Both the position numbers and the translations under genes were made by a program. Positions 1 through 64,000 of a stretch of DNA of 64,000 nucleotides are shown here, one piece after another (the first letter of the stretch is position 1; every line of letters begins with the position of its first letter). Origin of the DNA: Leptolyngbya sp. 'hensonii' (GTDB lineage Bacteria > Cyanobacteriota > Cyanobacteriia > GCF-001939115); NCBI RefSeq assembly GCF_001939115.1, contig NZ_MQTZ01000019.1, positions 1 through 64,000 of the forward strand, given 5' to 3'. Under the pieces are notes generated by a model that worked only from the letters and a program-made list of their open reading frames with translations, was not told the origin of the DNA and searched no databases.

Positions 1-302
1 GTTTCTAGACATTGCTCGATGTAGCGCAAGTCCGCTTCCTGCCATCTCGCTGCCACCCCTCGTCCAGGGGCTTCCCATAAGCCTCCTAAGCCTAGGCGCT
101 GCCACCGTCGTATCGTGGCTCGCACCGTATGTTCATGGCACTCAAAGACCTCGGCGATTGCCGGGGCGGTCCATCCTTGCGCATTCAGCCGCAGCATATG
201 GGCACGGTCTCGGGTTCGTTGCGGCACGGTCCTGGCTAATCTCAGTTCAGCCAGGGTGCGGTCTTCCTCGTCACTCAGTTTGATTCGTAAGGGGGCAGGC
301 AC
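1..302 (-). CDS. IS630-family transposase, N-terminal part (runs off the window edge)
   Basis: The reverse strand is open from a GTG at 302 to the window edge. It translates to a start like VPAPLRIKLSDEEDRTLAEL, followed by a helix-turn-helix stretch with the pattern RDRAHMLRLNAQGWTAPAIA and a second basic segment RRWQRLGLGGLWEAPGRG. This is typical of the DNA-binding N-terminus of IS630/Tc1-type transposases. The catalytic DDE part would lie outside the window, so intactness cannot be judged. A GGAGGA stretch near 340-345 lies upstream, but the spacing to the GTG is long; a TTG at 314 or 332 is an alternative start. No inverted repeat could be fixed with confidence. Confidence 0.7.
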   Translation of the reverse strand, partial: MPAPLRIKLSDEEDRTLAELRLARTVPQRTRDRAHMLRLNAQGWTAPAIAEVFECHEHTVRATIRRWQRLGLGGLWEAPGRGVAARWQEADLRYIEQCLE

Positions 303-465
303 TAGAGACAACCAGTAGAGGGCCAAATCTATCTTATACTTTATTCCTCCGACCTACTTATATGTTAGTGATGTTCTCACTTTTACCGGCCTATATGTAC
401 TGCTTCGTTAAACTTGAAAGTTATTTAAATAGACTGATGTTCAGACCCAAACTAACCAATCCAGG

Positions 466-2931
466 CTAAATCCGGGGCAGGATTTCTCGCAGCAGATGAC
501 CGGGAACTTTCGACAGGGCCAGGTTCTGCCCCTGCAAGCCCAGTTCATTATAGAAAGCCCGAATGGTCTGCATAACATAGCCCAGGGCCGTCTGGTAGTA
601 CTCTGGCTGGGCCTGCCAGCCCTGCAGGGCCTGCAAATGATGGTGTAGGGCGGCCTCTAGGTGGGCCGATCGCTGGGCTTTTTCCAGGGGAAACTGCTTA
701 TCCGTGGCCATTTGATAGTAGGCCAGACCCAGATTGTTCTGGGTGGCAAAGACATCGAAGGTCAGGGGGCTGGTCACCCGGTGGGCGGTTTGGATGGCGG
801 CGGTGTAAGCCACGATCGCCTGCTGCAGGTAGTCCTGACGAGCGGCGGGATTGTCCTTGGATCGACCCGCTAGGTGCCAGTAAGCCGTGCCCAGGTTGTT
901 TTGAGTCGCAGCATGGGCCGTGGGAACGGCCTCGGCAGTGCGGTACACCAGGGCTGCCTGGTAAGCGGTGACAGCCAGTTCCAGGAGCTTATCGGGTTGC
1001 TCAAACTGGGCCAGATTCCAGTAGGCTGTTCCCAGATTGTTCTGGATCATGGCGTAGTTGAGGGGTTCCTGCTCCGGATTGTAGTACTGCAGTGCGTCAG
1101 AGTAGGCGGCGATCGCCTCCCGCAGGCGGGTTTTGGGTTGTTGATGTTGGGCCAGGTGCCAGTAAGCCGTGCCCAGATTGTTCTGGGTGGAGGCATACTT
1201 CAGGGGGTCCACGGCAGGCTGACGGTGGCGCAGGGCTTCCTGGTAGGCCGCGATCGACTGTTGCAGGTTGTCTACCGTATCTTGGTGGCGGGCCAGATCC
1301 CCATAGGCGGCTCCCAAATTGTTCTGGATCATGGCATAGGACATCGATTGGGTTGTGACATCCAGATGCTTCAGAGCCGCACGATAGGTCTCGATACTTT
1401 GGCTCAGTTGCCCCAACTTCTGATCCGGGTTGGTGAGCTGGCGGGAGAGCATCCAGTAAAGATTCCCCAGATCGTTCAGAACGTCTGGCAGCAGAGGGTG
1501 GGGCGAGGCAGCGGTCTGAGAGAGAGGGAGCGAACTATGGTCCAGGCAGATCAGAACCTGTTCATAGGCCTGGATCGCAAGGTTCAAGTTGGCGTCGGAT
1601 CCTTCACCCTGTTCAACCCGATCGCGATAGTAATTGCCCAGGTTGCGACAGGCAATGGCCAGTTCCAGATTGGAGGCGGGCTGTTGACCCAACTGCTCAA
1701 TTTCTTCCAGGAGGCGCTGAGCTGGTCTGTCCTGGATCAGGCTGCGCCACAACTCTAATTGAGATGCACTTAATGGTGACGGAGAAATGACCTGTGCGGG
1801 CGGATGGACAGGTGCGGCAGCGGCTTTGAGGGGGGAGGCTACCGGCTGGAGCGTGGGTTTGGGGGGAGCAAAGGGGTCTCGCCGCAAATGCACCACCTTG
1901 TCCTGGGGTTGGGGGAGGAGATTGCCCAGTTCCAGGACTGCCCGTTGTGGTTGCTGCACAGGCCGCTGATTGCCCTGTTGGGGGATCCGCTGTCGATTAG
2001 CGGTTTTGGTAGTGACCTGAGCGGGTTGCCCTGACGTTTTGAGAAACTGGTACTGCCGAGGTTGGGAGACTGGTAGACTATTTGCCGTTTCATGAGGTGG
2101 GGCCGTTTCTGTCTCTGCTTCTATGGCTAAGCTGTCCCTGCTTTCCGGCTGAATTGCTTTTTCGGTGGTTGCTGCTTCAGAGGCTGGCCGGGAAGAGGGA
2201 TTGTCGCCCAATTTGGCCAGGTCTTCGGTCAAGATATCCCAGATGTCTGGCTTCTCCGGTTGGTCCTGCTTCAGGTAAGTTGGTTCCGTCCGATTGAGCT
2301 CCACCACTTTCGAATCGGTTAAATCTGCAGTGGGCTGAGCTTTGCGATCGAGATCAGCCGGGGAGCTCAGAGCTGCGATTGGGGTCGGGTCCCCAGCAAA
2401 TTCGAAGAACCCGGTGCGCAAATTCCAGAATTCAGGGGCAGATTGCTGCACACTATGGAACCAGGGACGAGGCAACCAGAGGAGTAAGCTAGATTCAATC
2501 AGTGACAATTCCTGTTCCATCGTCCGTAGATAGCTGAGAAACTGCCATTGCACCGAAGCGGGTTGGCGAGTCAATTTTTCAATGCCCAGAATCTGGAATC
2601 CTGGAGCAGACTGATGCCCCGTTCTCGATCGGGGGGGCGGATTTTTACTCAGCCAGCGGGCAATTTGAGCTACTGGATTGGGATCGCTCAAGTCCAGGGT
2701 CAGGGTGACTAGGCGAGGATAAGTGTCCTGTCCTGTATGGGAATCGGCTGCGGGCGCGATCGGGTAAGCCAGTTCTGTATCCAGTTGGGCTGATAGATGG
2801 CTCTGGAGGGCTAAGTCATCACAGACAGCCACAAAAATCTGCCGACGCAGGTCCAGACCCAGGGCAAGCTTAAGGCGCTGGTAAATCTGCTGGTTCTGAT
2901 TAGAGATAGAGGATAGAGCCGTATCTATCAC
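466..2931 (-). CDS. Tetratricopeptide-repeat protein with large N-terminal domain
   Basis: A cyanobacterial protein of about 820 residues. The N-terminal ~230 residues (NQQIYQRLKLALGLDLRRQIFVAVCDD onward) look like a globular, NTPase-like domain of unknown role with conserved phrases such as ILGIEKLTRQPASVQW and LLLWLPRPWF. A low-complexity Pro/Gln linker follows (about residues 235-410). The C-terminal half is a series of at least six TPR-like units with the recurring signature NNLGTAYWHLA and the spacing of about 40 residues expected for TPRs, suggesting a protein-protein scaffold. No signal peptide is visible. I chose the GTG at 2931 because it sits just before the conserved block; a TTG at 2982 would add 17 unconserved residues. 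Neither has a good ribosome-binding site. Precise function is unknown. Confidence 0.8.
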   Translation of the reverse strand: MIDTALSSISNQNQQIYQRLKLALGLDLRRQIFVAVCDDLALQSHLSAQLDTELAYPIAPAADSHTGQDTYPRLVTLTLDLSDPNPVAQIARWLSKNPPPRSRTGHQSAPGFQILGIEKLTRQPASVQWQFLSYLRTMEQELSLIESSLLLWLPRPWFHSVQQSAPEFWNLRTGFFEFAGDPTPIAALSSPADLDRKAQPTADLTDSKVVELNRTEPTYLKQDQPEKPDIWDILTEDLAKLGDNPSSRPASEAATTEKAIQPESRDSLAIEAETETAPPHETANSLPVSQPRQYQFLKTSGQPAQVTTKTANRQRIPQQGNQRPVQQPQRAVLELGNLLPQPQDKVVHLRRDPFAPPKPTLQPVASPLKAAAAPVHPPAQVISPSPLSASQLELWRSLIQDRPAQRLLEEIEQLGQQPASNLELAIACRNLGNYYRDRVEQGEGSDANLNLAIQAYEQVLICLDHSSLPLSQTAASPHPLLPDVLNDLGNLYWMLSRQLTNPDQKLGQLSQSIETYRAALKHLDVTTQSMSYAMIQNNLGAAYGDLARHQDTVDNLQQSIAAYQEALRHRQPAVDPLKYASTQNNLGTAYWHLAQHQQPKTRLREAIAAYSDALQYYNPEQEPLNYAMIQNNLGTAYWNLAQFEQPDKLLELAVTAYQAALVYRTAEAVPTAHAATQNNLGTAYWHLAGRSKDNPAARQDYLQQAIVAYTAAIQTAHRVTSPLTFDVFATQNNLGLAYYQMATDKQFPLEKAQRSAHLEAALHHHLQALQGWQAQPEYYQTALGYVMQTIRAFYNELGLQGQNLALSKVPGHLLREILPRI

Positions 2932-3036
2932 GCGAGTGGCACAGGGAAAGGGTGGGCATCGAAATATACACCACTCTTCCAATCACTTTTGTCTGGGTCA
3001 GGATTGTCATCCAATTGAGAGCAGACAAATTTGCCA

Positions 3037-3074
3037 AAATAATAAAGAACCAGGTTCTTGGGGTAGAACCTGGT
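3037..3074 (-). terminator. Intrinsic terminator of the ssl1498-family gene
   Basis: The minus strand shows a perfect 10-bp stem, ACCAGGTTCT (3065-3074) with AGAACCTGGT (3049-3058) and a six-base loop. It is followed by TCTTTATTATTTT. It lies 37 bp after the stop codon of the small membrane protein gene and before the TPR gene, so the two are probably separate units. Confidence 0.8.
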
Positions 3075-3110
3075 CTTATCAACGATCTAAAGCCAGTCAA
3101 ACTTTGGTTA

Positions 3111-3290
3111 TTAACCGATCTGTGAAACAGAGAAGGCCACAAAAATCAGCCCACTGACTAAAGCAAGAGCTACAGAACCGAGAATGATATAGTTCCGTTT
3201 CTCAGTTTGAGTGGGAGGTTCGGCCCGGTACATCTTAGGCTCAGCCGCAAAGTTGTTGAGACGACCACCCTCTTCAGTTGTGTAAGGCAT
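3111..3290 (-). CDS. ssl1498-family light-harvesting-like protein
   Basis: A 59-residue protein starting MPYTTEEGGRLNNFA, followed by EPKMYRAEPPT and a single hydrophobic helix (about residues 34-55, YIILGSVALALVSGLIFVAF). The conserved N-terminal EEGGRLNNFA block plus one membrane helix defines the cyanobacterial ssl1498 family of light-harvesting-like proteins, named after the Synechocystis gene. Its biochemical role is not established. An AGAGGA ribosome-binding site lies about 8 bases before the ATG. A strong terminator follows, so it is probably a monocistronic unit of the thylakoid membrane. Confidence 0.85.
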   Translation of the reverse strand: MPYTTEEGGRLNNFAAEPKMYRAEPPTQTEKRNYIILGSVALALVSGLIFVAFSVSQIG

Positions 3291-3443
3291 TAATACAATC
3301 CTCTTTATTTAATTAATCTATCTTAACAAAACTTCGTTGAATTAGTCATTATTTGGCTGTTTGGGTACGGCTGACTTTTGATCAGACTGTCATGGGTCCT
3401 TTGGCTGGTAGGGTACCCATGACTAATGACCCATAACCAATGA

Positions 3444-4274
3444 CTAACTCCTGACCATTCCCGTGAGAGGCGAACTGGCACTCGCGTAATCTTTGACGGG
3501 AATGCGACCGGCCAGAAAAGCGAGTCGTCCGGCATTGGTGGCCAGTCCCATGGCAGAGGCCATGGCCATCGGATTCTGGGCCTGGGCGATCGCGGTATTG
3601 ATCAACAGGGCATCTGCCCCCATTTCCATGGCCTGGGCGGCTTCACTAGGGGTGCCAATGCCTGCGTCAACGACAACAGGGACCGTCGCATTCTCAATGA
3701 TGATCTGGATGTTAGCGGCATTCCGAATGCCCTGACCCGATCCGATCGGGGAGCCCAGGGGCATCACGGTGGCACAACCGGCCTCTTCCAGGTGTTTGGC
3801 CAGCAGGGGATCAGCATTGATGTAAGGCAGAACTGCAAAGCCTTCTTTCACCAGTTGGGTGGCAGCCTGCAGGGTTCCGATCGGATCGGGGAGGAGATAG
3901 CGAGTATCCGGAATAACTTCCAGCTTGACGAAGTTATTGTCTTCCTGACCCAGTAGCTTGGCCATTTCCCGTCCCAGGCGAGCGACGCGGATGGCCTCTT
4001 CTGCGGTCTGACAACCGGCTGTATTGGGAAGCATCCAGAGCTTCTGCCAGTCCAGAGCTTCTGCCAACCCCTCATGGCCGGGTGCATTTGTCTGCACCCG
4101 GCGGACTGCGACAGTGACAATCTCACAGCCGCTGGCCGCAATGCTTTGGCGCATCTGCTCAAAAGTTTGGTATTTGCCTGTCCCCGTCATCAGGCGGGAT
4201 TGAAAGGAGCGTCCAGCGATCGTCAGGGGGGTATCCTGCCGCAGTTGCTCTGGGGTTTTATCTAAGGTTTGCAT
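3444..4274 (-). CDS. thiG: Thiazole synthase ThiG
   Basis: ThiG forms the thiazole phosphate moiety of thiamine from 1-deoxy-D-xylulose 5-phosphate, dehydroglycine and ThiS-thiocarboxylate. Visible family blocks are [25 protein letters not shown], the FVKLEVI segment carrying the Schiff-base lysine, the phosphate-binding [11 protein letters not shown], and [13 protein letters not shown]. The usual ThiG length of 255-280 residues fits the ATG at 4274 (276 residues). An upstream ATG at 4328 (294 residues) is also possible and has a weak AAGAG before it. ThiG stands alone here, not fused to ThiO as in some cyanobacteria, and no other thiamine gene is adjacent. Confidence 0.93.
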
Positions 4275-4668
4275 GGAGTATAAACCTGATGTCTCTCTTT
4301 CGATGCTATAGCAATCCTGCTGGTTCATTGCTCTTGGTCACATAGATGCTGACTACAGATTGTCTACCTCCAGCCCCAACCGTCCTATGGGATGTTCGGT
4401 AAATACGCCTTCATAGAAAAGGCCCCTGCAATTCAGTATATAGAGGAGATTCCTCATGAAGAGTGGGGTTGGAGTGCCATAGTTCGGTCAGGAAGCTGCC
4501 TCTGATCATGAGCCTTGTGGAGGGATCATGGTCAGGTGCCTGGTCTGACGGTTCTAGACATTGCTGCCGGTTGCACCCAACTGGTCTTCCAATCTCCCCG
4601 ATACGAGCAATGATCGGGCCAGTGCAGCCCCTAGTTTTTTAATGGATGAAGTAGCGCCGGAGTAACCT
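4275..4668. other. Intergenic region between thiG and dnaK
   Basis: About 390 bp between divergently transcribed genes, so it must hold both promoters. I see no CIRCE element (TTAGCACTC-N9-GAGTGCTAA) before dnaK, no thiamine riboswitch before thiG and no credible small gene. Confidence 0.5.
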
Positions 4669-6579
4669 ATGGCAAAAGTTGTTGGAATTGACTTGGGCAC
4701 GACCAACTCGGTTGTGGCAGTGATGGAAGGCGGTAAGCCCTCTGTGATCGCCAATGCTGAAGGTTTTCGAACCACCCCCTCGGTTGTGGCCTTCGCGAAG
4801 AATGGCGATCGTCTCGTCGGTCAGATTGCCAAGCGTCAGGCCGTCATGAACCCGGAAAACACCTTCTATTCAGTCAAGCGGTTCATTGGTCGTCGCCATG
4901 ATGAAGTCACCCATGAGGCCACGGAAGTTTCCTACCGGGTGATTAACGACCACGGCAACGTGCGGTTAGATTGTCCGACTGCGGGTAAGCAATTTGCGCC
5001 GGAAGAAATTTCAGCCCAGGTGTTGCGGAAGCTGATCGAGGATGCCAGTAAGTACATCGGCGAGACGGTGACCCAGGCTGTGATTACCGTACCTGCTTAT
5101 TTCAACGACTCCCAGCGTCAGGCAACCAAAGATGCTGGTCGCATTGCCGGGGTAGAGGTGCTCCGAATTATCAACGAGCCGACAGCCGCAGCTCTGGCCT
5201 ATGGTTTGGAAAATAAGGAGAATCAGACCATCCTGGTCTTTGACCTGGGGGGTGGAACTTTTGACGTCTCCATTCTGGAAGTGGATGACGGCTTTTTCGA
5301 GGTGAAATCGACCAGTGGCGACACCCATCTAGGTGGGGACGATTTTGATAAGAAAATTGTGGACTTCCTGGCTGAGGACTTCAAGCGCACCGAGGGGATC
5401 GAGCTGCGGAAAGATAAGCAGGCCCTGCAGCGGCTGACCGAAGCGGCAGAAAAAGCCAAGATTGAGCTTTCCAGTGTGACTCAGGCTGAGATCAACTTGC
5501 CCTTTATCACAGCGACCCAGGAAGGCCCTAAGCACCTGGATATGACTCTGACCCGAGCCAAGTTCGAGGAATTGTGCTCGGACCTGTTCGATCGCTGTCG
5601 GGTGCCTGTGGAAACCGCCATGCGGGATGCTGGTCTGACGAAGAACGACATCGACGAGGTGGTTCTGGTGGGCGGATCGACCCGGATTCCAGCGGTGCAG
5701 GAACTGGTCCGCCGCTTAATGGGCAAGGAGCCGAACCAGAGCGTTAACCCGGATGAGGTCGTAGCCGTTGGTGCTGCGGTGCAGGCTGGTGTGCTGGCTG
5801 GTGAGGTCAAGGATATCCTGCTGTTAGATGTGACCCCCCTCTCTCTGGGGGTGGAAACCTTGGGGGGTGTGATGACCAAGATTATTCCGCGCAACACCAC
5901 GATCCCCACCAAGAAGTCAGAAGTCTTCTCCACGGCTGTCGATGGGCAGACCAATGTGGAAATTCATGTCCTGCAGGGTGAGCGGGAAATGTCCAGTGAC
6001 AACAAGAGCCTGGGAACCTTCCGGTTGGATGGCATTCCTCCGGCTCCCCGGGGAGTTCCTCAAATTGAAGTCACTTTTGACATTGATGCCAACGGGATCC
6101 TGAATGTTCGGGCGAAGGACAAGGGTACGGGTAAGGAACAGTCCATCAGTATTACAGGCGCTTCCACCCTGCCGAAGGATGATGTGGAGCGGATGGTGCG
6201 GGAGGCGGAATCTAATGCCTCGGCTGACCGGGAACGCCGGGAGAAAGTTGATCTGAAGAACCAGGCAGACTCTCTGACCTACCAGGCAGAAAAGCAACTG
6301 AGCGAGCTGGGCGATAAGGTTCCTGCAGCTGATAAGACCAAGATTGAGGGGCAGATTAAAGAGCTGCGTGAGGTGGTTGCCAAAGAGGACTTCGATCGCA
6401 TGAAGACCCTGACCACGGAATTGCAGCAGACCCTTTATACCGTCGGCAGCAATATTTACCAGCAGGCTGCCGGGGCTGCTGGAGGCCCCACCACCGATGA
6501 GGACCCCACCCCTCCGCCTCCTGGTGGGGGCAGCAAAGATGACGATGTCATTGATGCCGATTTCACAGAAAGCAAATAA
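4669..6579 (+). CDS. dnaK: Molecular chaperone DnaK (DnaK2-like)
   Basis: An Hsp70 ATPase chaperone of 636 residues. The N-terminal nucleotide-binding domain (about residues 1-380) shows GIDLGTTNS, the phosphate-2 motif [11 protein letters not shown] and the adenosine motif [11 protein letters not shown]. The interdomain linker [13 protein letters not shown] is followed by the substrate-binding domain and lid. The tail ends [13 protein letters not shown], with the acidic, GrpE/DnaJ-type C-terminus typical of the essential cyanobacterial DnaK2. The length equals that I recall for Synechocystis DnaK2. No grpE or dnaJ is adjacent, which is usual in cyanobacteria. The start ATG lies directly before the invariant N-terminus. 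Confidence 0.97.
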
Positions 6580-6600
6580 GTCAAAACTGGTAGAGGTATT

Positions 6601-6636
6601 GTGGAGACATTGCTTGCAATGTCTCCACAGCTTTTG
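6601..6636 (+). terminator. Intrinsic terminator after dnaK
   Basis: An 11-bp perfect inverted repeat, GTGGAGACATT (6601-6611) with AATGTCTCCAC (6618-6628), is followed by AGCTTTTG. It lies 21 bp after the dnaK stop and between convergent genes, so it may also stop transcription of the regulator gene on the minus strand. Confidence 0.7.
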
Positions 6637-6658
6637 CATCGAATTTTAGGGGGGCAGC

Positions 6659-7363
6659 TTAACTGCCGTCCATACCTGGAACTTCGAATTTATACCCGAC
6701 TCCCCGGACTGTCTGGATCAGGGCAGGCTGGGTGATGTCTGTTTCAATTTTTTTGCGGATCTGGCCAATGTGCACATCCACAACCCGCTGATCCCCGACG
6801 TACTCGTAATCCCACACCTGCTGAATCAGTTCGGCCCGACGCCAGACTCGACCGGGATGACTGGCCAGAAAATGGAGCAAGTCAAATTCCAGGGCGGTCA
6901 AAGGCACTAACTGATTGTTCAGAGTGACCTCACGGCGCACGGGATCGATCGCGAGCTTGTCAAACACCAGGCTTTGCTGTTCGGCAGGTTTAATATCCCG
7001 AATCCGCCGCAGCAGGGCCTCTACCCGAACGCCCAGCTCTCCCAGGCTAAATGGTTTGGTGATATAGTCATCTGCCCCGGTTGAAAACCCTCTGATCTTG
7101 TCCGCCTCGTCGGTGCGGCTGGTTAACATCAGGACAAAAACATTCGTGCGACCCTGCATCTCCTGACAGAGATTGTAGCCATTGGCGTCAGGAAGATTCA
7201 CATCCAGAATCACTAGGTCCGGATTGAACTGCTCAAATAGGGCCATAGCAGTTTTACCGTCCTCGGCAGATTCCATCTGGTAGTTATGCTTCGCCAGAAA
7301 ACGGTGAATCAGGTTACGAATCGCGGGATCATCGTCAACCACAAGAATCTTAGCTGGAGCCAT
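6659..7363 (-). CDS. OmpR/PhoB-family response regulator
   Basis: Two-component response regulator of 234 residues. The receiver domain (about 1-120) has the acidic pair in VVDDDPAIR, the phospho-acceptor Asp in VILDVNLPD, Thr/Ser in MLTSRTD and Lys in TKPFS. The C-terminal winged helix (about 135-230) ends with VWDYEYVGDQRVVDVHIGQIRKKIE and VRGVGYKFE. The ATG at 7363 begins at the conserved MAPAKILVVDDD; a TTG at 7402 would add 13 residues. It resembles RpaB/Rre-type regulators of cyanobacteria, but I cannot assign a specific orthologue. No histidine kinase is adjacent. Confidence 0.9.
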   Translation of the reverse strand: MAPAKILVVDDDPAIRNLIHRFLAKHNYQMESAEDGKTAMALFEQFNPDLVILDVNLPDANGYNLCQEMQGRTNVFVLMLTSRTDEADKIRGFSTGADDYITKPFSLGELGVRVEALLRRIRDIKPAEQQSLVFDKLAIDPVRREVTLNNQLVPLTALEFDLLHFLASHPGRVWRRAELIQQVWDYEYVGDQRVVDVHIGQIRKKIETDITQPALIQTVRGVGYKFEVPGMDGS

Positions 7364-7711
7364 GACTGTAACTCTGTGTTGGACGGGGTAAACAGAAATC
7401 AATGGGCCAACAATGGTATTGATTCTGCAAACAGTATTCTAGACAATTATCTACAGTTATTACCCGAATCGCCAAAAATCCCTTGCTAAAATTGAAAGTC
7501 ATTCGAATTGCTACCGATCGAGGCTGGGCAGGGTAGATGGATTGTTCCCTGGTTCCAGGCCTATCCAGTCTGGACTGCTGGTCACTTTGCAGGCAAAGTT
7601 GCAGAGGGTTCCAATCTGCCTTCTTTCTAATTAAGTTCGGAAAATATTCAGCAGAAAGATTTATTGGCAGTTACACTAAATGTGAGTTGTTGGGCCTCTC
7701 GGAGGATATCG
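7364..7711. other. Divergent promoter region
   Basis: About 350 bp between divergent genes (response regulator on minus, CPP1-like on plus). It is AT-rich around 7430-7500 and 7630-7680. No small gene or strong hairpin was recognised. Confidence 0.4.
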
Positions 7712-8329
7712 ATGAGCGATCAAAGTCCTTACCAAAGGCTTGGGATCACTGAAGATGCATCATTTGATGAAGTGCAAGATGCAAAAGAGCGTCTGCTCAA
7801 ACATCATGCTGGCGATCGAGGGCAGCAGGAGCTCATTGAAGCTGCTTATGATGCAATTTTGATGGAGCGCCTGCGGATGGTTCAACAGGGCAAGATTAAG
7901 GTGCCCGATCGGATTCGCTATGCTGAGAAACTCACCCAGGTTCCTGCCAGCTTTACTCCCGTTCCTGCAACTCAACCCCCGGCCTGGTTAAGAAACCTGA
8001 TCGATACCCCCAGTCGGTCTCATTTGATCTGGTCGGCAGGGGTGTATACAGTTTTAGGAGTTGCCAGTGTCCTCTTTGCTGCCGCTACCAATAGTGCCAT
8101 TTTGCAGTTGACCCTGGCTTTTGGGATTGCCACCTGCCTCTATTTTCTGAATGCTAAGGAACATAAGTTTGGTCGGGCTGTTCTCCTGACTCTGGCTGGT
8201 CTGATCACTGGTTTGCTTCTGGGAAGTGCCCTCGGTTCTTTGATTCCCCCGGCGGTTTTGCAGGGAGAAGTGCTAGCCACCCTGGTGACGCTTCTGATCT
8301 TCTGGGTTATTAGCAGTTTTCTGCGTTAA
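7712..8329 (+). CDS. CPP1-like (J-like) membrane protein
   Basis: A 205-residue protein. The N-terminus (about 1-75: SPYQRLGITEDASFDEVQDAKERLL ... IEAAYDAILMERL) is a J-domain-like fold lacking the HPD motif. Four hydrophobic helices follow (about 105-205). This is the architecture of the cyanobacterial and chloroplast CPP1/CDF1 family, which in plants acts as a holdase for protochlorophyllide oxidoreductase; the bacterial role is inferred. GGAGGA at 7701 is a strong ribosome-binding site and sets the ATG at 7712. The gene overlaps the convergent hppD by 4 bp. Confidence 0.85.
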   Translation: MSDQSPYQRLGITEDASFDEVQDAKERLLKHHAGDRGQQELIEAAYDAILMERLRMVQQGKIKVPDRIRYAEKLTQVPASFTPVPATQPPAWLRNLIDTPSRSHLIWSAGVYTVLGVASVLFAAATNSAILQLTLAFGIATCLYFLNAKEHKFGRAVLLTLAGLITGLLLGSALGSLIPPAVLQGEVLATLVTLLIFWVISSFLR

Positions 8330-9459
8330 AGGCTTGTCCTGATGCTCTTCACAGCCTGACGCTGATGCTGCTCTCTTTCGATCGCCTCAAATAAAGCTCT
8401 AAAATTTCCAGCTCCAAACCCCTCCACCTGACGAAACTGCCCTCCTGCAGTATAGGTCTGACGTTCAATGAGCTCGAAAAAGAAAGTGGGTTGTTCGAAA
8501 ACAGGTTGGGTAAAGGTTTGGAGTAAGAAAGCTGGGATCGTTTGACATTGTCGGTCTACTAACACCTGGCAGGTAGAAATTGCTTCCCAATCTGATTCAG
8601 CCAGGATCTGGGCATATTCCTGCTGTAGCCCCTCGTAGTAGGTCGCAGGGATAGACAGAAAATTCAAACCCACCTGACGCAGGGCACTGACCGTGGTCAG
8701 AATATCTGGAGTCTGCAAAGCAATATGCTGAATCCCAGGACCCCGATTCAGGTCGAGAAATTCCTGAATTTGCGAGGTGACGGTTGCAGGCTGGTTAATC
8801 GGTAGTTGGATGGGGCCTTCCGGGTGAACCAGAACCTGGCTGTCGAGACCAGAGTACTCGGTTTGAATGGTGAAACTCTGGCGAGCCTGGAACCCTAAAA
8901 CGGTTTCATACCAGGTAACTGCTGCTTTCAGGTCTCCAGCTGCAACATTCAAGACAAGATGGTCGATTGCGGTCAGTTGAGGGTCTGCATCCGCAAGTGA
9001 ATCTGCGGTCCTGCTGGGAAGAGGGATCGATCGGAGGGGGGAACCCAGATGGGGCAGGGGTGAGGTTATTCCCTGGCGTTCTATCAGGGTGTGGCAGAGG
9101 GATCCCCAACCAGCAATCTGCGCCCACTTTAAGCAGCCTGCGGGTTGCCACTCTACCTGAATCGGCTGGCAGACCCTGGCCCCCTGGTGGATAGCCTGTT
9201 CCATTGTGGCAGTCAGATTATCGACGGTGAAGGCAACATCTGCCACTCCTGATGGATGCTCCCTCAGGTATTGGGCAACGGGACCTGTTGTGCCTGGGGC
9301 AGAGGAAAGCAGGATGTCGATCGCACCATTGCTCAAAATATCAGTGTGGCTGTCGCAAGTTGTTTGGTGCGCAACTAATGGTAACCCCAGTTGATTAACG
9401 AACCAGTTTCGGGATGCTGTCGCATCTTTGACATAGAAGTGAATGTGGTTGATCCGCAT
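8326..9459 (-). CDS. hppD: 4-hydroxyphenylpyruvate dioxygenase
   Basis: Converts 4-hydroxyphenylpyruvate to homogentisate, the head-group precursor of tocopherols in cyanobacteria. The protein has 377 residues and two VOC-fold halves. The C-terminal half carries the non-haem iron triad His167 (DHLVL), His245 (HIALQT) and Glu329 (FFFELIER). The family C-terminus GFGAGNFRALFEAIEREQ is intact. It is divergent from typical HPPDs in the first half, as cyanobacterial enzymes usually are. The aroF gene of the aromatic pathway lies 40 kb away, so there is no local operon. Confidence 0.9.
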   Translation of the reverse strand: MRINHIHFYVKDATASRNWFVNQLGLPLVAHQTTCDSHTDILSNGAIDILLSSAPGTTGPVAQYLREHPSGVADVAFTVDNLTATMEQAIHQGARVCQPIQVEWQPAGCLKWAQIAGWGSLCHTLIERQGITSPLPHLGSPLRSIPLPSRTADSLADADPQLTAIDHLVLNVAAGDLKAAVTWYETVLGFQARQSFTIQTEYSGLDSQVLVHPEGPIQLPINQPATVTSQIQEFLDLNRGPGIQHIALQTPDILTTVSALRQVGLNFLSIPATYYEGLQQEYAQILAESDWEAISTCQVLVDRQCQTIPAFLLQTFTQPVFEQPTFFFELIERQTYTAGGQFRQVEGFGAGNFRALFEAIEREQHQRQAVKSIRTSL

Positions 9460-9984
9460 AACGCTTCAGAATAGAGGTTTCTGGAATGATGATGGGGGTT
9501 AGTCCAGCTATCTGGTGTGACTAGTGCAGTTTGAAGGCAAATGCTGCAGTCCCAGAATTGTACTCTGGGTCATCCGAGTGCCCACATCCTCCCAGGAGGG
9601 TGAAGTCAGGGAGGACGCTATCGGAAAATCGGTCAATAGCAGTCCTGTACACTCTCCTGAGAGAAGGGGAATGCTAAAGTAGAAAACGATAAATCTATCC
9701 TCAAATGGGGTTGTGCAAATTAATCAAGGGTTGATCCTGAGGAAAGACCCGTAAGAGCGCATAGTTCCTGTAAGGATGCATCGTTGTAGGACTGATGTCT
9801 GTCCGAGGAAAATGAGAGGGGTTGCAGGTAATATGTTGCATTATTTGCCTTTCTAGAACGATTGACTGCCAATCCTGCAAGAATTGCATCTGTATTTGCA
9901 AGGCTGAATCAAATTTTCAACTGAATGTAGCGATCCATCATTGCTATTACCCATACCAATACGGGGAATCGTAGGGAATCTAAA
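9460..9984. other. 525-bp intergenic region, no recognised gene
   Basis: Lies between divergent hppD and the RodZ-like gene. Short inverted repeats occur (for example CCTCCCAGGAGG near 9589-9600), but there is no open frame with family resemblance. A structured RNA is possible for the size. I could not match RNase P, 6S, tmRNA or SRP RNA signatures. Confidence 0.4.
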
Positions 9985-10743
9985 GTGAGCCAACTCGATC
10001 CGACTCAATTAGAACAACTGAAGGAACTGGGGGACTATCTTCGCCAGCAACGGGAGGAAAAAAATCTTCGTCTGGAGGAGGTTAAGGCCAAAACCTATAT
10101 TCCCCTGGGAATTTTGGAGGCCCTGGAAAATGCCCAGGTGGAGCATTTGCCTGAACCGGTGTTTATTCAGGGTTTCATTAAGCGTTATGCCGAACTGCTG
10201 GGTCTGGATGGAGTAGCGCTGGCCCGGTCGTTTCCAGTGACTCCCCAATCTCCCATCTCCACCACCCTGGTTCCACTGGAAGATAGGAGTTCCCCCTTAG
10301 AGTATAAACCGGTCTACACATCCTATATTGTCGGGGCGATCCTGATTGGTCTGGTGGTTTTCTTTTTCCCCACCCTGCAATCCACGCTCAGTTCCCTGAA
10401 TCAAGTGACGCAGAAATTACCTGCCAGACAGACCCAGCCGTCAGCCACGCCTGATTCTGCCAGGGAACTGCCGGTTGCCTCTCCCGTGGCGACAGCACCG
10501 ATCCAGGTAACCCTGATCTTGACCGGAGAATCCTGGCTGAAGGTAATGGCAGATGACAAAACCCAATATGAGGGGGTGTTATCGAAGGGAACGCAGCGAA
10601 CCTGGTCTGCCCAGAGAAAGCTGACGATCGAAACTGGGAATGCCGGAGCTGTGTCTGTGGCTCTGAATGCCGGGGAGACCAAAGTCATGGGAGCTCCGGG
10701 TGAGGTGAAACGGGTCACGTTTAAGGCTGGGCAGACGCCCTAG
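9985..10743 (+). CDS. RodZ-like helix-turn-helix membrane protein
   Basis: 252 residues. The Xre-type helix-turn-helix (about 8-80: LGDYLRQQREEKNLRLEEVKAKTYIP ... EPVFIQGFIKRYAELLGLD) is the HTH_25 domain of RodZ. One membrane helix (about 113-131, SYIVGAILIGLVVFFFP) follows, then a Pro/Ala linker and a C-terminal domain like DUF4115 (TLILTGESWLKV ... GEVKRVTFKAGQ). RodZ links MreB to the cell envelope, so a shape or envelope role is inferred. The start is a GTG, and the gene ends overlapping the convergent hypothetical gene by 4 bp. Confidence 0.85.
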   Translation: MSQLDPTQLEQLKELGDYLRQQREEKNLRLEEVKAKTYIPLGILEALENAQVEHLPEPVFIQGFIKRYAELLGLDGVALARSFPVTPQSPISTTLVPLEDRSSPLEYKPVYTSYIVGAILIGLVVFFFPTLQSTLSSLNQVTQKLPARQTQPSATPDSARELPVASPVATAPIQVTLILTGESWLKVMADDKTQYEGVLSKGTQRTWSAQRKLTIETGNAGAVSVALNAGETKVMGAPGEVKRVTFKAGQTP

Positions 10744-11528
10744 GGTGTCCCGATCGCCTGTCCCCCGCATCGGGCGGTGTAGCTTCTAGCCGGATACTGA
10801 TCCACATAGCGGTAGATCGCTACGGGAGCAGCAACGCGACAGGTGAAAAACTCGACGGCTGCTCTGCCATCGGGGAGGAGTAATACCTTGGGAGCGAGAT
10901 CCTGGGGAGGCTCCGTGCGCCATTTCCATTGCACTTGGGGGGGAATGGTGTCCACCAGGTGGTGATGGCTCCAGTTCCGCTGATCGCCCAGGGATCCCAT
11001 TTCTTGCAATTCTCGCCGCAAGATCGAAGCAATCATGAATGAAGCAGGCGAGAAGTCTCCATCCAGAGCATCCATGAAGTCCATGAAACTGCCTTGGGGT
11101 TGGGGAGGGTGCTGGCGATCGCCACTCTGGAAGAGCGCAGTTTCCAGTTGGGCGGTGGTGCTCATTTCCTCAGGAACAGCATAAATTGCCCCGACCCCGC
11201 CATCCTGGATGCGATTCAGGTAACATACGAAGCGGATACCAGGTTTCAACTTCAAGGTGGGCAGGCGGGTCAGGGCAGCAGCCGGATTAACCACACTAAT
11301 AAACCAGCGTCCAGCGGTATTGGGAGTAGGCACCGTTTCTTCAGCAGGGGCCGCAAACTTGAACAGGTCGCCCAGGGCATCCAGAGAATCTGGTTCAGGC
11401 ATGGTATCCAACTCATCAGGTGAAGTTTTTTGAGGTGGACGATTCTCAGATTCAGGTAACACTAGCGCTGCTTTAATATGCTGCCTGATCTTCTGAATGG
11501 ATTCCAGAGAAATTTTTTTGATCGACAT
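10740..11528 (-). CDS. Conserved hypothetical protein
   Basis: 262 residues, not recognised beyond a general impression of a cyanobacteria-only family. A short amphipathic N-terminus (MSIKKISLESIQKIRQHIKAALVLPES) leads into an acidic linker. A compact domain follows with RWFISVVNPAAALTRLPTLKLKPG, FVCYLNRIQDGGVGAIYAVP and a Trp/His-rich stretch NWSHHHLVDTIPPQVQWKW. No signal peptide or membrane helix is visible. The ATG at 11528 is preferred to a GTG at 11555. It is the last gene of the minus-strand phosphate island and may be co-transcribed with the TonB-like gene 90 bp upstream. Confidence 0.65.
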   Translation of the reverse strand: MSIKKISLESIQKIRQHIKAALVLPESENRPPQKTSPDELDTMPEPDSLDALGDLFKFAAPAEETVPTPNTAGRWFISVVNPAAALTRLPTLKLKPGIRFVCYLNRIQDGGVGAIYAVPEEMSTTAQLETALFQSGDRQHPPQPQGSFMDFMDALDGDFSPASFMIASILRRELQEMGSLGDQRNWSHHHLVDTIPPQVQWKWRTEPPQDLAPKVLLLPDGRAAVEFFTCRVAAPVAIYRYVDQYPARSYTARCGGQAIGTP

Positions 11529-11618
11529 GCCAGATAGGGGAGCCCAGTCATTCACTCTGCTCTCAAGCTTACGGTGAATCTAGGGAATTGGCAGGATATT
11601 TTGCAAATTTGCAGGGGA

Positions 11619-12425
11619 CTACTGGGCTGCTGGCGGGCCATTCCAGATAAAGATGATGGTGCCTACGGGCTTGATGCTGGTGGGGACAATGACAAAGTAA
11701 CGCTGATAACTACCCATCACCACTTTATAGACGGGACCGCCGCCGTAAGTCCCTGCATCGGAGAGCACCGCACCACTCGACTGGGCGTATTGAACCAGCA
11801 GGGGAATGGTTTCCTCCGGCGTGATCAGGGGAATCCAAACATTGGATTCTAATCCGGGCTGCCCTACTTCCCCATCCTCATCTTTAAAGAACTTTTCGGG
11901 TTCCACTAGCACATCCGGACCAACGGCTCCAGTGGCTCCTTTATTGGTGGCAGGTAAGGTGTCCTGGAAGCTACCCAGCAGTTCCTCGAAGGCTTTCAGG
12001 GCCTGATCAGCCGCAGGCGTGGGAGAGGCTGAGGGGGAAGGACTGCTACTGCTGCTGGGAGCAGGGGAAGGGGGCGCATCGGGTGACGGTGATGCAGAGG
12101 GATCGGGGGATGGGCTTTCGTCCGTGGGTGGTGTCGGTTCTGGCTTTACCAGTGGGGGAATGATGGTTTTGGTGCTCGATCGGGGAGCTGCTTTCTTGGG
12201 GGCAGCTTTGGGTGGCTTTTTGGCCAGTTTAATCGATCGGATCTTGGTGCTTTTGCGATCTTTGGGAATCTCCGCTTTCTTATCGATATTCAGGGAAGTG
12301 GGAGATAGGAACAACGCCACATGGAAGATCAGGGAAAACAGCAGCATCGGACGGAGCACCCGCCTGACGTTGGTAGGCAGATGCAGATTTTTCGGCCAGG
12401 AAAGCAATCGACTACCCAGGTGCAT
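11619..12425 (-). CDS. TonB-like adaptor 1, Pro/Ser-rich
   Basis: 268 residues. One N-terminal membrane helix (about 24-42, VLRPMLLFSLIFHVALFL) contains Ser31-x3-His35, the SxxxH signature of TonB needed for coupling to ExbB/ExbD. A Lys-rich segment follows, then a Pro/Ser-rich [17 protein letters not shown] stretch (about 80-145). A small C-terminal domain ends RYFVIVPTSIKPVGTIIFIW. That ending parallels LYLNLVPTKDEQGTIVVTW in the adaptor at 19725-21077, so the two appear to be paralogues. The canonical TonB C-terminal domain (YP motif) is not seen. Located directly downstream of pstB. Confidence 0.75.
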   Translation of the reverse strand: MHLGSRLLSWPKNLHLPTNVRRVLRPMLLFSLIFHVALFLSPTSLNIDKKAEIPKDRKSTKIRSIKLAKKPPKAAPKKAAPRSSTKTIIPPLVKPEPTPPTDESPSPDPSASPSPDAPPSPAPSSSSSPSPSASPTPAADQALKAFEELLGSFQDTLPATNKGATGAVGPDVLVEPEKFFKDEDGEVGQPGLESNVWIPLITPEETIPLLVQYAQSSGAVLSDAGTYGGGPVYKVVMGSYQRYFVIVPTSIKPVGTIIFIWNGPPAAQ

Positions 12426-12516
12426 GATGAATCAAGACCAATTTAAATTGTGATTGCGACAGGGATTTTCCGCCCAGGTGTTGCAGACAATGCCTCTAAA
12501 AGTCACACAGCAATCG

Positions 12517-13323
12517 TTAGCCAAATCGACCATTGACGTAATCTTCAGTTTGTTTGTTAGAAGGATTGTAAAAAACCGTGCTGGTTTTATCGAACTCAAC
12601 CATTTCCCCCAAATACATGAAGGCCGTATAGTCAGACAGCCGGGCTGCCTGCTGCATACTGTGGGTTACAATCAGAATCGTGACCTGCTGTTTCAGGTCT
12701 CCCATAAGTTCCTCAATGCTGGCGGTTGCGATCGGGTCCAGGGCAGAGGTGGGCTCATCAAACAGGATCAGTTCTGGCTCAGTAGCCAGAGCCCGGGCAA
12801 TGCACAACCGTTGTTGTTGTCCCCCAGAGAGGTTATAGGCAGAATCCCGCAGGCGATCCTTGACCTCATCCCAGAGGGCAGCCCGTCGTAGGGCCTGTTC
12901 CACATGCTCATCGATAAAACTCCGCCTCACGCCTCCCCGCACCCGTAAGCCGTAGGCCACGTTCTCATAAATGGACTTGGGAAACGGGTTGGGACGCTGG
13001 AAGACCATACTGATCCGCATCCGGATTTCGATCGGGTCCATTTTCCGGCCCAGTAGATTAATCCCTTCTGGCTGCAGCCAAATTTCCCCTTCATAGTGGT
13101 TGCCGGGATACAGATCGTGCAGGCGATTGAAGCAGCGCAATAGGGTGGTCTTGCCACAACCAGATGGGCCAATCAGAGCTGTTACCTGCTGATCCGGTAC
13201 GATCAGATTCACCCCTTTCAGCACTTTGGTAGAACCATAATAGAAGCTCAAATTTCGAACTTCCGCCTTGGCTTTCAGGGTGCTTAAATCCATTGAGGAT
13301 GATGTGGTCGCTTGTTCTACCAT
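12517..13323 (-). CDS. pstB: Phosphate ABC transporter ATP-binding protein PstB
   Basis: The ATPase of the high-affinity phosphate importer, 268 residues. Walker [10 protein letters not shown] lies at about residues 52-60, signature LSGGQQQR and Walker [14 protein letters not shown] follow, and the switch His is in IVTHSMQQ. The PstB-specific NRLHDLYPG and [15 protein letters not shown] are present. The ATG overlaps the end of pstA by 7 bp, indicating translational coupling. It closes the pstS-C-A-B operon. Confidence 0.96.
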
Positions 13324-14324
13324 TTAATGCCCCTTCTCAGGAAGTAACGTAAGAGAATTGCGATCGTATTCATACTCAGGGTCATAAAGACCAGCACAGC
13401 CCCTGCGGCTGCGGCATTGATCTGGAACTCTGGTTGAGGCCGGGAGACCCAGTTAAACATTTGAATTGGCATTACGGTAAAGGGAGCCATCAGCCATTCA
13501 AAAGAGACCTGGAAGAAGGGAAAAGTGGGGTCTACCTTCAGGGGGGTGGGGGGCAGGAAGGCAATGAAGGTCAGGGCTCCGATCGTAATCAAGGGGGCTG
13601 TTTCCCCGATCGCCCGAGATAGACCAATAATCACCCCCGTCAGAATGCCGCCAATAGAATAGGGCAGGATGTGATCCCAGATCATCTGCCAGCGACTGGC
13701 TCCCAGAGCATAGGCAGCTTCCCGCAGACTGTCGGGCACAGCCCTGAGAGATTCCCGGGTGGTCACAATCACCACAGGTAGAATCAGCAGGCCCAGGGTT
13801 AATCCAGCCGTGATAATACTTTGCCCCAGATGGAACTGCCGTGCAAACAGGCCCAGAGCCAGGAGTCCGTAGATAATGGAGGGTACACCAGCCAGATTGG
13901 TTACATTGATTTCAATCAGATCGGCCAACCAGTTTTTGCGGGCATATTCCTCCAGATAAATCCCAGCGGCCACCCCCATTGGAATGGCAAAGGCAGAGGT
14001 GACCAGCATAATCAGTGCTGAACCCACCCAGGCTGCATAAATTCCTGCTTCTTCTGGAAAGCGACTGGGAAAGGACGTGAAGAACTTCCAATTGAACGAG
14101 AAACCACTTTCAGCGTTGATTAATCGGGGATAACCCTGATAAAGCAGATAGGCCACGAGCATCAGAAGCGTGGCCAGGGAAAACAGAATAATCAGGAAGC
14201 CGAAACCGGCAAACAGGTTGCTGATGATTCTGCGACGAAAAATGGAGGTTTGAATGGTGTCCAAAGCTGATATGGAGTTCAATAGGGGGGCGACAACTGC
14301 TTTCCGAATGGGCGTTGGATGCAA
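13317..14324 (-). CDS. pstA: Phosphate ABC transporter permease PstA
   Basis: Inner-membrane permease of 335 residues with six helices. The cytoplasmic EAA loop shows [41 protein letters not shown]. The start appears to be a TTG one base after the pstC stop codon, and no ATG occurs before the first helix; a TTG at 14264 is an alternative. Tight packing pstC-pstA-pstB indicates one transcript and coupled translation. Confidence 0.93.
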
Positions 14325-14325
14325 A

Positions 14326-15318
14326 TTAGTAAACTTCTCGGTATCGTTTACTCAAGAAATGTCCGGCGATGTTGAAGACCAGGGTCATCATGACCAGCAT
14401 TAGTCCAGCCGCGAAGATGGTCTGGTACTCCAATGTGCCATGGGGAATATCGCCCAGGCTAACTTGCACAATATAGGCTGTGATCGTGGCAGCAGAATCG
14501 GTGGGGTTCCAGGTGAGATTGGGTTGTAGCCCTGCTGCAACGGCCACAATCATGGTTTCTCCCACAGCCCGAGAAATGCCCAGGATGTAAGCGGCGGAGA
14601 TGCCAGAAAATGCTGCCGGGAAGACCACACTCCAGGCGGTTTGAAAGCGAGTCGCCCCCATGGCATAGGAACCCTCCCGCAGCCCTACGGGCACAGCCCG
14701 CATGGCATCCTCACTGACAGAACTCACAAAGGGTAGAATCATGATCCCCATGACCAGGCCCGCACTCAGCATATTGAAACCGCCCAATTCTTCCGGAAAG
14801 ATCCCAGGGCTCCAGCGGTGCAGGGGTTCTCCCACAAAGGCATACAGGTATTGCAACATGGGCGTTACCGCCAGGAGGGCAAAGTAGCCATAAACGACCG
14901 TGGGAATCCCAGACAGCAATTCCAGGCAAGGCTTCGTAATTTCCCGCAGCCAGGGAGGGCAAAATTCGCTCAGGTAGAGGGCGGCGATCGTCCCGAAAGG
15001 AACGGCAACAGAGAGGGCAACGGCTGTGGTGACCAGCGTTCCTGAGACGAGGGGTAAAATCCCATACTCCGGATCTTCAAACAGAGGTGTCCATTTGGTT
15101 CCCGTCAGGAACGTCAGGATGGGAACCTGCTCAAAAAAATGGGCTGACTCGGTTATCAGGACGAGCATCACCGCTACTGTGGTGGCGACAGCAGAGAAGG
15201 CAGCCAGGAGCAAGATCACCTCAATGAACCGCTCCCGCACCTCCCGGAACAGTCGTTTCCGGGAGGGGACAGAATCGGCTAGGGGTTCTTGAATCGGTAA
15301 AGATGAGGGATCAGACAT
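14326..15318 (-). CDS. pstC: Phosphate ABC transporter permease PstC
   Basis: Permease partner of PstA, 330 residues, six membrane helices. The EAA loop reads [43 protein letters not shown]. The ATG at 15318 (MSDPSSLP) is taken; a TTG at 15327 would add three residues. It is separated from pstS by 248 bp containing two strong hairpins, which may lower its expression relative to the binding protein. Confidence 0.95.
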
Positions 15319-15366
15319 GATTAGCAAGCAGGTTCGGTACGAGCACCAGGTACCGAGGGACAGGAG

Positions 15367-15465
15367 TTACCTTCAGTTTCTGGGCTGAAGGTAAGGATAA
15401 AGAGATGATTTTAACCCTGATCAAAACCAGAACTCAACAGGGAACAGGTTGCAACCTGTTCCCTG
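15367..15465 (-). promoter_or_regulatory. Two hairpins between pstS and pstC
   Basis: The pstS-pstC gap has a perfect 28-bp palindrome at 15438-15465 (two 14-base arms, CAGGGAACAGGTTG and its complement). It also has a 10-bp perfect stem at 15367-15376/15385-15394 (TTACCTTCAG / CTGAAGGTAA, 8-base loop). Neither is followed by a clear U-run on the minus strand. Partial termination, RNA processing or stabilisation of the pstS message is therefore more likely than full termination. This would explain PstS being made in excess of the permease. Confidence 0.6.
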
Positions 15466-15566
15466 GTTCAACTGCGGTTTTTGAGGGGTTCTCTCTTAAC
15501 CCGGTGAGGGCTTTGCCCCGGATGGGAGCGAAGCCTGAAATGGGTCAGAGAGCCTCAGAATCCGAT

Positions 15567-16598
15567 TTAGTCAACGAGTTGACGGGTCAGCAGATCCTTA
15601 GCCGTTAAACCAATCTGCTCTTTACCACCGAAGATGGAACCGGTCTTAGCATCTTTGAACCGGTCCATCGCCATCTCGTACTCATTGGGCTTGAAGCCAA
15701 CGTAGCCCACCTGAGGGACTAGCTTGCCAGCACTGGTCAGGTAGTATTCCACAAATGCCTTAACTTCAGGCTTGCTGATAGAAGAGGCCTTGACGTAGAT
15801 GAACAGGGGCCGGGACAGGGGATAGTAGGTGCCATTGTCCACGTTCTTGCGAGCGGGATAGACGGGGCCTTTGCCACTATCGATCGCAACCCCTTTCAGG
15901 CGCTTCTTATTGTTTTCGTAGTAGGCCAAACCAAAGTAGCCCAGGGCATTCTTGTCCCGACCGACACCCTGTACCAGCACGTTGTCATCTTCGCTGGGGG
16001 TGAAATCTTTGCGGCTGGATTTGGATTTGCCGACGATCGCTTCCGTGAAGTAATCGAAAGTGCCGGAGTCAGGGCCAGGTCCAAATAGCTTCAGGGGTGC
16101 ATCGGGAAAGCCAGAGCGAATCTGGCTCCAGTTGGTAATTTTGCCTTCAGCACCGGGCTCCCACATCTTCTTCAGTTCAGCCACCGTCAGCTTATCAGCC
16201 CAGTTATTCTTCGTGTTAACTACAACGGTCAGGGCATCATAGGCAACCGGAATTTCAATGTACTTGATGCCGTTGGCAGCACAGACATCAATTTCTTTTC
16301 TGAGAATGGGGCGGGATGCGTTGGAAATATCGGTTTCGCCAGTGCAGAACTTCTTGAACCCACCGCCGGTTCCGGAGATACCGACCGTGACCTTCACAGC
16401 TCCGCCTTTAGCTTTCTGAAACTCTTCAGCAACTGCCTCGGTGACCGGGAAGACAGTGCTAGACCCATCAATCTTGACTGTGGCAGGACTTTGAGATTGA
16501 ACGGCAGGCACTGCCAGACCGATTACAGTTCCAGAAACTGCTGCGATCGCACCCAGCAGCGCAAGGCGATTGGACTTCAAATTTTTTACGCCCATCAT
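15567..16598 (-). CDS. pstS: Phosphate-binding protein PstS
   Basis: Periplasmic phosphate-binding protein of about 343 residues. A signal peptide ([36 protein letters not shown]) precedes the family hallmark [20 protein letters not shown]. The phosphate-binding loops [25 protein letters not shown] and [16 protein letters not shown] follow. It ends [10 protein letters not shown] ... [13 protein letters not shown], as in cyanobacterial PstS. The start is one of two adjacent ATGs (16598 or 16595). A Pho box lies about 145-170 bp upstream, so induction by phosphate starvation through SphR/PhoB is expected. Confidence 0.95.
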
Positions 16599-16740
16599 AA
16601 TGGCTTGCTCCGTAATGCTAGAAATATCTGAAAACACAACACAACTGCTTCAGATGAACACGGCTTCAATGCAACGAAGCTGGGAGGGTTTCATCCATGT
16701 GTATTGTTTCAGTACGGGGCAAATTGTCAAACCAAGAGAC

Positions 16741-16770
16741 GCTTAAGGAGGTGTTAATGAATGGTTAAAG
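16741..16770 (-). promoter_or_regulatory. Pho box upstream of pstS
   Basis: On the minus strand three 8-bp direct repeats, CTTTAACC, CATTAACA and CCTTAAGC, are each separated by 3 bp. Their TTAA cores are exactly 11 bp apart (16743, 16754, 16765). This matches the cyanobacterial Pho box (three PyTTAAPyPy(T/A) repeats, 3-bp spacers) bound by SphR/PhoB. It lies just after the exbD stop and faces pstS. Confidence 0.8.
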
Positions 16771-16776
16771 TGCCGA

Positions 16777-17190
16777 CTATTGCTCGTCGATCGCCAAGGA
16801 AACCCTTTCTCCACCCATATCTCGCATGATCCCAAGCAGCTTGGCTACTTCCTCATAGGGCACTTTCTTATCTGCCTTGAGGATGACAGCCCCGGTAGGA
16901 TTTTTAGCCAGATAAGCCTGGATGCGCTGGCCCAATTCCCCTTCCGCAACGGGCTTATTGTCGATCAGGGTCTGGTTTTGGGTACTTAAGCCAATGATCA
17001 AAGGTTCTGGTTCTTTGACCTCGCTCACCCCGGCAGTGGCACTGGGTAGGGTGACATTAATTGCCCGCTGCCCGGTCAGGGTCATGGACACCAGGATGAA
17101 AAAAGTCAAGATCGTCATGATCACGTCCATCATGGGGACGAGGTTGACTTCCGGCATGGAACTGCTGTGGTGCCTGTTTCGGGAGCGCAT
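16777..17190 (-). CDS. exbD: ExbD/TolR-family biopolymer transport protein
   Basis: 137 residues with one N-terminal membrane helix (about 17-40). The helix carries the proton-path Asp of the family in NLVPMMDVIMTILTFFILVS (Asp22). A periplasmic domain ends with VILKADKKVPYEEVAKLLGIMRDMG. With ExbB it forms a proton-driven motor that energises TonB-type adaptors. Its ExbB partner here is 4 kb upstream in transcription order, beyond the second PstS-like protein. It is placed directly before the Pho box of pstS. Confidence 0.92.
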   Translation of the reverse strand: MRSRNRHHSSSMPEVNLVPMMDVIMTILTFFILVSMTLTGQRAINVTLPSATAGVSEVKEPEPLIIGLSTQNQTLIDNKPVAEGELGQRIQAYLAKNPTGAVILKADKKVPYEEVAKLLGIMRDMGGERVSLAIDEQ

Positions 17191-17295
17191 AGGGGATGAT
17201 GGATAGACTGTAAAATAGAAATCTTTCTTTGCTTAGCCTTTAGCATAACGTATGCGTTCCCCTGCCATGGGTTAACCAGGGAACAGCAATCGTGA

Positions 17296-18375
17296 TTATC
17301 GGATGCGAACGAATCCGGCCCGGGTGATTAAGTCCTGACCCTGATCGGTCAGGAGCAAATTGGCATAGGCTTCCCCAGCCTGCTGTTCTATGCTGCCATT
17401 CTGCTTGATGATGACAAACATCTGGCGAGTGATCGGGTAACTCCCACTTTTGAAGGCGTCTCCGTTCAGTTGGTTCCGTTGCCCAGGGCAGTTGCTCGCA
17501 GGCACCAGCGGTGAGGTGTAGGGAGCGATAAAAGTCTGACCCTGGCGGGCGATCGGGAGCGGTTTGACCTGGCATTGGGGAACGACCTCTGGAGCCGAGG
17601 CATAGTAAATTCCACCTGGATTCTTGGCCAGCGATCGGAGAGCCTGGGTTGTGCTGTAGACATAGGTGACATTGCGGCCCAGGGGTTGCCCGGTCAGTAG
17701 ATTCTCGATAAAGAACTCCACGGTGCCCCCATCACTGGCCCGACGGGAGTAGGGGGTGATGGGTAAGTCAGGCCCACCCACCTGTTGCCAGTTTGTGGTT
17801 TTGCCGGTATAGATGTCCCGAACTTGGGTCAGGGTCAGTCCTGGAATGGACAGGCTGGGATGAACGGCGATCGCGAGTCCCTCAATGGCTACTGGAACCT
17901 GTCGCAGGCGGTACCCTCGCTGTTGAGCCTGCTGGTATTCCTGATTCTTAATCGGGCGGGAAGATTGGGAGAAGGCCAGTTGATCATCCAGCAGCATCCG
18001 GATGCCAGTGCCGGAACCGGGCGTGGCATTGACGGCATCGGTATAACGCAGCTTAAATCCAGGCAAAGTGGTCTGAATCAGGGGGTCCACATCTCGTCGA
18101 ATCGGAGCCCAGGTGGTGCTGCCGCCATAATTAAACACACCGTTGGGGACAGACTTCACATCCACAAAGCTATTGCCTGCTGACGTTGGGGCATTGCTGG
18201 GTGGATTTCCAGTTCCAGGGGAGGCGCTGGGGGAACTGGTGTTTTGAGAGCCTGAATTGAGCTTGGGCAGGAAATTGGAATTGTTCTTCGAGAACCACCA
18301 CAACCCTCCGCCTGCCATGCCCAGGGTGATCAGCAAAGAGAGAATCAGAATGGGGGTTTCATTTTTGGAAGCCAT
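17296..18375 (-). CDS. Membrane-anchored PstS-family phosphate-binding protein
   Basis: 359 residues. An uncleaved-looking N-terminal membrane helix (about 9-28, ILILSLLITLGMAGGGLWWF) is followed by a Ser/Pro/Asn-rich linker to about residue 70. A PstS-type periplasmic domain follows (NYGGSTTWAPIRRDVDPL, GSGTGIRMLL, FSQSSRPI, RDIYTGKTTNWQQVG, YSRRASDGGTVEFF). The phosphate contacts of PstS are partly altered (GGSTTW for DGSST), so the ligand could be phosphate or a related anion. It is likely tethered on the periplasmic side of the inner membrane. Located 105 bp upstream of exbD in the same orientation, suggesting co-transcription. Confidence 0.85.
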   Translation of the reverse strand: MASKNETPILILSLLITLGMAGGGLWWFSKNNSNFLPKLNSGSQNTSSPSASPGTGNPPSNAPTSAGNSFVDVKSVPNGVFNYGGSTTWAPIRRDVDPLIQTTLPGFKLRYTDAVNATPGSGTGIRMLLDDQLAFSQSSRPIKNQEYQQAQQRGYRLRQVPVAIEGLAIAVHPSLSIPGLTLTQVRDIYTGKTTNWQQVGGPDLPITPYSRRASDGGTVEFFIENLLTGQPLGRNVTYVYSTTQALRSLAKNPGGIYYASAPEVVPQCQVKPLPIARQGQTFIAPYTSPLVPASNCPGQRNQLNGDAFKSGSYPITRQMFVIIKQNGSIEQQAGEAYANLLLTDQGQDLITRAGFVRIR

Positions 18376-18494
18376 GACAATGCCAGGTTAGATCACTTTC
18401 TCCAATCATGCCTTTTTTGGTTGATTCTGAGATCGGGAAGGACGGGTTCATTGATAATAAAAAAGGTGAATTTGATCCTTCTCATTCCAAAACC

Positions 18495-19241
18495 ATGCTG
18501 AGGTCTACTGTAATGTTGCCACGATCGATTCTGCTACTACTGCCAGCCTGGTTAGGGTTTGTGTTAATGGCCTGCGGAACGATCGAGCCAAACAAAATTG
18601 CGGAAAAAATTAAAGAAGATCTCAATAAACAGGGTGGGGTTACCGTCAAAACAGTCAAATGCCCTGAAGAGGTGAATCCGAAATCAGGAGAGTCGTTTGA
18701 TTGTCGGGCAGAAATTGATGTGACCAAGAGCTTTCCGATTCGGGTCAAGTTGAAAGATAACCGGGGAAATGTGGACTGGGAAGTGCTGAACACGAAGGTG
18801 ATTTTGAACCTGAAGGGGCTGGAATCCCAGTTTAAAGAAGCACTCAAAACCCAGGCTGGAACCGACGTTGATGTTAAATGTGGGACGACCCCTTATCGTC
18901 TGAACAAGCCGGGTGATTCCTTTGAATGCACGATGATGAAGCAGGGTAAACCGGGTGTCATTCTGGTCAAGCTGGATCCCGAAGGGAATGTCAACTGGAA
19001 TGAAGTGATTGAAATTCCTGTGGCGAAAGCACCGGAACTGGGCAAACAGGTGGGCGGGGATCAGAAAGCTGGGGGGAAAACGGGAGATAAAAATGCTGCC
19101 CAATCCAGCCCCTCAGGTACTGCTGCAACGGCGAGTCCATCGGGTGGCTCGCCCACGGCATCCCCTAGCGCAACCGCTTCCCCGACCACCGAAAATATTG
19201 TCAATCCTGGGAATGAGCTGCCGGATGTGACGAACGACTAG
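18495..19241 (+). CDS. DUF4333-type lipoprotein
   Basis: About 248 residues. A signal sequence of lipoprotein type (MLPRSILLLLPAWLGFVLMACG) gives lipidation at the Cys of LMAC. Two tandem small domains follow (about residues 28-105 and 106-175). Each has the pattern of a Cys pair around PxxxxxKxGESFxC (VKCPEEVNPKSGESFDC and VKCGTTPYRLNKPGDSFEC) ending GNVDWEV / GNVNWNEV. This matches DUF4333, whose function is unknown. The tail is a Ser/Pro/Ala-rich low-complexity region. An in-frame start at 18408 exists but would bury the signal peptide. It is on the opposite strand to the phosphate genes. Confidence 0.8.
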   Translation: MLRSTVMLPRSILLLLPAWLGFVLMACGTIEPNKIAEKIKEDLNKQGGVTVKTVKCPEEVNPKSGESFDCRAEIDVTKSFPIRVKLKDNRGNVDWEVLNTKVILNLKGLESQFKEALKTQAGTDVDVKCGTTPYRLNKPGDSFECTMMKQGKPGVILVKLDPEGNVNWNEVIEIPVAKAPELGKQVGGDQKAGGKTGDKNAAQSSPSGTAATASPSGGSPTASPSATASPTTENIVNPGNELPDVTND

Positions 19242-19514
19242 TGGTGGGGCAAGCTTAATCTGAGTCTGACGGCACACATATCGAATCACAGGTGCAATCA
19301 AAAATTCCCGACCGGCTTGTTTGCTGGTGATGCCCACATATCGGATACCGTCTTGAATTTGCTCATGCAAATCGGGCAGGCGATCGAGGGAGCCTGCCCG
19401 ATCGGCCCTGCAATCTAGGTCAGCCAGGATATCCCTAATATCAAACGGCAGTTCAAAATACTTGCTAAAGGTGTAGGTCTCACCTGGATTGAGAGTCTTG
19501 GGTTTGCGGCCCAT
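19242..19514 (-). pseudogene. Truncated N-terminal fragment of a cyanobacterial hypothetical protein
   Basis: An open frame begins MGRKPKTLNPGETYTFSKYFELPF and continues DIRDILADLDC ... YVGITSKQAGREFLIAPVIRYVC. It resembles, from memory, the first ~90 residues of a larger cyanobacterial family with a nuclease-like core. The resemblance stops around QTQIKLAPP at about 19250, and the frame then runs antisense through the lipoprotein gene. The usual downstream part is absent, so I read it as a remnant. Confidence in the parent family is low. Confidence 0.4.
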
Positions 19515-19584
19515 AGCTTTCCCTACTGCATGGATCCCTCTCTCAAGGTATCCTTTTAGGCTTTGCTGAATGCAAATATGAATT

Positions 19585-19672
19585 ACCCTCATCCCCAACC
19601 CTTCTCCCGCAGGAGAAGGGAGCTAAAACTCTTGTTCCCTCTCCTTTGGGAGAGGGCTAGGGAGAGGGCTGC
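19585..19672. repeat. Intergenic CCCTCATCCCC...GGAGAAGGG palindromic repeat
   Basis: The stretch CCCTCATCCCCAACCCTTCTCCCGCAGGAGAAGGG, followed by TTCCCTCTCCTTTGGGAGAGGGCTAGGGAGAGGGC, contains two nested hairpins. They are TTCTCCCGCAGGAGAA and CCCTCTCCTTTGGGAGAGGG. Near-identical text is scattered through intergenic DNA of many cyanobacteria. It sits beside the gene remnant, consistent with a rearrangement-prone site. Confidence 0.65.
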
Positions 19673-19724
19673 ATAAGGAAGGCTCAAGCACGAAAATCAT
19701 ACTTCTATTCAGCAACGCCTCCTT

Positions 19725-21077
19725 TTACAGCCGATTGCTGATGACGAAATAGTTTTCGTTGCGAATGGCCATACCATGAGCCGGTGATGCATACCAGGTG
19801 ACCACGATCGTCCCCTGTTCATCCTTGGTTGGAACCAGATTCAGATAAAGCCGAAAATTGTCTTTACTCACCTGATAAAGTGCACCATTCCCATACCTGG
19901 CTTTCATCGGCTCAATCTCGAAACCAGCGGTTTGCAAGGCTGTTTTCAGGCTGCTAAACACCTGATCCGGGGTCTGGGTTCTGACCAGCCTGATATTGCC
20001 ATCGGTGGTAGAATTCAATTCCGGCAATCCTTGCGGGTTGGGGGTTTCTGCAACCTCACTGGATTTAACACTCTTGTAGAACAGTTCGGGCTTGGCAAAA
20101 TCATCCGGTCTGGCGGCTAGCTCATCCACTGGTTCTGCAGTTGCCTCAGGATTGGAGGTCAGCTGATTCAAGAGGGTGGTGTATTCAGAGAACTGCGCTT
20201 GGGCTGCCTGGATATCTTCAAAGGAACGGGCTGCGTCTGCCAGCATGTAAACGGTGTAGGTGCCATCGCTCAGAATGGTCAGGGTGTGTTCCTTCCCTTC
20301 CCTGGAAACCTTGTAAACTTTCTGATTCGGTTCATCGGTTTCCGGTGTGACCTCAAAATCCTTAGAAGCCAGCCCTTTGGTTAGATAATCCGCAATTCTG
20401 GCGATATCGGCCTGAACCCTGTAGCAAGAAGGTAGACCGGCACATCCCAATCGTGCAGTGGGATAGTTGGGGAAATCAGACCGCAGTTGTTTCAGGGTTT
20501 GATTGAATTCGGCCACGATTTTGGGATTGGGATTCAGAATCGACTGCCCCGACTTGAATGTTGTTGTTGGGGTGGAAGACTGGGGTTGAGGAGCAGACTG
20601 GATGGGAGTCGCAGGCTTAACCGGCGATGTTGTCGTAGCCACAGTTTGGCTGGCGGTTGCGGCTGGTGGCGGAGAACTGGCTTTTGCAGTTGAGCTTGGA
20701 GTTGAGGGTTGACTGGCGGTTGTTGCCGAGGTCGCCGTACTGCGGGTTGTGGTTGCCTTACTGTTGGCCGATTTGACATTCGGCAACACAGTGCTTAAGG
20801 AGCCCACATTGAGGGGCTTGGTGGGCAGCTTGGTGCTACCAGGGCCAGGGGTCCCAGGTGCGCTTGGGGCGAGGGAGATCGGTGTCCGAGGGGCAGCAGG
20901 AAGTTGGGTGACCTTGATTTCCTCCTCCTTCTGCAAGGAGAGGTCCACTTTCTTCCCCTCTTTGGCCGTAGGAACAAACAAAAAGATGCCATGCAGGGCG
21001 ATCGAGAGCAGCAGGATAGGACGGAGCAGACCGATCGGACTGGAGGTATTGTTCAGCGGATAGGATGATGAGGTCAT
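19725..21077 (-). CDS. TonB-like adaptor 2, long Pro/Thr/Ser-rich
   Basis: 450 residues. The N-terminal helix (about 17-37, LLRPILLLSIALHGIFLFVP) has Ser25-x3-His29, the TonB SxxxH signature. A low-complexity Pro/Ser/Thr/Ala region (about 60-180) could span the periplasm. Two similar globular segments follow. One is around TARLGCAGLPSCYRVQADIARIADYL...VYKVSREGKEHTLTILSDGTYTVYM; the other is C-terminal (FSSLKTALQTAGFEIEPM ... LYQVSKDNFRLYLNLVPTKDEQGTIVVTW). The gene starts 4 bp after exbB, so it is clearly its operon partner. Paralogue of the protein at 11619-12425. The canonical TonB C-terminus is not seen, so the outer-membrane partner is unknown. Confidence 0.8.
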   Translation of the reverse strand: MTSSSYPLNNTSSPIGLLRPILLLSIALHGIFLFVPTAKEGKKVDLSLQKEEEIKVTQLPAAPRTPISLAPSAPGTPGPGSTKLPTKPLNVGSLSTVLPNVKSANSKATTTRSTATSATTASQPSTPSSTAKASSPPPAATASQTVATTTSPVKPATPIQSAPQPQSSTPTTTFKSGQSILNPNPKIVAEFNQTLKQLRSDFPNYPTARLGCAGLPSCYRVQADIARIADYLTKGLASKDFEVTPETDEPNQKVYKVSREGKEHTLTILSDGTYTVYMLADAARSFEDIQAAQAQFSEYTTLLNQLTSNPEATAEPVDELAARPDDFAKPELFYKSVKSSEVAETPNPQGLPELNSTTDGNIRLVRTQTPDQVFSSLKTALQTAGFEIEPMKARYGNGALYQVSKDNFRLYLNLVPTKDEQGTIVVTWYASPAHGMAIRNENYFVISNRL

Positions 21078-21081
21078 AGTT

Positions 21082-21777
21082 TCAGTAACCGTCGATCGGC
21101 AAAGGGGGCTTTTCGGGTTTAGTGGGATGGGAATTGTTGTGGAAGGTGGGCTCGTACCAGACCTGACGGTAAATCAGTTCCAATTCATTGCCGACTTCCG
21201 AGAAGTAGTCTATCTGCCTCGCCTGCAGAGTAACCATGACCCGGAAGATCGCTAGGGCGATGATCGCCACCACCATGCCTGCTGCCGTTGCGATCAGGGC
21301 TTCCCCAATTCCAGCGGCAGCTTTGGTTGCTCCTTCTGAGGTGCCGCCACCGCCAATATTGAGGTTGTTGAAGGTTCGGATCAGGCCGGTCACAGTTCCC
21401 AGCAGACCGAGAAGGGGGGCAATCCCCACGACGGTTTCCAGAAACTTGTCGCCCTTGCGCATCTGGACAAATTCTTTATCGGCTGCTGTTTCCAGGGCAA
21501 GGCGGAAGGTGTCGGGGGTGGGTTGCTTCAATTTTAGCGGAGCCAGGAGGAACCGACCGATGGCTAGGGATTGAGCCCGTTCTGAGATCGCGACGGCCTT
21601 GTTCAGGTCATGACGGGCTGCTTCCAGCACATCATGGACAATTTGCTGTTCCTGACTGAGGAGCTGGAACCAGAACCAGGTGCGCTCTAATGCTGTGGCA
21701 ATGGAAGCAATAGACAGACCGACCAGCGGTATCATTACTGGGCCACCTTCTCGTACCAGGTCATAAATTCTAGACAT
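21082..21777 (-). CDS. exbB: ExbB/TolQ/MotA-family proton channel protein
   Basis: 231 residues with three membrane helices: about 14-32, and two in the C-terminal half (IAPLLGLLGTVTGLIRTF and GIGEALIATAAGMVVAIIALAIF). GLLGTVTGLI and EALIATAAGM are the core ExbB motifs that form the proton pore with ExbD. First gene of the minus-strand run; the TonB-like gene follows after 4 bp. Two Pho-box-like repeats lie about 85-100 bp upstream. Confidence 0.92.
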   Translation of the reverse strand: MSRIYDLVREGGPVMIPLVGLSIASIATALERTWFWFQLLSQEQQIVHDVLEAARHDLNKAVAISERAQSLAIGRFLLAPLKLKQPTPDTFRLALETAADKEFVQMRKGDKFLETVVGIAPLLGLLGTVTGLIRTFNNLNIGGGGTSEGATKAAAGIGEALIATAAGMVVAIIALAIFRVMVTLQARQIDYFSEVGNELELIYRQVWYEPTFHNNSHPTKPEKPPLPIDGY

Positions 21778-21857
21778 TAGATCTCAGCAACCGCTTTTTC
21801 TGAATTCTTCCGGCAGGCTCCTCCGCTATCAGAATACCTGAACTGCCCCAGGGGATT

Positions 21858-21877
21858 CGTTAAGGGAACGTTAACGC
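21858..21877 (-). promoter_or_regulatory. Putative two-repeat Pho box upstream of exbB
   Basis: On the minus strand CGTTAACG-TTC-CCTTAACG places two TTAA cores exactly 11 bp apart (21860 and 21871). This is the same spacing as in the pstS Pho box, but the third repeat is not evident. Its position ahead of exbB suggests that the Exb/TonB-like genes could respond to phosphate along with pst. Confidence 0.45.
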
Positions 21878-22020
21878 CATACTTTCTGATGCTTCTCTAC
21901 AGTAGCGAGTAGGGGTGAATTTTTAAGTCGTCGGGGCGACATTGACTTGCCCCAAAATCTCTTACCGCTGTTTTTCGTCGCTTCAACCGATAATAGAACA
22001 GGGTTTACATTTCTTCAACT

Positions 22021-23535
22021 ATGGCCAGAGACCTGCGTGGATTTCTCAAACTTCTGGAGCAACGAAAGCAGTTGCGTCGGATCACCGTGCCCGTAGATCC
22101 CGATTTAGAGATTGCTGAAATTTGCAATCGGATGTTGCAACAGGGGGGACCCGCCCTGCTCTTTGAGCAGGTTAAGGGGGCAGCCTATCCTGTGGCCGTG
22201 AATGTGATGGGCACGGTAGAGCGGATCTGTTGGGCGATGAATATGGAGCAGCCTGAGGATCTGGAGGTGCTGGGGCGAAAGCTGAGCCTGTTGCAACAAC
22301 CCAAGCCGCCTAAAAAGCTGGCCCAGGCGATCGAATTTGGCAAAGTCCTGTTTGATGTGCTCAAAGCGAAACCAGGGCGCGATCTCCTGCCCGCCTGTCA
22401 GCAGGTTGTGATGCGGGAAGAGAACCTGGATCTGAATCAGATCCCCATGATCCGTCCCTACTCCGGTGATGCAGGGAAGATCATTACCCTCGGCCTGGTG
22501 ATCACGAAAGACTGTGAAACCGGAATTCCCAACGTGGGCGTTTATCGACTCCAGCTCCAGTCGGCCAAAACCATGACAGTCCACTGGCTTTCCGTGCGGG
22601 GCGGGGCCAGGCACCTGCGCAAAGCCGCCGAGCGAGGGCAGAAGTTGGAGGTGGCGATCGCCCTGGGCGTGGATCCTCTGATCATTATGGCAGCGGCTAC
22701 GCCCATCCCCGTTGATCTGTCGGAATGGCTGTTTGCCGGTCTGTACGGGGGGTCGGGGGTGAACCTGGCCCGTTGCAAGACCCTGGATCTGGATGTGCCA
22801 GCGGATGCGGAAATTATCCTGGAGGGCACCATTACCCCCGGTGAGGTTTTGCCGGATGGACCCTTTGGTGATCACATGGGCTACTACGGTGGGGTAGAAG
22901 ACTCGCCCCTGATTCGCTTCCACTGTATGACCCACCGCAAAGATCCGATCTACCTGACCACCTTCAGTGGTCGTCCCCCTAAGGAAGAGGCGATGATGGC
23001 GATCGCCCTTAACCGCATCTATACCCCCATCTTGCGACAGCAGGTGCCGGAGATTACGGATTTCTTCCTGCCGATGGAAGCCCTCAGTTATAAAGCGGCC
23101 ATTATTGCGATCGACAAAGCCTATCCCGGTCAGGCGCGGCGGGCTGCCCTGGCTTTCTGGAGCGCCCTGCCCCAGTTCACCTATACAAAATTCGTGATTG
23201 TGGTGGACAAGACCATCAATATTCGCGATCCCCGACAGGTGGTCTGGGCGATTAGTTCCAAGGTCGATCCGGTACGGGATGTGTTTATCCTGCCGGAAAC
23301 TCCCTTTGATACCCTGGATTTTGCCAGTGAAAAAATTGGCCTAGGGGGGCGGATGGGGATTGATGCCACCACCAAGATGCCTCCGGAAACCGATCATCCC
23401 TGGGGCGAGGTGCTGGAATCGGACCCGGCGGTGGCAGCGCTGGTCGATCGGCGCTGGGCTGAGTATGGACTGGCCGATCTCAACCTGGGAGAGGTTGATC
23501 CCAATCTGTTTGGCTATGAAGTGGGTAAATTCTGA
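22021..23535 (+). CDS. ubiD: UbiD-family decarboxylase
   Basis: 504 residues, the length of UbiD-type prenylated-FMN-dependent decarboxylases. In cyanobacteria it is thought to remove the carboxylate of the 4-hydroxybenzoate-derived ring during plastoquinone synthesis. Family blocks seen are DLRGFLKLLEQRKQLRRI at the N-terminus, NVGVYRLQLQSAKTMTVHW, the signature LPDGPFGDHMGYYGG, and TKFVIVVDKTINIRDPRQVVWAI. It needs a UbiX flavin prenyltransferase, which is not in the window. Stand-alone gene with the ATG directly at the conserved N-terminus. Confidence 0.93.
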   Translation: MARDLRGFLKLLEQRKQLRRITVPVDPDLEIAEICNRMLQQGGPALLFEQVKGAAYPVAVNVMGTVERICWAMNMEQPEDLEVLGRKLSLLQQPKPPKKLAQAIEFGKVLFDVLKAKPGRDLLPACQQVVMREENLDLNQIPMIRPYSGDAGKIITLGLVITKDCETGIPNVGVYRLQLQSAKTMTVHWLSVRGGARHLRKAAERGQKLEVAIALGVDPLIIMAAATPIPVDLSEWLFAGLYGGSGVNLARCKTLDLDVPADAEIILEGTITPGEVLPDGPFGDHMGYYGGVEDSPLIRFHCMTHRKDPIYLTTFSGRPPKEEAMMAIALNRIYTPILRQQVPEITDFFLPMEALSYKAAIIAIDKAYPGQARRAALAFWSALPQFTYTKFVIVVDKTINIRDPRQVVWAISSKVDPVRDVFILPETPFDTLDFASEKIGLGGRMGIDATTKMPPETDHPWGEVLESDPAVAALVDRRWAEYGLADLNLGEVDPNLFGYEVGKF

Positions 23536-23620
23536 AGGCAGGTGCGGTCAAATTTCTGCCAGAGCTGGCCCTGCACAGCCAGCTTACCGCCCAGACTGTC
23601 CAGGAACTTGGCCGACACGG

Positions 23621-24184
23621 TTATGCCTCAAGCCAACTGAATAGTTGCTCGATCGTCAGCCCAAAGGGTTCAGCAAAGGCGGGAACTGGAAGGCGATGCT
23701 CTGGGGCTTCAAAAACGGCAATGTGACTATCCGCAGAATAGACAAAGATCAGCTTTTCTTCTGGATCAACCAACCATCCCATTTGGGTGCCGTGAGCCAG
23801 ACAGTGAAGAATGTTGCGGATGACTTTAGTCTGGTTTTGCTCAGGAAAGAGGATTTCGATCGTCCAATCTGGGGCGATGGCAAAGGTATTGGATACTTCG
23901 CCATTCGGCTCGCGGGGAATCCGCTCCCAGGTGAAGACGCTGATATCAGGGACAACGGAGCGATCTCCAAAGGTGCAGCGCAGTTCTGTGTAGGCGCGAG
24001 CGATGTGCTGGGGCTTGAGTACAAGGTTGATTGCAGCCCCAAGGTCAAGCTGGACTGTGCTGTGTTTTCCCTGAGGTATGGGTTTCTGGATAATTTCACC
24101 GTCGATGAATTCGCTGGCGGGTTTGGTTTCTGGTAGCTTCAGGAATTCATCCAGGGTGATTGGTTTGGCAGGAGTTTGAACCAT
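23621..24184 (-). CDS. Uma2-family (DUF820) putative endonuclease
   Basis: 187 residues. Uma2 proteins have a PD-(D/E)XK nuclease fold and are amplified in cyanobacteria; the biological role is unproven. Seen here: TLDEFLKLPETKPASEFIDGEIIQKP, ELRCTFGDRSVVPDISVFTWERIP (catalytic-type Asp in PDI), APDWTIEILFPEQNQTKVIRNI (Glu in EIL) and MGWLVDPEEKLIFVY. The ATG at 24184 is chosen, since a frame upstream to 24229 adds unconserved residues. It follows a truncated Uma2 copy and the nuclease-FtsK gene in the same orientation. Confidence 0.85.
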   Translation of the reverse strand: MVQTPAKPITLDEFLKLPETKPASEFIDGEIIQKPIPQGKHSTVQLDLGAAINLVLKPQHIARAYTELRCTFGDRSVVPDISVFTWERIPREPNGEVSNTFAIAPDWTIEILFPEQNQTKVIRNILHCLAHGTQMGWLVDPEEKLIFVYSADSHIAVFEAPEHRLPVPAFAEPFGLTIEQLFSWLEA

Positions 24185-24228
24185 AACCGTGGGGATAGAA
24201 GTGGAATGGATGTATTGTAGCTCCTGCA

Positions 24229-24414
24229 AAATTCATGGGTTTCTAGCGGCATCGTAATTTCTAACAGCCCATCATCGTAGGTCAGGCGAGCACCACGGGC
24301 TTGAGGCAGCGCATGCAGAATTTGGAGATACGCTTCCCAGGATAGGCCCTGCAGGGCAACAGGCTGCTCCCCAACGGGCTGTAATTCCGCTTTCGGTGCA
24401 ATATCTCTGATCAT
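24229..24414 (-). pseudogene. Truncated Uma2 (N-terminal third only)
   Basis: The first ~62 residues read as a Uma2 N-terminus: LQGLSWEAYLQILHALPQ, ARLTYDDGLLEITMPLETHEF. The family resemblance then stops and the frame runs into unrelated sequence that overlaps the next Uma2 gene. The catalytic part is lost. The ATG overlaps the stop of the nuclease-FtsK gene (ATGA), a translational coupling arrangement suggesting that a full-length Uma2 was once the next cistron of that operon. Confidence 0.65.
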
Positions 24415-26480
24415 TGAAATCGGTATTGTTCCCGATCGTACCCATGATCCGGTCCTCTGAGAGGGGGAATGCTGGTGGCAAACAGACTTTGTAACCGCAA
24501 CAATTCTGCTCCAGCCTGAAACAGCAGATCCCCTTTGCCCAGTAAATGGGCTGCTTCCGTCTGCTTGCCCCCCAAGATAATCATGGAATCTGCTTCACTG
24601 GCAGTTCGGAGGGCAACTCTACCAGGTAGATTGGACCGAATGATCGGAGTCACGATCGTCGCCTCTGGGCGTTGTGTGGCAATGATCAGGTGAATTCCGG
24701 CAGCCCGTGCCATCGCCCCTAATCGTTTGATGCTCAGCTCCAGTGCTGCTTTCATTTCTTTCTCGGCCATGAAATCGGCATACTCATCAAAGATGCAGAC
24801 GATGCGGGGCAGCAGGCGCTCCGGTTGCTGCTGGTTATAGCTGCTCAGGTCCGAACAGCGATGTTGCTCAAATTTGCGGTACCGGGATGCCATTTCTACC
24901 GTCAGGGATTCCATCAGATCGATCGCCGCCTCCCCCTCCTTCACGATCGGTTGATACAGCCAGGGAATGCGTTCAAACTCTGGAAAGGTGACCCGCTTCG
25001 GATCGACCAGCGCAATTTTGAGCTGGTCGGGGGGCTGACTGATCAGCAAGCTGAGCAGCAGCGATCGCAGAAACTCGCTCTTCCCACTGCCCGTGGTGCC
25101 GCCGATGAGAAAATGGCAGGTATTTGGATCGGACAGATCCGCCTGAACCAGTTGCCCCTCCAGATTGACCCCGATCGCAATTTGGGTGGGGGCGGTCGGG
25201 GACAGGCTTTGAGACTCCAGGTAGTCGTCAAAATGGGCCGTCTGCCGATCGGGACGGGGTAAATCGATACTTACATACCCGGCCTGGGGCGCAATCAGAG
25301 GGGGCTGGGCAATCCCCAACTGCACCCGCAGATCATCCGATAACTTCAGGATGGCATTGACCTTAACACCAGGATTGGGCTTCAATTTTACCCGGATGAA
25401 GGCAGGCCCGATCGCCGCACCGTGGTAGGTTACGCCAATGCCGAAGGCCCGCAGAGTGTTGACCAATGCCTGGGCTGTGGTCTCCACATTCGGTGGCGAT
25501 GGTTTTGGCTGTTGCTTGGGGGCTGTGGTTTTCCGGCTGCGACCTGGGGTGGCCTCCCCTGGTACAAAGAAGGTCTGGCAGCGAGTCCGTTGGGGACAGA
25601 TCTGACACAGTTCCGGTTGGGCTGTAGCGGGAGGTGGATCGGGCTGTCCTGGTTGCCAACTCATCCAATGGCCCATCTGTTGCAACTTGTGCGGTAGCAT
25701 CTGATGCAGGGTCTGCTCCAGTTCATCCCAGGTAAAGGTTAATTCCTTCCAATCCGGGAGAACGCTGTAGACGGCTGAATCGATCGGAACGCCCACCTTT
25801 TCGCGCAACATCGTGCTGTAGAGGGCCACCTGCACCAGTTGCGCCGATGGATCGGGGGACTGGTAAGTTTTATATTCCACAATGCAGAGGCGATGGCGAT
25901 CGAAGTCATAGACGAGGCTATCAAAGCGACCTCTGACGAGCTGTTGCCCCCCATTCGGCAAGGGGAAGCAATGCTGCACCTGGAGTTCCTGCCCCAGAAA
26001 GGTCTTCTGGAGCACTTCCGTTGCGGTACAAAAGCGGCGATTGCTCACCAGTAGTTCTACCCAGCGCTGAATCAGGCTGGTCAGGCCCTGCCAGAGATGT
26101 TGCAGGGCTGGGGCTTTGCTGGGGTCTGTCTGGATAGCCGATCGCAGATAGGGAAAAAACACCTGATTGTAAAACAGCTCCCGCATTTGGATGGCGATCG
26201 CGTCTTCCTCCAGTTCTGCTGGTGAAGGTTCCAGAAACTGCTGAAACTGGGGCTCTTGCAGAGCGGTCTGGATGAATCGATCGGAAAGGTCATGGAAGGC
26301 ATGACCGATGCCCAACGTCTCAGCATCTGGCAAAAACACGGTCATCCCACCAAAATGGTGGGCCAGATAGAATAAGCGGGCACACTCAAACGCCACCCGA
26401 ACTTTGGTGACACTCAACGGTGGATTTTCGGATGGGGCTGTTTGATTCACAGGCTGGGGAGACAGGAGCTGTCTCTTCAC
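24411..26480 (-). CDS. RecB/Cas4-like Fe-S nuclease fused to FtsK/HerA-type DNA translocase
   Basis: 689 residues, GTG start. The N-terminal part is a PD-(D/E)XK nuclease of the RecB/AddB/Cas4 type. It shows His60 in GIGHAFHDL, Asp187 in GRFDSLVYDF, Glu202-x-Lys204 in IVEYKTY and the QxxxY-like Q217VALY. A split Fe-S cysteine set is present, Cys33 plus C292-x2-C295-x5-C301 (CQICPQRTRC). A linker at about 310-335 leads to an FtsK/SpoIIIE motor with Walker A GTTGSGKS (461-468), Walker B VCIFDEYADF (Asp565, Glu566) and ATQRPEATIVTPIIRSNLPGRVALRT. The FtsK gamma domain and membrane segments are absent, so this is not the division protein. Neighbours are an AAA+ ATPase and a winged-helix protein on the same strand. 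A role in processive DNA degradation, repair or defence is inference. Confidence 0.85.
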   Translation of the reverse strand: MKRQLLSPQPVNQTAPSENPPLSVTKVRVAFECARLFYLAHHFGGMTVFLPDAETLGIGHAFHDLSDRFIQTALQEPQFQQFLEPSPAELEEDAIAIQMRELFYNQVFFPYLRSAIQTDPSKAPALQHLWQGLTSLIQRWVELLVSNRRFCTATEVLQKTFLGQELQVQHCFPLPNGGQQLVRGRFDSLVYDFDRHRLCIVEYKTYQSPDPSAQLVQVALYSTMLREKVGVPIDSAVYSVLPDWKELTFTWDELEQTLHQMLPHKLQQMGHWMSWQPGQPDPPPATAQPELCQICPQRTRCQTFFVPGEATPGRSRKTTAPKQQPKPSPPNVETTAQALVNTLRAFGIGVTYHGAAIGPAFIRVKLKPNPGVKVNAILKLSDDLRVQLGIAQPPLIAPQAGYVSIDLPRPDRQTAHFDDYLESQSLSPTAPTQIAIGVNLEGQLVQADLSDPNTCHFLIGGTTGSGKSEFLRSLLLSLLISQPPDQLKIALVDPKRVTFPEFERIPWLYQPIVKEGEAAIDLMESLTVEMASRYRKFEQHRCSDLSSYNQQQPERLLPRIVCIFDEYADFMAEKEMKAALELSIKRLGAMARAAGIHLIIATQRPEATIVTPIIRSNLPGRVALRTASEADSMIILGGKQTEAAHLLGKGDLLFQAGAELLRLQSLFATSIPPLRGPDHGYDREQYRFQ

Positions 26481-26532
26481 AGTGGCGGGTTTTAGGAGAG
26501 TGAGGGTGCAGTCAACCTTCTCGACCGGTTAT

Positions 26533-26602
26533 ACCGATCTCGTGGGAGGATGAAATCCCTTATCCCCTCCTGGGCGGAGTGGCCCGCAGGGCCGAGATCG
26601 GT
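26533..26602. repeat. Complex inverted-repeat element between AAA and nuclease-FtsK genes
   Basis: Outer arms ACCGATCTCG (26533-26542) and CGAGATCGGT (26593-26602) are perfect complements. Nested inside are GGGAGG/CCCTCC and GGCCC-GCA-GGGCC hairpins. The ~70-bp structure lies in the 134-bp gap of the operon. It could be a small mobile palindrome or an RNA element adjusting downstream expression. No U-run follows on the minus strand. Confidence 0.55.
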
Positions 26603-26614
26603 CATGCAGATGCC

Positions 26615-28762
26615 CTAGCCTGACGGCTTGACTGGGACCAGACAAATAATCTGTTCTTCCAGAGGGGCTGTCTCATCCAGGATATCAATTTGGTGTTCCT
26701 GGCAAAGATCCTGAATCAGGGTCTGGATCTGGTCATCCTTTAATTTCGGAAACAGGCTAAACAGGTTTTGCACCACCACTTTCCGGGCAATGAGATGATG
26801 GGTTTTGACAAAATTCAGCAGAAACGCTTTCTCCCGATCGAGGGTTTTAGCGGTAGACACTGAGACCGCCGGGATGATGCCCAAATCCTGGAGCAGACAG
26901 CACCCTTGCATCACCCCAGATTGCCGGATCAGAGCTTCCAGATCCCCGATCGTCAGAGTTTGCCCCGCCACTACTAATTCTTCGGCATGAACTGCATTCA
27001 CCAGGCGATCGTAGGTGGCTAGGTGATGGACTGATTCCAGATCCGGCTGAATATGCTGATTCCGGGGGGTGTCCACGAACAGCTTTTGGTAGAGTTTATG
27101 CCCTTGATTAGGGGCTTTGCCCGTCTTCTCGGCTCGAATCAAATAAAGGGCTTGACAGACCCCTTTCTCGGTCTCCTTACGGCAGTCATCCATCATGTGG
27201 AAGAAACTTTTCATATTAGAGGTTTCCGCCCAAACCAGCCCCACTTTTTGCTGCCGTTTTTTATCCCGGTAGGAACAGGAATAGCTGGCGTAAATTTTGC
27301 TGGACAATAACTTGGGCCGAATTTCTTTCACCTGGAAGGCTGCTAGGGTCCGAGAGAGCATGGAAATCAATTCCGGAGACGAAAATTGGGCGATCCGCAC
27401 CACTTTTTGTTCTGTTTTTCTCAATTCCTGCTCCCAGAGCAACTTGAAAGCCGCGATCTCGTCCACTGGGGGCAGCCCTGTGGCTCTCTCGGTCTGGGTT
27501 TTGGCCCGACGTGAGGCAGATGGGGTCTGTCCTGTCGTGAGTCTGGACCGGCTCGGTGTGGAAACGGGTGGGGCTGTTGCAGCAGCAGGCGGGGTGTTCT
27601 GGGGGGGGAGATCGGCTGGGCCAACTGGACTAGTGAACAGGGCTTGTCCCAGGAGTTTGTGGCTGCGGAACAATTCTTCCCCCAGGGTCAGGGCTAGTCG
27701 GGGTGTGGTTTTCCCGCCTGCATACTTTTGTTCCAGGATGCTGCGATTCAGGGGATAGAGGGTAGATTCGGGTCTGGGTTCAGCCTGCTGGTGAAGCGGG
27801 AGAAGGCGACTTTCCCAGAGTGCTGCTGCCTGGTCTAGGGTAATGGGTTTGAGGACGATCGCTTTCTCAACCCGATCTCGATCGGATTGTTGAATCCGAT
27901 GGCCATTCTGCTTCCAGGTATTGGTCACCAGACTGATAAGAATCAGAAAATTCTTGAAGCCCTCATTGTGAAATGTGGTGTTGATGTTAAAAACGGGTTG
28001 GATATCGGCAGAACCATCGGGTAGCAGTTTGCTTTCAATTTGATCAAAGCACAGCACAATGGGATAGGTAGAGGTGGAGATCTTACCCAGATTCGCCAGC
28101 AATCCCTGAGCCGCCGCTTCACTATCCACGGACTGCTTCAACGCCAGATCTCGGAGCTCTTCTTCATCTAAATCATCGCCCCGCAGCCAGTTACAGGCAC
28201 TGAAATAGCGATCGGCAACTGTGAGGTTATAGAGCACCCCAAAAAATTCTTTCGCTTGATAAATTCCGGTAGGATACGCCTGTTTCAGGCTATTGATAAA
28301 GGCAGTCCGCTGACCCAGGAGCTTCTGAAATAAACCGGGATTCTCGAAAACAGAGAGGCTCTTGAGCCAGAGGAGAAGTTGGGATTCCTGTTGCCCTTCT
28401 GGCTTCTGCATCAGACTGTCCACGGTCTGACGCAGGGTATGACGCCAGAGGTGGTCATTGTCTATAAAGGGTGGCAGGTAGACAAAAAAGGCTTTGTCAT
28501 TGAGCTGCTGCTTTAACCGCTTCAGGACGTAGCTTTTGCCCGTTCCCGGGTCTCCGGCCAGCAAGATAGTGCGGGTCCGGTGGTCCTGGGCCACCTGCAG
28601 AAGAAACTGGGTGATGGCGTCAATCACCCCTTGATGAATGGATGCAACCGTGGCTGTGGCAGCCTGATTTTCTTCCTGCCAGAAGTTACCGGTTTTGAAG
28701 GTTACCGGATCAAAAGGATTAGCGGCACGTTGAATAATTTCCTCGATCGTGGCCACAGGCAT
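26615..28762 (-). CDS. AAA+ ATPase with C-terminal winged-helix region
   Basis: About 715 residues. The ATPase domain begins after a short N-terminal segment containing NPFDPVTFKTGNFW. Walker A is LLAGDPGTGKS (about 69-77) and the Walker B-like strand is IVLCFDQIES (Asp240), resembling Orc1/Cdc6- or STAND-like ATPases. A Pro/Ser/Thr linker (about 385-440) separates it from a C-terminal region with AFQVKEIRPKLL, a Cys-Ser-Tyr-rich segment and a terminal winged-helix-like stretch (VVVQNLFSLFPKLKDDQIQTLIQDL). The ATG at 28762 is supported by GGAGAG just upstream. It lies between the winged-helix and nuclease-FtsK genes, so it probably works with them; function is unknown. Confidence 0.78.
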   Translation of the reverse strand: MPVATIEEIIQRAANPFDPVTFKTGNFWQEENQAATATVASIHQGVIDAITQFLLQVAQDHRTRTILLAGDPGTGKSYVLKRLKQQLNDKAFFVYLPPFIDNDHLWRHTLRQTVDSLMQKPEGQQESQLLLWLKSLSVFENPGLFQKLLGQRTAFINSLKQAYPTGIYQAKEFFGVLYNLTVADRYFSACNWLRGDDLDEEELRDLALKQSVDSEAAAQGLLANLGKISTSTYPIVLCFDQIESKLLPDGSADIQPVFNINTTFHNEGFKNFLILISLVTNTWKQNGHRIQQSDRDRVEKAIVLKPITLDQAAALWESRLLPLHQQAEPRPESTLYPLNRSILEQKYAGGKTTPRLALTLGEELFRSHKLLGQALFTSPVGPADLPPQNTPPAAATAPPVSTPSRSRLTTGQTPSASRRAKTQTERATGLPPVDEIAAFKLLWEQELRKTEQKVVRIAQFSSPELISMLSRTLAAFQVKEIRPKLLSSKIYASYSCSYRDKKRQQKVGLVWAETSNMKSFFHMMDDCRKETEKGVCQALYLIRAEKTGKAPNQGHKLYQKLFVDTPRNQHIQPDLESVHHLATYDRLVNAVHAEELVVAGQTLTIGDLEALIRQSGVMQGCCLLQDLGIIPAVSVSTAKTLDREKAFLLNFVKTHHLIARKVVVQNLFSLFPKLKDDQIQTLIQDLCQEHQIDILDETAPLEEQIICLVPVKPSG

Positions 28763-28817
28763 CTCTCCACATAGGTTCAGGCTCCAGCCAGGGGTATGGT
28801 TATCGGTGGGATCTACC

Positions 28818-29633
28818 TCAGGACGCCTCGTTGACCACCAGAAAAAAGAGGGGACCCCCACAATCTTGGGGGATACCGGCCTGAATTTCTTCTAAAGTGT
28901 AGTGAACCGATTCTACCAAGGCACTGATCTCCAACTGATCCTGACGCTGCAATCGGTAAAGCACCTGATCGAGCTCATCTCTGGATAAAACTGCTTCTAA
29001 TTTACGCCGGAGATGAAAAATGGGTAAGTAATTATCGGTCCCAGCCGCTCGATCGAGGTCACGAATCATCTGCAGAATGTCGGCATCGGTGGGTCGATCG
29101 ACGTCAAGGGGATTGGGCAGAGCTGCTGCTGAAGTTGTCCGCCGCTCCAGTTGACGGAGGAATAGCAGGTAGTTACCCAATAAATTTAGACTGATGGTGG
29201 CGCTGCCTGTGGGGTGAAATTCATCCCGAAGAAATTCAATCCCCTGATCTGTGAGCCAGACTTCGGTGATCTGGAACTTCTCGACCTTAATCAGTCCCCG
29301 GGTCTCCAGATCTTGGATGGTGTTCTGCCGTTCCTCAGCAGAAAACTTTTTCCCGGGAATCTCACTGGGAACGATCGACTTGGCTTCACAGGCTTTCAGA
29401 ATTGCCCTTTGATGCTCAGTTAAGGGCAGGCCAGTCATATCCTGTTTCAGCATTCCCTTCCCTGCCGGTTCAATTTTGAATTGCCCAATTTTCCGGGAGT
29501 AACGGACCAATCCTCGCTCCGTCAGCTCTTTGCAAATTCTGATCTTTTCGTTCAAATCAATCTTGCTAAAAGGAGCCCGGTAATCCTGATATTTCAGCAG
29601 CCTGAGCACAAATTTGAGTTCGCTGGCGTTCAT
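28818..29633 (-). CDS. Winged-helix DNA-binding-like protein, first gene of the operon
   Basis: 271 residues, ATG start. The N-terminal ~75 residues and the next ~65 each look like a winged helix (ELKFVLRLLKYQDYRAPFS ... ICKELTERGLVRYSRKIGQFKIEPAGKGML; LTEHQRAILKACEAKSI ... TIQDLETRGLIKVEKFQITEVWLTDQGIEFL). A third helical module follows after about residue 180 (FHLRRKLEAVLSRDELDQVLYRLQRQDQLEIS). No enzymatic motif is seen. It could recognise DNA for the ATPase and nuclease partners or regulate the operon. Not recognised as a named family. Confidence 0.7.
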   Translation of the reverse strand: MNASELKFVLRLLKYQDYRAPFSKIDLNEKIRICKELTERGLVRYSRKIGQFKIEPAGKGMLKQDMTGLPLTEHQRAILKACEAKSIVPSEIPGKKFSAEERQNTIQDLETRGLIKVEKFQITEVWLTDQGIEFLRDEFHPTGSATISLNLLGNYLLFLRQLERRTTSAAALPNPLDVDRPTDADILQMIRDLDRAAGTDNYLPIFHLRRKLEAVLSRDELDQVLYRLQRQDQLEISALVESVHYTLEEIQAGIPQDCGGPLFFLVVNEAS

Positions 29634-29780
29634 AGATCACTGAGTTGAAGCATTTGTGCCTAGCTTACACCGCAACCCCTGCAGGCAAAACTGTCCTGAT
29701 TGATACCCTGGCACCCGAAACTTGGGAGTAACCGGTCAAGAAGTGCAGTTTTATTCTGATGAAGGCTGGATCGAAGAGAA

Positions 29781-29854
29781 CGGGACTGACGGGGCTCGAA
29801 CCCGCAACTTCCGCCGTGACAGGGCGGTGCTCTAACCAATTGAACTACAGTCCC
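29781..29854 (-). tRNA. tRNA-Asp (GTC)
   Basis: The minus strand folds as a 74-nt tRNA. The acceptor GGGACTG pairs with CAGTCCC, the discriminator is G, the D arm is GTTCAATTGGTTAGAGC and the anticodon arm CCGCCCTGTCACGGCGG gives anticodon GTC. The T arm is GCGGGTTCGAGCCCCGT. CCA is not encoded. Confidence 0.97.
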
Positions 29855-29949
29855 ATTTGAGCGCGAAATCTAATTTAACAAGCTTTGAAGAAATATGCAA
29901 TGGGATCAGGGAAATCTTCTTGAGATCTCAGAACCAGGAGCGCATATTG

Positions 29950-30405
29950 CTAAAGCGGTAACAATGCCCGTTGGCAGGTTGGGCAAACTGCGTGAATGGT
30001 GAGCTGGCAATCCAGCAGGTGGTACCCCTCCTTCTGGGCTGTTTTGCTGCCCACCTTCAGAATAGAGTCACTTTTGAATTCGATCGTCTTATTGCATCGG
30101 ACACAGATGAGATGGTGATGGTGATGGGGATAGGGTTGATTCAGCTCGTAGTGCTTATGCCCCTCAGCCAGTTCCAGTTCCCGCAAGATACCCATCCGCG
30201 CCATCAGCTTCAAGGTGCGATAGATGGTGGATAAACTGATTTGCTCCCCTTCTTCCTGCAAGAGATTGTAAAGATCCTCTGCGCTCAGGTGATTCCCTTC
30301 CGGCAGATTTTGAAAGACTTGCAGAATGGTTTCCCGTTGGGGAGTCAAGCGCCAGCCTCGATCGTTCAATTCTGCTTTCAGCGATGTTGCAGTGTAGGGT
30401 GCCAT
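29950..30405 (-). CDS. fur: Ferric uptake regulator FurA
   Basis: Global iron-responsive repressor, 151 residues, the length I recall for FurA of Anabaena. Motifs: winged helix TPQRETILQVFQNLPEGNHLSAEDLYNLL, ISLSTIYRTLKLMARMGILRELELAEGHKHYE, the His-rich metal loop PHHHHHLICVRCNKTIEF with C-x2-C, and the C-terminal VCPTCQRA with a second C-x2-C. Start at 30405; an in-frame start at 30450 would add 15 residues. Two 15-bp direct repeats sit in the upstream DNA and may be autoregulatory sites. Confidence 0.95.
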   Translation of the reverse strand: MAPYTATSLKAELNDRGWRLTPQRETILQVFQNLPEGNHLSAEDLYNLLQEEGEQISLSTIYRTLKLMARMGILRELELAEGHKHYELNQPYPHHHHHLICVRCNKTIEFKSDSILKVGSKTAQKEGYHLLDCQLTIHAVCPTCQRALLPL

Positions 30406-30426
30406 GGATAGCTTTCTCAGCAAAGA

Positions 30427-30490
30427 ACTGCTTATTGAGAAAGAATACACAATCCTGACATGATTTGCAAGAAAGACTGCTTATTGAGAA
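30427..30490. promoter_or_regulatory. Direct repeat in the furA upstream region
   Basis: The 15-mer ACTGCTTATTGAGAA occurs at 30427-30441 and 30476-30490, start to start 49 bp, just upstream of furA. On the furA sense strand it reads TTCTCAATAAGCAGT, loosely like a half iron box. Autoregulation by Fur is the natural hypothesis, but the match to a full Fur box is imperfect. Confidence 0.45.
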
Positions 30491-30540
30491 TGCTCTATGG
30501 TATCCCTGAGGTTTTGCTGATTGAGCCTTGGATGACCCAT

Positions 30541-30593
30541 TGTTCGGCCAGGAAAATTTTGACGGCTCGAAGACCCGCAAAGGTTAACCCCAA
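30541..30593. repeat. Dispersed 53-bp palindromic element, copy A
   Basis: The sequence from TGTTCGGCCAGGAAAATTTT through GACGGCTCGAAGACCCG to GGTTAACCCCAA matches the reverse complement of 63616-63669 almost base for base. Copy A has decayed arms (GACGGCTC / GACCCG), whereas copy B is a near-perfect palindrome. It lies between furA and the pentapeptide gene. Confidence 0.65.
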
Positions 30594-30640
30594 GCACTGG
30601 CCTGGATTTTAACGACCCGTCCATTAAAACTGACTGACCA

Positions 30641-31450
30641 CTAGGTATGGACAGTGCCATCGGGCATGATCGTGCCACTCAGGTTGACATCCTGCAGTTC
30701 TGTGTCCACGATCGTGGCCCGACGCAGGTTGGTATCCATTAAAATAGCTTGTTTGAGCAGAACATCCGTCAGGTTGGCCCAGCTTAAGTTAGCCCGGTAG
30801 AGATTGGCTCCACTCAAGTCCGCCCCCCGCAGATTCGCCCAGCTCAGATTTGCCCCCCGCAAATTGGCCTGACTGAGGGCAGCCCAGCGCAGATTCACGC
30901 CGCTTAAGTCTGCTTTGCACAAATCGACTCCCACCAGTTTGGCCCCTTCCAGGATGGCCCCGGTCAGGATGGCATTGGTGAGGTTAGCCTGTTCTAAAAG
31001 GGCGCGACTCAGGTTAGCCAGGGTGAGATTGGCCCCGGCCAGGCTTGATTTATGCAGGGAAGTTTCGACCAGCTTGGCTCGACTGAGATTCACCTCATGT
31101 AAATCCAATCCACTCAGATCGGCCCCACTCAGATTGGTCTCACTCAAATTGACGTGGATGACTTTTGTGCCCCGCAGGTTCGCCTCACTTAAACTGGCTC
31201 CCCTAAATCCAGCCTCACTTAAGTTGGCCCCAATTAAGTTAGCCCCATCCAGATGGGCAGCCCCCAGGTTTGCCTGACTCAGGTTTGCCCCACCCAGATT
31301 TGCCCCCCGCAAACTGACCTCGGCGAGATTGGCCCCGCACAGGTTGACGCCACACAAACTGACCTGATCCAGACAGACTCTCGCCAGATTAGCATCATGG
31401 AAGTCTCTCTCTCCTGATGTGTACCGCTCCAGCAGTTCCTCTGCATTCAT
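30641..31450 (-). CDS. Pentapeptide-repeat protein
   Basis: 269 residues, almost entirely A(N/D)LxX pentapeptides (ANLAEVSLRGANLGGANLSQANL and so on), from about residue 18 to the end. These form a right-handed quadrilateral beta-helix. A short N-terminal cap (MNAEELLERYTSGERDF) is typical of cyanobacterial cytoplasmic members. No signal peptide or catalytic domain. The role of these abundant cyanobacterial proteins is generally unknown. Confidence 0.9.
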   Translation of the reverse strand: MNAEELLERYTSGERDFHDANLARVCLDQVSLCGVNLCGANLAEVSLRGANLGGANLSQANLGAAHLDGANLIGANLSEAGFRGASLSEANLRGTKVIHVNLSETNLSGADLSGLDLHEVNLSRAKLVETSLHKSSLAGANLTLANLSRALLEQANLTNAILTGAILEGAKLVGVDLCKADLSGVNLRWAALSQANLRGANLSWANLRGADLSGANLYRANLSWANLTDVLLKQAILMDTNLRRATIVDTELQDVNLSGTIMPDGTVHT

Positions 31451-31637
31451 CGTTAATGAGCCTCAACCATGCTGTGGAAAACCAGGTGAAAATCCAAGTG
31501 GTTCTCAGTCTATATTGCCCATCCCTTAAGCGTAACGTTACAGGGCAGGAAACCAGATGCCCTGCTTCATATTCCGAAATACGAGAGCTGCTGAACAGAA
31601 TCCAGCAACTGGGGAGGTAGCAGCCTCTTGTTTCCGT

Positions 31638-32327
31638 TCAGGCCGATCGCGGTTCAGAAAAACGGGTGATGGGGCAGGAAGACTGCAACAGTTGCCGCAA
31701 ATCGGGAGCCGTAAAGTCTTGTACAGCCAGAACCACCCCTAGAGCATACAGATCCTCAGGGGGATGAGTTGTAGCCAGACCTACGGTGCGGAGACCTGCC
31801 CCGATTGCCGATCGCACCCCAGTTGGAGAGTCTTCAAAGGCTATCGCTGCCTGGGGCTCTAGATTCAGACGTTGCAGCGCTACCTGATAGGGGAGAGGAT
31901 CTGGTTTGCCCCGTTCCAATTCCTCAGCCAGAACGATCGTATCGAAGCGATCGGCTAGCCCCAGCACACCCAACATAAACGCTGCATTCTCCACAGGAGC
32001 ATTCGTCACCACAGCCGTTTTCAAGCATTGCGACTCTGCCCACCGCAAAACTTCTGCAACCCCAGCTAGGGGCTGCAGTTCCCCAGTAGCCCGGCGTCGA
32101 AACTCTGCTTCTTTATCGGCACTCAGGGCTAACCGCTGTGCCTCTGAAAGCTGAGGCAGCAGATCGGCTGTAATTTGAGCATTCAAGCGACCACTGAAAC
32201 GGGCCTTATAGAACGGACGATCGATCTCCAGCCCATACCCTCGCATCAGATCCTGCCAGGTGCGGAAATGAATTGGGTCCGTATCCGCCAGCGTCCCATC
32301 CAGGTCAAAAAGCAGAGCCTGCAGCAT
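31638..32327 (-). CDS. HAD-family phosphatase / beta-phosphoglucomutase-like
   Basis: 229 residues. HAD motif I FDLDGTLADTD, an alpha-helical cap (residues 16-80), motif II VVTNAP, motif III Lys in RGKPDPLPY and motif IV FEDSPTGVRSA are all present. The cap and length fit subfamily IA enzymes such as beta-phosphoglucomutase or phosphoglycolate-type phosphatases. The natural substrate cannot be deduced. Start at the conserved MLQALLFDLDGT. Confidence 0.9.
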   Translation of the reverse strand: MLQALLFDLDGTLADTDPIHFRTWQDLMRGYGLEIDRPFYKARFSGRLNAQITADLLPQLSEAQRLALSADKEAEFRRRATGELQPLAGVAEVLRWAESQCLKTAVVTNAPVENAAFMLGVLGLADRFDTIVLAEELERGKPDPLPYQVALQRLNLEPQAAIAFEDSPTGVRSAIGAGLRTVGLATTHPPEDLYALGVVLAVQDFTAPDLRQLLQSSCPITRFSEPRSA

Positions 32328-32464
32328 TGGGTTCTCCTGTAACCATCGCCTATCAGTCTACTGCTGTGTAACGCAAGATTTCGAACCCAACATAGACCCC
32401 AGAAGCGCCAATCTCAGGGATTGCAGCGCCTCTGCGGTGATGCCCCTACCCAGCCGCCACCAGG

Positions 32465-34555
32465 CTAACCGCCATTCTTCGCTTTCCCATTCCCATTCCC
32501 ATTCCCATTCCCATTGGTCATCAGAATCCGTTCAGTCAGCTTCTCTGGAACTTCTTGTAAATGATCAAACTCCCAGTGGAAGGACCCAACCCCCAGGGTC
32601 AACGATCGCAGCTCCACAATCATGTCTTGCATTTCAGCCTGGGGAATTTGGGCCAGCACCCGGTCCCACCCAGCCCAGCCTGCCTTGGCCTCATAACCCA
32701 GCACCTGACCCCGTCGGCCACTGACCAGGCGCAGGATTTTGGAGGTATAGTCCGTCGGTACGGAGATTTCGATCGCCAGAATCGGTTCCAGCAGAGTGGG
32801 CTCACACTGACGCATCCCCTCCTGCATGGCAATCCGAGCCGCCTGTTTGAACGCTTGCTCCGAGCTGTCAACCGAGTGATAGGAACCATTGGTCAGGGTC
32901 ACGGCCACATCCACGACTGGGAAACCCAGGGGACCGTGGTGCAGGGATTCCCGCACCCCCATTTCTACACCGGGGATATACTGCCTGGGGACCACCCCCC
33001 CCACGATCGTTTCGTTGAAGCGAAAGCCTGCTCCCCGATCGACCGGTCGAATATCCAGATAGACATCCCCAAACTGACCATGTCCACCGGTTTGATGCTT
33101 GTAACGTCCGTGGGAGGAGGTGGCACGGCGAATGGTTTCCTTGTAGGGAACCTGCGGTAAATGGGTGGTCATGGGCAGATTATATTTCCGTCGCAGTCGG
33201 TCCAGAGCCACTTGCAGATGAATATCCCCTTGCCCCCAGAGAATGACTTCGTGGGTGTCCCCATGTTGTTCCCAGGCCAGGGCAGGGTCCTCTTCCAAAA
33301 GCTTGACCAGAGCGCCACTGATCTTCACTTCATCGTTCCGCTTTTCAGGGGCGATCGCCAGGGCAAACACCGGTTCCAGTTGTCCAGCACGGGGCAGTTC
33401 AGAGGCCAGGGTCATGGCTGTATCGGCAGAGAGGGTGTCCCCTGTCTTCACCCCATCCAGACGGCTGATGGCAATGATGTCACCTGCCTGAGCGATGGTC
33501 AGAGACTGGAGTTGTTGACCCATCATGCGATAGAGGCCACCAGCCCGAACGCCATTGAAACTCATGCCATCGGTCAAGCTTCCCTGCCAGATTCTCACCA
33601 GGGAGAGCTTACCAGCCTGGGGAGAACAATAGGTCTTCAGCACCTGGGCCAACGGCACAGGGGTATTCAACGTAATGCCTCGTTGCTCAGCGGTGGTTTC
33701 TGGTTCTGGGGCTTCCCGCAGCAGGGCCTGGAGCAGAGGTCGGACTCCATAATCCTGACTGGCGACACCCAAAAATACCGGCACAATTAAATCGGCCCCC
33801 AGATCCATCTTCAGATCCTGCAAAATTTCTTCTTCTGGAGGGTTAATTTCTTCTAACAATTCTTCTAGCAAGTGATCATCAAAGTCTGCCAGGACTTCCA
33901 GCATCTCTGAGCGGGCAGCCTGTTCTTCCGCCTGGAGGGATTCGGGCAGGGGGACCGGGTCTGCCGCAGCACCTGGATGATATTGGTAAGCTTGCTCACT
34001 CACCAGGTCAATAAACCCGACCAGTTCTTCGCCGCGACTGATGGGATATTGATGGGGAACCAGGGGCCGACTGGAAACTAGCTTAACTGCATGGAGAACA
34101 TCCATGAAGGCCGGGGCATGACAGGCTTCGCCGCTGCAGGCCCGATCCATTTTGTTGATGAAAAGCAAATGGGGAATTTTCCAATCATCCAGAAACTTAA
34201 ACAGGGGAGCCAGGGTCAGGACTCGATCGGGGCTGGGCTCACAGACAACAATGGCTGCATCAACGCCGATCAGAGCATTGTAGGTTTCCTGGGCAAACTC
34301 GATCGACCCAGGGCAATCCAGGAAATTAAAACGAATGCCGCCATACTCAGTACTGGCGGCATTTACTTCAACACTCATTTGACGATCGCGGGCCTCTGTG
34401 GCACTATCCCCCACTGTGTTTCTATCCTGCACGTTCCCTTTCCGGGAAACCGCTCCTGTGACCGATAAGAGGCTCTCTAATAGACTGGTCTTACCACTGA
34501 GATAGGGACCGACAATTGCGACGTTGCGCGAGCCTGAAACTACTTTTTCGTTCAT
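32465..34555 (-). CDS. Elongation factor G-like GTPase (EF-G paralogue)
   Basis: 696 residues with EF-G domain order. G1 is degenerate but intact (GPYLSGKTSLLES), G3 is DCPGS and G4 is NKMD. Domain II follows, then domain IV with GRYKHQTGGHGQFGDVYLDIRP and the domain V terminus GRRGQVLGYEAK. It belongs to the EF-G-like group that lacks typical EF-G G1/G3 sequences (AHIDAGKTT, DTPGH), so it is a paralogue and not the housekeeping translocase. The C-terminus is a run of Asn-Gly repeats coded by five CCCATT hexamers. No ribosomal protein operon is adjacent. Confidence 0.88.
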   Translation of the reverse strand: MNEKVVSGSRNVAIVGPYLSGKTSLLESLLSVTGAVSRKGNVQDRNTVGDSATEARDRQMSVEVNAASTEYGGIRFNFLDCPGSIEFAQETYNALIGVDAAIVVCEPSPDRVLTLAPLFKFLDDWKIPHLLFINKMDRACSGEACHAPAFMDVLHAVKLVSSRPLVPHQYPISRGEELVGFIDLVSEQAYQYHPGAAADPVPLPESLQAEEQAARSEMLEVLADFDDHLLEELLEEINPPEEEILQDLKMDLGADLIVPVFLGVASQDYGVRPLLQALLREAPEPETTAEQRGITLNTPVPLAQVLKTYCSPQAGKLSLVRIWQGSLTDGMSFNGVRAGGLYRMMGQQLQSLTIAQAGDIIAISRLDGVKTGDTLSADTAMTLASELPRAGQLEPVFALAIAPEKRNDEVKISGALVKLLEEDPALAWEQHGDTHEVILWGQGDIHLQVALDRLRRKYNLPMTTHLPQVPYKETIRRATSSHGRYKHQTGGHGQFGDVYLDIRPVDRGAGFRFNETIVGGVVPRQYIPGVEMGVRESLHHGPLGFPVVDVAVTLTNGSYHSVDSSEQAFKQAARIAMQEGMRQCEPTLLEPILAIEISVPTDYTSKILRLVSGRRGQVLGYEAKAGWAGWDRVLAQIPQAEMQDMIVELRSLTLGVGSFHWEFDHLQEVPEKLTERILMTNGNGNGNGNGKAKNGG
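32486..32515. repeat. Hexanucleotide microsatellite (CCCATT)5
   Basis: Five exact CCCATT units lie inside the 3' end of the EF-G-like gene and encode alternating Gly-Asn. Slippage would change the tail length by two residues per unit without shifting frame. Confidence 0.9.
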
Positions 34556-34913
34556 AGGTCGCTCACCCCCATAAAAATTATTGAAACGACAAAACTGCTG
34601 TGCCCCTATTTCATGCCTGGGTGGGTTGGATTCAACCCTGACAAGACGCAGCCCTGTGCTTTGATGGAGGATTGCACAGTGACCACGGGAATCAGCATGA
34701 AACAGTCACAGAAATCTATAACGCCAATTATCGATCTGGACGGAAGGGGTTATCGAAATCACAGGTTATTTTAAGAAAAACTTAAATAAACTTTAAGAAG
34801 AAAACGTCATGCTTCATCCAGTCATTAAGAAATAAAATTGCATTTTCAATCCTTTGATACGTTTGTTAATATGGGGCACGAAAATTCTTACAAGATTTCA
34901 GGTGTAGAAGGCT
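34556..34913. other. Divergent promoter region with 11-bp TTAA periodicity
   Basis: 358 bp between divergent genes. At 34771, 34782 and 34793 TTAA recurs with exact 11-bp spacing (TTAAGAAAAACTTAAATAAA then CTTTAAG). This is the geometry of a Pho box, although the flanking bases (AAG, AAA) fit the consensus poorly. No small gene was recognised. Confidence 0.35.
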
Positions 34914-35873
34914 GTGTCCGATACGCAATTCTCTGGATTTATGAATCGGCATTGTTTGAGGTGGATGGGAATGCTCAACCTGTTTGCTCGGGCAACTTGT
35001 CTGGCTATGGCCCTGCCGATCGCCGGAGTGACCTGCTATTCGGTGCAGGCCGTTCCCTTGCTGATCGCCCAGGATATTCAGGGGGCTGAAACAGCCTTCC
35101 AGCAGGGCCTAGAATTGATTCGGCAGGGTAAGCTGGCGGAGGCTTCCACAGCCTTTCAGCGAGCCGCCCAGCTCAATCCTAAAATGGCTGCAGCCTATTA
35201 CAATTTGGGTCTCACCTTGAGGCAGCAGGGGCAGTTACAGCCAGCGGCAAATGCCTTTTACCAGGCGATCCAGGCCGATGCTAAGTTTGCTCTGGCCTAT
35301 GCCAATTTGGGAGCTGCTTTGTTAGAAGGGAATAATCCCGACCAGGCCAGTGGCTATCTGCAACGGGCTGTTGAGCTTGATCCAAATCTGGGATTGGCCT
35401 ACTACAATCTGGGGTTGGTGCAGGAGCAACAAGGAAAGTTAGATCAGGCTCTGACGAATTATCAGAAGGCCAGAACCCTGCTCACCAATGCGCCAGAACC
35501 TATCTATCATATCGGCGTAATTTATCAGCGCCAGGGAAAAATTAATCAGGCTTTGGAGGCGTTTCGGCAGGCCGTTCAGATTAACCCCAAATATCCCGAA
35601 GCCCAATATAGTTTGGGATCTATCCTTTTTGAACGCGGTGATTTGGATGGGGCGCTGGGCGCTTTCCGGCAAGCTGCAGAGGCCAATTCTAACTATGCCA
35701 ATGCTTACTATGGGGCTGGTCTAGTTTTTATTAATCAACGGCGATTTAACGATGCCTCCCAGGTGTTGCAGTATGCCAAAGACCTGTACACAGCCCAGGG
35801 AAACCCTGAATGGGCAGCCAGGGCTGATCAGCAGCTTCGTCTGGCTAAGAGCCAGGGCAATTTGCCCCAATAG
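34914..35873 (+). CDS. Secreted or lipid-associated TPR protein
   Basis: 319 residues from a GTG. An N-terminal hydrophobic segment (LFARATCLAMALPIAGVTCYSVQA) is a probable signal peptide. About seven TPR units follow from residue 55 (AAAYYNLGLTLRQQGQLQPAANAF, LAYANLGAALLEGNNPDQA, LAYYNLGLVQEQQGKLDQA, and so on). It is likely a periplasmic or thylakoid-lumen scaffold. An ATG at 34941 would shorten the start by nine residues and is equally plausible. The membrane protein gene starts 23 bp downstream on the same strand. Confidence 0.85.
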   Translation: MSDTQFSGFMNRHCLRWMGMLNLFARATCLAMALPIAGVTCYSVQAVPLLIAQDIQGAETAFQQGLELIRQGKLAEASTAFQRAAQLNPKMAAAYYNLGLTLRQQGQLQPAANAFYQAIQADAKFALAYANLGAALLEGNNPDQASGYLQRAVELDPNLGLAYYNLGLVQEQQGKLDQALTNYQKARTLLTNAPEPIYHIGVIYQRQGKINQALEAFRQAVQINPKYPEAQYSLGSILFERGDLDGALGAFRQAAEANSNYANAYYGAGLVFINQRRFNDASQVLQYAKDLYTAQGNPEWAARADQQLRLAKSQGNLPQ

Positions 35874-35896
35874 TCCTGTTCTTTTTTGCCAAGGCC

Positions 35897-37624
35897 ATGT
35901 TGCAGCCGTGGGTTCGACCATCCTCCCGATTAGTTCCGGTTCTGTTGGCGATGACCGTGTGGTTGGCCCACTTCCTCAACTTCAGGCACTTCGGCTTGTA
36001 CCACGATGACTACTATTTTGTCTCCCTGTCCCTGGAGAAGACGGGGGCAGAGATGGCGAAACGCATTGGCACGGCTCTGATCCAGTGGCCTCAGGGCAGG
36101 CCGATCGGGTTCTCAATTACGTTTCTGCTGTCCTTTATTGGCGATCACCTGGGAGGGATACCGGCAATTTATCTGCTTGCCTGTAGCCTCATCACCCTGA
36201 ATACGATTCTGTTTTATCAACTGCTCCGACGGCAGCACGCTGAATTTTTCGCCCTGACCGGTGGTCTAGCTTTTGCCCTGTTTCCTGCCGATACCACCAA
36301 AATCTTTCTGACCCATGGCTTTTGCTTACAAAGTGCCCTCACCTTCTTAATTCTGGCCAGCCTGCTCTATCTGTCCGATCGTAGAGTGTTGGCCTACATC
36401 GCAATTGCTGGGTCTTTACTAGCCTACGAATCTGTGTTCACGGTTTTTTTTGCCGTACCGCTTTTGCGGGCATCATGGAATCGCCGCTTAATCAAAGAAC
36501 TGGCGTTTCATAGCGCCATCCTGCTGGTGATGATGGTGATGGCGGTTCTCATCCGAAGTCTGGGTGGTGAGGGGGGAGATACCAGAGTGGCTGGGACGCT
36601 GAGTGCATTCATTTCGGGAGGTATTCCAGCCAAAATTGTGGCGGCTTTGGTGATGGGTCCCTGCGTGAGCCTGTTTCTGTTCTTGTATGGACCGATGAAG
36701 TATCTGATCAGTTGGTCTCCTGGGATCTGGATGATGGCTGCTACCTTTGCCCTCATCTTGGGTTTCTGGCTGGCCCGCACCCCGCTGGAGCAGAGTGCCC
36801 ATCGGGTTTACCCACTGGCGGTGCAGTCCCGCTGGCTGACCTTAAAGGCTGACTTAAGCTTGCCCGAGGCTGATGTCAGGCTGTTGCAACTCCTCTTGAC
36901 CAGTCTGATTTTGCTCAGTCTGGGATATGTCCTCTCATTTACCCATTTCCCACCCACCATAGTGCGAGGAATTCGGACCTCGACGCACTTGGCTGCAACT
37001 TTTGGGGGGTCGATGTTCTTTGCCGCCCTCTGCACGTTGCTGGTGAGTATTGCCGATCGCTATCGTCAAAAAGGAATGCTGACTTCGGTGTTAGCTTGTT
37101 ATCTGGCGCTGGTCCTGGGTTATCACCAGGTGATTCAACTGGATATGCGGCAGAATTGGCAAAACCAGCGCCAGTTCTGGCAGGCGGTGATCCAACTCTG
37201 CCCCGATCTGATGGATGGCACCACCATTCTGGTGGAGCGGGAAGAACTGCCAGAGACGCTGTTTGTCTCGACCCATTCCACATTTGATCGGGGATTGTTG
37301 CAGCAAATCTTCCGATTTCCGCCAACCTGGCGACAACCGCCCCAACTTTTTACGGCACGCAAAAACTGGCCCCAACTGGATCTGAAACTTCAGGGAGATC
37401 GCTTTATCTGGCGTGATCCTTACTGGTCCTGGCTGGCTCCTGATGGCATGCCCCTACCCCCCGGAAAGATCATCGGGCTGGGTATGGTCAACGGTCAGTT
37501 GACCCGCCTGACGACCCCGATCGTCCTGGCTAACCAGCAACTTCCCTTGCAGCAGCTAAAATCTACTTCCCCGCCTGCCTGGGACCGGGGAACGTTATAT
37601 GAAATCCTGATTGAAACTAATTAA
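35897..37624 (+). CDS. Multi-pass membrane protein, glycosyltransferase-C-like
   Basis: 575 residues with about ten hydrophobic helices spread over the first ~430 residues and a soluble C-terminal portion. Between the first helices is HFGLYHDDYYFVSLSLE, an acidic pair in the first loop reminiscent of the metal-binding motif of GT-C glycosyltransferases. The mid-region has a long run of helices around LVLGYHQVIQLDMRQNWQNQRQFW, also typical of such proteins. The assignment is by architecture only. It overlaps the convergent gene at its 3' end by 8 bp. Confidence 0.65.
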   Translation: MLQPWVRPSSRLVPVLLAMTVWLAHFLNFRHFGLYHDDYYFVSLSLEKTGAEMAKRIGTALIQWPQGRPIGFSITFLLSFIGDHLGGIPAIYLLACSLITLNTILFYQLLRRQHAEFFALTGGLAFALFPADTTKIFLTHGFCLQSALTFLILASLLYLSDRRVLAYIAIAGSLLAYESVFTVFFAVPLLRASWNRRLIKELAFHSAILLVMMVMAVLIRSLGGEGGDTRVAGTLSAFISGGIPAKIVAALVMGPCVSLFLFLYGPMKYLISWSPGIWMMAATFALILGFWLARTPLEQSAHRVYPLAVQSRWLTLKADLSLPEADVRLLQLLLTSLILLSLGYVLSFTHFPPTIVRGIRTSTHLAATFGGSMFFAALCTLLVSIADRYRQKGMLTSVLACYLALVLGYHQVIQLDMRQNWQNQRQFWQAVIQLCPDLMDGTTILVEREELPETLFVSTHSTFDRGLLQQIFRFPPTWRQPPQLFTARKNWPQLDLKLQGDRFIWRDPYWSWLAPDGMPLPPGKIIGLGMVNGQLTRLTTPIVLANQQLPLQQLKSTSPPAWDRGTLYEILIETN

Positions 37625-38018
37625 TGGAGTCCAGGTCAAGAGCTTTAGAACCGCCCTGTTCCAGTTGAATTAGAATCTTGCCCAGTTGGGACCAGACCAG
37701 CCAGGCTGTTCCGATTGTGAGGGGAATTGCCAGACCATAGGCGAAGACTCTGGGGAAACCAAAAACCTCCACACCAGAGGCCAGAAACAGGCAAACACCC
37801 AGACAAATGCCCAAAAAGGGAAAAAACAGTTGAAAGCCCTGCAGATTAGCCAGGGTCCGAGTGGATCGGTTTTTGGACCAGGCTTGTACTGCCTGCCGGA
37901 GCGTTGCATCAAATGCTGTACCCGAGGTGATACCCATCAACAGACCGGCAACCAGGAGAAAATAAGGGGGTTCAGGAAAGATATACACGGCACTGCTGTT
38001 ATGAAACTTCAAGATCAC
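37617..38018 (-). CDS. Small conserved membrane protein
   Basis: 133 residues, GTG start, with three predicted membrane helices: FLLVAGLLMGITSGTAF, FLGICLGVCLFLASGVEV and VFAYGLAIPLTIGTAWLVW. No functional motif. It is immediately downstream of the ABC1-kinase gene in the same direction (16 bp), so the two may be co-transcribed. Confidence 0.65.
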   Translation of the reverse strand: MILKFHNSSAVYIFPEPPYFLLVAGLLMGITSGTAFDATLRQAVQAWSKNRSTRTLANLQGFQLFFPFLGICLGVCLFLASGVEVFGFPRVFAYGLAIPLTIGTAWLVWSQLGKILIQLEQGGSKALDLDSIN

Positions 38019-38034
38019 AGTGTATCGCGAAGTG

Positions 38035-39750
38035 TTACTTGAACTTAAAGTTCAGGGGGGACACGGTTGGGAGTAGGGAAGCCGCTCCTGCCAGGGAAGC
38101 CCCTGTAATGGCCCCTAGGGCCACATTAAATAGGCGTCCGGGTTCCAAATCATCTTTGACGAGATTCCAGAGCCGTTGCATCTCAGCAGTGTGCAGGCGA
38201 TCGTCTGCAGTAATCGCCAGAATCAGTTGCCGCCGCAGGAAGTGGCCTTCATCGGATAGGAGGTAACGCAAGCCTAATTGGGCGGTAGGAAGCAGGTCAA
38301 ATGACGTATCGGACCGGGCGATTGCAATCAGGTTTTCCAGGCGATTCCATTGGAACTTACCATTTTTGAATAATACTTCCAGCAGACGGCGACGCAAATG
38401 GGGTGACTCACCGGTCAGCAGGCGTTGAGCAACGTAGGGATAGGCGACATCCACAATCTTAAAAGCTGGATTCAAGCTCAACGCCAGACCCTCTTGCGTG
38501 ACCAGAGAGCGGATGATCAAGGCAAACTTGGCTGGGACTCGAAAGGGGTAGTCATACATCAACTCCGAAAAGCGATCCGTGATCGTTTTGAAGTTGAAAT
38601 CCTGCACACTCTCCCCCAAAATCTCGCCTAAAACCAGTTCTAAAGCCGGTACGATTGGCCAAATATCGGTATCTGGGGCCAGGAAGCCTAGCTTAACGAA
38701 ATCCTCAGCCAGATCAACATAGTCCTGATTAATCAGATGGACGACGGAATCAACCAGAGTTTCTTTGGTGAACTCTTCTAGCTGATCCATCATGCCAAAG
38801 TCGATGTAGGCCATCCGGCCATCGGCCATGGCAAACAGGTTACCTGGATGAGGATCTGCATGAAAGAAGCCAAATTCTAGGAGCTGCTGCAAGCCAGAAG
38901 TGACCCCGATTTGGATCAGGGTATCCACATCTAGCCCTGCTGCTTTCACCCGCTCTGTATCGGTTAGTTTAAAGCCGTTGATCCATTCCAGCGTCAGCAC
39001 ATGGCTGGTTGTGTAGCGCCAGTAAATCAGGGGCACTTTCACGCGGGGATCGTTGCGGAAATTAGCCGCAAACTTTTCAGCGTTCCGCCCTTCGTTTGGG
39101 TAATTAATTTCTTCAAATAGCTTGGTGCCAAACTCATCCACAATCAGGGTCAGATCATGGCCCAGATTCAGGGGAAGCCAGGGAGCAATCCAGCCTGCTG
39201 CCCAGCGCATCAGGTAAAGATCCAAAGAGAGGGTGGGCAATAGGTTTGGACGTTGCACCTTAACCGCAACGTCCTCTCCAGTCACCAAGCGGGCCCGATA
39301 GACCTGTCCGAGGCTAGCTGCAGCCACGGGCTGTTCAGAAAACTCACTGAAAAGCTCCTCGATCGCAGCATCCAGTTCTGATTCAATAATGGCCAAGGCA
39401 ACTGAATTGGCAAAGGGCGGGAGCTGATCCTGGAGTTTGACCAGTTCTTCTAAATAATCTCGGCGAATCAGATCTGGACGGGTTGAAAGGGCCTGCCCTA
39501 CCTTGATAAAGGTGGGTCCGAGATAGGTGAGCATGTGGCGAAGCTGGGTTGCCCTGTGGGGTTGATTGGTCTCGGTTTTTCCTAACCAGTTATCTAGCGC
39601 CAAACCCAGGACAAAACTCAGGAAAAAGAACACAATGGTGAGGGCTCGCCAGATTACCCTCCAGGGGCGGTAGCGATAATACTGGCCAATCTTCTCGGCA
39701 TCGTAGCTTCCCATTCGAGTGAGTGAAGAATCCAGACTCACGTTTGCCAT
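38035..39750 (-). CDS. ABC1/AarF/UbiB-family atypical kinase
   Basis: 571 residues. ABC1 (ADCK) hallmarks are the KxGQ motif in FIKVGQALSTRPDLI, the Ala-rich loop QPVAAASLGQVYRA, the catalytic Lys in VAVKVQRP, HADPHPGNLF and the metal-binding IDFGMMD. Two hydrophobic helices occur near the N-terminus (RALTIVFFFLSFVLGLAL) and near the C-terminus (VALGAITGASLAGAASLLP). Family members act in quinone and tocopherol metabolism of cyanobacteria and plastids. The ATG at 39750 is clear. Confidence 0.92.
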   Translation of the reverse strand: MANVSLDSSLTRMGSYDAEKIGQYYRYRPWRVIWRALTIVFFFLSFVLGLALDNWLGKTETNQPHRATQLRHMLTYLGPTFIKVGQALSTRPDLIRRDYLEELVKLQDQLPPFANSVALAIIESELDAAIEELFSEFSEQPVAAASLGQVYRARLVTGEDVAVKVQRPNLLPTLSLDLYLMRWAAGWIAPWLPLNLGHDLTLIVDEFGTKLFEEINYPNEGRNAEKFAANFRNDPRVKVPLIYWRYTTSHVLTLEWINGFKLTDTERVKAAGLDVDTLIQIGVTSGLQQLLEFGFFHADPHPGNLFAMADGRMAYIDFGMMDQLEEFTKETLVDSVVHLINQDYVDLAEDFVKLGFLAPDTDIWPIVPALELVLGEILGESVQDFNFKTITDRFSELMYDYPFRVPAKFALIIRSLVTQEGLALSLNPAFKIVDVAYPYVAQRLLTGESPHLRRRLLEVLFKNGKFQWNRLENLIAIARSDTSFDLLPTAQLGLRYLLSDEGHFLRRQLILAITADDRLHTAEMQRLWNLVKDDLEPGRLFNVALGAITGASLAGAASLLPTVSPLNFKFK

Positions 39751-40199
39751 TGCCTCTTGAATATGACTGGATGGATGAAACCGTCTAGGTACATTGGGAT
39801 TCAGAGAGGGTAGGGCCGATGAGGGTCCCTGTCTGAACTTGCCCTGCTCTCCCTTCTCTTTACCATTCTATTCACTAAAGTATACAAAACTACAGATACC
39901 CTGGAAGCTAAATCACCAGGATGCAGTAATTTTTAACATATGTTGCAAAGTGCTGCTGGGAGATACAGTGATTGTCACGGATAGGGGGCATCAGGGGGGA
40001 GGGACCTGCTCTCTACCTGAAAGTTTCGCGCTCCTGGCAGCATCCATGAAACTGGCTGGAGGATAGTTCAGGCCCTGTCTTGATCTGAATCGGCCATTAA
40101 AAATGGGACAGAGTGAACTTGTCCCATTTTTGATAGATTTGCTGTAATGGGAGAGCGCCATTCACCCACCCATTGGGTTAAAGATAGTTGCAGCCCAGA
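39751..40199. other. 449-bp intergenic region with a terminator
   Basis: Contains the promoter side of the ABC1-kinase gene and the terminator of the lipoprotein gene (40098-40131). An open frame on the plus strand (about 39794-40066) has no family resemblance and is not supported. Confidence 0.4.
40098..40131 (-). terminator. Intrinsic terminator downstream of the lipoprotein gene
   Basis: A perfect stem, AAAAATGGGACA (40099-40110) with TGTCCCATTTTT (40120-40131) and a 9-base loop. The A/T-rich flanks give U-runs in both directions, so it may be bidirectional. Confidence 0.8.
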
Positions 40200-40784
40200 T
40201 TACTGAATCTTGAACTCAGCGCTCTTGGTCGCTTTAGCGTCGCTGTTTTTATCGTAAATGGTGACGCTAATGGTATAGGTTCCAGGAGGGGTTTGAGGGG
40301 TGGTGTCTACGTTACCGTAAGGAGCAGGCGCAATATCATTGGCTAGCTCTACAACACCCTTATCGCCCAGTAGATTTTCTTTGGAGAGCAGGACTTTGCC
40401 ACTGGAATCGGTAACTTGCACATCCATTTCGATCTTGTGCTTCCCATCTGTTCCTTTCTTAAACTTCCCAGTGTTCTTCAACACCAGGTAAACGGTTTCA
40501 CCTGGTTTAAAGACATTGCTTTCAACGGGTGACAGTTGGGGCTGACCATTATTCTCACCAGTCTTCTTGGCCAGAACGGCATCTTCTACATCTAACCCTG
40601 CTGCTTCGGGAGAGGCTGGACTGGAGGAAGGAGATGAACTGGGGGAAGCGGGAGAACTGGCGGCTGTTGTTGGAGAGGGGGAGGAAGAGGTTTCATTCCC
40701 TCCACCACAAGCCGTCAAGAGGGAAGTTGCCATCAAAACGCTGGCAGCTAACAGAACTGATGTCAAAACGGAATTCTTTTTCAT
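40200..40784 (-). CDS. Putative lipoprotein with immunoglobulin-like domain
   Basis: 194 residues. The lipoprotein signal MKKNSVLTSVLLAASVLMATSLLTACGGG places the modified Cys after LLTA. A Ser/Pro/Ala-rich linker (about 30-63) is followed by a beta-rich domain (FKPGETVYLVLKNTGKF, KIEMDVQVTDSSGKVL, PPGTYTISVTIYDKNS) typical of Ig-like extracellular modules. AAGGA about 10 bases upstream supports the ATG at 40784 over one at 40793. It ends with a strong terminator and is monocistronic. Function unknown. Confidence 0.8.
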   Translation of the reverse strand: MKKNSVLTSVLLAASVLMATSLLTACGGGNETSSSPSPTTAASSPASPSSSPSSSPASPEAAGLDVEDAVLAKKTGENNGQPQLSPVESNVFKPGETVYLVLKNTGKFKKGTDGKHKIEMDVQVTDSSGKVLLSKENLLGDKGVVELANDIAPAPYGNVDTTPQTPPGTYTISVTIYDKNSDAKATKSAEFKIQ

Positions 40785-41054
40785 TGTCTGCATCCTTGCG
40801 TTGTAACACGTTCACACCTAACACCATTGCAGGGCACTCTGCAAAACCGTCTCTGCAAAACCGTAACCACTCAACAGTTTATAACCATACCTATGGGAAA
40901 CAAACCCACACATCTTACTTCCGGTTAAGGCCAGTCTCAGGCGTTCTGAGGCGATCGCCCTGTCTCTGAAAGTTATAGAAACAGAGTCGAAAGTTTTCTG
41001 CCACCCCTAGGATACATATAATAGCGTCAACCGAAAAATCCCTATATTTTTCCC

Positions 41055-41831
41055 ATGGGAAGTTTAATTCCATTGCAAGTTGAAGATCTGCTCCTGGCTC
41101 TGGGGCTGATTGTCTTGGCGATCGGGCTGTCTGCCTGGCAAAAATTGGGTCTGGAGGGGAGTTTGCTGCTGGCTGCGGGCCGTACAGGGTTGCAACTGAC
41201 TATTGTGGGGTATGTGCTGGCGATCGTGTTTGAATTAAACCATCCCTGGCCAGTCCTGGCTGTCATCCTGCTCATGCTAACGATCGCTGCAAAAGTTGCC
41301 CACAATCGCATCAGTAGCGGCATTCCCCACCTGCTTCCCCTAGTTTGGGGAGCTATTTGTGTCAGTACAGGGCTGACCCTGATGTACGCCAACCTGCTGA
41401 TTATTCGCCCTGAGGTTTGGTACGATCCCCAGTACCTGGTCCCGCTGGCTGGTATTGTCTTGGGGAATGCGATGAATGGTGCGGCTCTGGCGGGAGAACG
41501 GCTGGTCAGTATGATCTCAATTCGCCGTCTGGAGATCGAAACGCACCTGAGTCTGGGGGCTACTCCTGCCGTGGCGATGGCAACTTATCGTCAGGAAGCT
41601 ATTCGAGCCGGGATGTTACCTACCTTGAACACGATGATGGTGGTTGGGGTTGTGACCCTCCCCGGTATCATCACTGGCCAGATGCTTGGGGGAACCAAAC
41701 CCCTGGATGCTGCTGCTTACCAGATGGTGATCATGTTTATGCTGGCTTTTGTGACCCTGCTGACCACCCTGTTGGTTACAACTGGAATTTGTCGCCAGGT
41801 GTTTAATCCAGCAGCACAGTTAACCTTTTAA
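41055..41831 (+). CDS. fetB: FetB-type ABC transporter permease (UPF0014)
   Basis: 258 residues, about seven helices. The UPF0014 family features are AAGRTGLQLTIVGYVL, VPLAGIVLGNAMNGAALAGERL, the charged loop EIETHLSLGATPAVAMATYRQEAIRAGMLPTLNTMMVVGVVTLPGIITGQMLGG and AAYQMVIMF. In E. coli FetB works with the ATPase FetA in iron export. No ATPase gene is adjacent; an ABC ATPase at 61265-62056 is a possible distant partner. The start codon is right at the first helix. Confidence 0.88.
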   Translation: MGSLIPLQVEDLLLALGLIVLAIGLSAWQKLGLEGSLLLAAGRTGLQLTIVGYVLAIVFELNHPWPVLAVILLMLTIAAKVAHNRISSGIPHLLPLVWGAICVSTGLTLMYANLLIIRPEVWYDPQYLVPLAGIVLGNAMNGAALAGERLVSMISIRRLEIETHLSLGATPAVAMATYRQEAIRAGMLPTLNTMMVVGVVTLPGIITGQMLGGTKPLDAAAYQMVIMFMLAFVTLLTTLLVTTGICRQVFNPAAQLTF

Positions 41832-41846
41832 TTCCCCAAACGAGCC

Positions 41847-42332
41847 TCAAGCGTCTTTGCTTTGACTGAAGTAGTCCCCAATTCTGAAGCTGGGGGTCGT
41901 TTCCAGTTGTTTTAACATCGATCGGGTAATTAATTTACCCTCTTCAACCAGCACCTGACCTGTAACCGGGTGGAGGAGATTCTGGTCAGCTCGTCTTCCA
42001 ATCAGGGCCTCAATATCCTGCAGAGAGTTCACGTACATACCAGGTGGGAGTTCTACGATCACCCCATTGGCAAGAACTCTGGACTGGCAGGCTAAACGAG
42101 AATTGGGTTTGCAGGTAGTAATGACTTCCAGAGTTCGCTGTTCCCGTCGATTCATGGGTGAAAGTGCTTCCATCCCTTCTTTGACATAGACATGGCAGGT
42201 AGCGCACATGCCTCGCCCACCACATTCCTTCAGAACGTCCAGATCCTTATTGAGAAGAATGGAAAGGAGGGTGCCGTTTGTCTCAATTTCAGTTTGCTGG
42301 GAAATCGGTTCCAATCTGACGATCTTGACCAT
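41847..42332 (-). CDS. Adrenodoxin-type 2Fe-2S ferredoxin
   Basis: 161 residues. The 2Fe-2S ligands are Cys37, Cys43, Cys46 and Cys82 in ECGGRGMCATCHVY and RLACQ (C-x5-C-x2-C...C), the spacing of adrenodoxin/Isc-type ferredoxins rather than plant-type PetF. A cyanobacteria-specific C-terminal extension (about 100-161: IEALIGRRADQNLLHPVTGQVLVEEGKLITRSML) follows. A redox partner is not deducible. The gene is convergent with fetB, and the stop codons are 15 bp apart. Confidence 0.88.
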   Translation of the reverse strand: MVKIVRLEPISQQTEIETNGTLLSILLNKDLDVLKECGGRGMCATCHVYVKEGMEALSPMNRREQRTLEVITTCKPNSRLACQSRVLANGVIVELPPGMYVNSLQDIEALIGRRADQNLLHPVTGQVLVEEGKLITRSMLKQLETTPSFRIGDYFSQSKDA

Positions 42333-42507
42333 GGTCTTTATCTCTAGTTAAATAAAACTTTGGGATGGTTATGAGTCATCTGTCACTCACTTGACGGCTG
42401 CTCTCGCAAAGCAGTTGATAGATATCTCTATACAAAAAGTAACGCCCCATCAGCGATGTTGTACCCATGACCATAGGACGTATGACTCACGATCGATACC
42501 ATGACCC

Positions 42508-43545
42508 TCAAAGCAAAAGCAGCTTTTGACGATCGCTGAGTGCGCCCTGATCCACAATGGTCGGGAAGTCGCGAATGACTTGGGAGCAGCGCTTGATAAA
42601 AGCAGCGACCCACCCCCGCACAGCCTGGTGCTGTTGTGGATTCAGGTTGGCAGAGGATGATGGGTCCGCAAAGGAAATTTTGGCGGCGCGATCGATTTGA
42701 AAACTTTGCAGCCAATCATCCCGGGGACGACTGGATTTCCAGTAGTTAGTGATCACTGCTGTGCCCAGGTATTGGGTTGTAAACTGGCTGAGGGCGTTTA
42801 AGGCTGCTAACATCTCCTTCAATTCAATCTGTAATTCTAATCCGTGCTCAACAGGGGAAGGAGGGTCTGGCAGTTCAGGATTGTGCCTTTCCAGCGAGTT
42901 AGGAAGTAAGTTCTTGGCAGGAGCTTTGGGTAGGGGGAGATCGGTTGTTGAGCTCTGATCGATCTGAGTCACAGGGGGAGGAACGGCCTGTACGATTTCC
43001 ATGGCATCAAGGGCGGGGCGAGGGTCTGCAGGTGCTTGCCTCGTTCCATTGGCAGGGGATGGGGTTGATCGTTCTGAAATTGCTTCAACTGAAGGCATGC
43101 CATTTCTGGCATCCAGATGGAGGTCTGGACTGTTGCCCATCCGGTTCTTCCAGTAGTTCTGGTTCGACATGGTCAGGTCGCTAGCAATGAGCCGAAACGT
43201 GCTCACTGCCTTAGTAACGTCCTCTCCCAAATCTGCTTTCAGGCGCTCGATCGCGTCTACATAGTCTGGATAAACCAGTTCGCTCCGGGCTAAAACTAAC
43301 AGAACCATTCCTTGATCTAATTTGTAGATATAGACCTGATGTCCTGTAAATTGAAATTCAAAGGATTCGAAGTCATCGGGTGTCGTTTCAACAACCTGTG
43401 TAATTCCCTGGACCAAAGCTTCTTTTTGCTGAAAGTTTAGCGTCTGATCTACACCACAAAAGTAGGGGCGAGATCGCCCATCCATCAGGGCAACCCCGGC
43501 AATCCCCGGTAAATTTAGAAAATCTCGTACAACCTCCCGCTTCAT
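42508..43545 (-). CDS. Hypothetical protein with roadblock-like N-terminus
   Basis: 345 residues. The first ~130 residues (VVRDFLNLPGIAGVALMDGRSRPYFCG ... YIYKLDQGMVLLVLARSEL) have the alternating pattern of a roadblock/LC7-like domain, often linked to small GTPases and motility. A Pro/Ser-rich linker (about 145-225) and a C-terminal helical domain (LKEMLAALNALSQFTTQYLG ... AAFIKRCSQVIRDFPTIVD) follow. The domain call is by impression only. No operon partner is evident. Confidence 0.65.
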   Translation of the reverse strand: MKREVVRDFLNLPGIAGVALMDGRSRPYFCGVDQTLNFQQKEALVQGITQVVETTPDDFESFEFQFTGHQVYIYKLDQGMVLLVLARSELVYPDYVDAIERLKADLGEDVTKAVSTFRLIASDLTMSNQNYWKNRMGNSPDLHLDARNGMPSVEAISERSTPSPANGTRQAPADPRPALDAMEIVQAVPPPVTQIDQSSTTDLPLPKAPAKNLLPNSLERHNPELPDPPSPVEHGLELQIELKEMLAALNALSQFTTQYLGTAVITNYWKSSRPRDDWLQSFQIDRAAKISFADPSSSANLNPQQHQAVRGWVAAFIKRCSQVIRDFPTIVDQGALSDRQKLLLL

Positions 43546-43779
43546 AAGTGCTCAAACGCTAAGTTTATTTATCTTGATGGTGTGCCCTGAACAATTTATG
43601 TCACAAAGTATGGTGAGGAGAAAACTTCTGCCTTAATTCTTGAATGAAACCCAAGCTTAGAATTCCCTAACCGATTACCTTGCCTTGAGATCTGTAAAAC
43701 AAAATTCTTCTACATTTATTATTCCAGTTCTCTCCGACTCCCTGGTTGCAGTGCCCCTTCTTCTGTTGATTGAACAACC

Positions 43780-44775
43780 ATGTCTGACCTTCCCTTTACT
43801 CTGGATCAGTTACGCATTCTCAAGGCGATCGCTGCCGAAGGGAGTTTTAAGCGGGCTGCCGATAGCCTGTATGTTTCTCAGCCTGCCGTCAGTCTACAGG
43901 TACAGAATCTAGAGCGACAATTGGATGTTCCCTTGTTTGATCGGGGTGGCCGACGAGCCCAGTTGACCGAGGCAGGCCACCTCCTCCTCAACTATGGGGA
44001 AAAGATTCTGACTTTATGTCAAGAAACATGTCGGGCGATCGAAGATTTGCAAAATCTCCAGGGAGGTACCCTGATCATTGGCGCTAGCCAGACCACTGGC
44101 ACTTACCTCCTACCCCGTATGATTGGCCTCTTTCGGCAGCAATACCCTGATGTATCGGTCCAATTACATGTGCATTCAACGAGACGAACTTCCTGGAGCG
44201 TTGCAAATGGGCAAATTGATTTAGCAATTATCGGTGGTGAAGTTCCCTCAGAATTACAAGACTCCTTACAAATTATTCCCTATGCGGAAGATGAACTCGC
44301 ACTCATCCTGCCAGTCTTTCACCCGCTTGCCCAGGAAGACCCGATTCGTAAAGATGATTTGTACAAACTTCAATTCATTGCTCTTGACTCTCAATCTACC
44401 ATCCGGAAAGTGATCGATCAGGTTTTGTCCCGCTCTGGGATTGAAACTCGCCGCCTGAAAATTGAAATGGAGTTGAATTCCATTGAGGCGATTAAAAATG
44501 CAGTTCAGTCTGGATTAGGAGCGGCATTTGTCTCTACAACGGCCATCGATAAAGAAATTCAGATGGACGTTCTGCATCGTTCCAGGGTAGATGGTGTGGT
44601 GGTTAAGCGCATCCTATCAGTGATTTTTAATCCCAATCGCTATCGATCGAAGGCGGCAGAAGCCTTTACCAACGATATTTTGCCCAAGTTCACCAATCTG
44701 TTTGGCCAGTCTGACCCCTCCCTCCCTTCCCCCGTGAGTGAGGCGAAATTTGAACCTGCGACTCTGGAAGGTTAA
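43780..44775 (+). CDS. rbcR: LysR-type regulator RbcR (Ycf30-like)
   Basis: 331 residues. The N-terminal helix-turn-helix ([42 protein letters not shown]) and LysR effector domain ([44 protein letters not shown]) are very close to cyanobacterial RbcR and plastid Ycf30 as I remember them. RbcR activates RuBisCO and carbon-fixation genes in response to carbon metabolites. The rbc operon is not in the window. A Pro/Ser tail follows the conserved end. Confidence 0.88.
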
Positions 44776-45021
44776 GTTGATAGGAGTCTGGTAGAGACAA
44801 CCCATTGACGCGGGTCATGCCTGATTGGCTGACCGATCTTGTGGCCTGGGTTGGGTGGAACGGAGTGAGACCCAATTCCAGTTCTCCACTAACGCTTTAC
44901 CCGGTCTACTCATTGCAGGGGTTTCCACAGTGTTGCCAGTTGATCAGTGATGCGTTCATAGGCTGAGTTTATAGTGTAAGCATCACAGATGAGAGAAAAG
45001 TTTCAACCTTGAACCTTGGCC

Positions 45022-46479
45022 ATGGAAGTCTACTGCACTCGTCCCAGTTGTCCCCGCCCCCGTAACCAGTTTGCTGATCTGGACGATACGCGAACTTTTA
45101 AAACGGTGCAGCAGAAGTACTGTGTGACCTGTGGCATGCCCTTGATTCTGGCCGGTCGCTATGTGCCTCAGAAGTTATTGGGGCAGGGGGGCTTTGGAGC
45201 CGCTTTTCTGGCTCGCGATCGCTACACCCCTACCATGCCATTGTGTGTGGTGAAGCAGTTCCTCCCCGCTGGAGATTTGAATCCACAGCAACTGGCCCTG
45301 GCCCAGACTCTCTTTGAGCGGGAGGGGGAAGTGCTGGAACAACTGGGCAATCATCATCCCCAGATTCCAGATTTGTATGCTTTTTTTCAATTCACGGCAC
45401 CGGACCCTCGATCGGGTCAGCAACAGGAGTTTTTTTATCTGGTCCAGGAGTTCATCGATGGGGAAACGCTGGAATCAGAACTGGCCCAGGCAGGCAAACT
45501 CTCCGAGGGGGAAGTGCTGAAAATGCTGGAGTCCATCCTGCAGGTTCTCCAGTTCGTGCATGAGCATGGCTCCATTCATCGGGATATTAAGCCTTCCAAC
45601 ATCATGCGCCATCGCAATGGCCAATTTTACCTGCTCGATTTTGGGGCCGTGAAGCAAGTGGCCAAGTCAGGGGCTACAGGGGTAGGCAAAGGCTCCACGG
45701 GTATTTACTCTATGGGCTATGCCCCCCCTGAACAAATGGCCAGTGGCAACGTCTTTCCTTCCACGGATCTGTATGCCCTGGCTGTGACCTGCATGACCCT
45801 GTTGACCGGGAAAGAGCCGTCTGACCTGCTCGACTCCTACAGCAACCGTTGGAACTGGCGATCCTATGCGACAGTCAGCGATCGTCTGGCAGAGGTTCTG
45901 GATCGGATGCTACAGCCTGCACCGAGCGACCGTTTTCAATCGGCAGCAGAAGTGCTGACTGCCCTGACAACAAGGGTCTCTCCTATAACCAGTCCACCGC
46001 CTGCTGCAGCCTCACCGGCAGGGCCACCCGTCTTGATGCCCCCAGTGGTAGCCCAGCCCTCTGTCCCAACGCCATCCCAGCCCTCTTCGCAGGCCCCTGC
46101 GCGTCGGCGGTCTTCCGTGGCCCCCTTCTCCACGCTGGAGATTCTAGCGGGTGCCGGTTTTGTTGGCCTGGAGGGAGGATTGCTTGCGATCATGCTGACC
46201 AGTCTCTTACAACCTTCTTTCGTCAGTGCTGGATTGGTCGTCTTAATTTTAGGAGGGATGGTCTTGGCCCAGTCTCGCCGGATGATCGAGAGATGGGATC
46301 TGGTGATCCTGCTGGCTTTGACGATAGGAGTCGTCTATTTCTTTCCCATGCTTCAGTTCAGCAAATCTTTTCAGACAACAATGGTTCTGGCTGGTCTGTC
46401 GGGCCTCCTGGCCATCGCAATCGTGGCCCTATTTCGCCTGATTTACAATTTGTTGTTATTGTTCTCTAAACTTTTTTAA
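45022..46479 (+). CDS. Serine/threonine protein kinase with zinc ribbon and C-terminal membrane region
   Basis: 485 residues. The N-terminal Cys motif (CTRPSCPRPRNQF ... YCVTCG) is a zinc-ribbon-like segment common in cyanobacterial kinases. The kinase domain (about 45-310) has glycine loop LGQGGFGAAF, Lys in VVKQFLP, catalytic HRDIKPSNIM, LLDFGAVKQ and APPEQMASG. A Pro/Ser linker (about 315-370) precedes four hydrophobic helices (LEILAGAGFVGLEGGLLAI to AIAIVALFRLIYNLLLLF). The ATG at 45022 is preferred over a TTG six bases upstream. The input signal is unknown. Confidence 0.9.
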   Translation: MEVYCTRPSCPRPRNQFADLDDTRTFKTVQQKYCVTCGMPLILAGRYVPQKLLGQGGFGAAFLARDRYTPTMPLCVVKQFLPAGDLNPQQLALAQTLFEREGEVLEQLGNHHPQIPDLYAFFQFTAPDPRSGQQQEFFYLVQEFIDGETLESELAQAGKLSEGEVLKMLESILQVLQFVHEHGSIHRDIKPSNIMRHRNGQFYLLDFGAVKQVAKSGATGVGKGSTGIYSMGYAPPEQMASGNVFPSTDLYALAVTCMTLLTGKEPSDLLDSYSNRWNWRSYATVSDRLAEVLDRMLQPAPSDRFQSAAEVLTALTTRVSPITSPPPAAASPAGPPVLMPPVVAQPSVPTPSQPSSQAPARRRSSVAPFSTLEILAGAGFVGLEGGLLAIMLTSLLQPSFVSAGLVVLILGGMVLAQSRRMIERWDLVILLALTIGVVYFFPMLQFSKSFQTTMVLAGLSGLLAIAIVALFRLIYNLLLLFSKLF

Positions 46480-46654
46480 GAGACTCTTGCCCGCAGACAA
46501 CAGGGAACAGACTTGGATTTGGCGTTAATCACTCACAAACGGACAGAATTGTAGGATGGTTCAACTGGGTTGGAGGTTTTTTCTATGAAGGCTGAGGCTT
46601 TACCCTATTCCTTCGACCTACCCTATTCTCCAGGTGTAACCTAAGGAAAAGAGG

Positions 46655-47374
46655 CTATTGATGATGCTTGAGAATCGCATCTGCTGGCAGACAAATGAGA
46701 TTGTCTCCATCAGTGCGGATGAGACCTTTCTGACGTAACTTACCCATCAAGCGAGTGACTGTGACTCTGGTTGAACCGATCGCACTGCCGATCTGAGCGT
46801 GGGTTAAGGACCAGGGAAGACAGTAGCCACTTTCACAGGGTTCACCAAATTCTTCGATCAACAGGGTTAAAAAACCCAGCAATTGGTCGATCGTGCGACG
46901 CTGGCCTAAGGTACTCAGCCAGAGTAATTTTCGCTGATGCTGATATCGAAAGGCATCCAGAACTTCCCGGCGAAAATGAGGCCAGTTATCCAGATCATGC
47001 CAGTAGAGCCAAATGACCGTTGTTTGATCGACATGGGCATAGCTCTGCAGGGTAAAGGGAGACTGAGCAACAATTTCAAAGGGTTGTCCGGCCCCTACAA
47101 AACCCAGGAATGCTTCTTCCTGTAATTGCCTGGTGGCTCGAACAGTGCCACTGTTTGTAGCGGTTACCTGGGCACTCCCGACCAGACGAACAGCACCCCG
47201 CTGGACCAGATAGAGTAATCCGGAACGGGCAGGAATTCTTTCATCCTTCGTGAAGGTGCGGCATCGATAATGCTCCTGGGCCCAATCAATAATCCGTTGC
47301 CAGGTTAGAAATGGCCGCGAGGATTCTAAATTGGATTCAACGTGTAACTCTGAAGGCGATGTCACTGAGTACAT
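46655..47374 (-). CDS. Crp/Fnr-family transcription regulator
   Basis: 239 residues. A degenerate cNMP-binding-like barrel (about 30-135: GLLYLVQRGAVRLVGSAQ ... EEAFLGFVGAGQPFEIVAQSPF) is followed by the dimer helix. The C-terminal HTH reads LTHAQIGSAIGSTRVTVTRLMGKLRQKGLIRT. The DNA-recognition helix GSTRVTVTRLMGKL is close to NtcA/Crp types, but the effector pocket is not conserved enough to name the ligand. It is not NtcA by overall sequence impression. Confidence 0.88.
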   Translation of the reverse strand: MYSVTSPSELHVESNLESSRPFLTWQRIIDWAQEHYRCRTFTKDERIPARSGLLYLVQRGAVRLVGSAQVTATNSGTVRATRQLQEEAFLGFVGAGQPFEIVAQSPFTLQSYAHVDQTTVIWLYWHDLDNWPHFRREVLDAFRYQHQRKLLWLSTLGQRRTIDQLLGFLTLLIEEFGEPCESGYCLPWSLTHAQIGSAIGSTRVTVTRLMGKLRQKGLIRTDGDNLICLPADAILKHHQ

Positions 47375-48338
47375 AAAAATGTCGGAATGTAATGGACTCT
47401 AGGAATGAGCTCAGGTGAACCAGAGCCTTGTGGAACTTAACTTGACTCCCTAGCGCAACTGAACCGACAGGAAAACACAAGGCTAAACAATCTAAAGGCC
47501 GACCTGTGAGACCCTCTATTGCAAGAAATATAAAGATAAAGGTAGATACAAAAAGAACCATCGAAAACAGGAAAAACGCTTAATTCTAAGGAGAGTAGAG
47601 GATTTACCTCGGAGGATTTCAGGAGGTCAGGGATGGGAAAATAAGAAACTGTTTAACCGAAATTGTTCAAACCCAATCAGTTCAAACAAAGCCAGCTTAA
47701 GACAGAATCTGAGGCTGAAAGCCTCAACTGGTTAAGGGTAGACAATGGATCTAAGGGCAGATGAATGCGGGCTTTAATCGCCCCTGTCATTGAATGGCAG
47801 CCTCATCATCTTCGCGATCTCACTCGGGCTAAAAATAGTTCAGTCTGAAAATAGTTCAGTCTGAAAATAGTTCAGTCTGGAAATAGTTCAGTCTGGAAAT
47901 ACAGTCATCTTCAGGAGCCTGGTCAGGCTAGATTGCCCTCTCAAGCAGAAGTACCAGTTATTCCACCATAGATACTGCAATCATTGTCACTACGTGGATC
48001 GGAGTCAGTAATCTATCTAAAGAGAGATGTTTCAAATGCTTTATGTAACTAATAATACCAGACCTACCCATACACAGCTACTGTCGTAGCGGATGATACC
48101 CCTCAAGCGAAATGCCTCCAATCCTTCTATTTATCCAGCTAGACTCTAGACTTATCCCATTGCATACAGGTTAACAATTTCTTACCGATTTTGGTTGTGA
48201 CTCGACTTACACTCAAGTGTTACTGAATTGGAGTATAAAACCGCAGCGTTAGAGGTGCTGTATTGTCTAGTTGGCGACACTTGCAGAGGAGTGTCATAGA
48301 GCACTGAACCGGTTGCAGAATCATTCTTGGCCAAAAGG
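47375..48338. other. Gene-poor region of about 1 kb
   Basis: No credible protein gene. It holds the Crp-type promoter side, a 16-bp tandem repeat (47832-47901) and a TATAAA near 48233. It ends at the small-transcript promoter at 48339. Confidence 0.5.
47832..47901. repeat. 16-bp tandem repeat, about 4.4 copies
   Basis: Units AAAATAGTTCAGTCTG at 47832, 47848 and 47864 are identical. The fourth at 47880 differs by one base (GAAATAGTTCAGTCTG), and a partial fifth follows. The unit length is not a multiple of three, and the array is outside any gene. Confidence 0.9.
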
Positions 48339-48367
48339 GTGACAAATTCAGCAAACTACGCTATCAT
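48339..48367 (+). promoter_or_regulatory. Putative sigma-70 promoter of a small transcript
   Basis: GTGACA (48339-48344) and TATCAT (48362-48367) are separated by exactly 17 bp. Transcription would begin near 48374, directly before the terminator hairpin. Confidence 0.5.
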
Positions 48368-48373
48368 TCCTTA

Positions 48374-48444
48374 TGTGTGAGGAGCGAACCAGCAAGAGCA
48401 CCGAGACGAAACACGGTCAGTCGTCGGTGCTCTTGCTGATTTTT
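48374..48444 (+). ncRNA. Candidate ~70-nt small RNA or terminated leader
   Basis: From the predicted start, the RNA reads GTGTGAGGAGCGAAC and then a 15-bp perfect stem. CAGCAAGAGCACCGA (48390-48404) pairs with TCGGTGCTCTTGCTG (48424-48438), followed by ATTTTT, an intrinsic terminator. A gene for a lumenal protein starts 25 bp further on. It could be a free small RNA or an attenuator of that gene. The 5' segment GTGTGAGGAG is the exact complement of the Yfr1 core (CUCCUCACAC), as I remember it. Confidence 0.5.
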
Positions 48445-48468
48445 AGGGATCCTGAACCATATGGGACT

Positions 48469-49308
48469 ATGGCTGTGGGATTGTCGTTGCGGTTTATTTG
48501 TTATACCCTTCTATTCATCAGTCTGCTCTGGAGTCAAGGGTGCTGGTGTTCAGTGGCCCAGGCCGGTCCATTGGCCGATCGCCTCTCATCCTTTCCAGCT
48601 TGGCGAGGAAAGCCAGTGGTGCAGGCTGTATCAGGAGATTTGTTTTACCCGGATTGGATCGAAGGCACCTGGATGGTGACCAGTACCCTGGTTGACCAGG
48701 TTGCACCCTTGTCCCCTAAATTAACAACCCCCGGGTTTGAGCGTAATCGGCAGTTCTTGAATCAACCCATTCAGTTTCAGGTGCGATTTGTCCCTGCGCC
48801 GCTGTCTAAGCCAGCAGGTTTGCCCTTCCCCCCTTTGGCACCGCTACAGTCGAGACAAATCAGAACACAAGCGCCAGCGATCGTCTCAGATCGAGCCTTT
48901 AATGGCTTGAATTTGAGTCGGGCTTATTTGGGTGCAAAGACCGTTCTGGCCGTCAAAGTTGATCCGGCTTCTCCCAACCGCCAAATTACGCTTTTAAGCC
49001 ATGATCGCCAACTGATCTCGATAGTTACAGGGCGGGCTGGAGAAGCGCCTGAACCCGATCTCTGGATTACCACTGAAGTCTTTCAGCAGGTTTTTCGGGG
49101 GATGATCCCGCCCTACTTCAACGAAGTGGAGAATACGACGGCCTATCATCGGTTGCCGACCACAGATCCAGCGATTGAAGCTGACCAGGTAACTGCGGTC
49201 TACCTGTCCCCTCAGGATCCCCATTACTTTGAGGCAGGAAATAGCCCAGTTGCCTTGTACCGTTACCGTCTAGAGTTTTCACCAGTGGGTACAAAACCAA
49301 AAAAATGA
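48469..49308 (+). CDS. DUF6816-type thylakoid-lumen-like protein
   Basis: 279 residues. A signal peptide (LRFICYTLLFISLLWSQGCWCSVAQA) is followed by the conserved block LADRLSSFPAWRGKPVVQ, DLFYPDWIEGTWMVTSTLVDQVAPLSP and TPGFERNRQFL, which match the DUF6816 family found in cyanobacteria and plastid lumens. Function unknown. An in-frame ATG at 48373 is rejected as the start because it would read through a terminator hairpin and bury the signal peptide. Confidence 0.8.
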   Translation: MAVGLSLRFICYTLLFISLLWSQGCWCSVAQAGPLADRLSSFPAWRGKPVVQAVSGDLFYPDWIEGTWMVTSTLVDQVAPLSPKLTTPGFERNRQFLNQPIQFQVRFVPAPLSKPAGLPFPPLAPLQSRQIRTQAPAIVSDRAFNGLNLSRAYLGAKTVLAVKVDPASPNRQITLLSHDRQLISIVTGRAGEAPEPDLWITTEVFQQVFRGMIPPYFNEVENTTAYHRLPTTDPAIEADQVTAVYLSPQDPHYFEAGNSPVALYRYRLEFSPVGTKPKK

Positions 49309-49364
49309 GGGGTATGGTGGCATCCCCTCATCCATCTGTTTCAGGTATTCATCCGGATTAAAAA

Positions 49365-49676
49365 TTAATACCGGCGTTGGGTAGAAAACCCTTGCTCATT
49401 GCCCCAGTTCCCTGGGGAGTTCCTGGGTTTGTCTTCCTTGGGTCTTGCCTTATTGACCTTCAATTCACGCCCCATCCACTCTGCTCCATTCAGGGCTTCA
49501 ATGGCAGCAGTTTCTTCTGTATCACTGGCCATTTCTACGAACCCAAAGCCCCGAATTCGCCCAGTTTCGCGGTCAGTCGGTAATTGAACCCGCTTGACCG
49601 TTCCGTACTCAGCAAAAACAGCGCTTAAATCTTCGTGTGTAACCGAGTAGGACAGGTTACCAACGTAAATCGACAT
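49365..49676 (-). CDS. RRM-type RNA-binding protein (Rbp)
   Basis: 103 residues. A single RNA-recognition motif with RNP2 IYVGNLSY at the N-terminus and RNP1 RGFGFVEM around residue 45, then a Gly/Arg/Asn-poor tail ending GFSTQRRY. Cyanobacterial Rbps of this type bind RNA and are commonly cold-induced or help localise messenger RNA. GGAG about 8 bases upstream supports the ATG at 49676; a longer in-frame start at 49733 is unlikely. Confidence 0.92.
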   Translation of the reverse strand: MSIYVGNLSYSVTHEDLSAVFAEYGTVKRVQLPTDRETGRIRGFGFVEMASDTEETAAIEALNGAEWMGRELKVNKARPKEDKPRNSPGNWGNEQGFSTQRRY

Positions 49677-49802
49677 GATCATCTCCGAGAGGTAAAAGTT
49701 TTCAGAAACGAAGTCCGGAGAGATGCCTGTCAACCGATAACAAACCCTGCAGCCGAATTCAGTTCCTATGGACTTAATATTAGGTCAAGTAAGGCGGCGT
49801 TG

Positions 49803-50672
49803 TCAGCACGCTGTCAGGACTGATCGCTCCAAAGATGTACTCTCTGGCCGCATGAGGGAGCGTCCTACAGCCGTTGCGATCGGGTCTAGGCTTGTCACCA
49901 GATCCACCATATCGGTCAGGGAGAGTGCCTGTCGAGCATCCGAGACAGACTGTTCAGGGGCTGGGTGGCACTCGATGATCAGCCCATCAGCACCGCAGGC
50001 GATCGCAGCTCTGGCCAGATCTGGGACCAGTTCTCGTTTGCCGGCGGCATGGCTGGGATCTACCAGCACGGGTAAATGGCTGATTTGTTTCAGGGCGACT
50101 ACAGTTCCCAGATCCAGAACATTGCGGGTATGGGAATCGAAGCTGCGAATGCCTCGTTCACAGAGCACCACATTGGGATTTCCATGGCTCAAGATGTATT
50201 CGGCAGCCAGGAGAAACTCTTCCAGGGTAGCAGCCAGTCCCCGCTTGAGTAGCACAGGTTTATTTACCTGCCCCAGTGCTTTTAAGAGATCAAAGTTGTG
50301 CATGTTCCGACTGCCAATCTGGAGCATATCAGCATAGGCTGCTACGGTCTCAATCTGGGCGATCGCCATGACCTCGGTTACGACAGGCAGACCGGACTCT
50401 GCCCGTATCGCTGCCAGAATTTCCAGCCCTGCCTCTCCCAGTCCCTGGAAGGCGTAGGGTGAGCTGCGAGGTTTGTAGACCCCCCCCCGGAGTGCCTGTA
50501 CGGCTATCGGTTTGAGGCGGGTTGCAACCTGTTCCATTTGGGAAAAGCTCTCCACAGAACAGGGACCGCCAATGATCAGAAGTTGGCGATCGCCGATCGT
50601 GATCTCCTCAGTCAGTCGCACGACAGTGCGATGGGTTGGATGGGCTTTGGCTGCGAGTTTAGCATTGAGCAT
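49803..50672 (-). CDS. aroF: 3-deoxy-7-phosphoheptulonate (DAHP) synthase
   Basis: First enzyme of the shikimate pathway, condensing phosphoenolpyruvate and erythrose 4-phosphate. 289 residues of the AroF class I-beta type. Seen: IIGGPCSVESFSQM, QALRGGVYKPRSSPYAFQG, VVTEVM, LQIGSRNMHNFDLLKALG, KPVLLKRG, VLCERGIRSF, HLPVLVDPSHAAGKRELV, GLIIECHP. The start MLNAKLAAKAHP matches family N-termini as I recall; frames continuing upstream to 50882 are leader sequence. No ACT regulatory domain is present. The messenger carries a ~350-nt leader with two aromatic-rich peptides and two terminators, so control by attenuation is strongly suggested. Confidence 0.95.
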   Translation of the reverse strand: MLNAKLAAKAHPTHRTVVRLTEEITIGDRQLLIIGGPCSVESFSQMEQVATRLKPIAVQALRGGVYKPRSSPYAFQGLGEAGLEILAAIRAESGLPVVTEVMAIAQIETVAAYADMLQIGSRNMHNFDLLKALGQVNKPVLLKRGLAATLEEFLLAAEYILSHGNPNVVLCERGIRSFDSHTRNVLDLGTVVALKQISHLPVLVDPSHAAGKRELVPDLARAAIACGADGLIIECHPAPEQSVSDARQALSLTDMVDLVTSLDPIATAVGRSLMRPESTSLERSVLTAC

Positions 50673-50714
50673 AGGTCGAGAATCCTTAAAGTTGGGGTTG
50701 GATGGGTCAACAAC

Positions 50715-50745
50715 AAAAAACCCGGAACCTGATTCAGGCTCCGGG
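50715..50745 (-). terminator. Attenuator terminator 2 of aroF
   Basis: On the minus strand CCCGGAGCCTGA (50734-50745) pairs with TCAGGTTCCGGG (50721-50732), with one A-C mismatch (the remaining pairs are Watson-Crick), followed by TTTTTT (50720-50715). It lies between leader peptide 2 and aroF, 43 bp before the aroF start. Its 5' arm can alternatively pair with an identical upstream copy of its 3' arm at 50773-50785. Confidence 0.9.
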
Positions 50746-50785
50746 TGGGCAGAAAAGCGGCATAACAGCTTTACCCGGAACCTGA
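50734..50785 (-). promoter_or_regulatory. Antiterminator alternative pairing of attenuator 2
   Basis: On the minus strand TCAGGTTCCGGGT occurs twice: at the end of leader 2 (50773-50785) and in the terminator 3' arm (50720-50732). Both can pair with ACCCGGAGCCTGA (50734-50746). The upstream pairing frees the terminator 3' arm, giving a mutually exclusive antiterminator. A ribosome finishing leader 2 would cover the upstream copy and restore termination. Confidence 0.8.
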
Positions 50786-50833
50786 GGGGCTCCAGAAATA
50801 AAAGCCATAAAACCAGCAATTGAGGGAAAGCAT
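50771..50833 (-). CDS. Aromatic-rich attenuation leader peptide 2 of aroF
   Basis: A 20-codon frame starting ATG at 50833 and ending TAA at 50771. It encodes MLSLNC followed by WFYGFYFW (codons 7-14) and SPSGSG. Seven of eight consecutive codons are Phe, Tyr or Trp. Its last codons form the antiterminator copy of the 13-mer shared with terminator 2. It is not a conserved enzyme domain and is too short for standard gene finding. The reading as a translated sensor of charged aromatic tRNAs is inferred by analogy to the trp and pheA leaders of enteric bacteria. No strong ribosome-binding site is seen. Confidence 0.8.
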   Translation of the reverse strand: MLSLNCWFYGFYFWSPSGSG

Positions 50834-50883
50834 CACGATCGTCGAGAAATAGCTTCAGCGGTACATCAGGCAGTCTGGTCAAT

Positions 50884-50913
50884 AAAAAAGGCTGCAGACA
50901 CTACCCTGCAGCC
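50884..50913 (-). terminator. Attenuator terminator 1 of aroF
   Basis: GGCTGCAG (50906-50913 on the minus strand) pairs perfectly with CTGCAGCC (50890-50897) across an 8-base loop, followed by TTTTTT (50889-50884). It sits 28 bp after the stop of leader peptide 1. It could also end transcripts of the upstream MFS gene. Confidence 0.88.
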
Positions 50914-50955
50914 CACCTGAGTTCCACATCAAACTGTGGTTCACACCAGGTGGAC
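50911..50955 (-). promoter_or_regulatory. Antiterminator/pause hairpin of attenuator 1
   Basis: The 3' codons of leader 1 (GTCCACCTG) can pair over 9 bp, including one G-U, with CAGGTGGGC (50911-50919). CAGGTGGGC includes the first three bases of the terminator 1 stem. A smaller CCACA/TGTGG hairpin (50935-50939/50924-50928) is nested inside. The geometry parallels attenuator 2: leader tail against terminator base. Confidence 0.6.
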
Positions 50956-50991
50956 CTCCGTAAAAAAGTACCAGTAATAAAAGTTGGGCAT
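50941..50991 (-). CDS. Aromatic-rich attenuation leader peptide 1 of aroF
   Basis: A 17-codon frame (ATG at 50991, TGA at 50941) encoding MPNFYYWYFFTEVHLV. Codons 4-10 are seven consecutive Phe, Tyr or Trp residues. It lies between the MFS stop codon and terminator 1. This composition is very unlikely by chance and typical of amino-acid attenuation leaders. A possible promoter is TTGACG (51048-51053) with TACGGT (51025-51030), spacing 17, on the minus strand. The upstream ribosome-binding site is weak. Confidence 0.82.
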   Translation of the reverse strand: MPNFYYWYFFTEVHLV

Positions 50992-51049
50992 TCGATCTGC
51001 CGAGTTATTGAGTGAGTATTTATCACCGTAACAAAGGGATGGAGGCCCG

Positions 51050-52258
51050 TCAAGTTGCATCCGCTTGCCTGTCTCCCCACAGAATGCCTGCTGCTGCGAG
51101 AACGAACGCAACCATGGCCATGAATCCACAACTGGACAGAGCAATCTGGTTGGACTGGGCAAAGAGATAGCCGAATAAACTGATGGCGGCTGAGAAGCCT
51201 CCGAAATACATCCCGATCGCCAATCCCCCCTGTGAAGCTGGCGTCATGGAGAGGGCCAGGGGAATGGCACCGTTCAACACCAGGCTCAAACAGGCCAGCA
51301 GACAGAGGGTGACCAGGGACACCAGCACCCCACTGGGAGGAAGGAAGGCCAACGCCCCGATCAGGCCAGCAACTCCCACGGCACCCAGGGCCATCATGGG
51401 TCGGTTGCCCTGACGGGTCGCGATCGTGCCTGCCGGAACTGAGAATAGAGCCAGGAGAATGGAAACCATGCCCATGAGGAACCCCACATTGAACGTGGGC
51501 AGGCCCATCTGCAACAGTCGGGGCAGGATCTCACCCAGGGCAAGACGCACACCCCAGGCAACGCAAAAGCCAATTCCGAACAACAGGCTGACAGATGTAA
51601 CCCAGGTGTTTTTCTCCGCAGAAGGGTCTGTTCCGGCTGGAGAAATGGCGGTCTGAGGACGAACAGCGCGTAGAACAGCAGCAGATCCCAGCAGGGTGAA
51701 TGAGCCGATCGCAAAGGTTAATGCTGGTCCCAGGCTCAATAAAAACCCTGAAGCCAGGGGACGGATAGCGCCAGCTAAGCCACCGACCAGGGTCAGAATA
51801 CTGGCGGCCTGGGGCAATTTGGTTGCGAAGGCATACTGACCCAGGAGGCAGAGGGCAGGACTGCGAAACACGGTCATGGCCAGGGACCAGGCCACAATAA
51901 TCAGTATCAGCACCCACCGCATGCCGTCAGTTGGTCGCCCCAGAAGGACGATCGTGGGAATGGCGATAAACAGAGCCGAGGAGAGAATAACACCCACAGA
52001 GATAAAGGGAAAGCGGGTACCCAGCCAGCGCTGCCCTCGATCGGAAAGCCCGCCCATCAAGGGTTCCATCACTACGGCTAGGGCATTTTCTATAATCAGC
52101 AATCCCCGGCCCAGATGATCGGGGAGGCCAAAATCGGTGAGTAGTTTGACCAGATAAACGCCATAAATCACCCAGGCCAGGGTAATGGCTCCCTGCACAG
52201 TGGCCAGGGCGAAAACCTGTAGCCAGAGAACGCCCGATCGGGGTTTTGTCTCATCCAT
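51050..52258 (-). CDS. Major facilitator superfamily transporter
   Basis: 402 residues with 12 hydrophobic helices. MFS signatures are GGLSDRGQRWLGTRFPFI between helices 2 and 3 and AGTIATRQGNRPMM in the second half. LGRGLLIIENALAVVMEPLMGGLSDR recalls the sugar/cation (GPH, SUC-like) branch. The substrate cannot be inferred. Its stop codon lies 58 bp upstream of leader peptide 1 of aroF on the same strand, so read-through into the aroF leader is possible. Confidence 0.88.
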   Translation of the reverse strand: MDETKPRSGVLWLQVFALATVQGAITLAWVIYGVYLVKLLTDFGLPDHLGRGLLIIENALAVVMEPLMGGLSDRGQRWLGTRFPFISVGVILSSALFIAIPTIVLLGRPTDGMRWVLILIIVAWSLAMTVFRSPALCLLGQYAFATKLPQAASILTLVGGLAGAIRPLASGFLLSLGPALTFAIGSFTLLGSAAVLRAVRPQTAISPAGTDPSAEKNTWVTSVSLLFGIGFCVAWGVRLALGEILPRLLQMGLPTFNVGFLMGMVSILLALFSVPAGTIATRQGNRPMMALGAVGVAGLIGALAFLPPSGVLVSLVTLCLLACLSLVLNGAIPLALSMTPASQGGLAIGMYFGGFSAAISLFGYLFAQSNQIALSSCGFMAMVAFVLAAAGILWGDRQADAT

Positions 52259-52499
52259 AACCGCATGATCCAGTTTTGTTGCCAGTCATTGTCCCCAGGC
52301 TCAGTTGGCCATTACGACTGAAAAGTTTGACAGTGAAACTCACCCCGACCATACTGGGGGGGGTCAACTGAACCTGACAAATTCACGATACCAGAGTAAA
52401 ATTCGGGTCTTAAAAACTTCATCCCTGTGTTTTATCCTGATCCGGAATCGGGCCTAACGTCTTTAAGGTTTACATGGAATAAATTTAGCGGATTGAGTC

Positions 52500-52880
52500 A
52501 TGATGAAACTGAAACTCCTTGTTGGCACAACCCTGTTGTCATTCCTTTGGGCAATGGCTCCAGCCCAGGCTGAAAACCCAGCTAACCTGAAGCTGTTGCT
52601 CACCACGAACCAATGTATCTGGTGTTATCTGGGAGATGCCAGACTCTCCGGTGCTTCTCTCCCGGGTGCGGTGGTGGCAGGCAGCAGTTTTGAAAACGCA
52701 GATTTGAGCAATGCTAACCTGAGTAATACCAACATGATTGGCACGGACCTGCGGGGGGCGAATCTGGAAGGGGCGAATCTGGAAGGGGCGAACCTGGCTG
52801 GCGCAGATACGGAGGGGGCAAATTTTAAGAATGCTAACCTCAAAGGTGCCCGCATGCCAGATGGGAGAATTCATCCTTAG
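52500..52880 (+). CDS. Secreted pentapeptide-repeat protein
   Basis: 126 residues. A signal peptide (MKLKLLVGTTLLSFLWAMAPAQA) leads into TNQCIWCYLGDARLSGASL, where a C-x2-C pair opens the repeat. About twelve A(N/D)LxX units follow. The NQCxxC start is common in exported cyanobacterial pentapeptide proteins, probably in the lumen or periplasm. Two adjacent ATGs (52500 and 52503) are possible starts. A terminator follows. Confidence 0.88.
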   Translation: MMKLKLLVGTTLLSFLWAMAPAQAENPANLKLLLTTNQCIWCYLGDARLSGASLPGAVVAGSSFENADLSNANLSNTNMIGTDLRGANLEGANLEGANLAGADTEGANFKNANLKGARMPDGRIHP

Positions 52881-52901
52881 CGTCTAACGAAATAATAAAG
52901 T

Positions 52902-52928
52902 AGGCTCAATCGTAAGGTGATTGAGCCT
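52902..52928. terminator. Bidirectional intrinsic terminator between convergent genes
   Basis: AGGCTCAATC (52902-52911) pairs perfectly with GATTGAGCCT (52919-52928). On the minus strand it is followed by ACTTTATTATTT, so it mainly ends the moeB transcript. On the plus strand it follows the pentapeptide gene by about 20 bp. Confidence 0.75.
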
Positions 52929-52949
52929 CTTCAGGGGAATGTTCTGGGT

Positions 52950-54122
52950 TTAGTATTCAGGAACTGAGGAATCAATCTCGCGGCTCCAGGCCTGGATACC
53001 GCCTTTGACGTTTGTGCCTTCGATACCAGCTTGGTGCAGGATACCCAGCGCCTTGGCCGATCGTCCGCCCATCTTGCAATGGGCGATCAGGCGATGCCCA
53101 TTCAGTAATTCCTTCACTTTTTCTACGCCACTCCCACTCTCAATTTCTGGAAGAGGAACCAACACAGAACCAGGGATCCGGGCGATTTCATATTCGTTAG
53201 GATTCCGCACATCCAACAGTACGAAATCATTGGAACCGCTTTCCAACAATTGTTTGAGCTCTTGAACGGTCATTTCTTCCATAGCGGCTTGTTGTTTTGC
53301 CTCCTCTGCTTTGGCCTGTGGAATCCCACAGAATTCTTCGTAATCAATCAGCTTTTCAATCACGGGCCGGATCGGGTTGGGCCTTAGCTTTAGTTCTCGA
53401 AACTTCATCTGCAGGGCGTCATACAGAAGGAGACGACCATTCAGGGTGGTGCCCTGACCCAGAATGATTTTGACAGCTTCTGTGGCTTGAATGACGCCAA
53501 TAATGCCCGGTAAAATTCCCAACACGCCACCCTCAGCACAGGAAGGAACTAGACCCGGCGGTGGGGGTTCTGGGTAGAGATCCCGGTAATTGGGGCCATC
53601 CTGATAATTGAAAACCGTGGCCTGACCCTCAAACCGGAAGATTGAACCATAGACATTGGGTTTGCCCAGCATCACACAGGCGTCATTCACTAGATACCGG
53701 GTGGGAAAATTATCGGTTCCATCAATCACAATGTCGTAGGGACGCATAATATCGAGAGCGTTCTCAGCGCTCAAGCGCGTCTCATATAAATCAACCTGGC
53801 AGTATGGGTTAATCTCCAAAATCCGATCTTTGGCCGACTGGATTTTGGGTTTACCGATCCAGGATGTACCATGAATGACCTGCCGCTGCAGATTGGAGCG
53901 ATCGACGATATCAAAATCGACGATACCGATATTGCCGATCCCTGCCGCAGCGAGGTAAAGCAGTAAGGGAGAGCCCAAACCACCCGTGCCGATGCAAAGC
54001 ACACTGGCAGCTTTCAGGCGCTTTTGCCCTTCCAGACCAACCTCTGGCAGGATTAAATGGCGGGAGTAACGTTCGTATTCCTCTTTACTGAGCTGGATCT
54101 GATCCAGGTTAGGGTTCAGCAT
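52950..54122 (-). CDS. moeB: MoeB/MoeZ-type adenylyltransferase with rhodanese domain
   Basis: 390 residues. The E1-like ThiF/MoeB domain (about 1-260) has the ATP loop CIGTGGLGSPLLLYLAAAG, DxDxVDxSNLxRQ as FDIVDRSNLQRQV, and DGTDNFPTRYLVNDAC. The C-terminal rhodanese domain (about 285-390) has the active-site Cys in AHCKMGGRSAKAL. The fusion is of the MoeZ/MOCS3 type, which adenylates and sulfurates ubiquitin-like sulfur carriers such as MoaD or ThiS. It could therefore also serve ThiG (3444-4274). Confidence 0.92.
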   Translation of the reverse strand: MLNPNLDQIQLSKEEYERYSRHLILPEVGLEGQKRLKAASVLCIGTGGLGSPLLLYLAAAGIGNIGIVDFDIVDRSNLQRQVIHGTSWIGKPKIQSAKDRILEINPYCQVDLYETRLSAENALDIMRPYDIVIDGTDNFPTRYLVNDACVMLGKPNVYGSIFRFEGQATVFNYQDGPNYRDLYPEPPPPGLVPSCAEGGVLGILPGIIGVIQATEAVKIILGQGTTLNGRLLLYDALQMKFRELKLRPNPIRPVIEKLIDYEEFCGIPQAKAEEAKQQAAMEEMTVQELKQLLESGSNDFVLLDVRNPNEYEIARIPGSVLVPLPEIESGSGVEKVKELLNGHRLIAHCKMGGRSAKALGILHQAGIEGTNVKGGIQAWSREIDSSVPEY

Positions 54123-54251
54123 AGTACATGTTTCAGGGAAGTATGGGGCCGGTCACAGTTTGCAGAGACCCGGTACGCAGCACAACGGATGAATCAGACC
54201 ATCTATTTTAAGCCTGATTCGCAAACATAACCATGGATTATCAGAAAAACT

Positions 54252-54734
54252 CTAGAAGCGATTCGTCCCCCAACCGGGTGCTTTCTCTGCAGCCTGCAGA
54301 ATGAAAGCGGCCAGATTTTCAACTTGAGCCTGGGAGAGCCAGCTCTCCGGAACCTGTCGGCAGAAAACGGCTTCTTCACTGCCGTCATAGGTCATGGGTT
54401 GCCTGAGGTAGGCCACTAAGCTGTTGATCGTAGCTCGGGGTGGGGTGGCTCCCTGCAGGTCAGCCAGGGAAAGGGAAACCAGGGGATTGGGTAAGGTTGA
54501 GCCGCCCACATGACAGCCCTTACAGTTGTCTTCAAATAAGTGCTTGCCTTCAGAGAGGGCTTGTGGGGAAAAAGAACGGGTCTGGCCCTGCTCATTCAGG
54601 ATTACAGGAACTGGTTCTACAGCCCGCAGGTACCGTGCAACATAAGGATCGATCGAGGCAGCCTGAACTGGCGGACTGACGATCCAAACGGTCAGAAAAA
54701 TCAAAAGAGACCACAGGAGGCGTTGCACAGGCAT
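54252..54734 (-). CDS. psbV2: Cytochrome c550-like protein PsbV2
   Basis: 160 residues. A signal peptide (LLWSLLIFLTVWIVSPPVQA) precedes a c-type haem motif CKGCH. It also has SIDPYVARYLRAVEPV and LADLQGATPPRATINSLVAYLRQPMTYDG, paralogous to psbV next door. Where PsbV has the distal His (YMHNPTTYDG), this protein has YLRQPMTYDG. A Cys appears about 13 residues later (AVFCRQ). This fits the unusual axial ligation I recall for PsbV2, which has a His/Cys haem. Role in photosystem II is unclear. Confidence 0.88.
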   Translation of the reverse strand: MPVQRLLWSLLIFLTVWIVSPPVQAASIDPYVARYLRAVEPVPVILNEQGQTRSFSPQALSEGKHLFEDNCKGCHVGGSTLPNPLVSLSLADLQGATPPRATINSLVAYLRQPMTYDGSEEAVFCRQVPESWLSQAQVENLAAFILQAAEKAPGWGTNRF

Positions 54735-54864
54735 GATGAATCTCTGAGACCAAATAGAACGGATAAAAAATTAGGGACCGACAGAAGAGAGGGCGTTTTA
54801 ATTCTCCCACCTCCATCGGCCCCATCGAAACTTAATGAATTAAGTCACAAGGTTGAGACAAGCC

Positions 54865-55356
54865 TTAGTAATAAATCTTGCCACCGCCCCACTTAACCCC
54901 TACAACCTTAGGCTGTAGAAGAATGTGGCCTGCGATCGCATACAAATCTTTCTCTGTCAGATTACGCATCTTAGGGAAGATGTCCGTGCTCTGAGTACTG
55001 GGATGCAGTTCGGCGATTGAAGCTGCCCCGTCGTACGTGGTCGGATTGTGCATGTAATCCACTAATGCTTCGATATTGTCCCGTCGGGGAGTTGCCAGCG
55101 CCAAAGTCTCCGGAGCCAGGTCAAGGTTCGGATCGGTCTTGGTCACCCCACCGACATGGCAGGTGCTGCAGGCATAGTTAAATAGACGCTTCCCTTCAGC
55201 CACTTGCTTCAGGCTCAGGACAACGGTGTCTCCCTTATCGTTCAAGGTAATCGTACGGGTTGCTTCATCCAGTTCAGTCGCATTAGCGGGGCCTGTCAGC
55301 ATCTGAAAGGCAAAAAATACAGTGGCTACTACCAGCCAGATGTATCTCTTAAGCAT
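54865..55356 (-). CDS. psbV: Photosystem II cytochrome c550 PsbV
   Basis: 163 residues. The signal peptide (YIWLVVATVFFAFQMLTGPANA) directs it to the thylakoid lumen. The haem motif CSTCH lies after KRLFNYA, and the distal-ligand segment is VDYMHNPTTYDG. The C-terminus KVVGVKWGGGKIYY is characteristic. It stabilises the oxygen-evolving complex. AGGAG just before the ATG at 55356 defines the start. psbV2 follows 130 bp downstream, the order known from Thermosynechococcus. Confidence 0.96.
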   Translation of the reverse strand: MLKRYIWLVVATVFFAFQMLTGPANATELDEATRTITLNDKGDTVVLSLKQVAEGKRLFNYACSTCHVGGVTKTDPNLDLAPETLALATPRRDNIEALVDYMHNPTTYDGAASIAELHPSTQSTDIFPKMRNLTEKDLYAIAGHILLQPKVVGVKWGGGKIYY

Positions 55357-55758
55357 GGTTCTCCTTTTAAGCTTGGCACAGTTTTCTACTATCAGATTTT
55401 CATCTAAGGAGCTCAATCAACTGGTGCTGTCTGAATCGAGAGTTACCTCCTGCCTCTGAGCAAGAGCGCTAGAGATGGGTGCTTTGGCATCCTCCAGAGT
55501 CAGACGAGTCTGAGGACCCTGGTCAGTAATCCCCAACTGACCGCAGAAACAAAGGGGTTTCTCAGGAAGAGAAAACTCTCATCAAAAGAGAAAAACCTCA
55601 GAAATTTCGGCGATCGACAGGTCCGCAAAACCCATGACTTTGCCAGCTAACAGGACTGATTGAGTCTTTATCAATACCAATATCATGACATTGAGTGGAC
55701 TCTTTTTAGCAGTTCGCCTCAGCGGATTAAAAATCGTTGCTGGCTTGTTCCCGAAGCA
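55357..55758. other. 402-bp intergenic region upstream of psbV
   Basis: Contains the psbV promoter region. Another part lies after accD; an imperfect hairpin (GAGGTTTTTCTC ... GAGAAACC) around 55555-55602 could be the accD terminator on the minus strand or a leader structure. No gene recognised. Confidence 0.4.
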
Positions 55759-56682
55759 TCAGTGGATCAGGGTAGTGCTGAGGGGAAGAGGATTGGGTAA
55801 GTGAACCAGGGAGTGAGGGGTTGCCTGGGGTTGGTGTAGCCGGATTAACTGGGCCAGGGTTTTCTTCAATTGAGTCCGAGGGACGATCGCATCTACAAAG
55901 CCATGTTGCAGCAAGTACTCGGCAGTCTGAAAGTTGTCTGGTAGTTTTTCCCGTAGGGTTTGTTCGACCACGCGGCGGCCTGCAAAACCGATCGTGGCCT
56001 TGGGTTCAGCCAGAATGATGTCCCCTAGCATGGCAAAGCTAGCCGTGACGCCCCCCGTTGTGGGATGGGTGAGGATCGGAATATAGAGCAGGCGAGCTTC
56101 TCGATGTCGTTCCAGGGCTCCAGAGATTTTTGCCATCTGCATCAGGCTCAGCATGCCCTCCTGCATCCGAGCCCCTCCAGAGGCACAGACGATGATAACA
56201 GGGACAGACTCATCGGTGGCCCGCTCGATCAGGCGGGTCAGTTTTTCACCAACAACGGACCCCATGCTACCGCCCATGAACTGAAAATCCATGACGCCCA
56301 GAGCCACTGTTAACCCATCCAGTTGGCCCAAACCCGTTTGGACTGCATCCTTCAGACCTGTTTTTTCCTGGGTCTCGCGCAACCGATCGCTGTAAGACTT
56401 GCGATCGCGGAATTTCAGGGGATCGGTGGGCATCAGGTCTGCATCCAGGGCTTGCCAGGTCTCTGGATCAATCAGTTGCTGAATGCGTTCTTCGCTAAAT
56501 ACCCGGGAGTGATCACCACATTCCAGACATACCATCTGGTTTGCTCTCAGGTCTTTGGTGTAGGTCAATACACCACAAGCCGTACACTTCGTCCACAGGC
56601 CATCGGCGATCTCTCGTTCCTGGCCCTGAATATTCATCGGGTCTGATTTAGGACGATTCGCAAACCAATCAAATAGAGACAT
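55759..56682 (-). CDS. accD: Acetyl-CoA carboxylase carboxyltransferase subunit beta
   Basis: 307 residues. The N-terminal zinc ribbon has four Cys ([10 protein letters not shown] and [12 protein letters not shown]). The carboxyltransferase core shows [44 protein letters not shown] and [19 protein letters not shown]. It transfers carboxyl from biotin on BCCP to acetyl-CoA for fatty-acid synthesis, with AccA as partner (not in the window). The start is clear at the ATG at 56682. Confidence 0.96.
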
Positions 56683-56724
56683 AGGGTTACTAAAATCCTG
56701 CTAATCAATAAATTTTGTCAAGGG

Positions 56725-56937
56725 TTATTCTGGGTCTTCTTCAGGGGGACTGAGGAGGAGCAAGGCTGTCCATTGATCCTCTGGACGCACCTGCAGGGCA
56801 GTGGGACTGCCAGTACCAAGGTATGGAGGTAAACCCAAGCTGAGGATACGTGCAGGAATTTCATGGGCAACTAGCAGCTGGAGCATGAGTTCCGCTTCCC
56901 ATTGGGTGTTAGTCGTTCGTAACGTAATCCAAGCCAC
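56725..56937 (-). CDS. DUF2007-type small protein
   Basis: 70 residues, GTG start. The pattern WITLRTTNTQWEAELMLQLLVAHEIPARIL ... ALQVRPEDQWTALLLL is that of DUF2007, a small domain of putative signal-transducing role. 42 bp upstream of accD in the same direction, probably the same transcript. Confidence 0.75.
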   Translation of the reverse strand: MAWITLRTTNTQWEAELMLQLLVAHEIPARILSLGLPPYLGTGSPTALQVRPEDQWTALLLLSPPEEDPE

Positions 56938-57268
56938 GGCGGCAACTCACCCATACCTCAATCTTGACCTCAATATCGACGGGAGAGGGCAAAGACATCT
57001 AAAGCATCTATATTCACAATCTCTATTCACAATCTCTCACAGAACTAGCCCTTGAGCCTCAAGAGTCCATAAACAGCAATGCTTTCCCAGGGAAGGACTG
57101 GCCTGGGCTTTAACTGACATATTTATATTTAACAAGAATCCGTCATAAAAATTGACTTTGTGTATAAACTCTTAACTCTCTGGGGACTTTTCAGGTCCAT
57201 TCACCCTGGTAAACTGGTATTCCAAAGATAGAAAGCGAAATTTTAAACTCAAGAGAGCAAGGTCACGC
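56938..57268. other. 331-bp upstream region of acsF
   Basis: AT-rich, with a 13-bp direct repeat (TATTCACAATCTC twice at 57011-57036) and promoter-like AT tracts near 57120-57170. No gene recognised. It should contain the acsF promoter. Confidence 0.4.
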
Positions 57269-58345
57269 ATGGTAGATTCTCTCAGAAAACCAGAATTTGA
57301 GGAGTTGCGTCCCGGAATTAAGGTTCCAGCTAAGGAAAACATCCTCACGCCACGGTTCTACACAACCGATTTTGAGGCCATGTCCAAAATGGACATCTCG
57401 GTGAATGAAGCCGAGCTGATAGCCATTATGGAGGAATTTCGCACTGACTATAATCGGCATCATTTTGTTCGCGATGCTGAATTCGAGCAATCCTGGGAGC
57501 ACATCGATGGTGAAACCCGTCGATTGTTTATTGAGTTCCTGGAGCGCTCTTGTACGGCAGAATTTTCAGGGTTTCTGCTTTACAAGGAGCTCTCTCGTCG
57601 TCTGAAAGATAAGAGCCCTGTATTGGCAGAGTGTTTCTCTCTCATGTCCAGAGATGAGGCTCGCCATGCTGGCTTCCTGAACAAGGCGATGTCTGATTTT
57701 GGCCTCTCTCTTGATCTGGGCTTCCTGACCAAAAATCACAAGTACACCTTCTTTAAGCCAAAGTTTATTTTCTACGCCACTTACTTGTCAGAAAAGATTG
57801 GCTATTGGCGGTACATTACCATTTACCGTCATCTTGAATCCCATCCCGAAAATCGCATCTACCCTATCTTCCGGTTTTTTGAGAACTGGTGCCAGGATGA
57901 AAACCGTCATGGTGACTTTTTTGACGCGATCATGCGAGCCCAGCCCGATATTCTGAATGACTGGAAGGCCAGACTGTGGTGTCGTTTCTTCCTGCTGTCC
58001 GTATTTGCGACCATGTATCTGAACGATGTGCAGCGTTCTGGATTCTACGCTTCCCTCGGTCTGGATGCCCGTGAGTACGACAAGTATGTCATCGAGAAAA
58101 CCAACGAAACGGCTGCTCGTGTGTTCCCGGTTGCTCTCAATGTGGACCATCCGGAATTCTACGATCGTCTGGAAGTTTGTGTCCGCAACAATGAGCAGTT
58201 GGCTGCGATCGCCAGCTCCACGGCTCCTGAACCTGTGAAGTTCCTGCGCAAACTGCCCTTTTATGTTTCTAATCTGGTTGAACTGGCTCGCCTATACCTG
58301 CTCAAGCCAATTCGGGTTGATAGTTTGGCGGGTACGGTTCGCTAA
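57269..58345 (+). CDS. acsF: Mg-protoporphyrin IX monomethyl ester oxidative cyclase
   Basis: 358 residues. AcsF is the aerobic di-iron enzyme forming ring E of chlorophyll. The di-iron ligands are visible in the pattern E-x-n-Ex[12 protein letters not shown] and [12 protein letters not shown], with preceding Glu in [18 protein letters not shown]. The N-terminus [16 protein letters not shown] is conserved. A terminator follows. Upstream start candidates are absent; the ATG at 57269 is preceded by CAAGG. Confidence 0.96.
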
Positions 58346-58380
58346 ATCGATATCGCCTCAGGTCTGACTTGCTTTGCTCC

Positions 58381-58411
58381 AGCGGTTCTAATCATTTAGA
58401 ACCGCTTTTTT
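58381..58411 (+). terminator. Intrinsic terminator after acsF
   Basis: AGCGGTTCTA (58381-58390) pairs with TAGAACCGCT (58397-58406) over a 6-base loop, followed by TTTTTT. It lies 35 bp after the acsF stop. Confidence 0.88.
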
Positions 58412-58510
58412 GTTGGGACAACCTCCTCGACTGATCCAATCCCATGGGCTTTCTCCCATCTGGATGGTGTTGCAAGACTATCCCCTGTATTCTGAGTGCT
58501 GTAGGTTTAG

Positions 58511-59320
58511 ATGGAACGAGCAGGTCTTCCAAGCTTGATGTATCGATCGCTTCTCCCCCTTGCAGGGTTTGTTGTTGTTGCTAGTTTGGCCCTGAAGCCT
58601 TCACCCGCTTGCAGCCAACCCCTGTCCGATGCTGTCACGGATCAGCCAAAACGATCTGAGCTGACACCTGCCTCCGTCGGTCTTTCCCCGATGCAGCGGG
58701 AAGATCTGGACTTGCAGCCGGAGATCATCGAGAGTAGCCCGGTGTTGCGACGCTGGCGGGAGAAAATACCGGATGTGATGGAAGAAATTGCCCATCAACC
58801 CAGTTTTCGGACGCGCCTGAGGGTGGGGTATAGTCAATATCCTTCGACCAACCAATTGGGAGGGCTGACCCTGGGGGTTGAAGATGTGTTTCTCGGGCAG
58901 ACACCCTTGACCTTGAGTGCGGATTATCAGACCAACTTTGATGGGCGCGGACAGCAGCCAGGTTCGAACGATCGATCCGCCTGGGGCGCTAATCTAAAGA
59001 CCTATCTCCTGCCCCTGGGCAATAGGATTAACCTTGCGCCAGTCCTGGGGTATCGCCATCTGGAAACCAATCTTTACGTTACTGAAGGATTGGATGTAGG
59101 GTTCAGGCTGCTCCTGGTCTTATCCCGTGGCGGTGGGGCTGATATTAGCCTGACGCAAACTTGGGTGGCTCCAGGGAGTGACAATGAAGTTGGGGTATTG
59201 ACCTTCTCGGTGGGGTATGCCCTGACCCATAACCTGCGGATTTCAACCGACATCCAGCAACAGAATTCTCGTCAACGGCAAGATAGTCGGGTCGGAATTC
59301 TTCTGGAGTGGATGCTGTGA
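58511..59320 (+). CDS. Outer-membrane beta-barrel-like protein
   Basis: 269 residues. Signal peptide (about 1-35, SLLPLAGFVVVASLALKPSPACSQ). From about residue 95 a series of amphipathic beta strands follows (RLRVGYSQYPSTNQLGG, VFLGQTPLTLSADYQTN, WGANLKTYLLPLGN, VLGYRHLETNLY, DVGFRLLLVLSRGGGADISLTQTW). The terminal strand VGILLEWML ends in a hydrophobic residue, as typical for barrels inserted by BAM. A cyanobacterial family of unknown function. It ends 4 bp from the convergent HD gene. Confidence 0.75.
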   Translation: MERAGLPSLMYRSLLPLAGFVVVASLALKPSPACSQPLSDAVTDQPKRSELTPASVGLSPMQREDLDLQPEIIESSPVLRRWREKIPDVMEEIAHQPSFRTRLRVGYSQYPSTNQLGGLTLGVEDVFLGQTPLTLSADYQTNFDGRGQQPGSNDRSAWGANLKTYLLPLGNRINLAPVLGYRHLETNLYVTEGLDVGFRLLLVLSRGGGADISLTQTWVAPGSDNEVGVLTFSVGYALTHNLRISTDIQQQNSRQRQDSRVGILLEWML

Positions 59321-59324
59321 GTGG

Positions 59325-60239
59325 CTATCTCACCAGGCAAGCGGCTTCATGTTCTACCCGAAATACAGTGGCATACAGATTGGCGGTGATTTGCTTACCT
59401 TCTTGAGTCAGGTCTAGGTAGTGGAGGGCTGGCTGGATATAAGGATAAACCACATTCCAGTAAAAGCTGGGGTACCCCCGACGCAGATCGCCGGGGGTGC
59501 GATATCCCAGATCTTGATTGACTCCGGTTTCTTCAAATTCATAGAACAGGGCGCTCACTTTCTGTAAGTACCGGGGATCACTCAGTTGACCAATTAAATC
59601 GGCAGCCCGCACCAGCCCAGGATAACCAGTTGTATCTCGGTGATCGGCATCGGAAGGGACGGGAAAGCGGGTGAGCTCAATGTTGCGCTGGATGCATTTT
59701 GCATCAATCAAGCGATGCCCTGCGAAACGCTCCTCGATGAACAATTTGCCCCGATCGACATGATAGGGAGTCAAACTGGCGTCCGTGGCCCCAGAGGGTA
59801 GAGCGATGTGGGTGTTATCGATACCGGTTGCATAGAGTCCCTGAGCGATCGAGTCATGGCGACAGACCCCTTTTACATACCCAATGTCGTGGCAAAGCAG
59901 GGAAAGAATGGTGTGCAACCAGTCTCCACAACAAACCCCACCTTCATAAATGTGCTTGCCCCGTAAAATCTCCTGCCCGACCAAGGTCACCAAGAGGGTA
60001 TGTTCTACGTTGTGGTAAAGAGCATCACTATTGGCAATATTTTCCAGGGCCATATTACCGGCCCAACCAATAATTTCTGCATGATCAGGCTGGAGGCTAC
60101 CGTAGGTTCTTTGGTAGCCCGTCTGTAGACAGGTGACAAAAGTATCAATCACGACATTTGTGGGGTTCAACATGGGGCTTGCTCCAGTGACGTTGACTTG
60201 CCTGTAGATTGCTGGAGCCTCAATTTCTATGAGTGTCAT
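59325..60239 (-). CDS. HD-domain metal-dependent phosphohydrolase
   Basis: 304 residues. HD motif: the first His in YHNVEHTLLV and the His-Asp pair in LLCHDIGYVKGVC. Further metal-binding candidates occur in the DHR region (SDADHRDTTG). The fold is that of an HDc phosphohydrolase, possibly acting on nucleotides or cyclic nucleotides; the substrate is unknown. The ATG at 60239 (MTLIEIE) is preferred over 60263 because of a weak AGAG upstream. Confidence 0.85.
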   Translation of the reverse strand: MTLIEIEAPAIYRQVNVTGASPMLNPTNVVIDTFVTCLQTGYQRTYGSLQPDHAEIIGWAGNMALENIANSDALYHNVEHTLLVTLVGQEILRGKHIYEGGVCCGDWLHTILSLLCHDIGYVKGVCRHDSIAQGLYATGIDNTHIALPSGATDASLTPYHVDRGKLFIEERFAGHRLIDAKCIQRNIELTRFPVPSDADHRDTTGYPGLVRAADLIGQLSDPRYLQKVSALFYEFEETGVNQDLGYRTPGDLRRGYPSFYWNVVYPYIQPALHYLDLTQEGKQITANLYATVFRVEHEAACLVR

Positions 60240-60659
60240 CTCTGTTATAGAAGATGCCAGCAATATGAATGGGAGGCTTGAAATTTAAGGATGGAGAAAT
60301 TTCCTGACAAGAAAAATCAGGTTTTTCTCAAAGGCTTGCAATTATAAGAAGTCATGCTCAGAACATTTATATCTTCATTCTTAATGATATTTGAGTCAAA
60401 ATTAACCAGGAAATCTCATAAGTTTTTGATTTTGATTGTTTAAATATTTGAGCCAGTAGATCATTAATTGAAATTCATGAAAACCCAGTTAATCCCAGAT
60501 AAATCAAGGCTTGATCTGGATCACAGCCTTCAGTTCTTTAAATCACAAATGCTTTATCCTCCTATGTTATGACTGATATATAAGTTGTGATTTCCCAGGA
60601 AAAGTCATTTTGAAATCACTCATAAACAGAGTAGAGTTAATCTGTGGCAGCACAAGATT
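60240..60659. other. 420-bp AT-rich intergenic region
   Basis: Between divergent genes, notably AT-rich compared with its surroundings (for example 60300-60560). This lower-GC stretch abuts the HTH-TIR remnant gene and could mark acquired DNA. No small gene recognised. Confidence 0.4.
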
Positions 60660-61244
60660 ATGAACAGTGAACAGGCATTGGAATTTGCAGATCAACTCCT
60701 CTATGAAAAAGCAGGAAAATATTTGAGTGACTTAGAAAGAGAGGTTTTCCTCGGTTCCTGGCAAGGAAAAACCTATGAGGAAATCTATCCGATTAATCCT
60801 CAATATATTGAAAAAGATCTGGGCTATAAATTATGGAAAAAGCTATCGGGAGTCTGTGGCGAAAAAGTCACTAAAAAGACGCTTCAGGGTGTGATAGAAC
60901 GATCTGCAAAACGGTTGATGGGGGATGCCCAAATATCTGGTGGGAGATCGTTGTCCATCTCAGCACCGGTAGTAAAGGCGACGGTTCGATTTCTGGTACT
61001 GAGTCCAACTCAAGAGGTGAACTCAGGTTTGGCTCAACTGCTTTGTCAGGCCGTCAATGCGATGGGGGCGGATGCGATCGTGCTCCCTGAGTTGTGGTCC
61101 TCCGATAGAAATAGGGTCGCTGTCAACACTCGCATGGAAGCTTCTGACTATTTACTGGTGTTGCTGCCCCCGACAGCCGTGGCGTCTGAGGGTGACGCTG
61201 ACGAATTTGCAGATCAACCGTTCTATGATGGATCTGCGGTTTAG
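60660..61244 (+). CDS. vWA-MoxR-associated HTH domain fused to truncated TIR-like domain
   Basis: 194 residues. The N-terminal ~85 residues (ALEFADQLLYEKAGKYLSDLEREVFLGSWQGKTYEEI ... LGYKLWKKLSGVCGEKVTKKTLQGVIERS) match the HTH found at the start of cyanobacterial STAND/AAA conflict proteins. A partial TIR-like or Rossmann segment follows (VRFLVLSPTQEVNSGLAQLLCQAVNAMGADAIVLPELW ... ASDYLLVLLPPTAVASE). The usual ATPase and effector domains are missing, and the frame ends in an acidic, non-homologous tail (EGDADEFADQPFYDGSAV). Either a truncated remnant or a short regulatory form. The ABC gene starts 21 bp later in the same direction. Confidence 0.65.
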   Translation: MNSEQALEFADQLLYEKAGKYLSDLEREVFLGSWQGKTYEEIYPINPQYIEKDLGYKLWKKLSGVCGEKVTKKTLQGVIERSAKRLMGDAQISGGRSLSISAPVVKATVRFLVLSPTQEVNSGLAQLLCQAVNAMGADAIVLPELWSSDRNRVAVNTRMEASDYLLVLLPPTAVASEGDADEFADQPFYDGSAV

Positions 61245-61264
61245 AATTTCCTGCAGAGACAGTT

Positions 61265-62056
61265 ATGGAAATGGCTCAAATCAGGCTAGAGGCTGTAGAT
61301 CTGGCCTTTTCAGCCCTCTCCAAGGCTCCAAATCCGAAAAAAGAATCGGGGAGTGATCAGGGTTCCGCCCTGTTGCTTCAGGGGATTTCGTGCCAGATCT
61401 TTCGAGGCGATCGGATTGCCATTGTGGGGCCATCTGGGAGTGGCAAAACGGTCCTGTTGAAATTGCTGAATCGTCTGATTGATCCGACCAGAGGCCAGAT
61501 TTACCTGGAGGGGCAGAAATTTCAAAGGATTCCGGTGATTCAGTTGCGCCAGCAGATCCTGTTGGTGCCTCAGGAAAGTCGGCTGCTGGACATGACTGTG
61601 CGAGAAGCGCTGCTGTATCCGCTCAAATTGCGTCACCTCACAACCCCTGAGATGGGCGATCGTCTGGGGCAATGGACAGAGCAGCTCCAAATCCCAACGG
61701 ATTGGCTGGATAAAACCGAATTGCAACTTTCGGTGGGGCAGCGACAATGGGTTGCGATCGCCCGGGCTCTGGTGGCCCAACCCCCTGTGTTGCTCCTGGA
61801 TGAACCTACGTCAGCGTTGGATGCCGGAAAGACTGTGCGCCTGTTAGAGGTCTTGAGTCGTCTGACTGCGAATGCGCCAAGTACCATTCTCATGGTTAAT
61901 CACCAACTTGAGGTCGCAGAACAATTTGCCGATCGGGTGTTTCACTTGAACCATGGTTTTCTGGCCCAGGATGCGCTGGTTAGAGACATCAGTTGGTCAA
62001 AATTGCGGGACGCGATCGTCCAGGCGGAGACATCCGCTGCCCAGGATTGGGAATAA
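61265..62056 (+). CDS. ABC transporter ATP-binding protein (FetA-like)
   Basis: 263 residues. Walker A GPSGSGKTVLL (about residues 55-65), Q-loop LLVPQESRLLDMTVREALLYPL, signature LSVGQRQWVAIARAL (a variant of LSGGQ), Walker [12 protein letters not shown] and the switch His in MVNHQLE. The short length and Q-loop context resemble the ATPases that pair with FetB permeases. No permease is adjacent, but a fetB lies at 41055. Pairing is a guess. Confidence 0.85.
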   Translation: MEMAQIRLEAVDLAFSALSKAPNPKKESGSDQGSALLLQGISCQIFRGDRIAIVGPSGSGKTVLLKLLNRLIDPTRGQIYLEGQKFQRIPVIQLRQQILLVPQESRLLDMTVREALLYPLKLRHLTTPEMGDRLGQWTEQLQIPTDWLDKTELQLSVGQRQWVAIARALVAQPPVLLLDEPTSALDAGKTVRLLEVLSRLTANAPSTILMVNHQLEVAEQFADRVFHLNHGFLAQDALVRDISWSKLRDAIVQAETSAAQDWE

Positions 62057-62083
62057 CCCTGACCCGAATTTTCAAACACCCGC

Positions 62084-62866
62084 TTACAGCCTGTGGGTTG
62101 TTTCGGCAGTAATGCGGCTTGACCCACGACCATTCAGTTTCTTGGCGCTGGAATGATCCAGGGGCTTACTGGCTTGAGCATCCAGCATTTCCAGATTGAG
62201 GCGATAGCCGACATTGCGAATCGTTTGAATTAAATTGGGCTGGCGCGGATCAGTCTCTACTTTCTTCCGCAGCGACAAAACGTGGGTATCCACCGTGCGA
62301 GGATTGTCAATCATATCAGGCCAGGCCCTGCGCAAGAGTTCGGAGCGACTGAGAGCCGATCCCCCTGCCTGAGCCAGAACATAGAGCAGACTAAACTCCT
62401 GGGGGGTTAGATCAATCAGGTCGCCCTTAAAGCGAACCCGTCGCTGCACCAGATCAATTTTTAATTCGCCCAAATCGAGCATCGCAGGAGCGAGCACCGA
62501 ACGGTTCCGTCGGGTCAGGGCTTCAACCCGAGCCAGAAATTCCTGCATACCAAAAGGCTTGGTCAGGTAATCATCTGCCCCTGCTTTCAGCCCCTGCACA
62601 ATATCTGCTTCACTATTCCGAGCTGACAGCATCAGAATCAAAGACTGTTGCTGCTGCTGAATCCACCGGCAGAACTCCAGACCATCACCGCCAGGTAGTT
62701 CAGAATCCAAAATCACAACTACCGGTTGTCGAGTCAGGAATGTTTCCCTGGCTTGATGAATATCAGCAGACTGATGAACCCAATAGCCTGCCTGTTGCAA
62801 GTGCCAACCCAGTAGCGATCGCAGGTGAGGATTGCCTTCAATAATTTGAATACAGACTGACCCCAC
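62084..62866 (-). CDS. OmpR-family response regulator with atypical acidic pocket
   Basis: 260 residues. The C-terminal winged helix is standard (DLTPQEFSLLYVLAQAGGSALSRSELLRRAWPDMIDNPRTVDTHVLSLRKKVE ... RNVGYRLNLE). The receiver has the phospho-acceptor Asp (ILDSELPGGDG), Ser (MLSARNSEAD) and Lys (TKPFG). The usual Glu/Asp-Asp at the first strand is EGN (QIIEGNPHL), so one Mg-binding acid is missing. The GTG at 62866 is preferred because GGAGA lies 10 bases before it; a TTG at 62899 is the alternative. The specific regulon is unknown. Confidence 0.88.
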   Translation of the reverse strand: MGSVCIQIIEGNPHLRSLLGWHLQQAGYWVHQSADIHQARETFLTRQPVVVILDSELPGGDGLEFCRWIQQQQQSLILMLSARNSEADIVQGLKAGADDYLTKPFGMQEFLARVEALTRRNRSVLAPAMLDLGELKIDLVQRRVRFKGDLIDLTPQEFSLLYVLAQAGGSALSRSELLRRAWPDMIDNPRTVDTHVLSLRKKVETDPRQPNLIQTIRNVGYRLNLEMLDAQASKPLDHSSAKKLNGRGSSRITAETTHRL

Positions 62867-63111
62867 TGCGGCATGCTCTCCTTTAATCAGTGAATCCAAA
62901 CTTAACAGAGCATGTAATGTCGATTTGTAACGCTTGCTACCCTGGACTGACAGGTTCTGCGGAAATTTCCCGAACTAGAACAAAAACTATTTTACACTTC
63001 TTATAAAATCTTGACTAAGATGTGGTTCTGTAAAAAACAATGGGTTAATTAAAGATAAAATAAGAGTGAGTTCTCTACTCATTTTCCTTTAAGAGCTTCC
63101 CTTAACCCTTT

Positions 63112-63354
63112 ATGCTGCAGGATACTCAAGCTATCCGCTACTACCAAAGGCTAACCGACGCCCTTACTGATCTCTGGAATCGGGGCTATCGCTATGATGA
63201 CTTGCGTCTGTTCAAAGATGGCTATCTTTCAGCCATGAGACACACGGGCGTGATTGAACCCTACCAAATTAACCGTCTGGAAGAGGAAGTCCTGCGATAT
63301 ATCCATGATCCGTCCAACTTCGAAATGACTCAATCTGAGCCGGATTACCATTAA
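63112..63354 (+). CDS. DUF6761-type small cyanobacterial protein
   Basis: 80 residues. The pattern AIRYYQRLTDALTDLWNRGYRYDDLRLFKDGYLSAMRHTGVIEPYQINRLEEEVLRYIHDPSNFE is that of the small cyanobacterial family DUF6761. No membrane segment or enzyme motif. Function unknown. AT-rich upstream DNA contains promoter-like tracts. Confidence 0.8.
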   Translation: MLQDTQAIRYYQRLTDALTDLWNRGYRYDDLRLFKDGYLSAMRHTGVIEPYQINRLEEEVLRYIHDPSNFEMTQSEPDYH

Positions 63355-63746
63355 GGGACTTCAGTATAAACTCGCTCCAACTGCTAAAATAGAGGTTTAA
63401 AAACTGTCTGGTGGCGAAAACTGTAACTTCGTAACCTCAACCTATCCCTCCGCTTGCAACCGTCTCTACTGTTACAAGCACTAAATTTTGCAACATGGGG
63501 GTTTTGAGGCTTGCGCTTCCAAGAGTGGTTTTCACCCCCTCCAAAACTTTTAATTTGGTCTACTAAGTAGTCAGTCAATCATTGATTGACGGGCAATCAA
63601 AATCCAGGTTGTTGATTGGGGTTAAATTTTGACGGGTCGAAGACCCGTCAAAATTTTCCTGGCGGAACACTAGCCTAAGAATTGGGGATGACGAAGTACA
63701 ATGCCATACCTCATCGTTCCGCCAAAATCCGTTGAAGAGCCTGGGT
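63355..63746. other. Intergenic region with palindromes
   Basis: 392 bp between convergent genes. It includes GTCAATCATTGATTGAC around 63571-63590 and dispersed element copy B (63616-63669). No protein gene recognised. Confidence 0.5.
63616..63669. repeat. Dispersed 53-bp palindromic element, copy B
   Basis: AAATTTTGACGGGTC-GAA-GACCCGTCAAAATTT (63624-63656) is a near-perfect 15-bp-arm palindrome. Flanks TTGGGGTT and CCTGGCGGAACA match copy A at 30541-30593 in reverse orientation. As it lies between convergent genes, it may act as a bidirectional terminator. Confidence 0.7.
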
Positions 63747-64000
63747 TCAGGAAGCGAGAGCGACCTCTAACACTTCCTGTAACTCTCCTTTCTGGTAAAG
63801 CTCAATCAGGATGTCGGAACCCCCGACGAACTCTCCATTGATATAAACCTGGGGAATGGTAGGCCAATTCGAGTATTCCTTGATGCCCTGGCGCAATTCA
63901 TAATCTTCCAGGATGTCGATCGTTTCGTAGGGCACTCCCATGGTGTTGAGAATTTGAACCACATTATTGGAGAACCCACATTGGGGCATTAACTTGGAAC
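63747..64000 (-). CDS. Monothiol glutaredoxin (C-terminal part, runs off the window)
   Basis: Reading frame open to the window edge. Visible: the CGFS active site in [46 protein letters not shown] and a final acidic helix. CGFS-type glutaredoxins (Grx4/GrxD) carry or transfer [2Fe-2S] clusters. The N-terminus lies beyond 64000; an internal ATG at 63989 is not the true start because conserved family residues (SKL) precede it. Confidence 0.9.

Follow-up and report, generated by a model that had tools for sequence, protein, structure and literature searches.

Upstream of an aroF-type DAHP synthase gene, one 13-nucleotide sequence occurs in the last codons of a short aromatic-rich open reading frame (ORF) and again in an intrinsic terminator, which raises the question of whether the two copies form a regulatory switch, what such a switch would read and how widely it is kept. 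The gene (49803-50672, minus strand, 289 aa) matches NF006421 (1.4e-117) and TIGR01361 (2.2e-106) above their curated cut-offs and lies within a 64,000-nt stretch of the genome of Leptolyngbya sp. 'hensonii', hereafter the window. Its product is the first enzyme of the shikimate pathway and the point of entry to it. Judged from anatomy, conservation, covariation, coding constraint and geometry, the region in front of this gene is very probably the second of two serial ribosome-mediated transcription attenuators controlling aroF in a cyanobacterium.

All elements described here lie on the minus strand. The 13-mer TCAGGTTCCGGGT is present in exactly two copies, at 50785-50773 and 50732-50720. 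The first copy forms the codons TCA GGT TCC GGG T(AA) of leader peptide 2 (MLSLNCWFYGFYFWSPSGSG), which runs from the ATG at 50833 to the TAA at 50771 with a GTG at 50836 as an alternative start, and the second serves as the 3' arm of terminator 2, with TTTTT directly after it. Between them, ACCCGGAGCCTGA (50746-50734) is a pairing partner for either copy, the bare duplex comprising 13 base pairs, including one G.U, at -24.8 kcal/mol. Four segments can be distinguished: segment 1 (CTGGAGCC, 50795-50788), a putative protector strand inside the codons Phe-Trp-Ser-Pro with a predicted hairpin partner in GGTTCCGG; segment 2, the first 13-mer copy and 5' strand of the antiterminator; segment 3, ACCCGGAGCCTGA, common to antiterminator 2 and terminator 2; and segment 4, the second 13-mer copy with its T-run (50732-50715). 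Terminator 2 is an intrinsic terminator between the leader ORF and the gene, with a 12-pair stem, a 3-nt loop and a T-run. The sequence-only reading had held that the end of leader 2 is identical to the 3' arm of this terminator and that both copies can pair with the same segment, and both statements proved correct. When 50715-50833 was dinucleotide-shuffled 3000 times, an exact repeat of at least 13 nt arose in 2 cases; for the longer interval 50672-51060, the figure was 4 of 3000. Class-wide conservation covers about 8-10 nt, (G)TTCCGGGT pairing with ACCCGGAA(C), and the exact 13-mer is a local extension of this shorter segment. Most homologues also keep a GTCATGC/GTCGTGC-like motif between the leader-2 stop and terminator 2, found in the window within GTTATGCC (50770-50747), the antiterminator loop; no pairing found in this analysis accounts for the motif, and a polymerase pause signal is one possibility.

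The dependence of these folds on ribosome position was explored for attenuator 2 by constrained folding, the edge of the ribosome being set at 9 nt. A ribosome with the last Trp codon in its A site leaves 10 of the 13 bases of segment 2 free, and the 2:3 duplex forms; when segments 1-3 have been made and the ribosome stands on codons 11-14, the probability of 2:3 is 1.0; and once the stop codon occupies the A site, the ribosome covers segment 2 and 2:3 is impossible. The competing folds proposed from the letters, in which a stalled ribosome leaves the upstream copy free and a finishing one covers it, are both recovered in this way. The accompanying view that no extra hairpins are needed is doubtful and probably wrong, given a predicted 1:2 hairpin between CTGGAGCC and GGTTCCGG (50795-50788 with part of segment 2), whose energy is -12.5 kcal/mol in the window and averages -7.5 kcal/mol in homologues. 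Until segment 3 emerges, segment 2 of the free RNA is sequestered in this hairpin (P = 0.99), and a ribosome on codons 12-14 prevents the hairpin from forming. At equilibrium, the full-length leader adopts 1:2 together with 3:4, which means that antitermination must be kinetic. If the 1:2 hairpin were absent, read-through would follow whenever the ribosome was released or the leader went untranslated. The homologue alignment contains no covariation in the 1:2 helix, and synonymous recoding gives a weak signal (71 of 100 better than the median, 1.1 kcal/mol on average); on the predicted folds, the hairpin is likely a protector as in classical attenuators.

To place the locus in a comparative setting, relatives of aroF were gathered from named genomes and from 390 genomes of the class, and the upstream DNA of about 150 of them was fetched; a search at the level of the order returned only the genome itself. 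Nearly all of the fetched upstream regions carry leaders. By an automatic and stricter count, of 139 cyanobacterial aroF upstream regions drawn from 17 families, about 133 have leader 2 and at least 117 have both leaders, the figure for leader 1 being a lower bound as the pattern misses some leaders 1.

The two leader peptides are exceptional in composition. Among 831 short ORFs in the window, they are the only ones with at least six aromatics in any nine residues. In homologues, leader 1 takes the form M...YFYFWF..VHRE and leader 2 the form M...WFYGFYFWPR.SSG, its pattern starting W-F/Y-x-F-Y-F-W, and F, W and Y are all found in nearly every copy of both. Within the aromatic block of leader 2, 42% of single-base codon differences are synonymous, compared with 16% of all possible changes, and 23% exchange one aromatic residue for another, compared with 6% of all possible changes. 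This is the substitution pattern predicted by codon sensing of any aromatic residue, and the constraint suggests that the leader is translated. No obvious Shine-Dalgarno sequence is seen at either leader in the window.

Further evidence comes from the pairing itself. In 100 non-redundant upstream regions, thinned by k-mer similarity without a tree (relatedness inflates such tests), the 2:3 duplex averages -18.3 kcal/mol with its own partner versus -15.9 kcal/mol with swapped partners, a difference reached in 0 of 5000 permutations, and synonymous recoding of the leader costs the pairing 6.4 kcal/mol on average, with p<0.05 in 68 of the 100. At two variable positions, the 5' arm of the terminator forms Watson-Crick pairs with the leader copy in 72 of 78 and 63 of 78 cases; shuffling leads one to expect 58.5 and 34.9, and none of 5000 shuffles reached the observed values. 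When the 5' arm is compared with the 3' arm of its own terminator, the register of which was set by a simple pattern, agreement is lower (50 of 73 and 38 of 73), because conserving the pair with the leader leaves G.U pairs in the terminator. The pair types TA, CG and GC all occur inside a single family (f24). Double-changed cells number 41 for 2:3 versus 21.2 in shuffled data and 46 for 3:4, the stem of terminator 2, versus 20.5, and pairs of both helices rank among the top in a structure-free covariation scan. Compensatory change is thus present in both helices; homologous leaders in which the segments vary and pairing is lost were looked for among the 100, and the opposite was seen, pairing being preserved. 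Two rewired clades, whose bases were compared by eye from printed sequences, illustrate this most directly: in one, the leader ends ACC GGG TCA GGC TTG TGG TGA and the arm reads CCTGACCCGG, and in the other, the leader ends CCA CCG GGT AGG TAG and the arm reads ACTTGCCCGG, so that segment 2 has shifted in both sequence and position with 2:3 complementarity kept.

Attenuator 2 is one half of a tandem pair and not a stand-alone switch. The order of the unit is promoter, leader 1, terminator 1, leader 2, terminator 2 and aroF. The promoter in front of leader 1 reads TTGACG-17-TACGGT (51053-51025), with a -35 element at 51053-51048 that is conserved in homologues and a -10 element at 51030-51025 that is the commonest among them. 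The distance from the end of the -10 element to leader 1 is 33 nt in the window, with a median of 39 nt in homologues, and 127 of 136 homologues have TTGAC plus TWNNNT at normal spacing in front of leader 1, versus 2.9% of shuffles. Leader peptide 1 (MPNFYYWYFFTEVHLV, 50991-50941), conserved in homologues, has seven aromatics in nine residues. Its codons E-V-H-L contain segment 2 of attenuator 1 (GGTCCACCTG, 50956-50947), the antiterminator 5' strand, which pairs with segment 3 (CAGGTGGGCT, 50919-50910) to form antiterminator 1; terminator 1 uses segment 3 as well, on its 5' side. The terminator 1 hairpin (50914-50889), with a T-run ending at 50884, is matched by the covariance model of attenuator 1, termed R1, at E=3.9e-8. 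In homologues, the duplex averages -22.5 kcal/mol with its own partner versus -18.7 kcal/mol with swapped partners (0 of 5000 permutations); 94.7% of antiterminator cells are paired, 7 of 11 pairs have changed on both sides, and 61 cells are double-changed versus 20.4 in shuffled data, covariation as strong as that of attenuator 2. The folds of attenuator 1 are also consistent with the placement of a stalled or finished ribosome.

Besides their aromatic blocks, both peptides have conserved C-terminal ends (VHRE and SSG), which might be taken to mean that the nascent peptide itself arrests the ribosome in the manner of TnaC, its end causing a stall on a free aromatic metabolite. RNA pairing explains these ends, however, since GGTTCACC and TCCGGG are the antiterminator strands, and in the rewired clades the end of leader 2 turns to SGLW or PPPGR with complementarity kept. 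The occurrence of all three aromatics in nearly every leader, mutually replaceable, likewise suits codon sensing better, and peptide arrest is considered improbable. A riboswitch or a protein-controlled terminator, for which translation of the small ORFs would be incidental, deserves still less credence: alternative terminator and antiterminator folds are also typical of riboswitches, but no Rfam family matches the region, no aptamer-sized structured domain is seen in it, and aromatic-rich frames under coding constraint are present in both switches. An Rfam scan of the window above gathering score returned only a tRNA and Cyano-1, with no attenuator leader, T-box or riboswitch, and a scan at relaxed thresholds gave nothing relevant at the region. 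Weak Rfam matches to anti-hemB and MIR2086 were discarded as chance or as reflecting the terminator alone. Finally, it is scarcely conceivable that these are two ordinary terminators with GC-rich arms repeated by chance and short ORFs left untranslated: terminators often share GC-rich motifs and the 13-nt repeat does turn up in those 2 shuffles of 3000, but more than 130 genomes conserve the arrangement, with covariation between leader and terminator arm and with coding constraint.

With two serial attenuators as the preferred reading, the following course of events can be proposed. A sigma-70-like promoter would start transcription about 25-35 nt before leader 1, and each leader peptide would be read through its Phe, Tyr and Trp codons. 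A shortage of charged tRNA for any one of the three would stall the ribosome in the aromatic block, where it would mask segment 1 and leave segment 2, in the last codons, free; segment 2 could then pair with segment 3 ahead of the synthesis of segment 4, blocking the terminator and letting the polymerase go on. When all three amino acids are plentiful, a ribosome at the stop codon would cover segment 2, the 3:4 terminator would form and transcription would end. After release of the ribosome, the 1:2 hairpin would probably keep segment 2 occupied. With both gates reading one signal, their effects should multiply, so that the basal level would be lower and the response steeper. The degree of transcription-translation coupling in cyanobacteria is uncertain, and the reported translation-independent localisation of photosystem mRNAs (PMC7858274) counts against the tight coupling needed for attenuation.

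The distribution of the unit was also followed with covariance models. R1 has matches in 145 of the 390 genomes, one per genome, and these precede the aroF positions by a few hundred bases, as found by comparing the tables by reading. Five R1-matched genomes lack an aroF entry: in three, the leaders lie at contig ends or the genes are cut, one has a decayed aroF and one match is probably false. A weak R1 match in genome G121 (E=3.4e-4) was taken as false, there being no leader at that site. Over 194 genomes of the phylum, R1 matched only genomes of the same class, and R2 gave no second convincing match in the genome itself. The fetched genomes of family f10 (L211, L213-L215) and the single genome of f41 (L188) have attenuator 1 only, directly before aroF, which indicates that the tandem is reducible to one gate. 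In one locus (L262, G115:C48:72000-74400), leader 1 is intact (MFSSRSYFYFWFRVVHWE), leader 2 is absent and only an approximately 50% identical aroF fragment (residues 46-104) lies downstream; this is probably a decaying aroF unit. Two loci on contigs labelled Candidatus Melainabacteria (L015 and L017) have leader 1 and an ORF resembling leader 2 in which complementarity is kept, and these contigs are either mislabelled or misbinned, or the range of the unit is wider than the class. Neither trpE nor the second DAHP synthase of the genome itself (L002, contig 57, NF009933 subfamily) has an aromatic leader; attenuation thus does not extend to the whole pathway and concerns only one DAHP synthase isozyme.

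The proposed switches resemble attenuators of the E. coli trp, his and pheA type in having codons for pathway products in a short leader ORF, an intrinsic terminator, an antiterminator that excludes the terminator and shares its 5' arm, and a predicted 1:2 protector. They differ from this type in being cyanobacterial, in occurring two in series, in having all three aromatics in each leader, in placing segment 2 inside the last codons of the peptide and in matching no Rfam leader family. Leaders of aroF have been predicted in Acholeplasma (uORFC-13-1; PMC8632094) and in Corynebacterium glutamicum (PMC4046766), and these share the type of target gene, Phe/Tyr codons and attenuator features; by their descriptions, however, they are single attenuators from other phyla with Phe or Phe-Tyr-Phe only. 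Two translated short ORFs in series within one leader are also known from Salmonella mgtCBR, a tandem called a singular example, in which mgtM and mgtP sense ATP and proline without intrinsic terminators (PMC3641672), whereas both gates considered here share one codon set (Phe, Tyr and Trp) and have intrinsic terminators. Tandem riboswitches, such as that of metE in B. clausii (cited in PMC3641672), likewise place two terminators in series; there the RNA binds ligands, whereas here the sensor would be the translating ribosome.

Attenuation by leader peptides has long been known; its tandem same-signal form and its occurrence in cyanobacteria appear to be new. In a survey from 2010, the only phyla with leader peptides were Proteobacteria, Actinobacteria and, newly, Firmicutes (PMC2965389), and a paper from 2016 states that there are no reliable data on attenuation in cyanobacteria (PMC4833913). 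No report of leader-peptide attenuation in cyanobacteria was found in open-access main text, nor was any architecture found there in which two gates read one set of three amino acids. It seems probable that attenuation exists in Cyanobacteria and is ancient there, with the promoter, two same-signal attenuators and aroF forming a unit conserved across many families. If so, the phylum would couple transcription and translation tightly enough for attenuation, and a doubled gate would have been selected at the entry to aromatic synthesis. Since aroF sets the flux into Phe, Tyr and Trp and into products such as scytonemin, its leader is a natural target for engineering aromatic production in cyanobacteria. 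A conserved and covarying attenuator of this kind at aroF would fill the cyanobacterial gap (PMC4833913), and coupling becomes directly testable with one reporter construct.

Two other features of the window may be mentioned. The Cyano-1 RNA match lies at 48371-48442 on the plus strand, scoring 41.2 against a gathering score of 41, and overlaps an ORF start at 48373. At 54252-55416 on the minus strand, two adjacent genes encode secreted cytochrome c-like proteins of small size that contain CxxCH motifs; inspection of the translation by eye suggests a pair like cytochrome c-550 (psbV).
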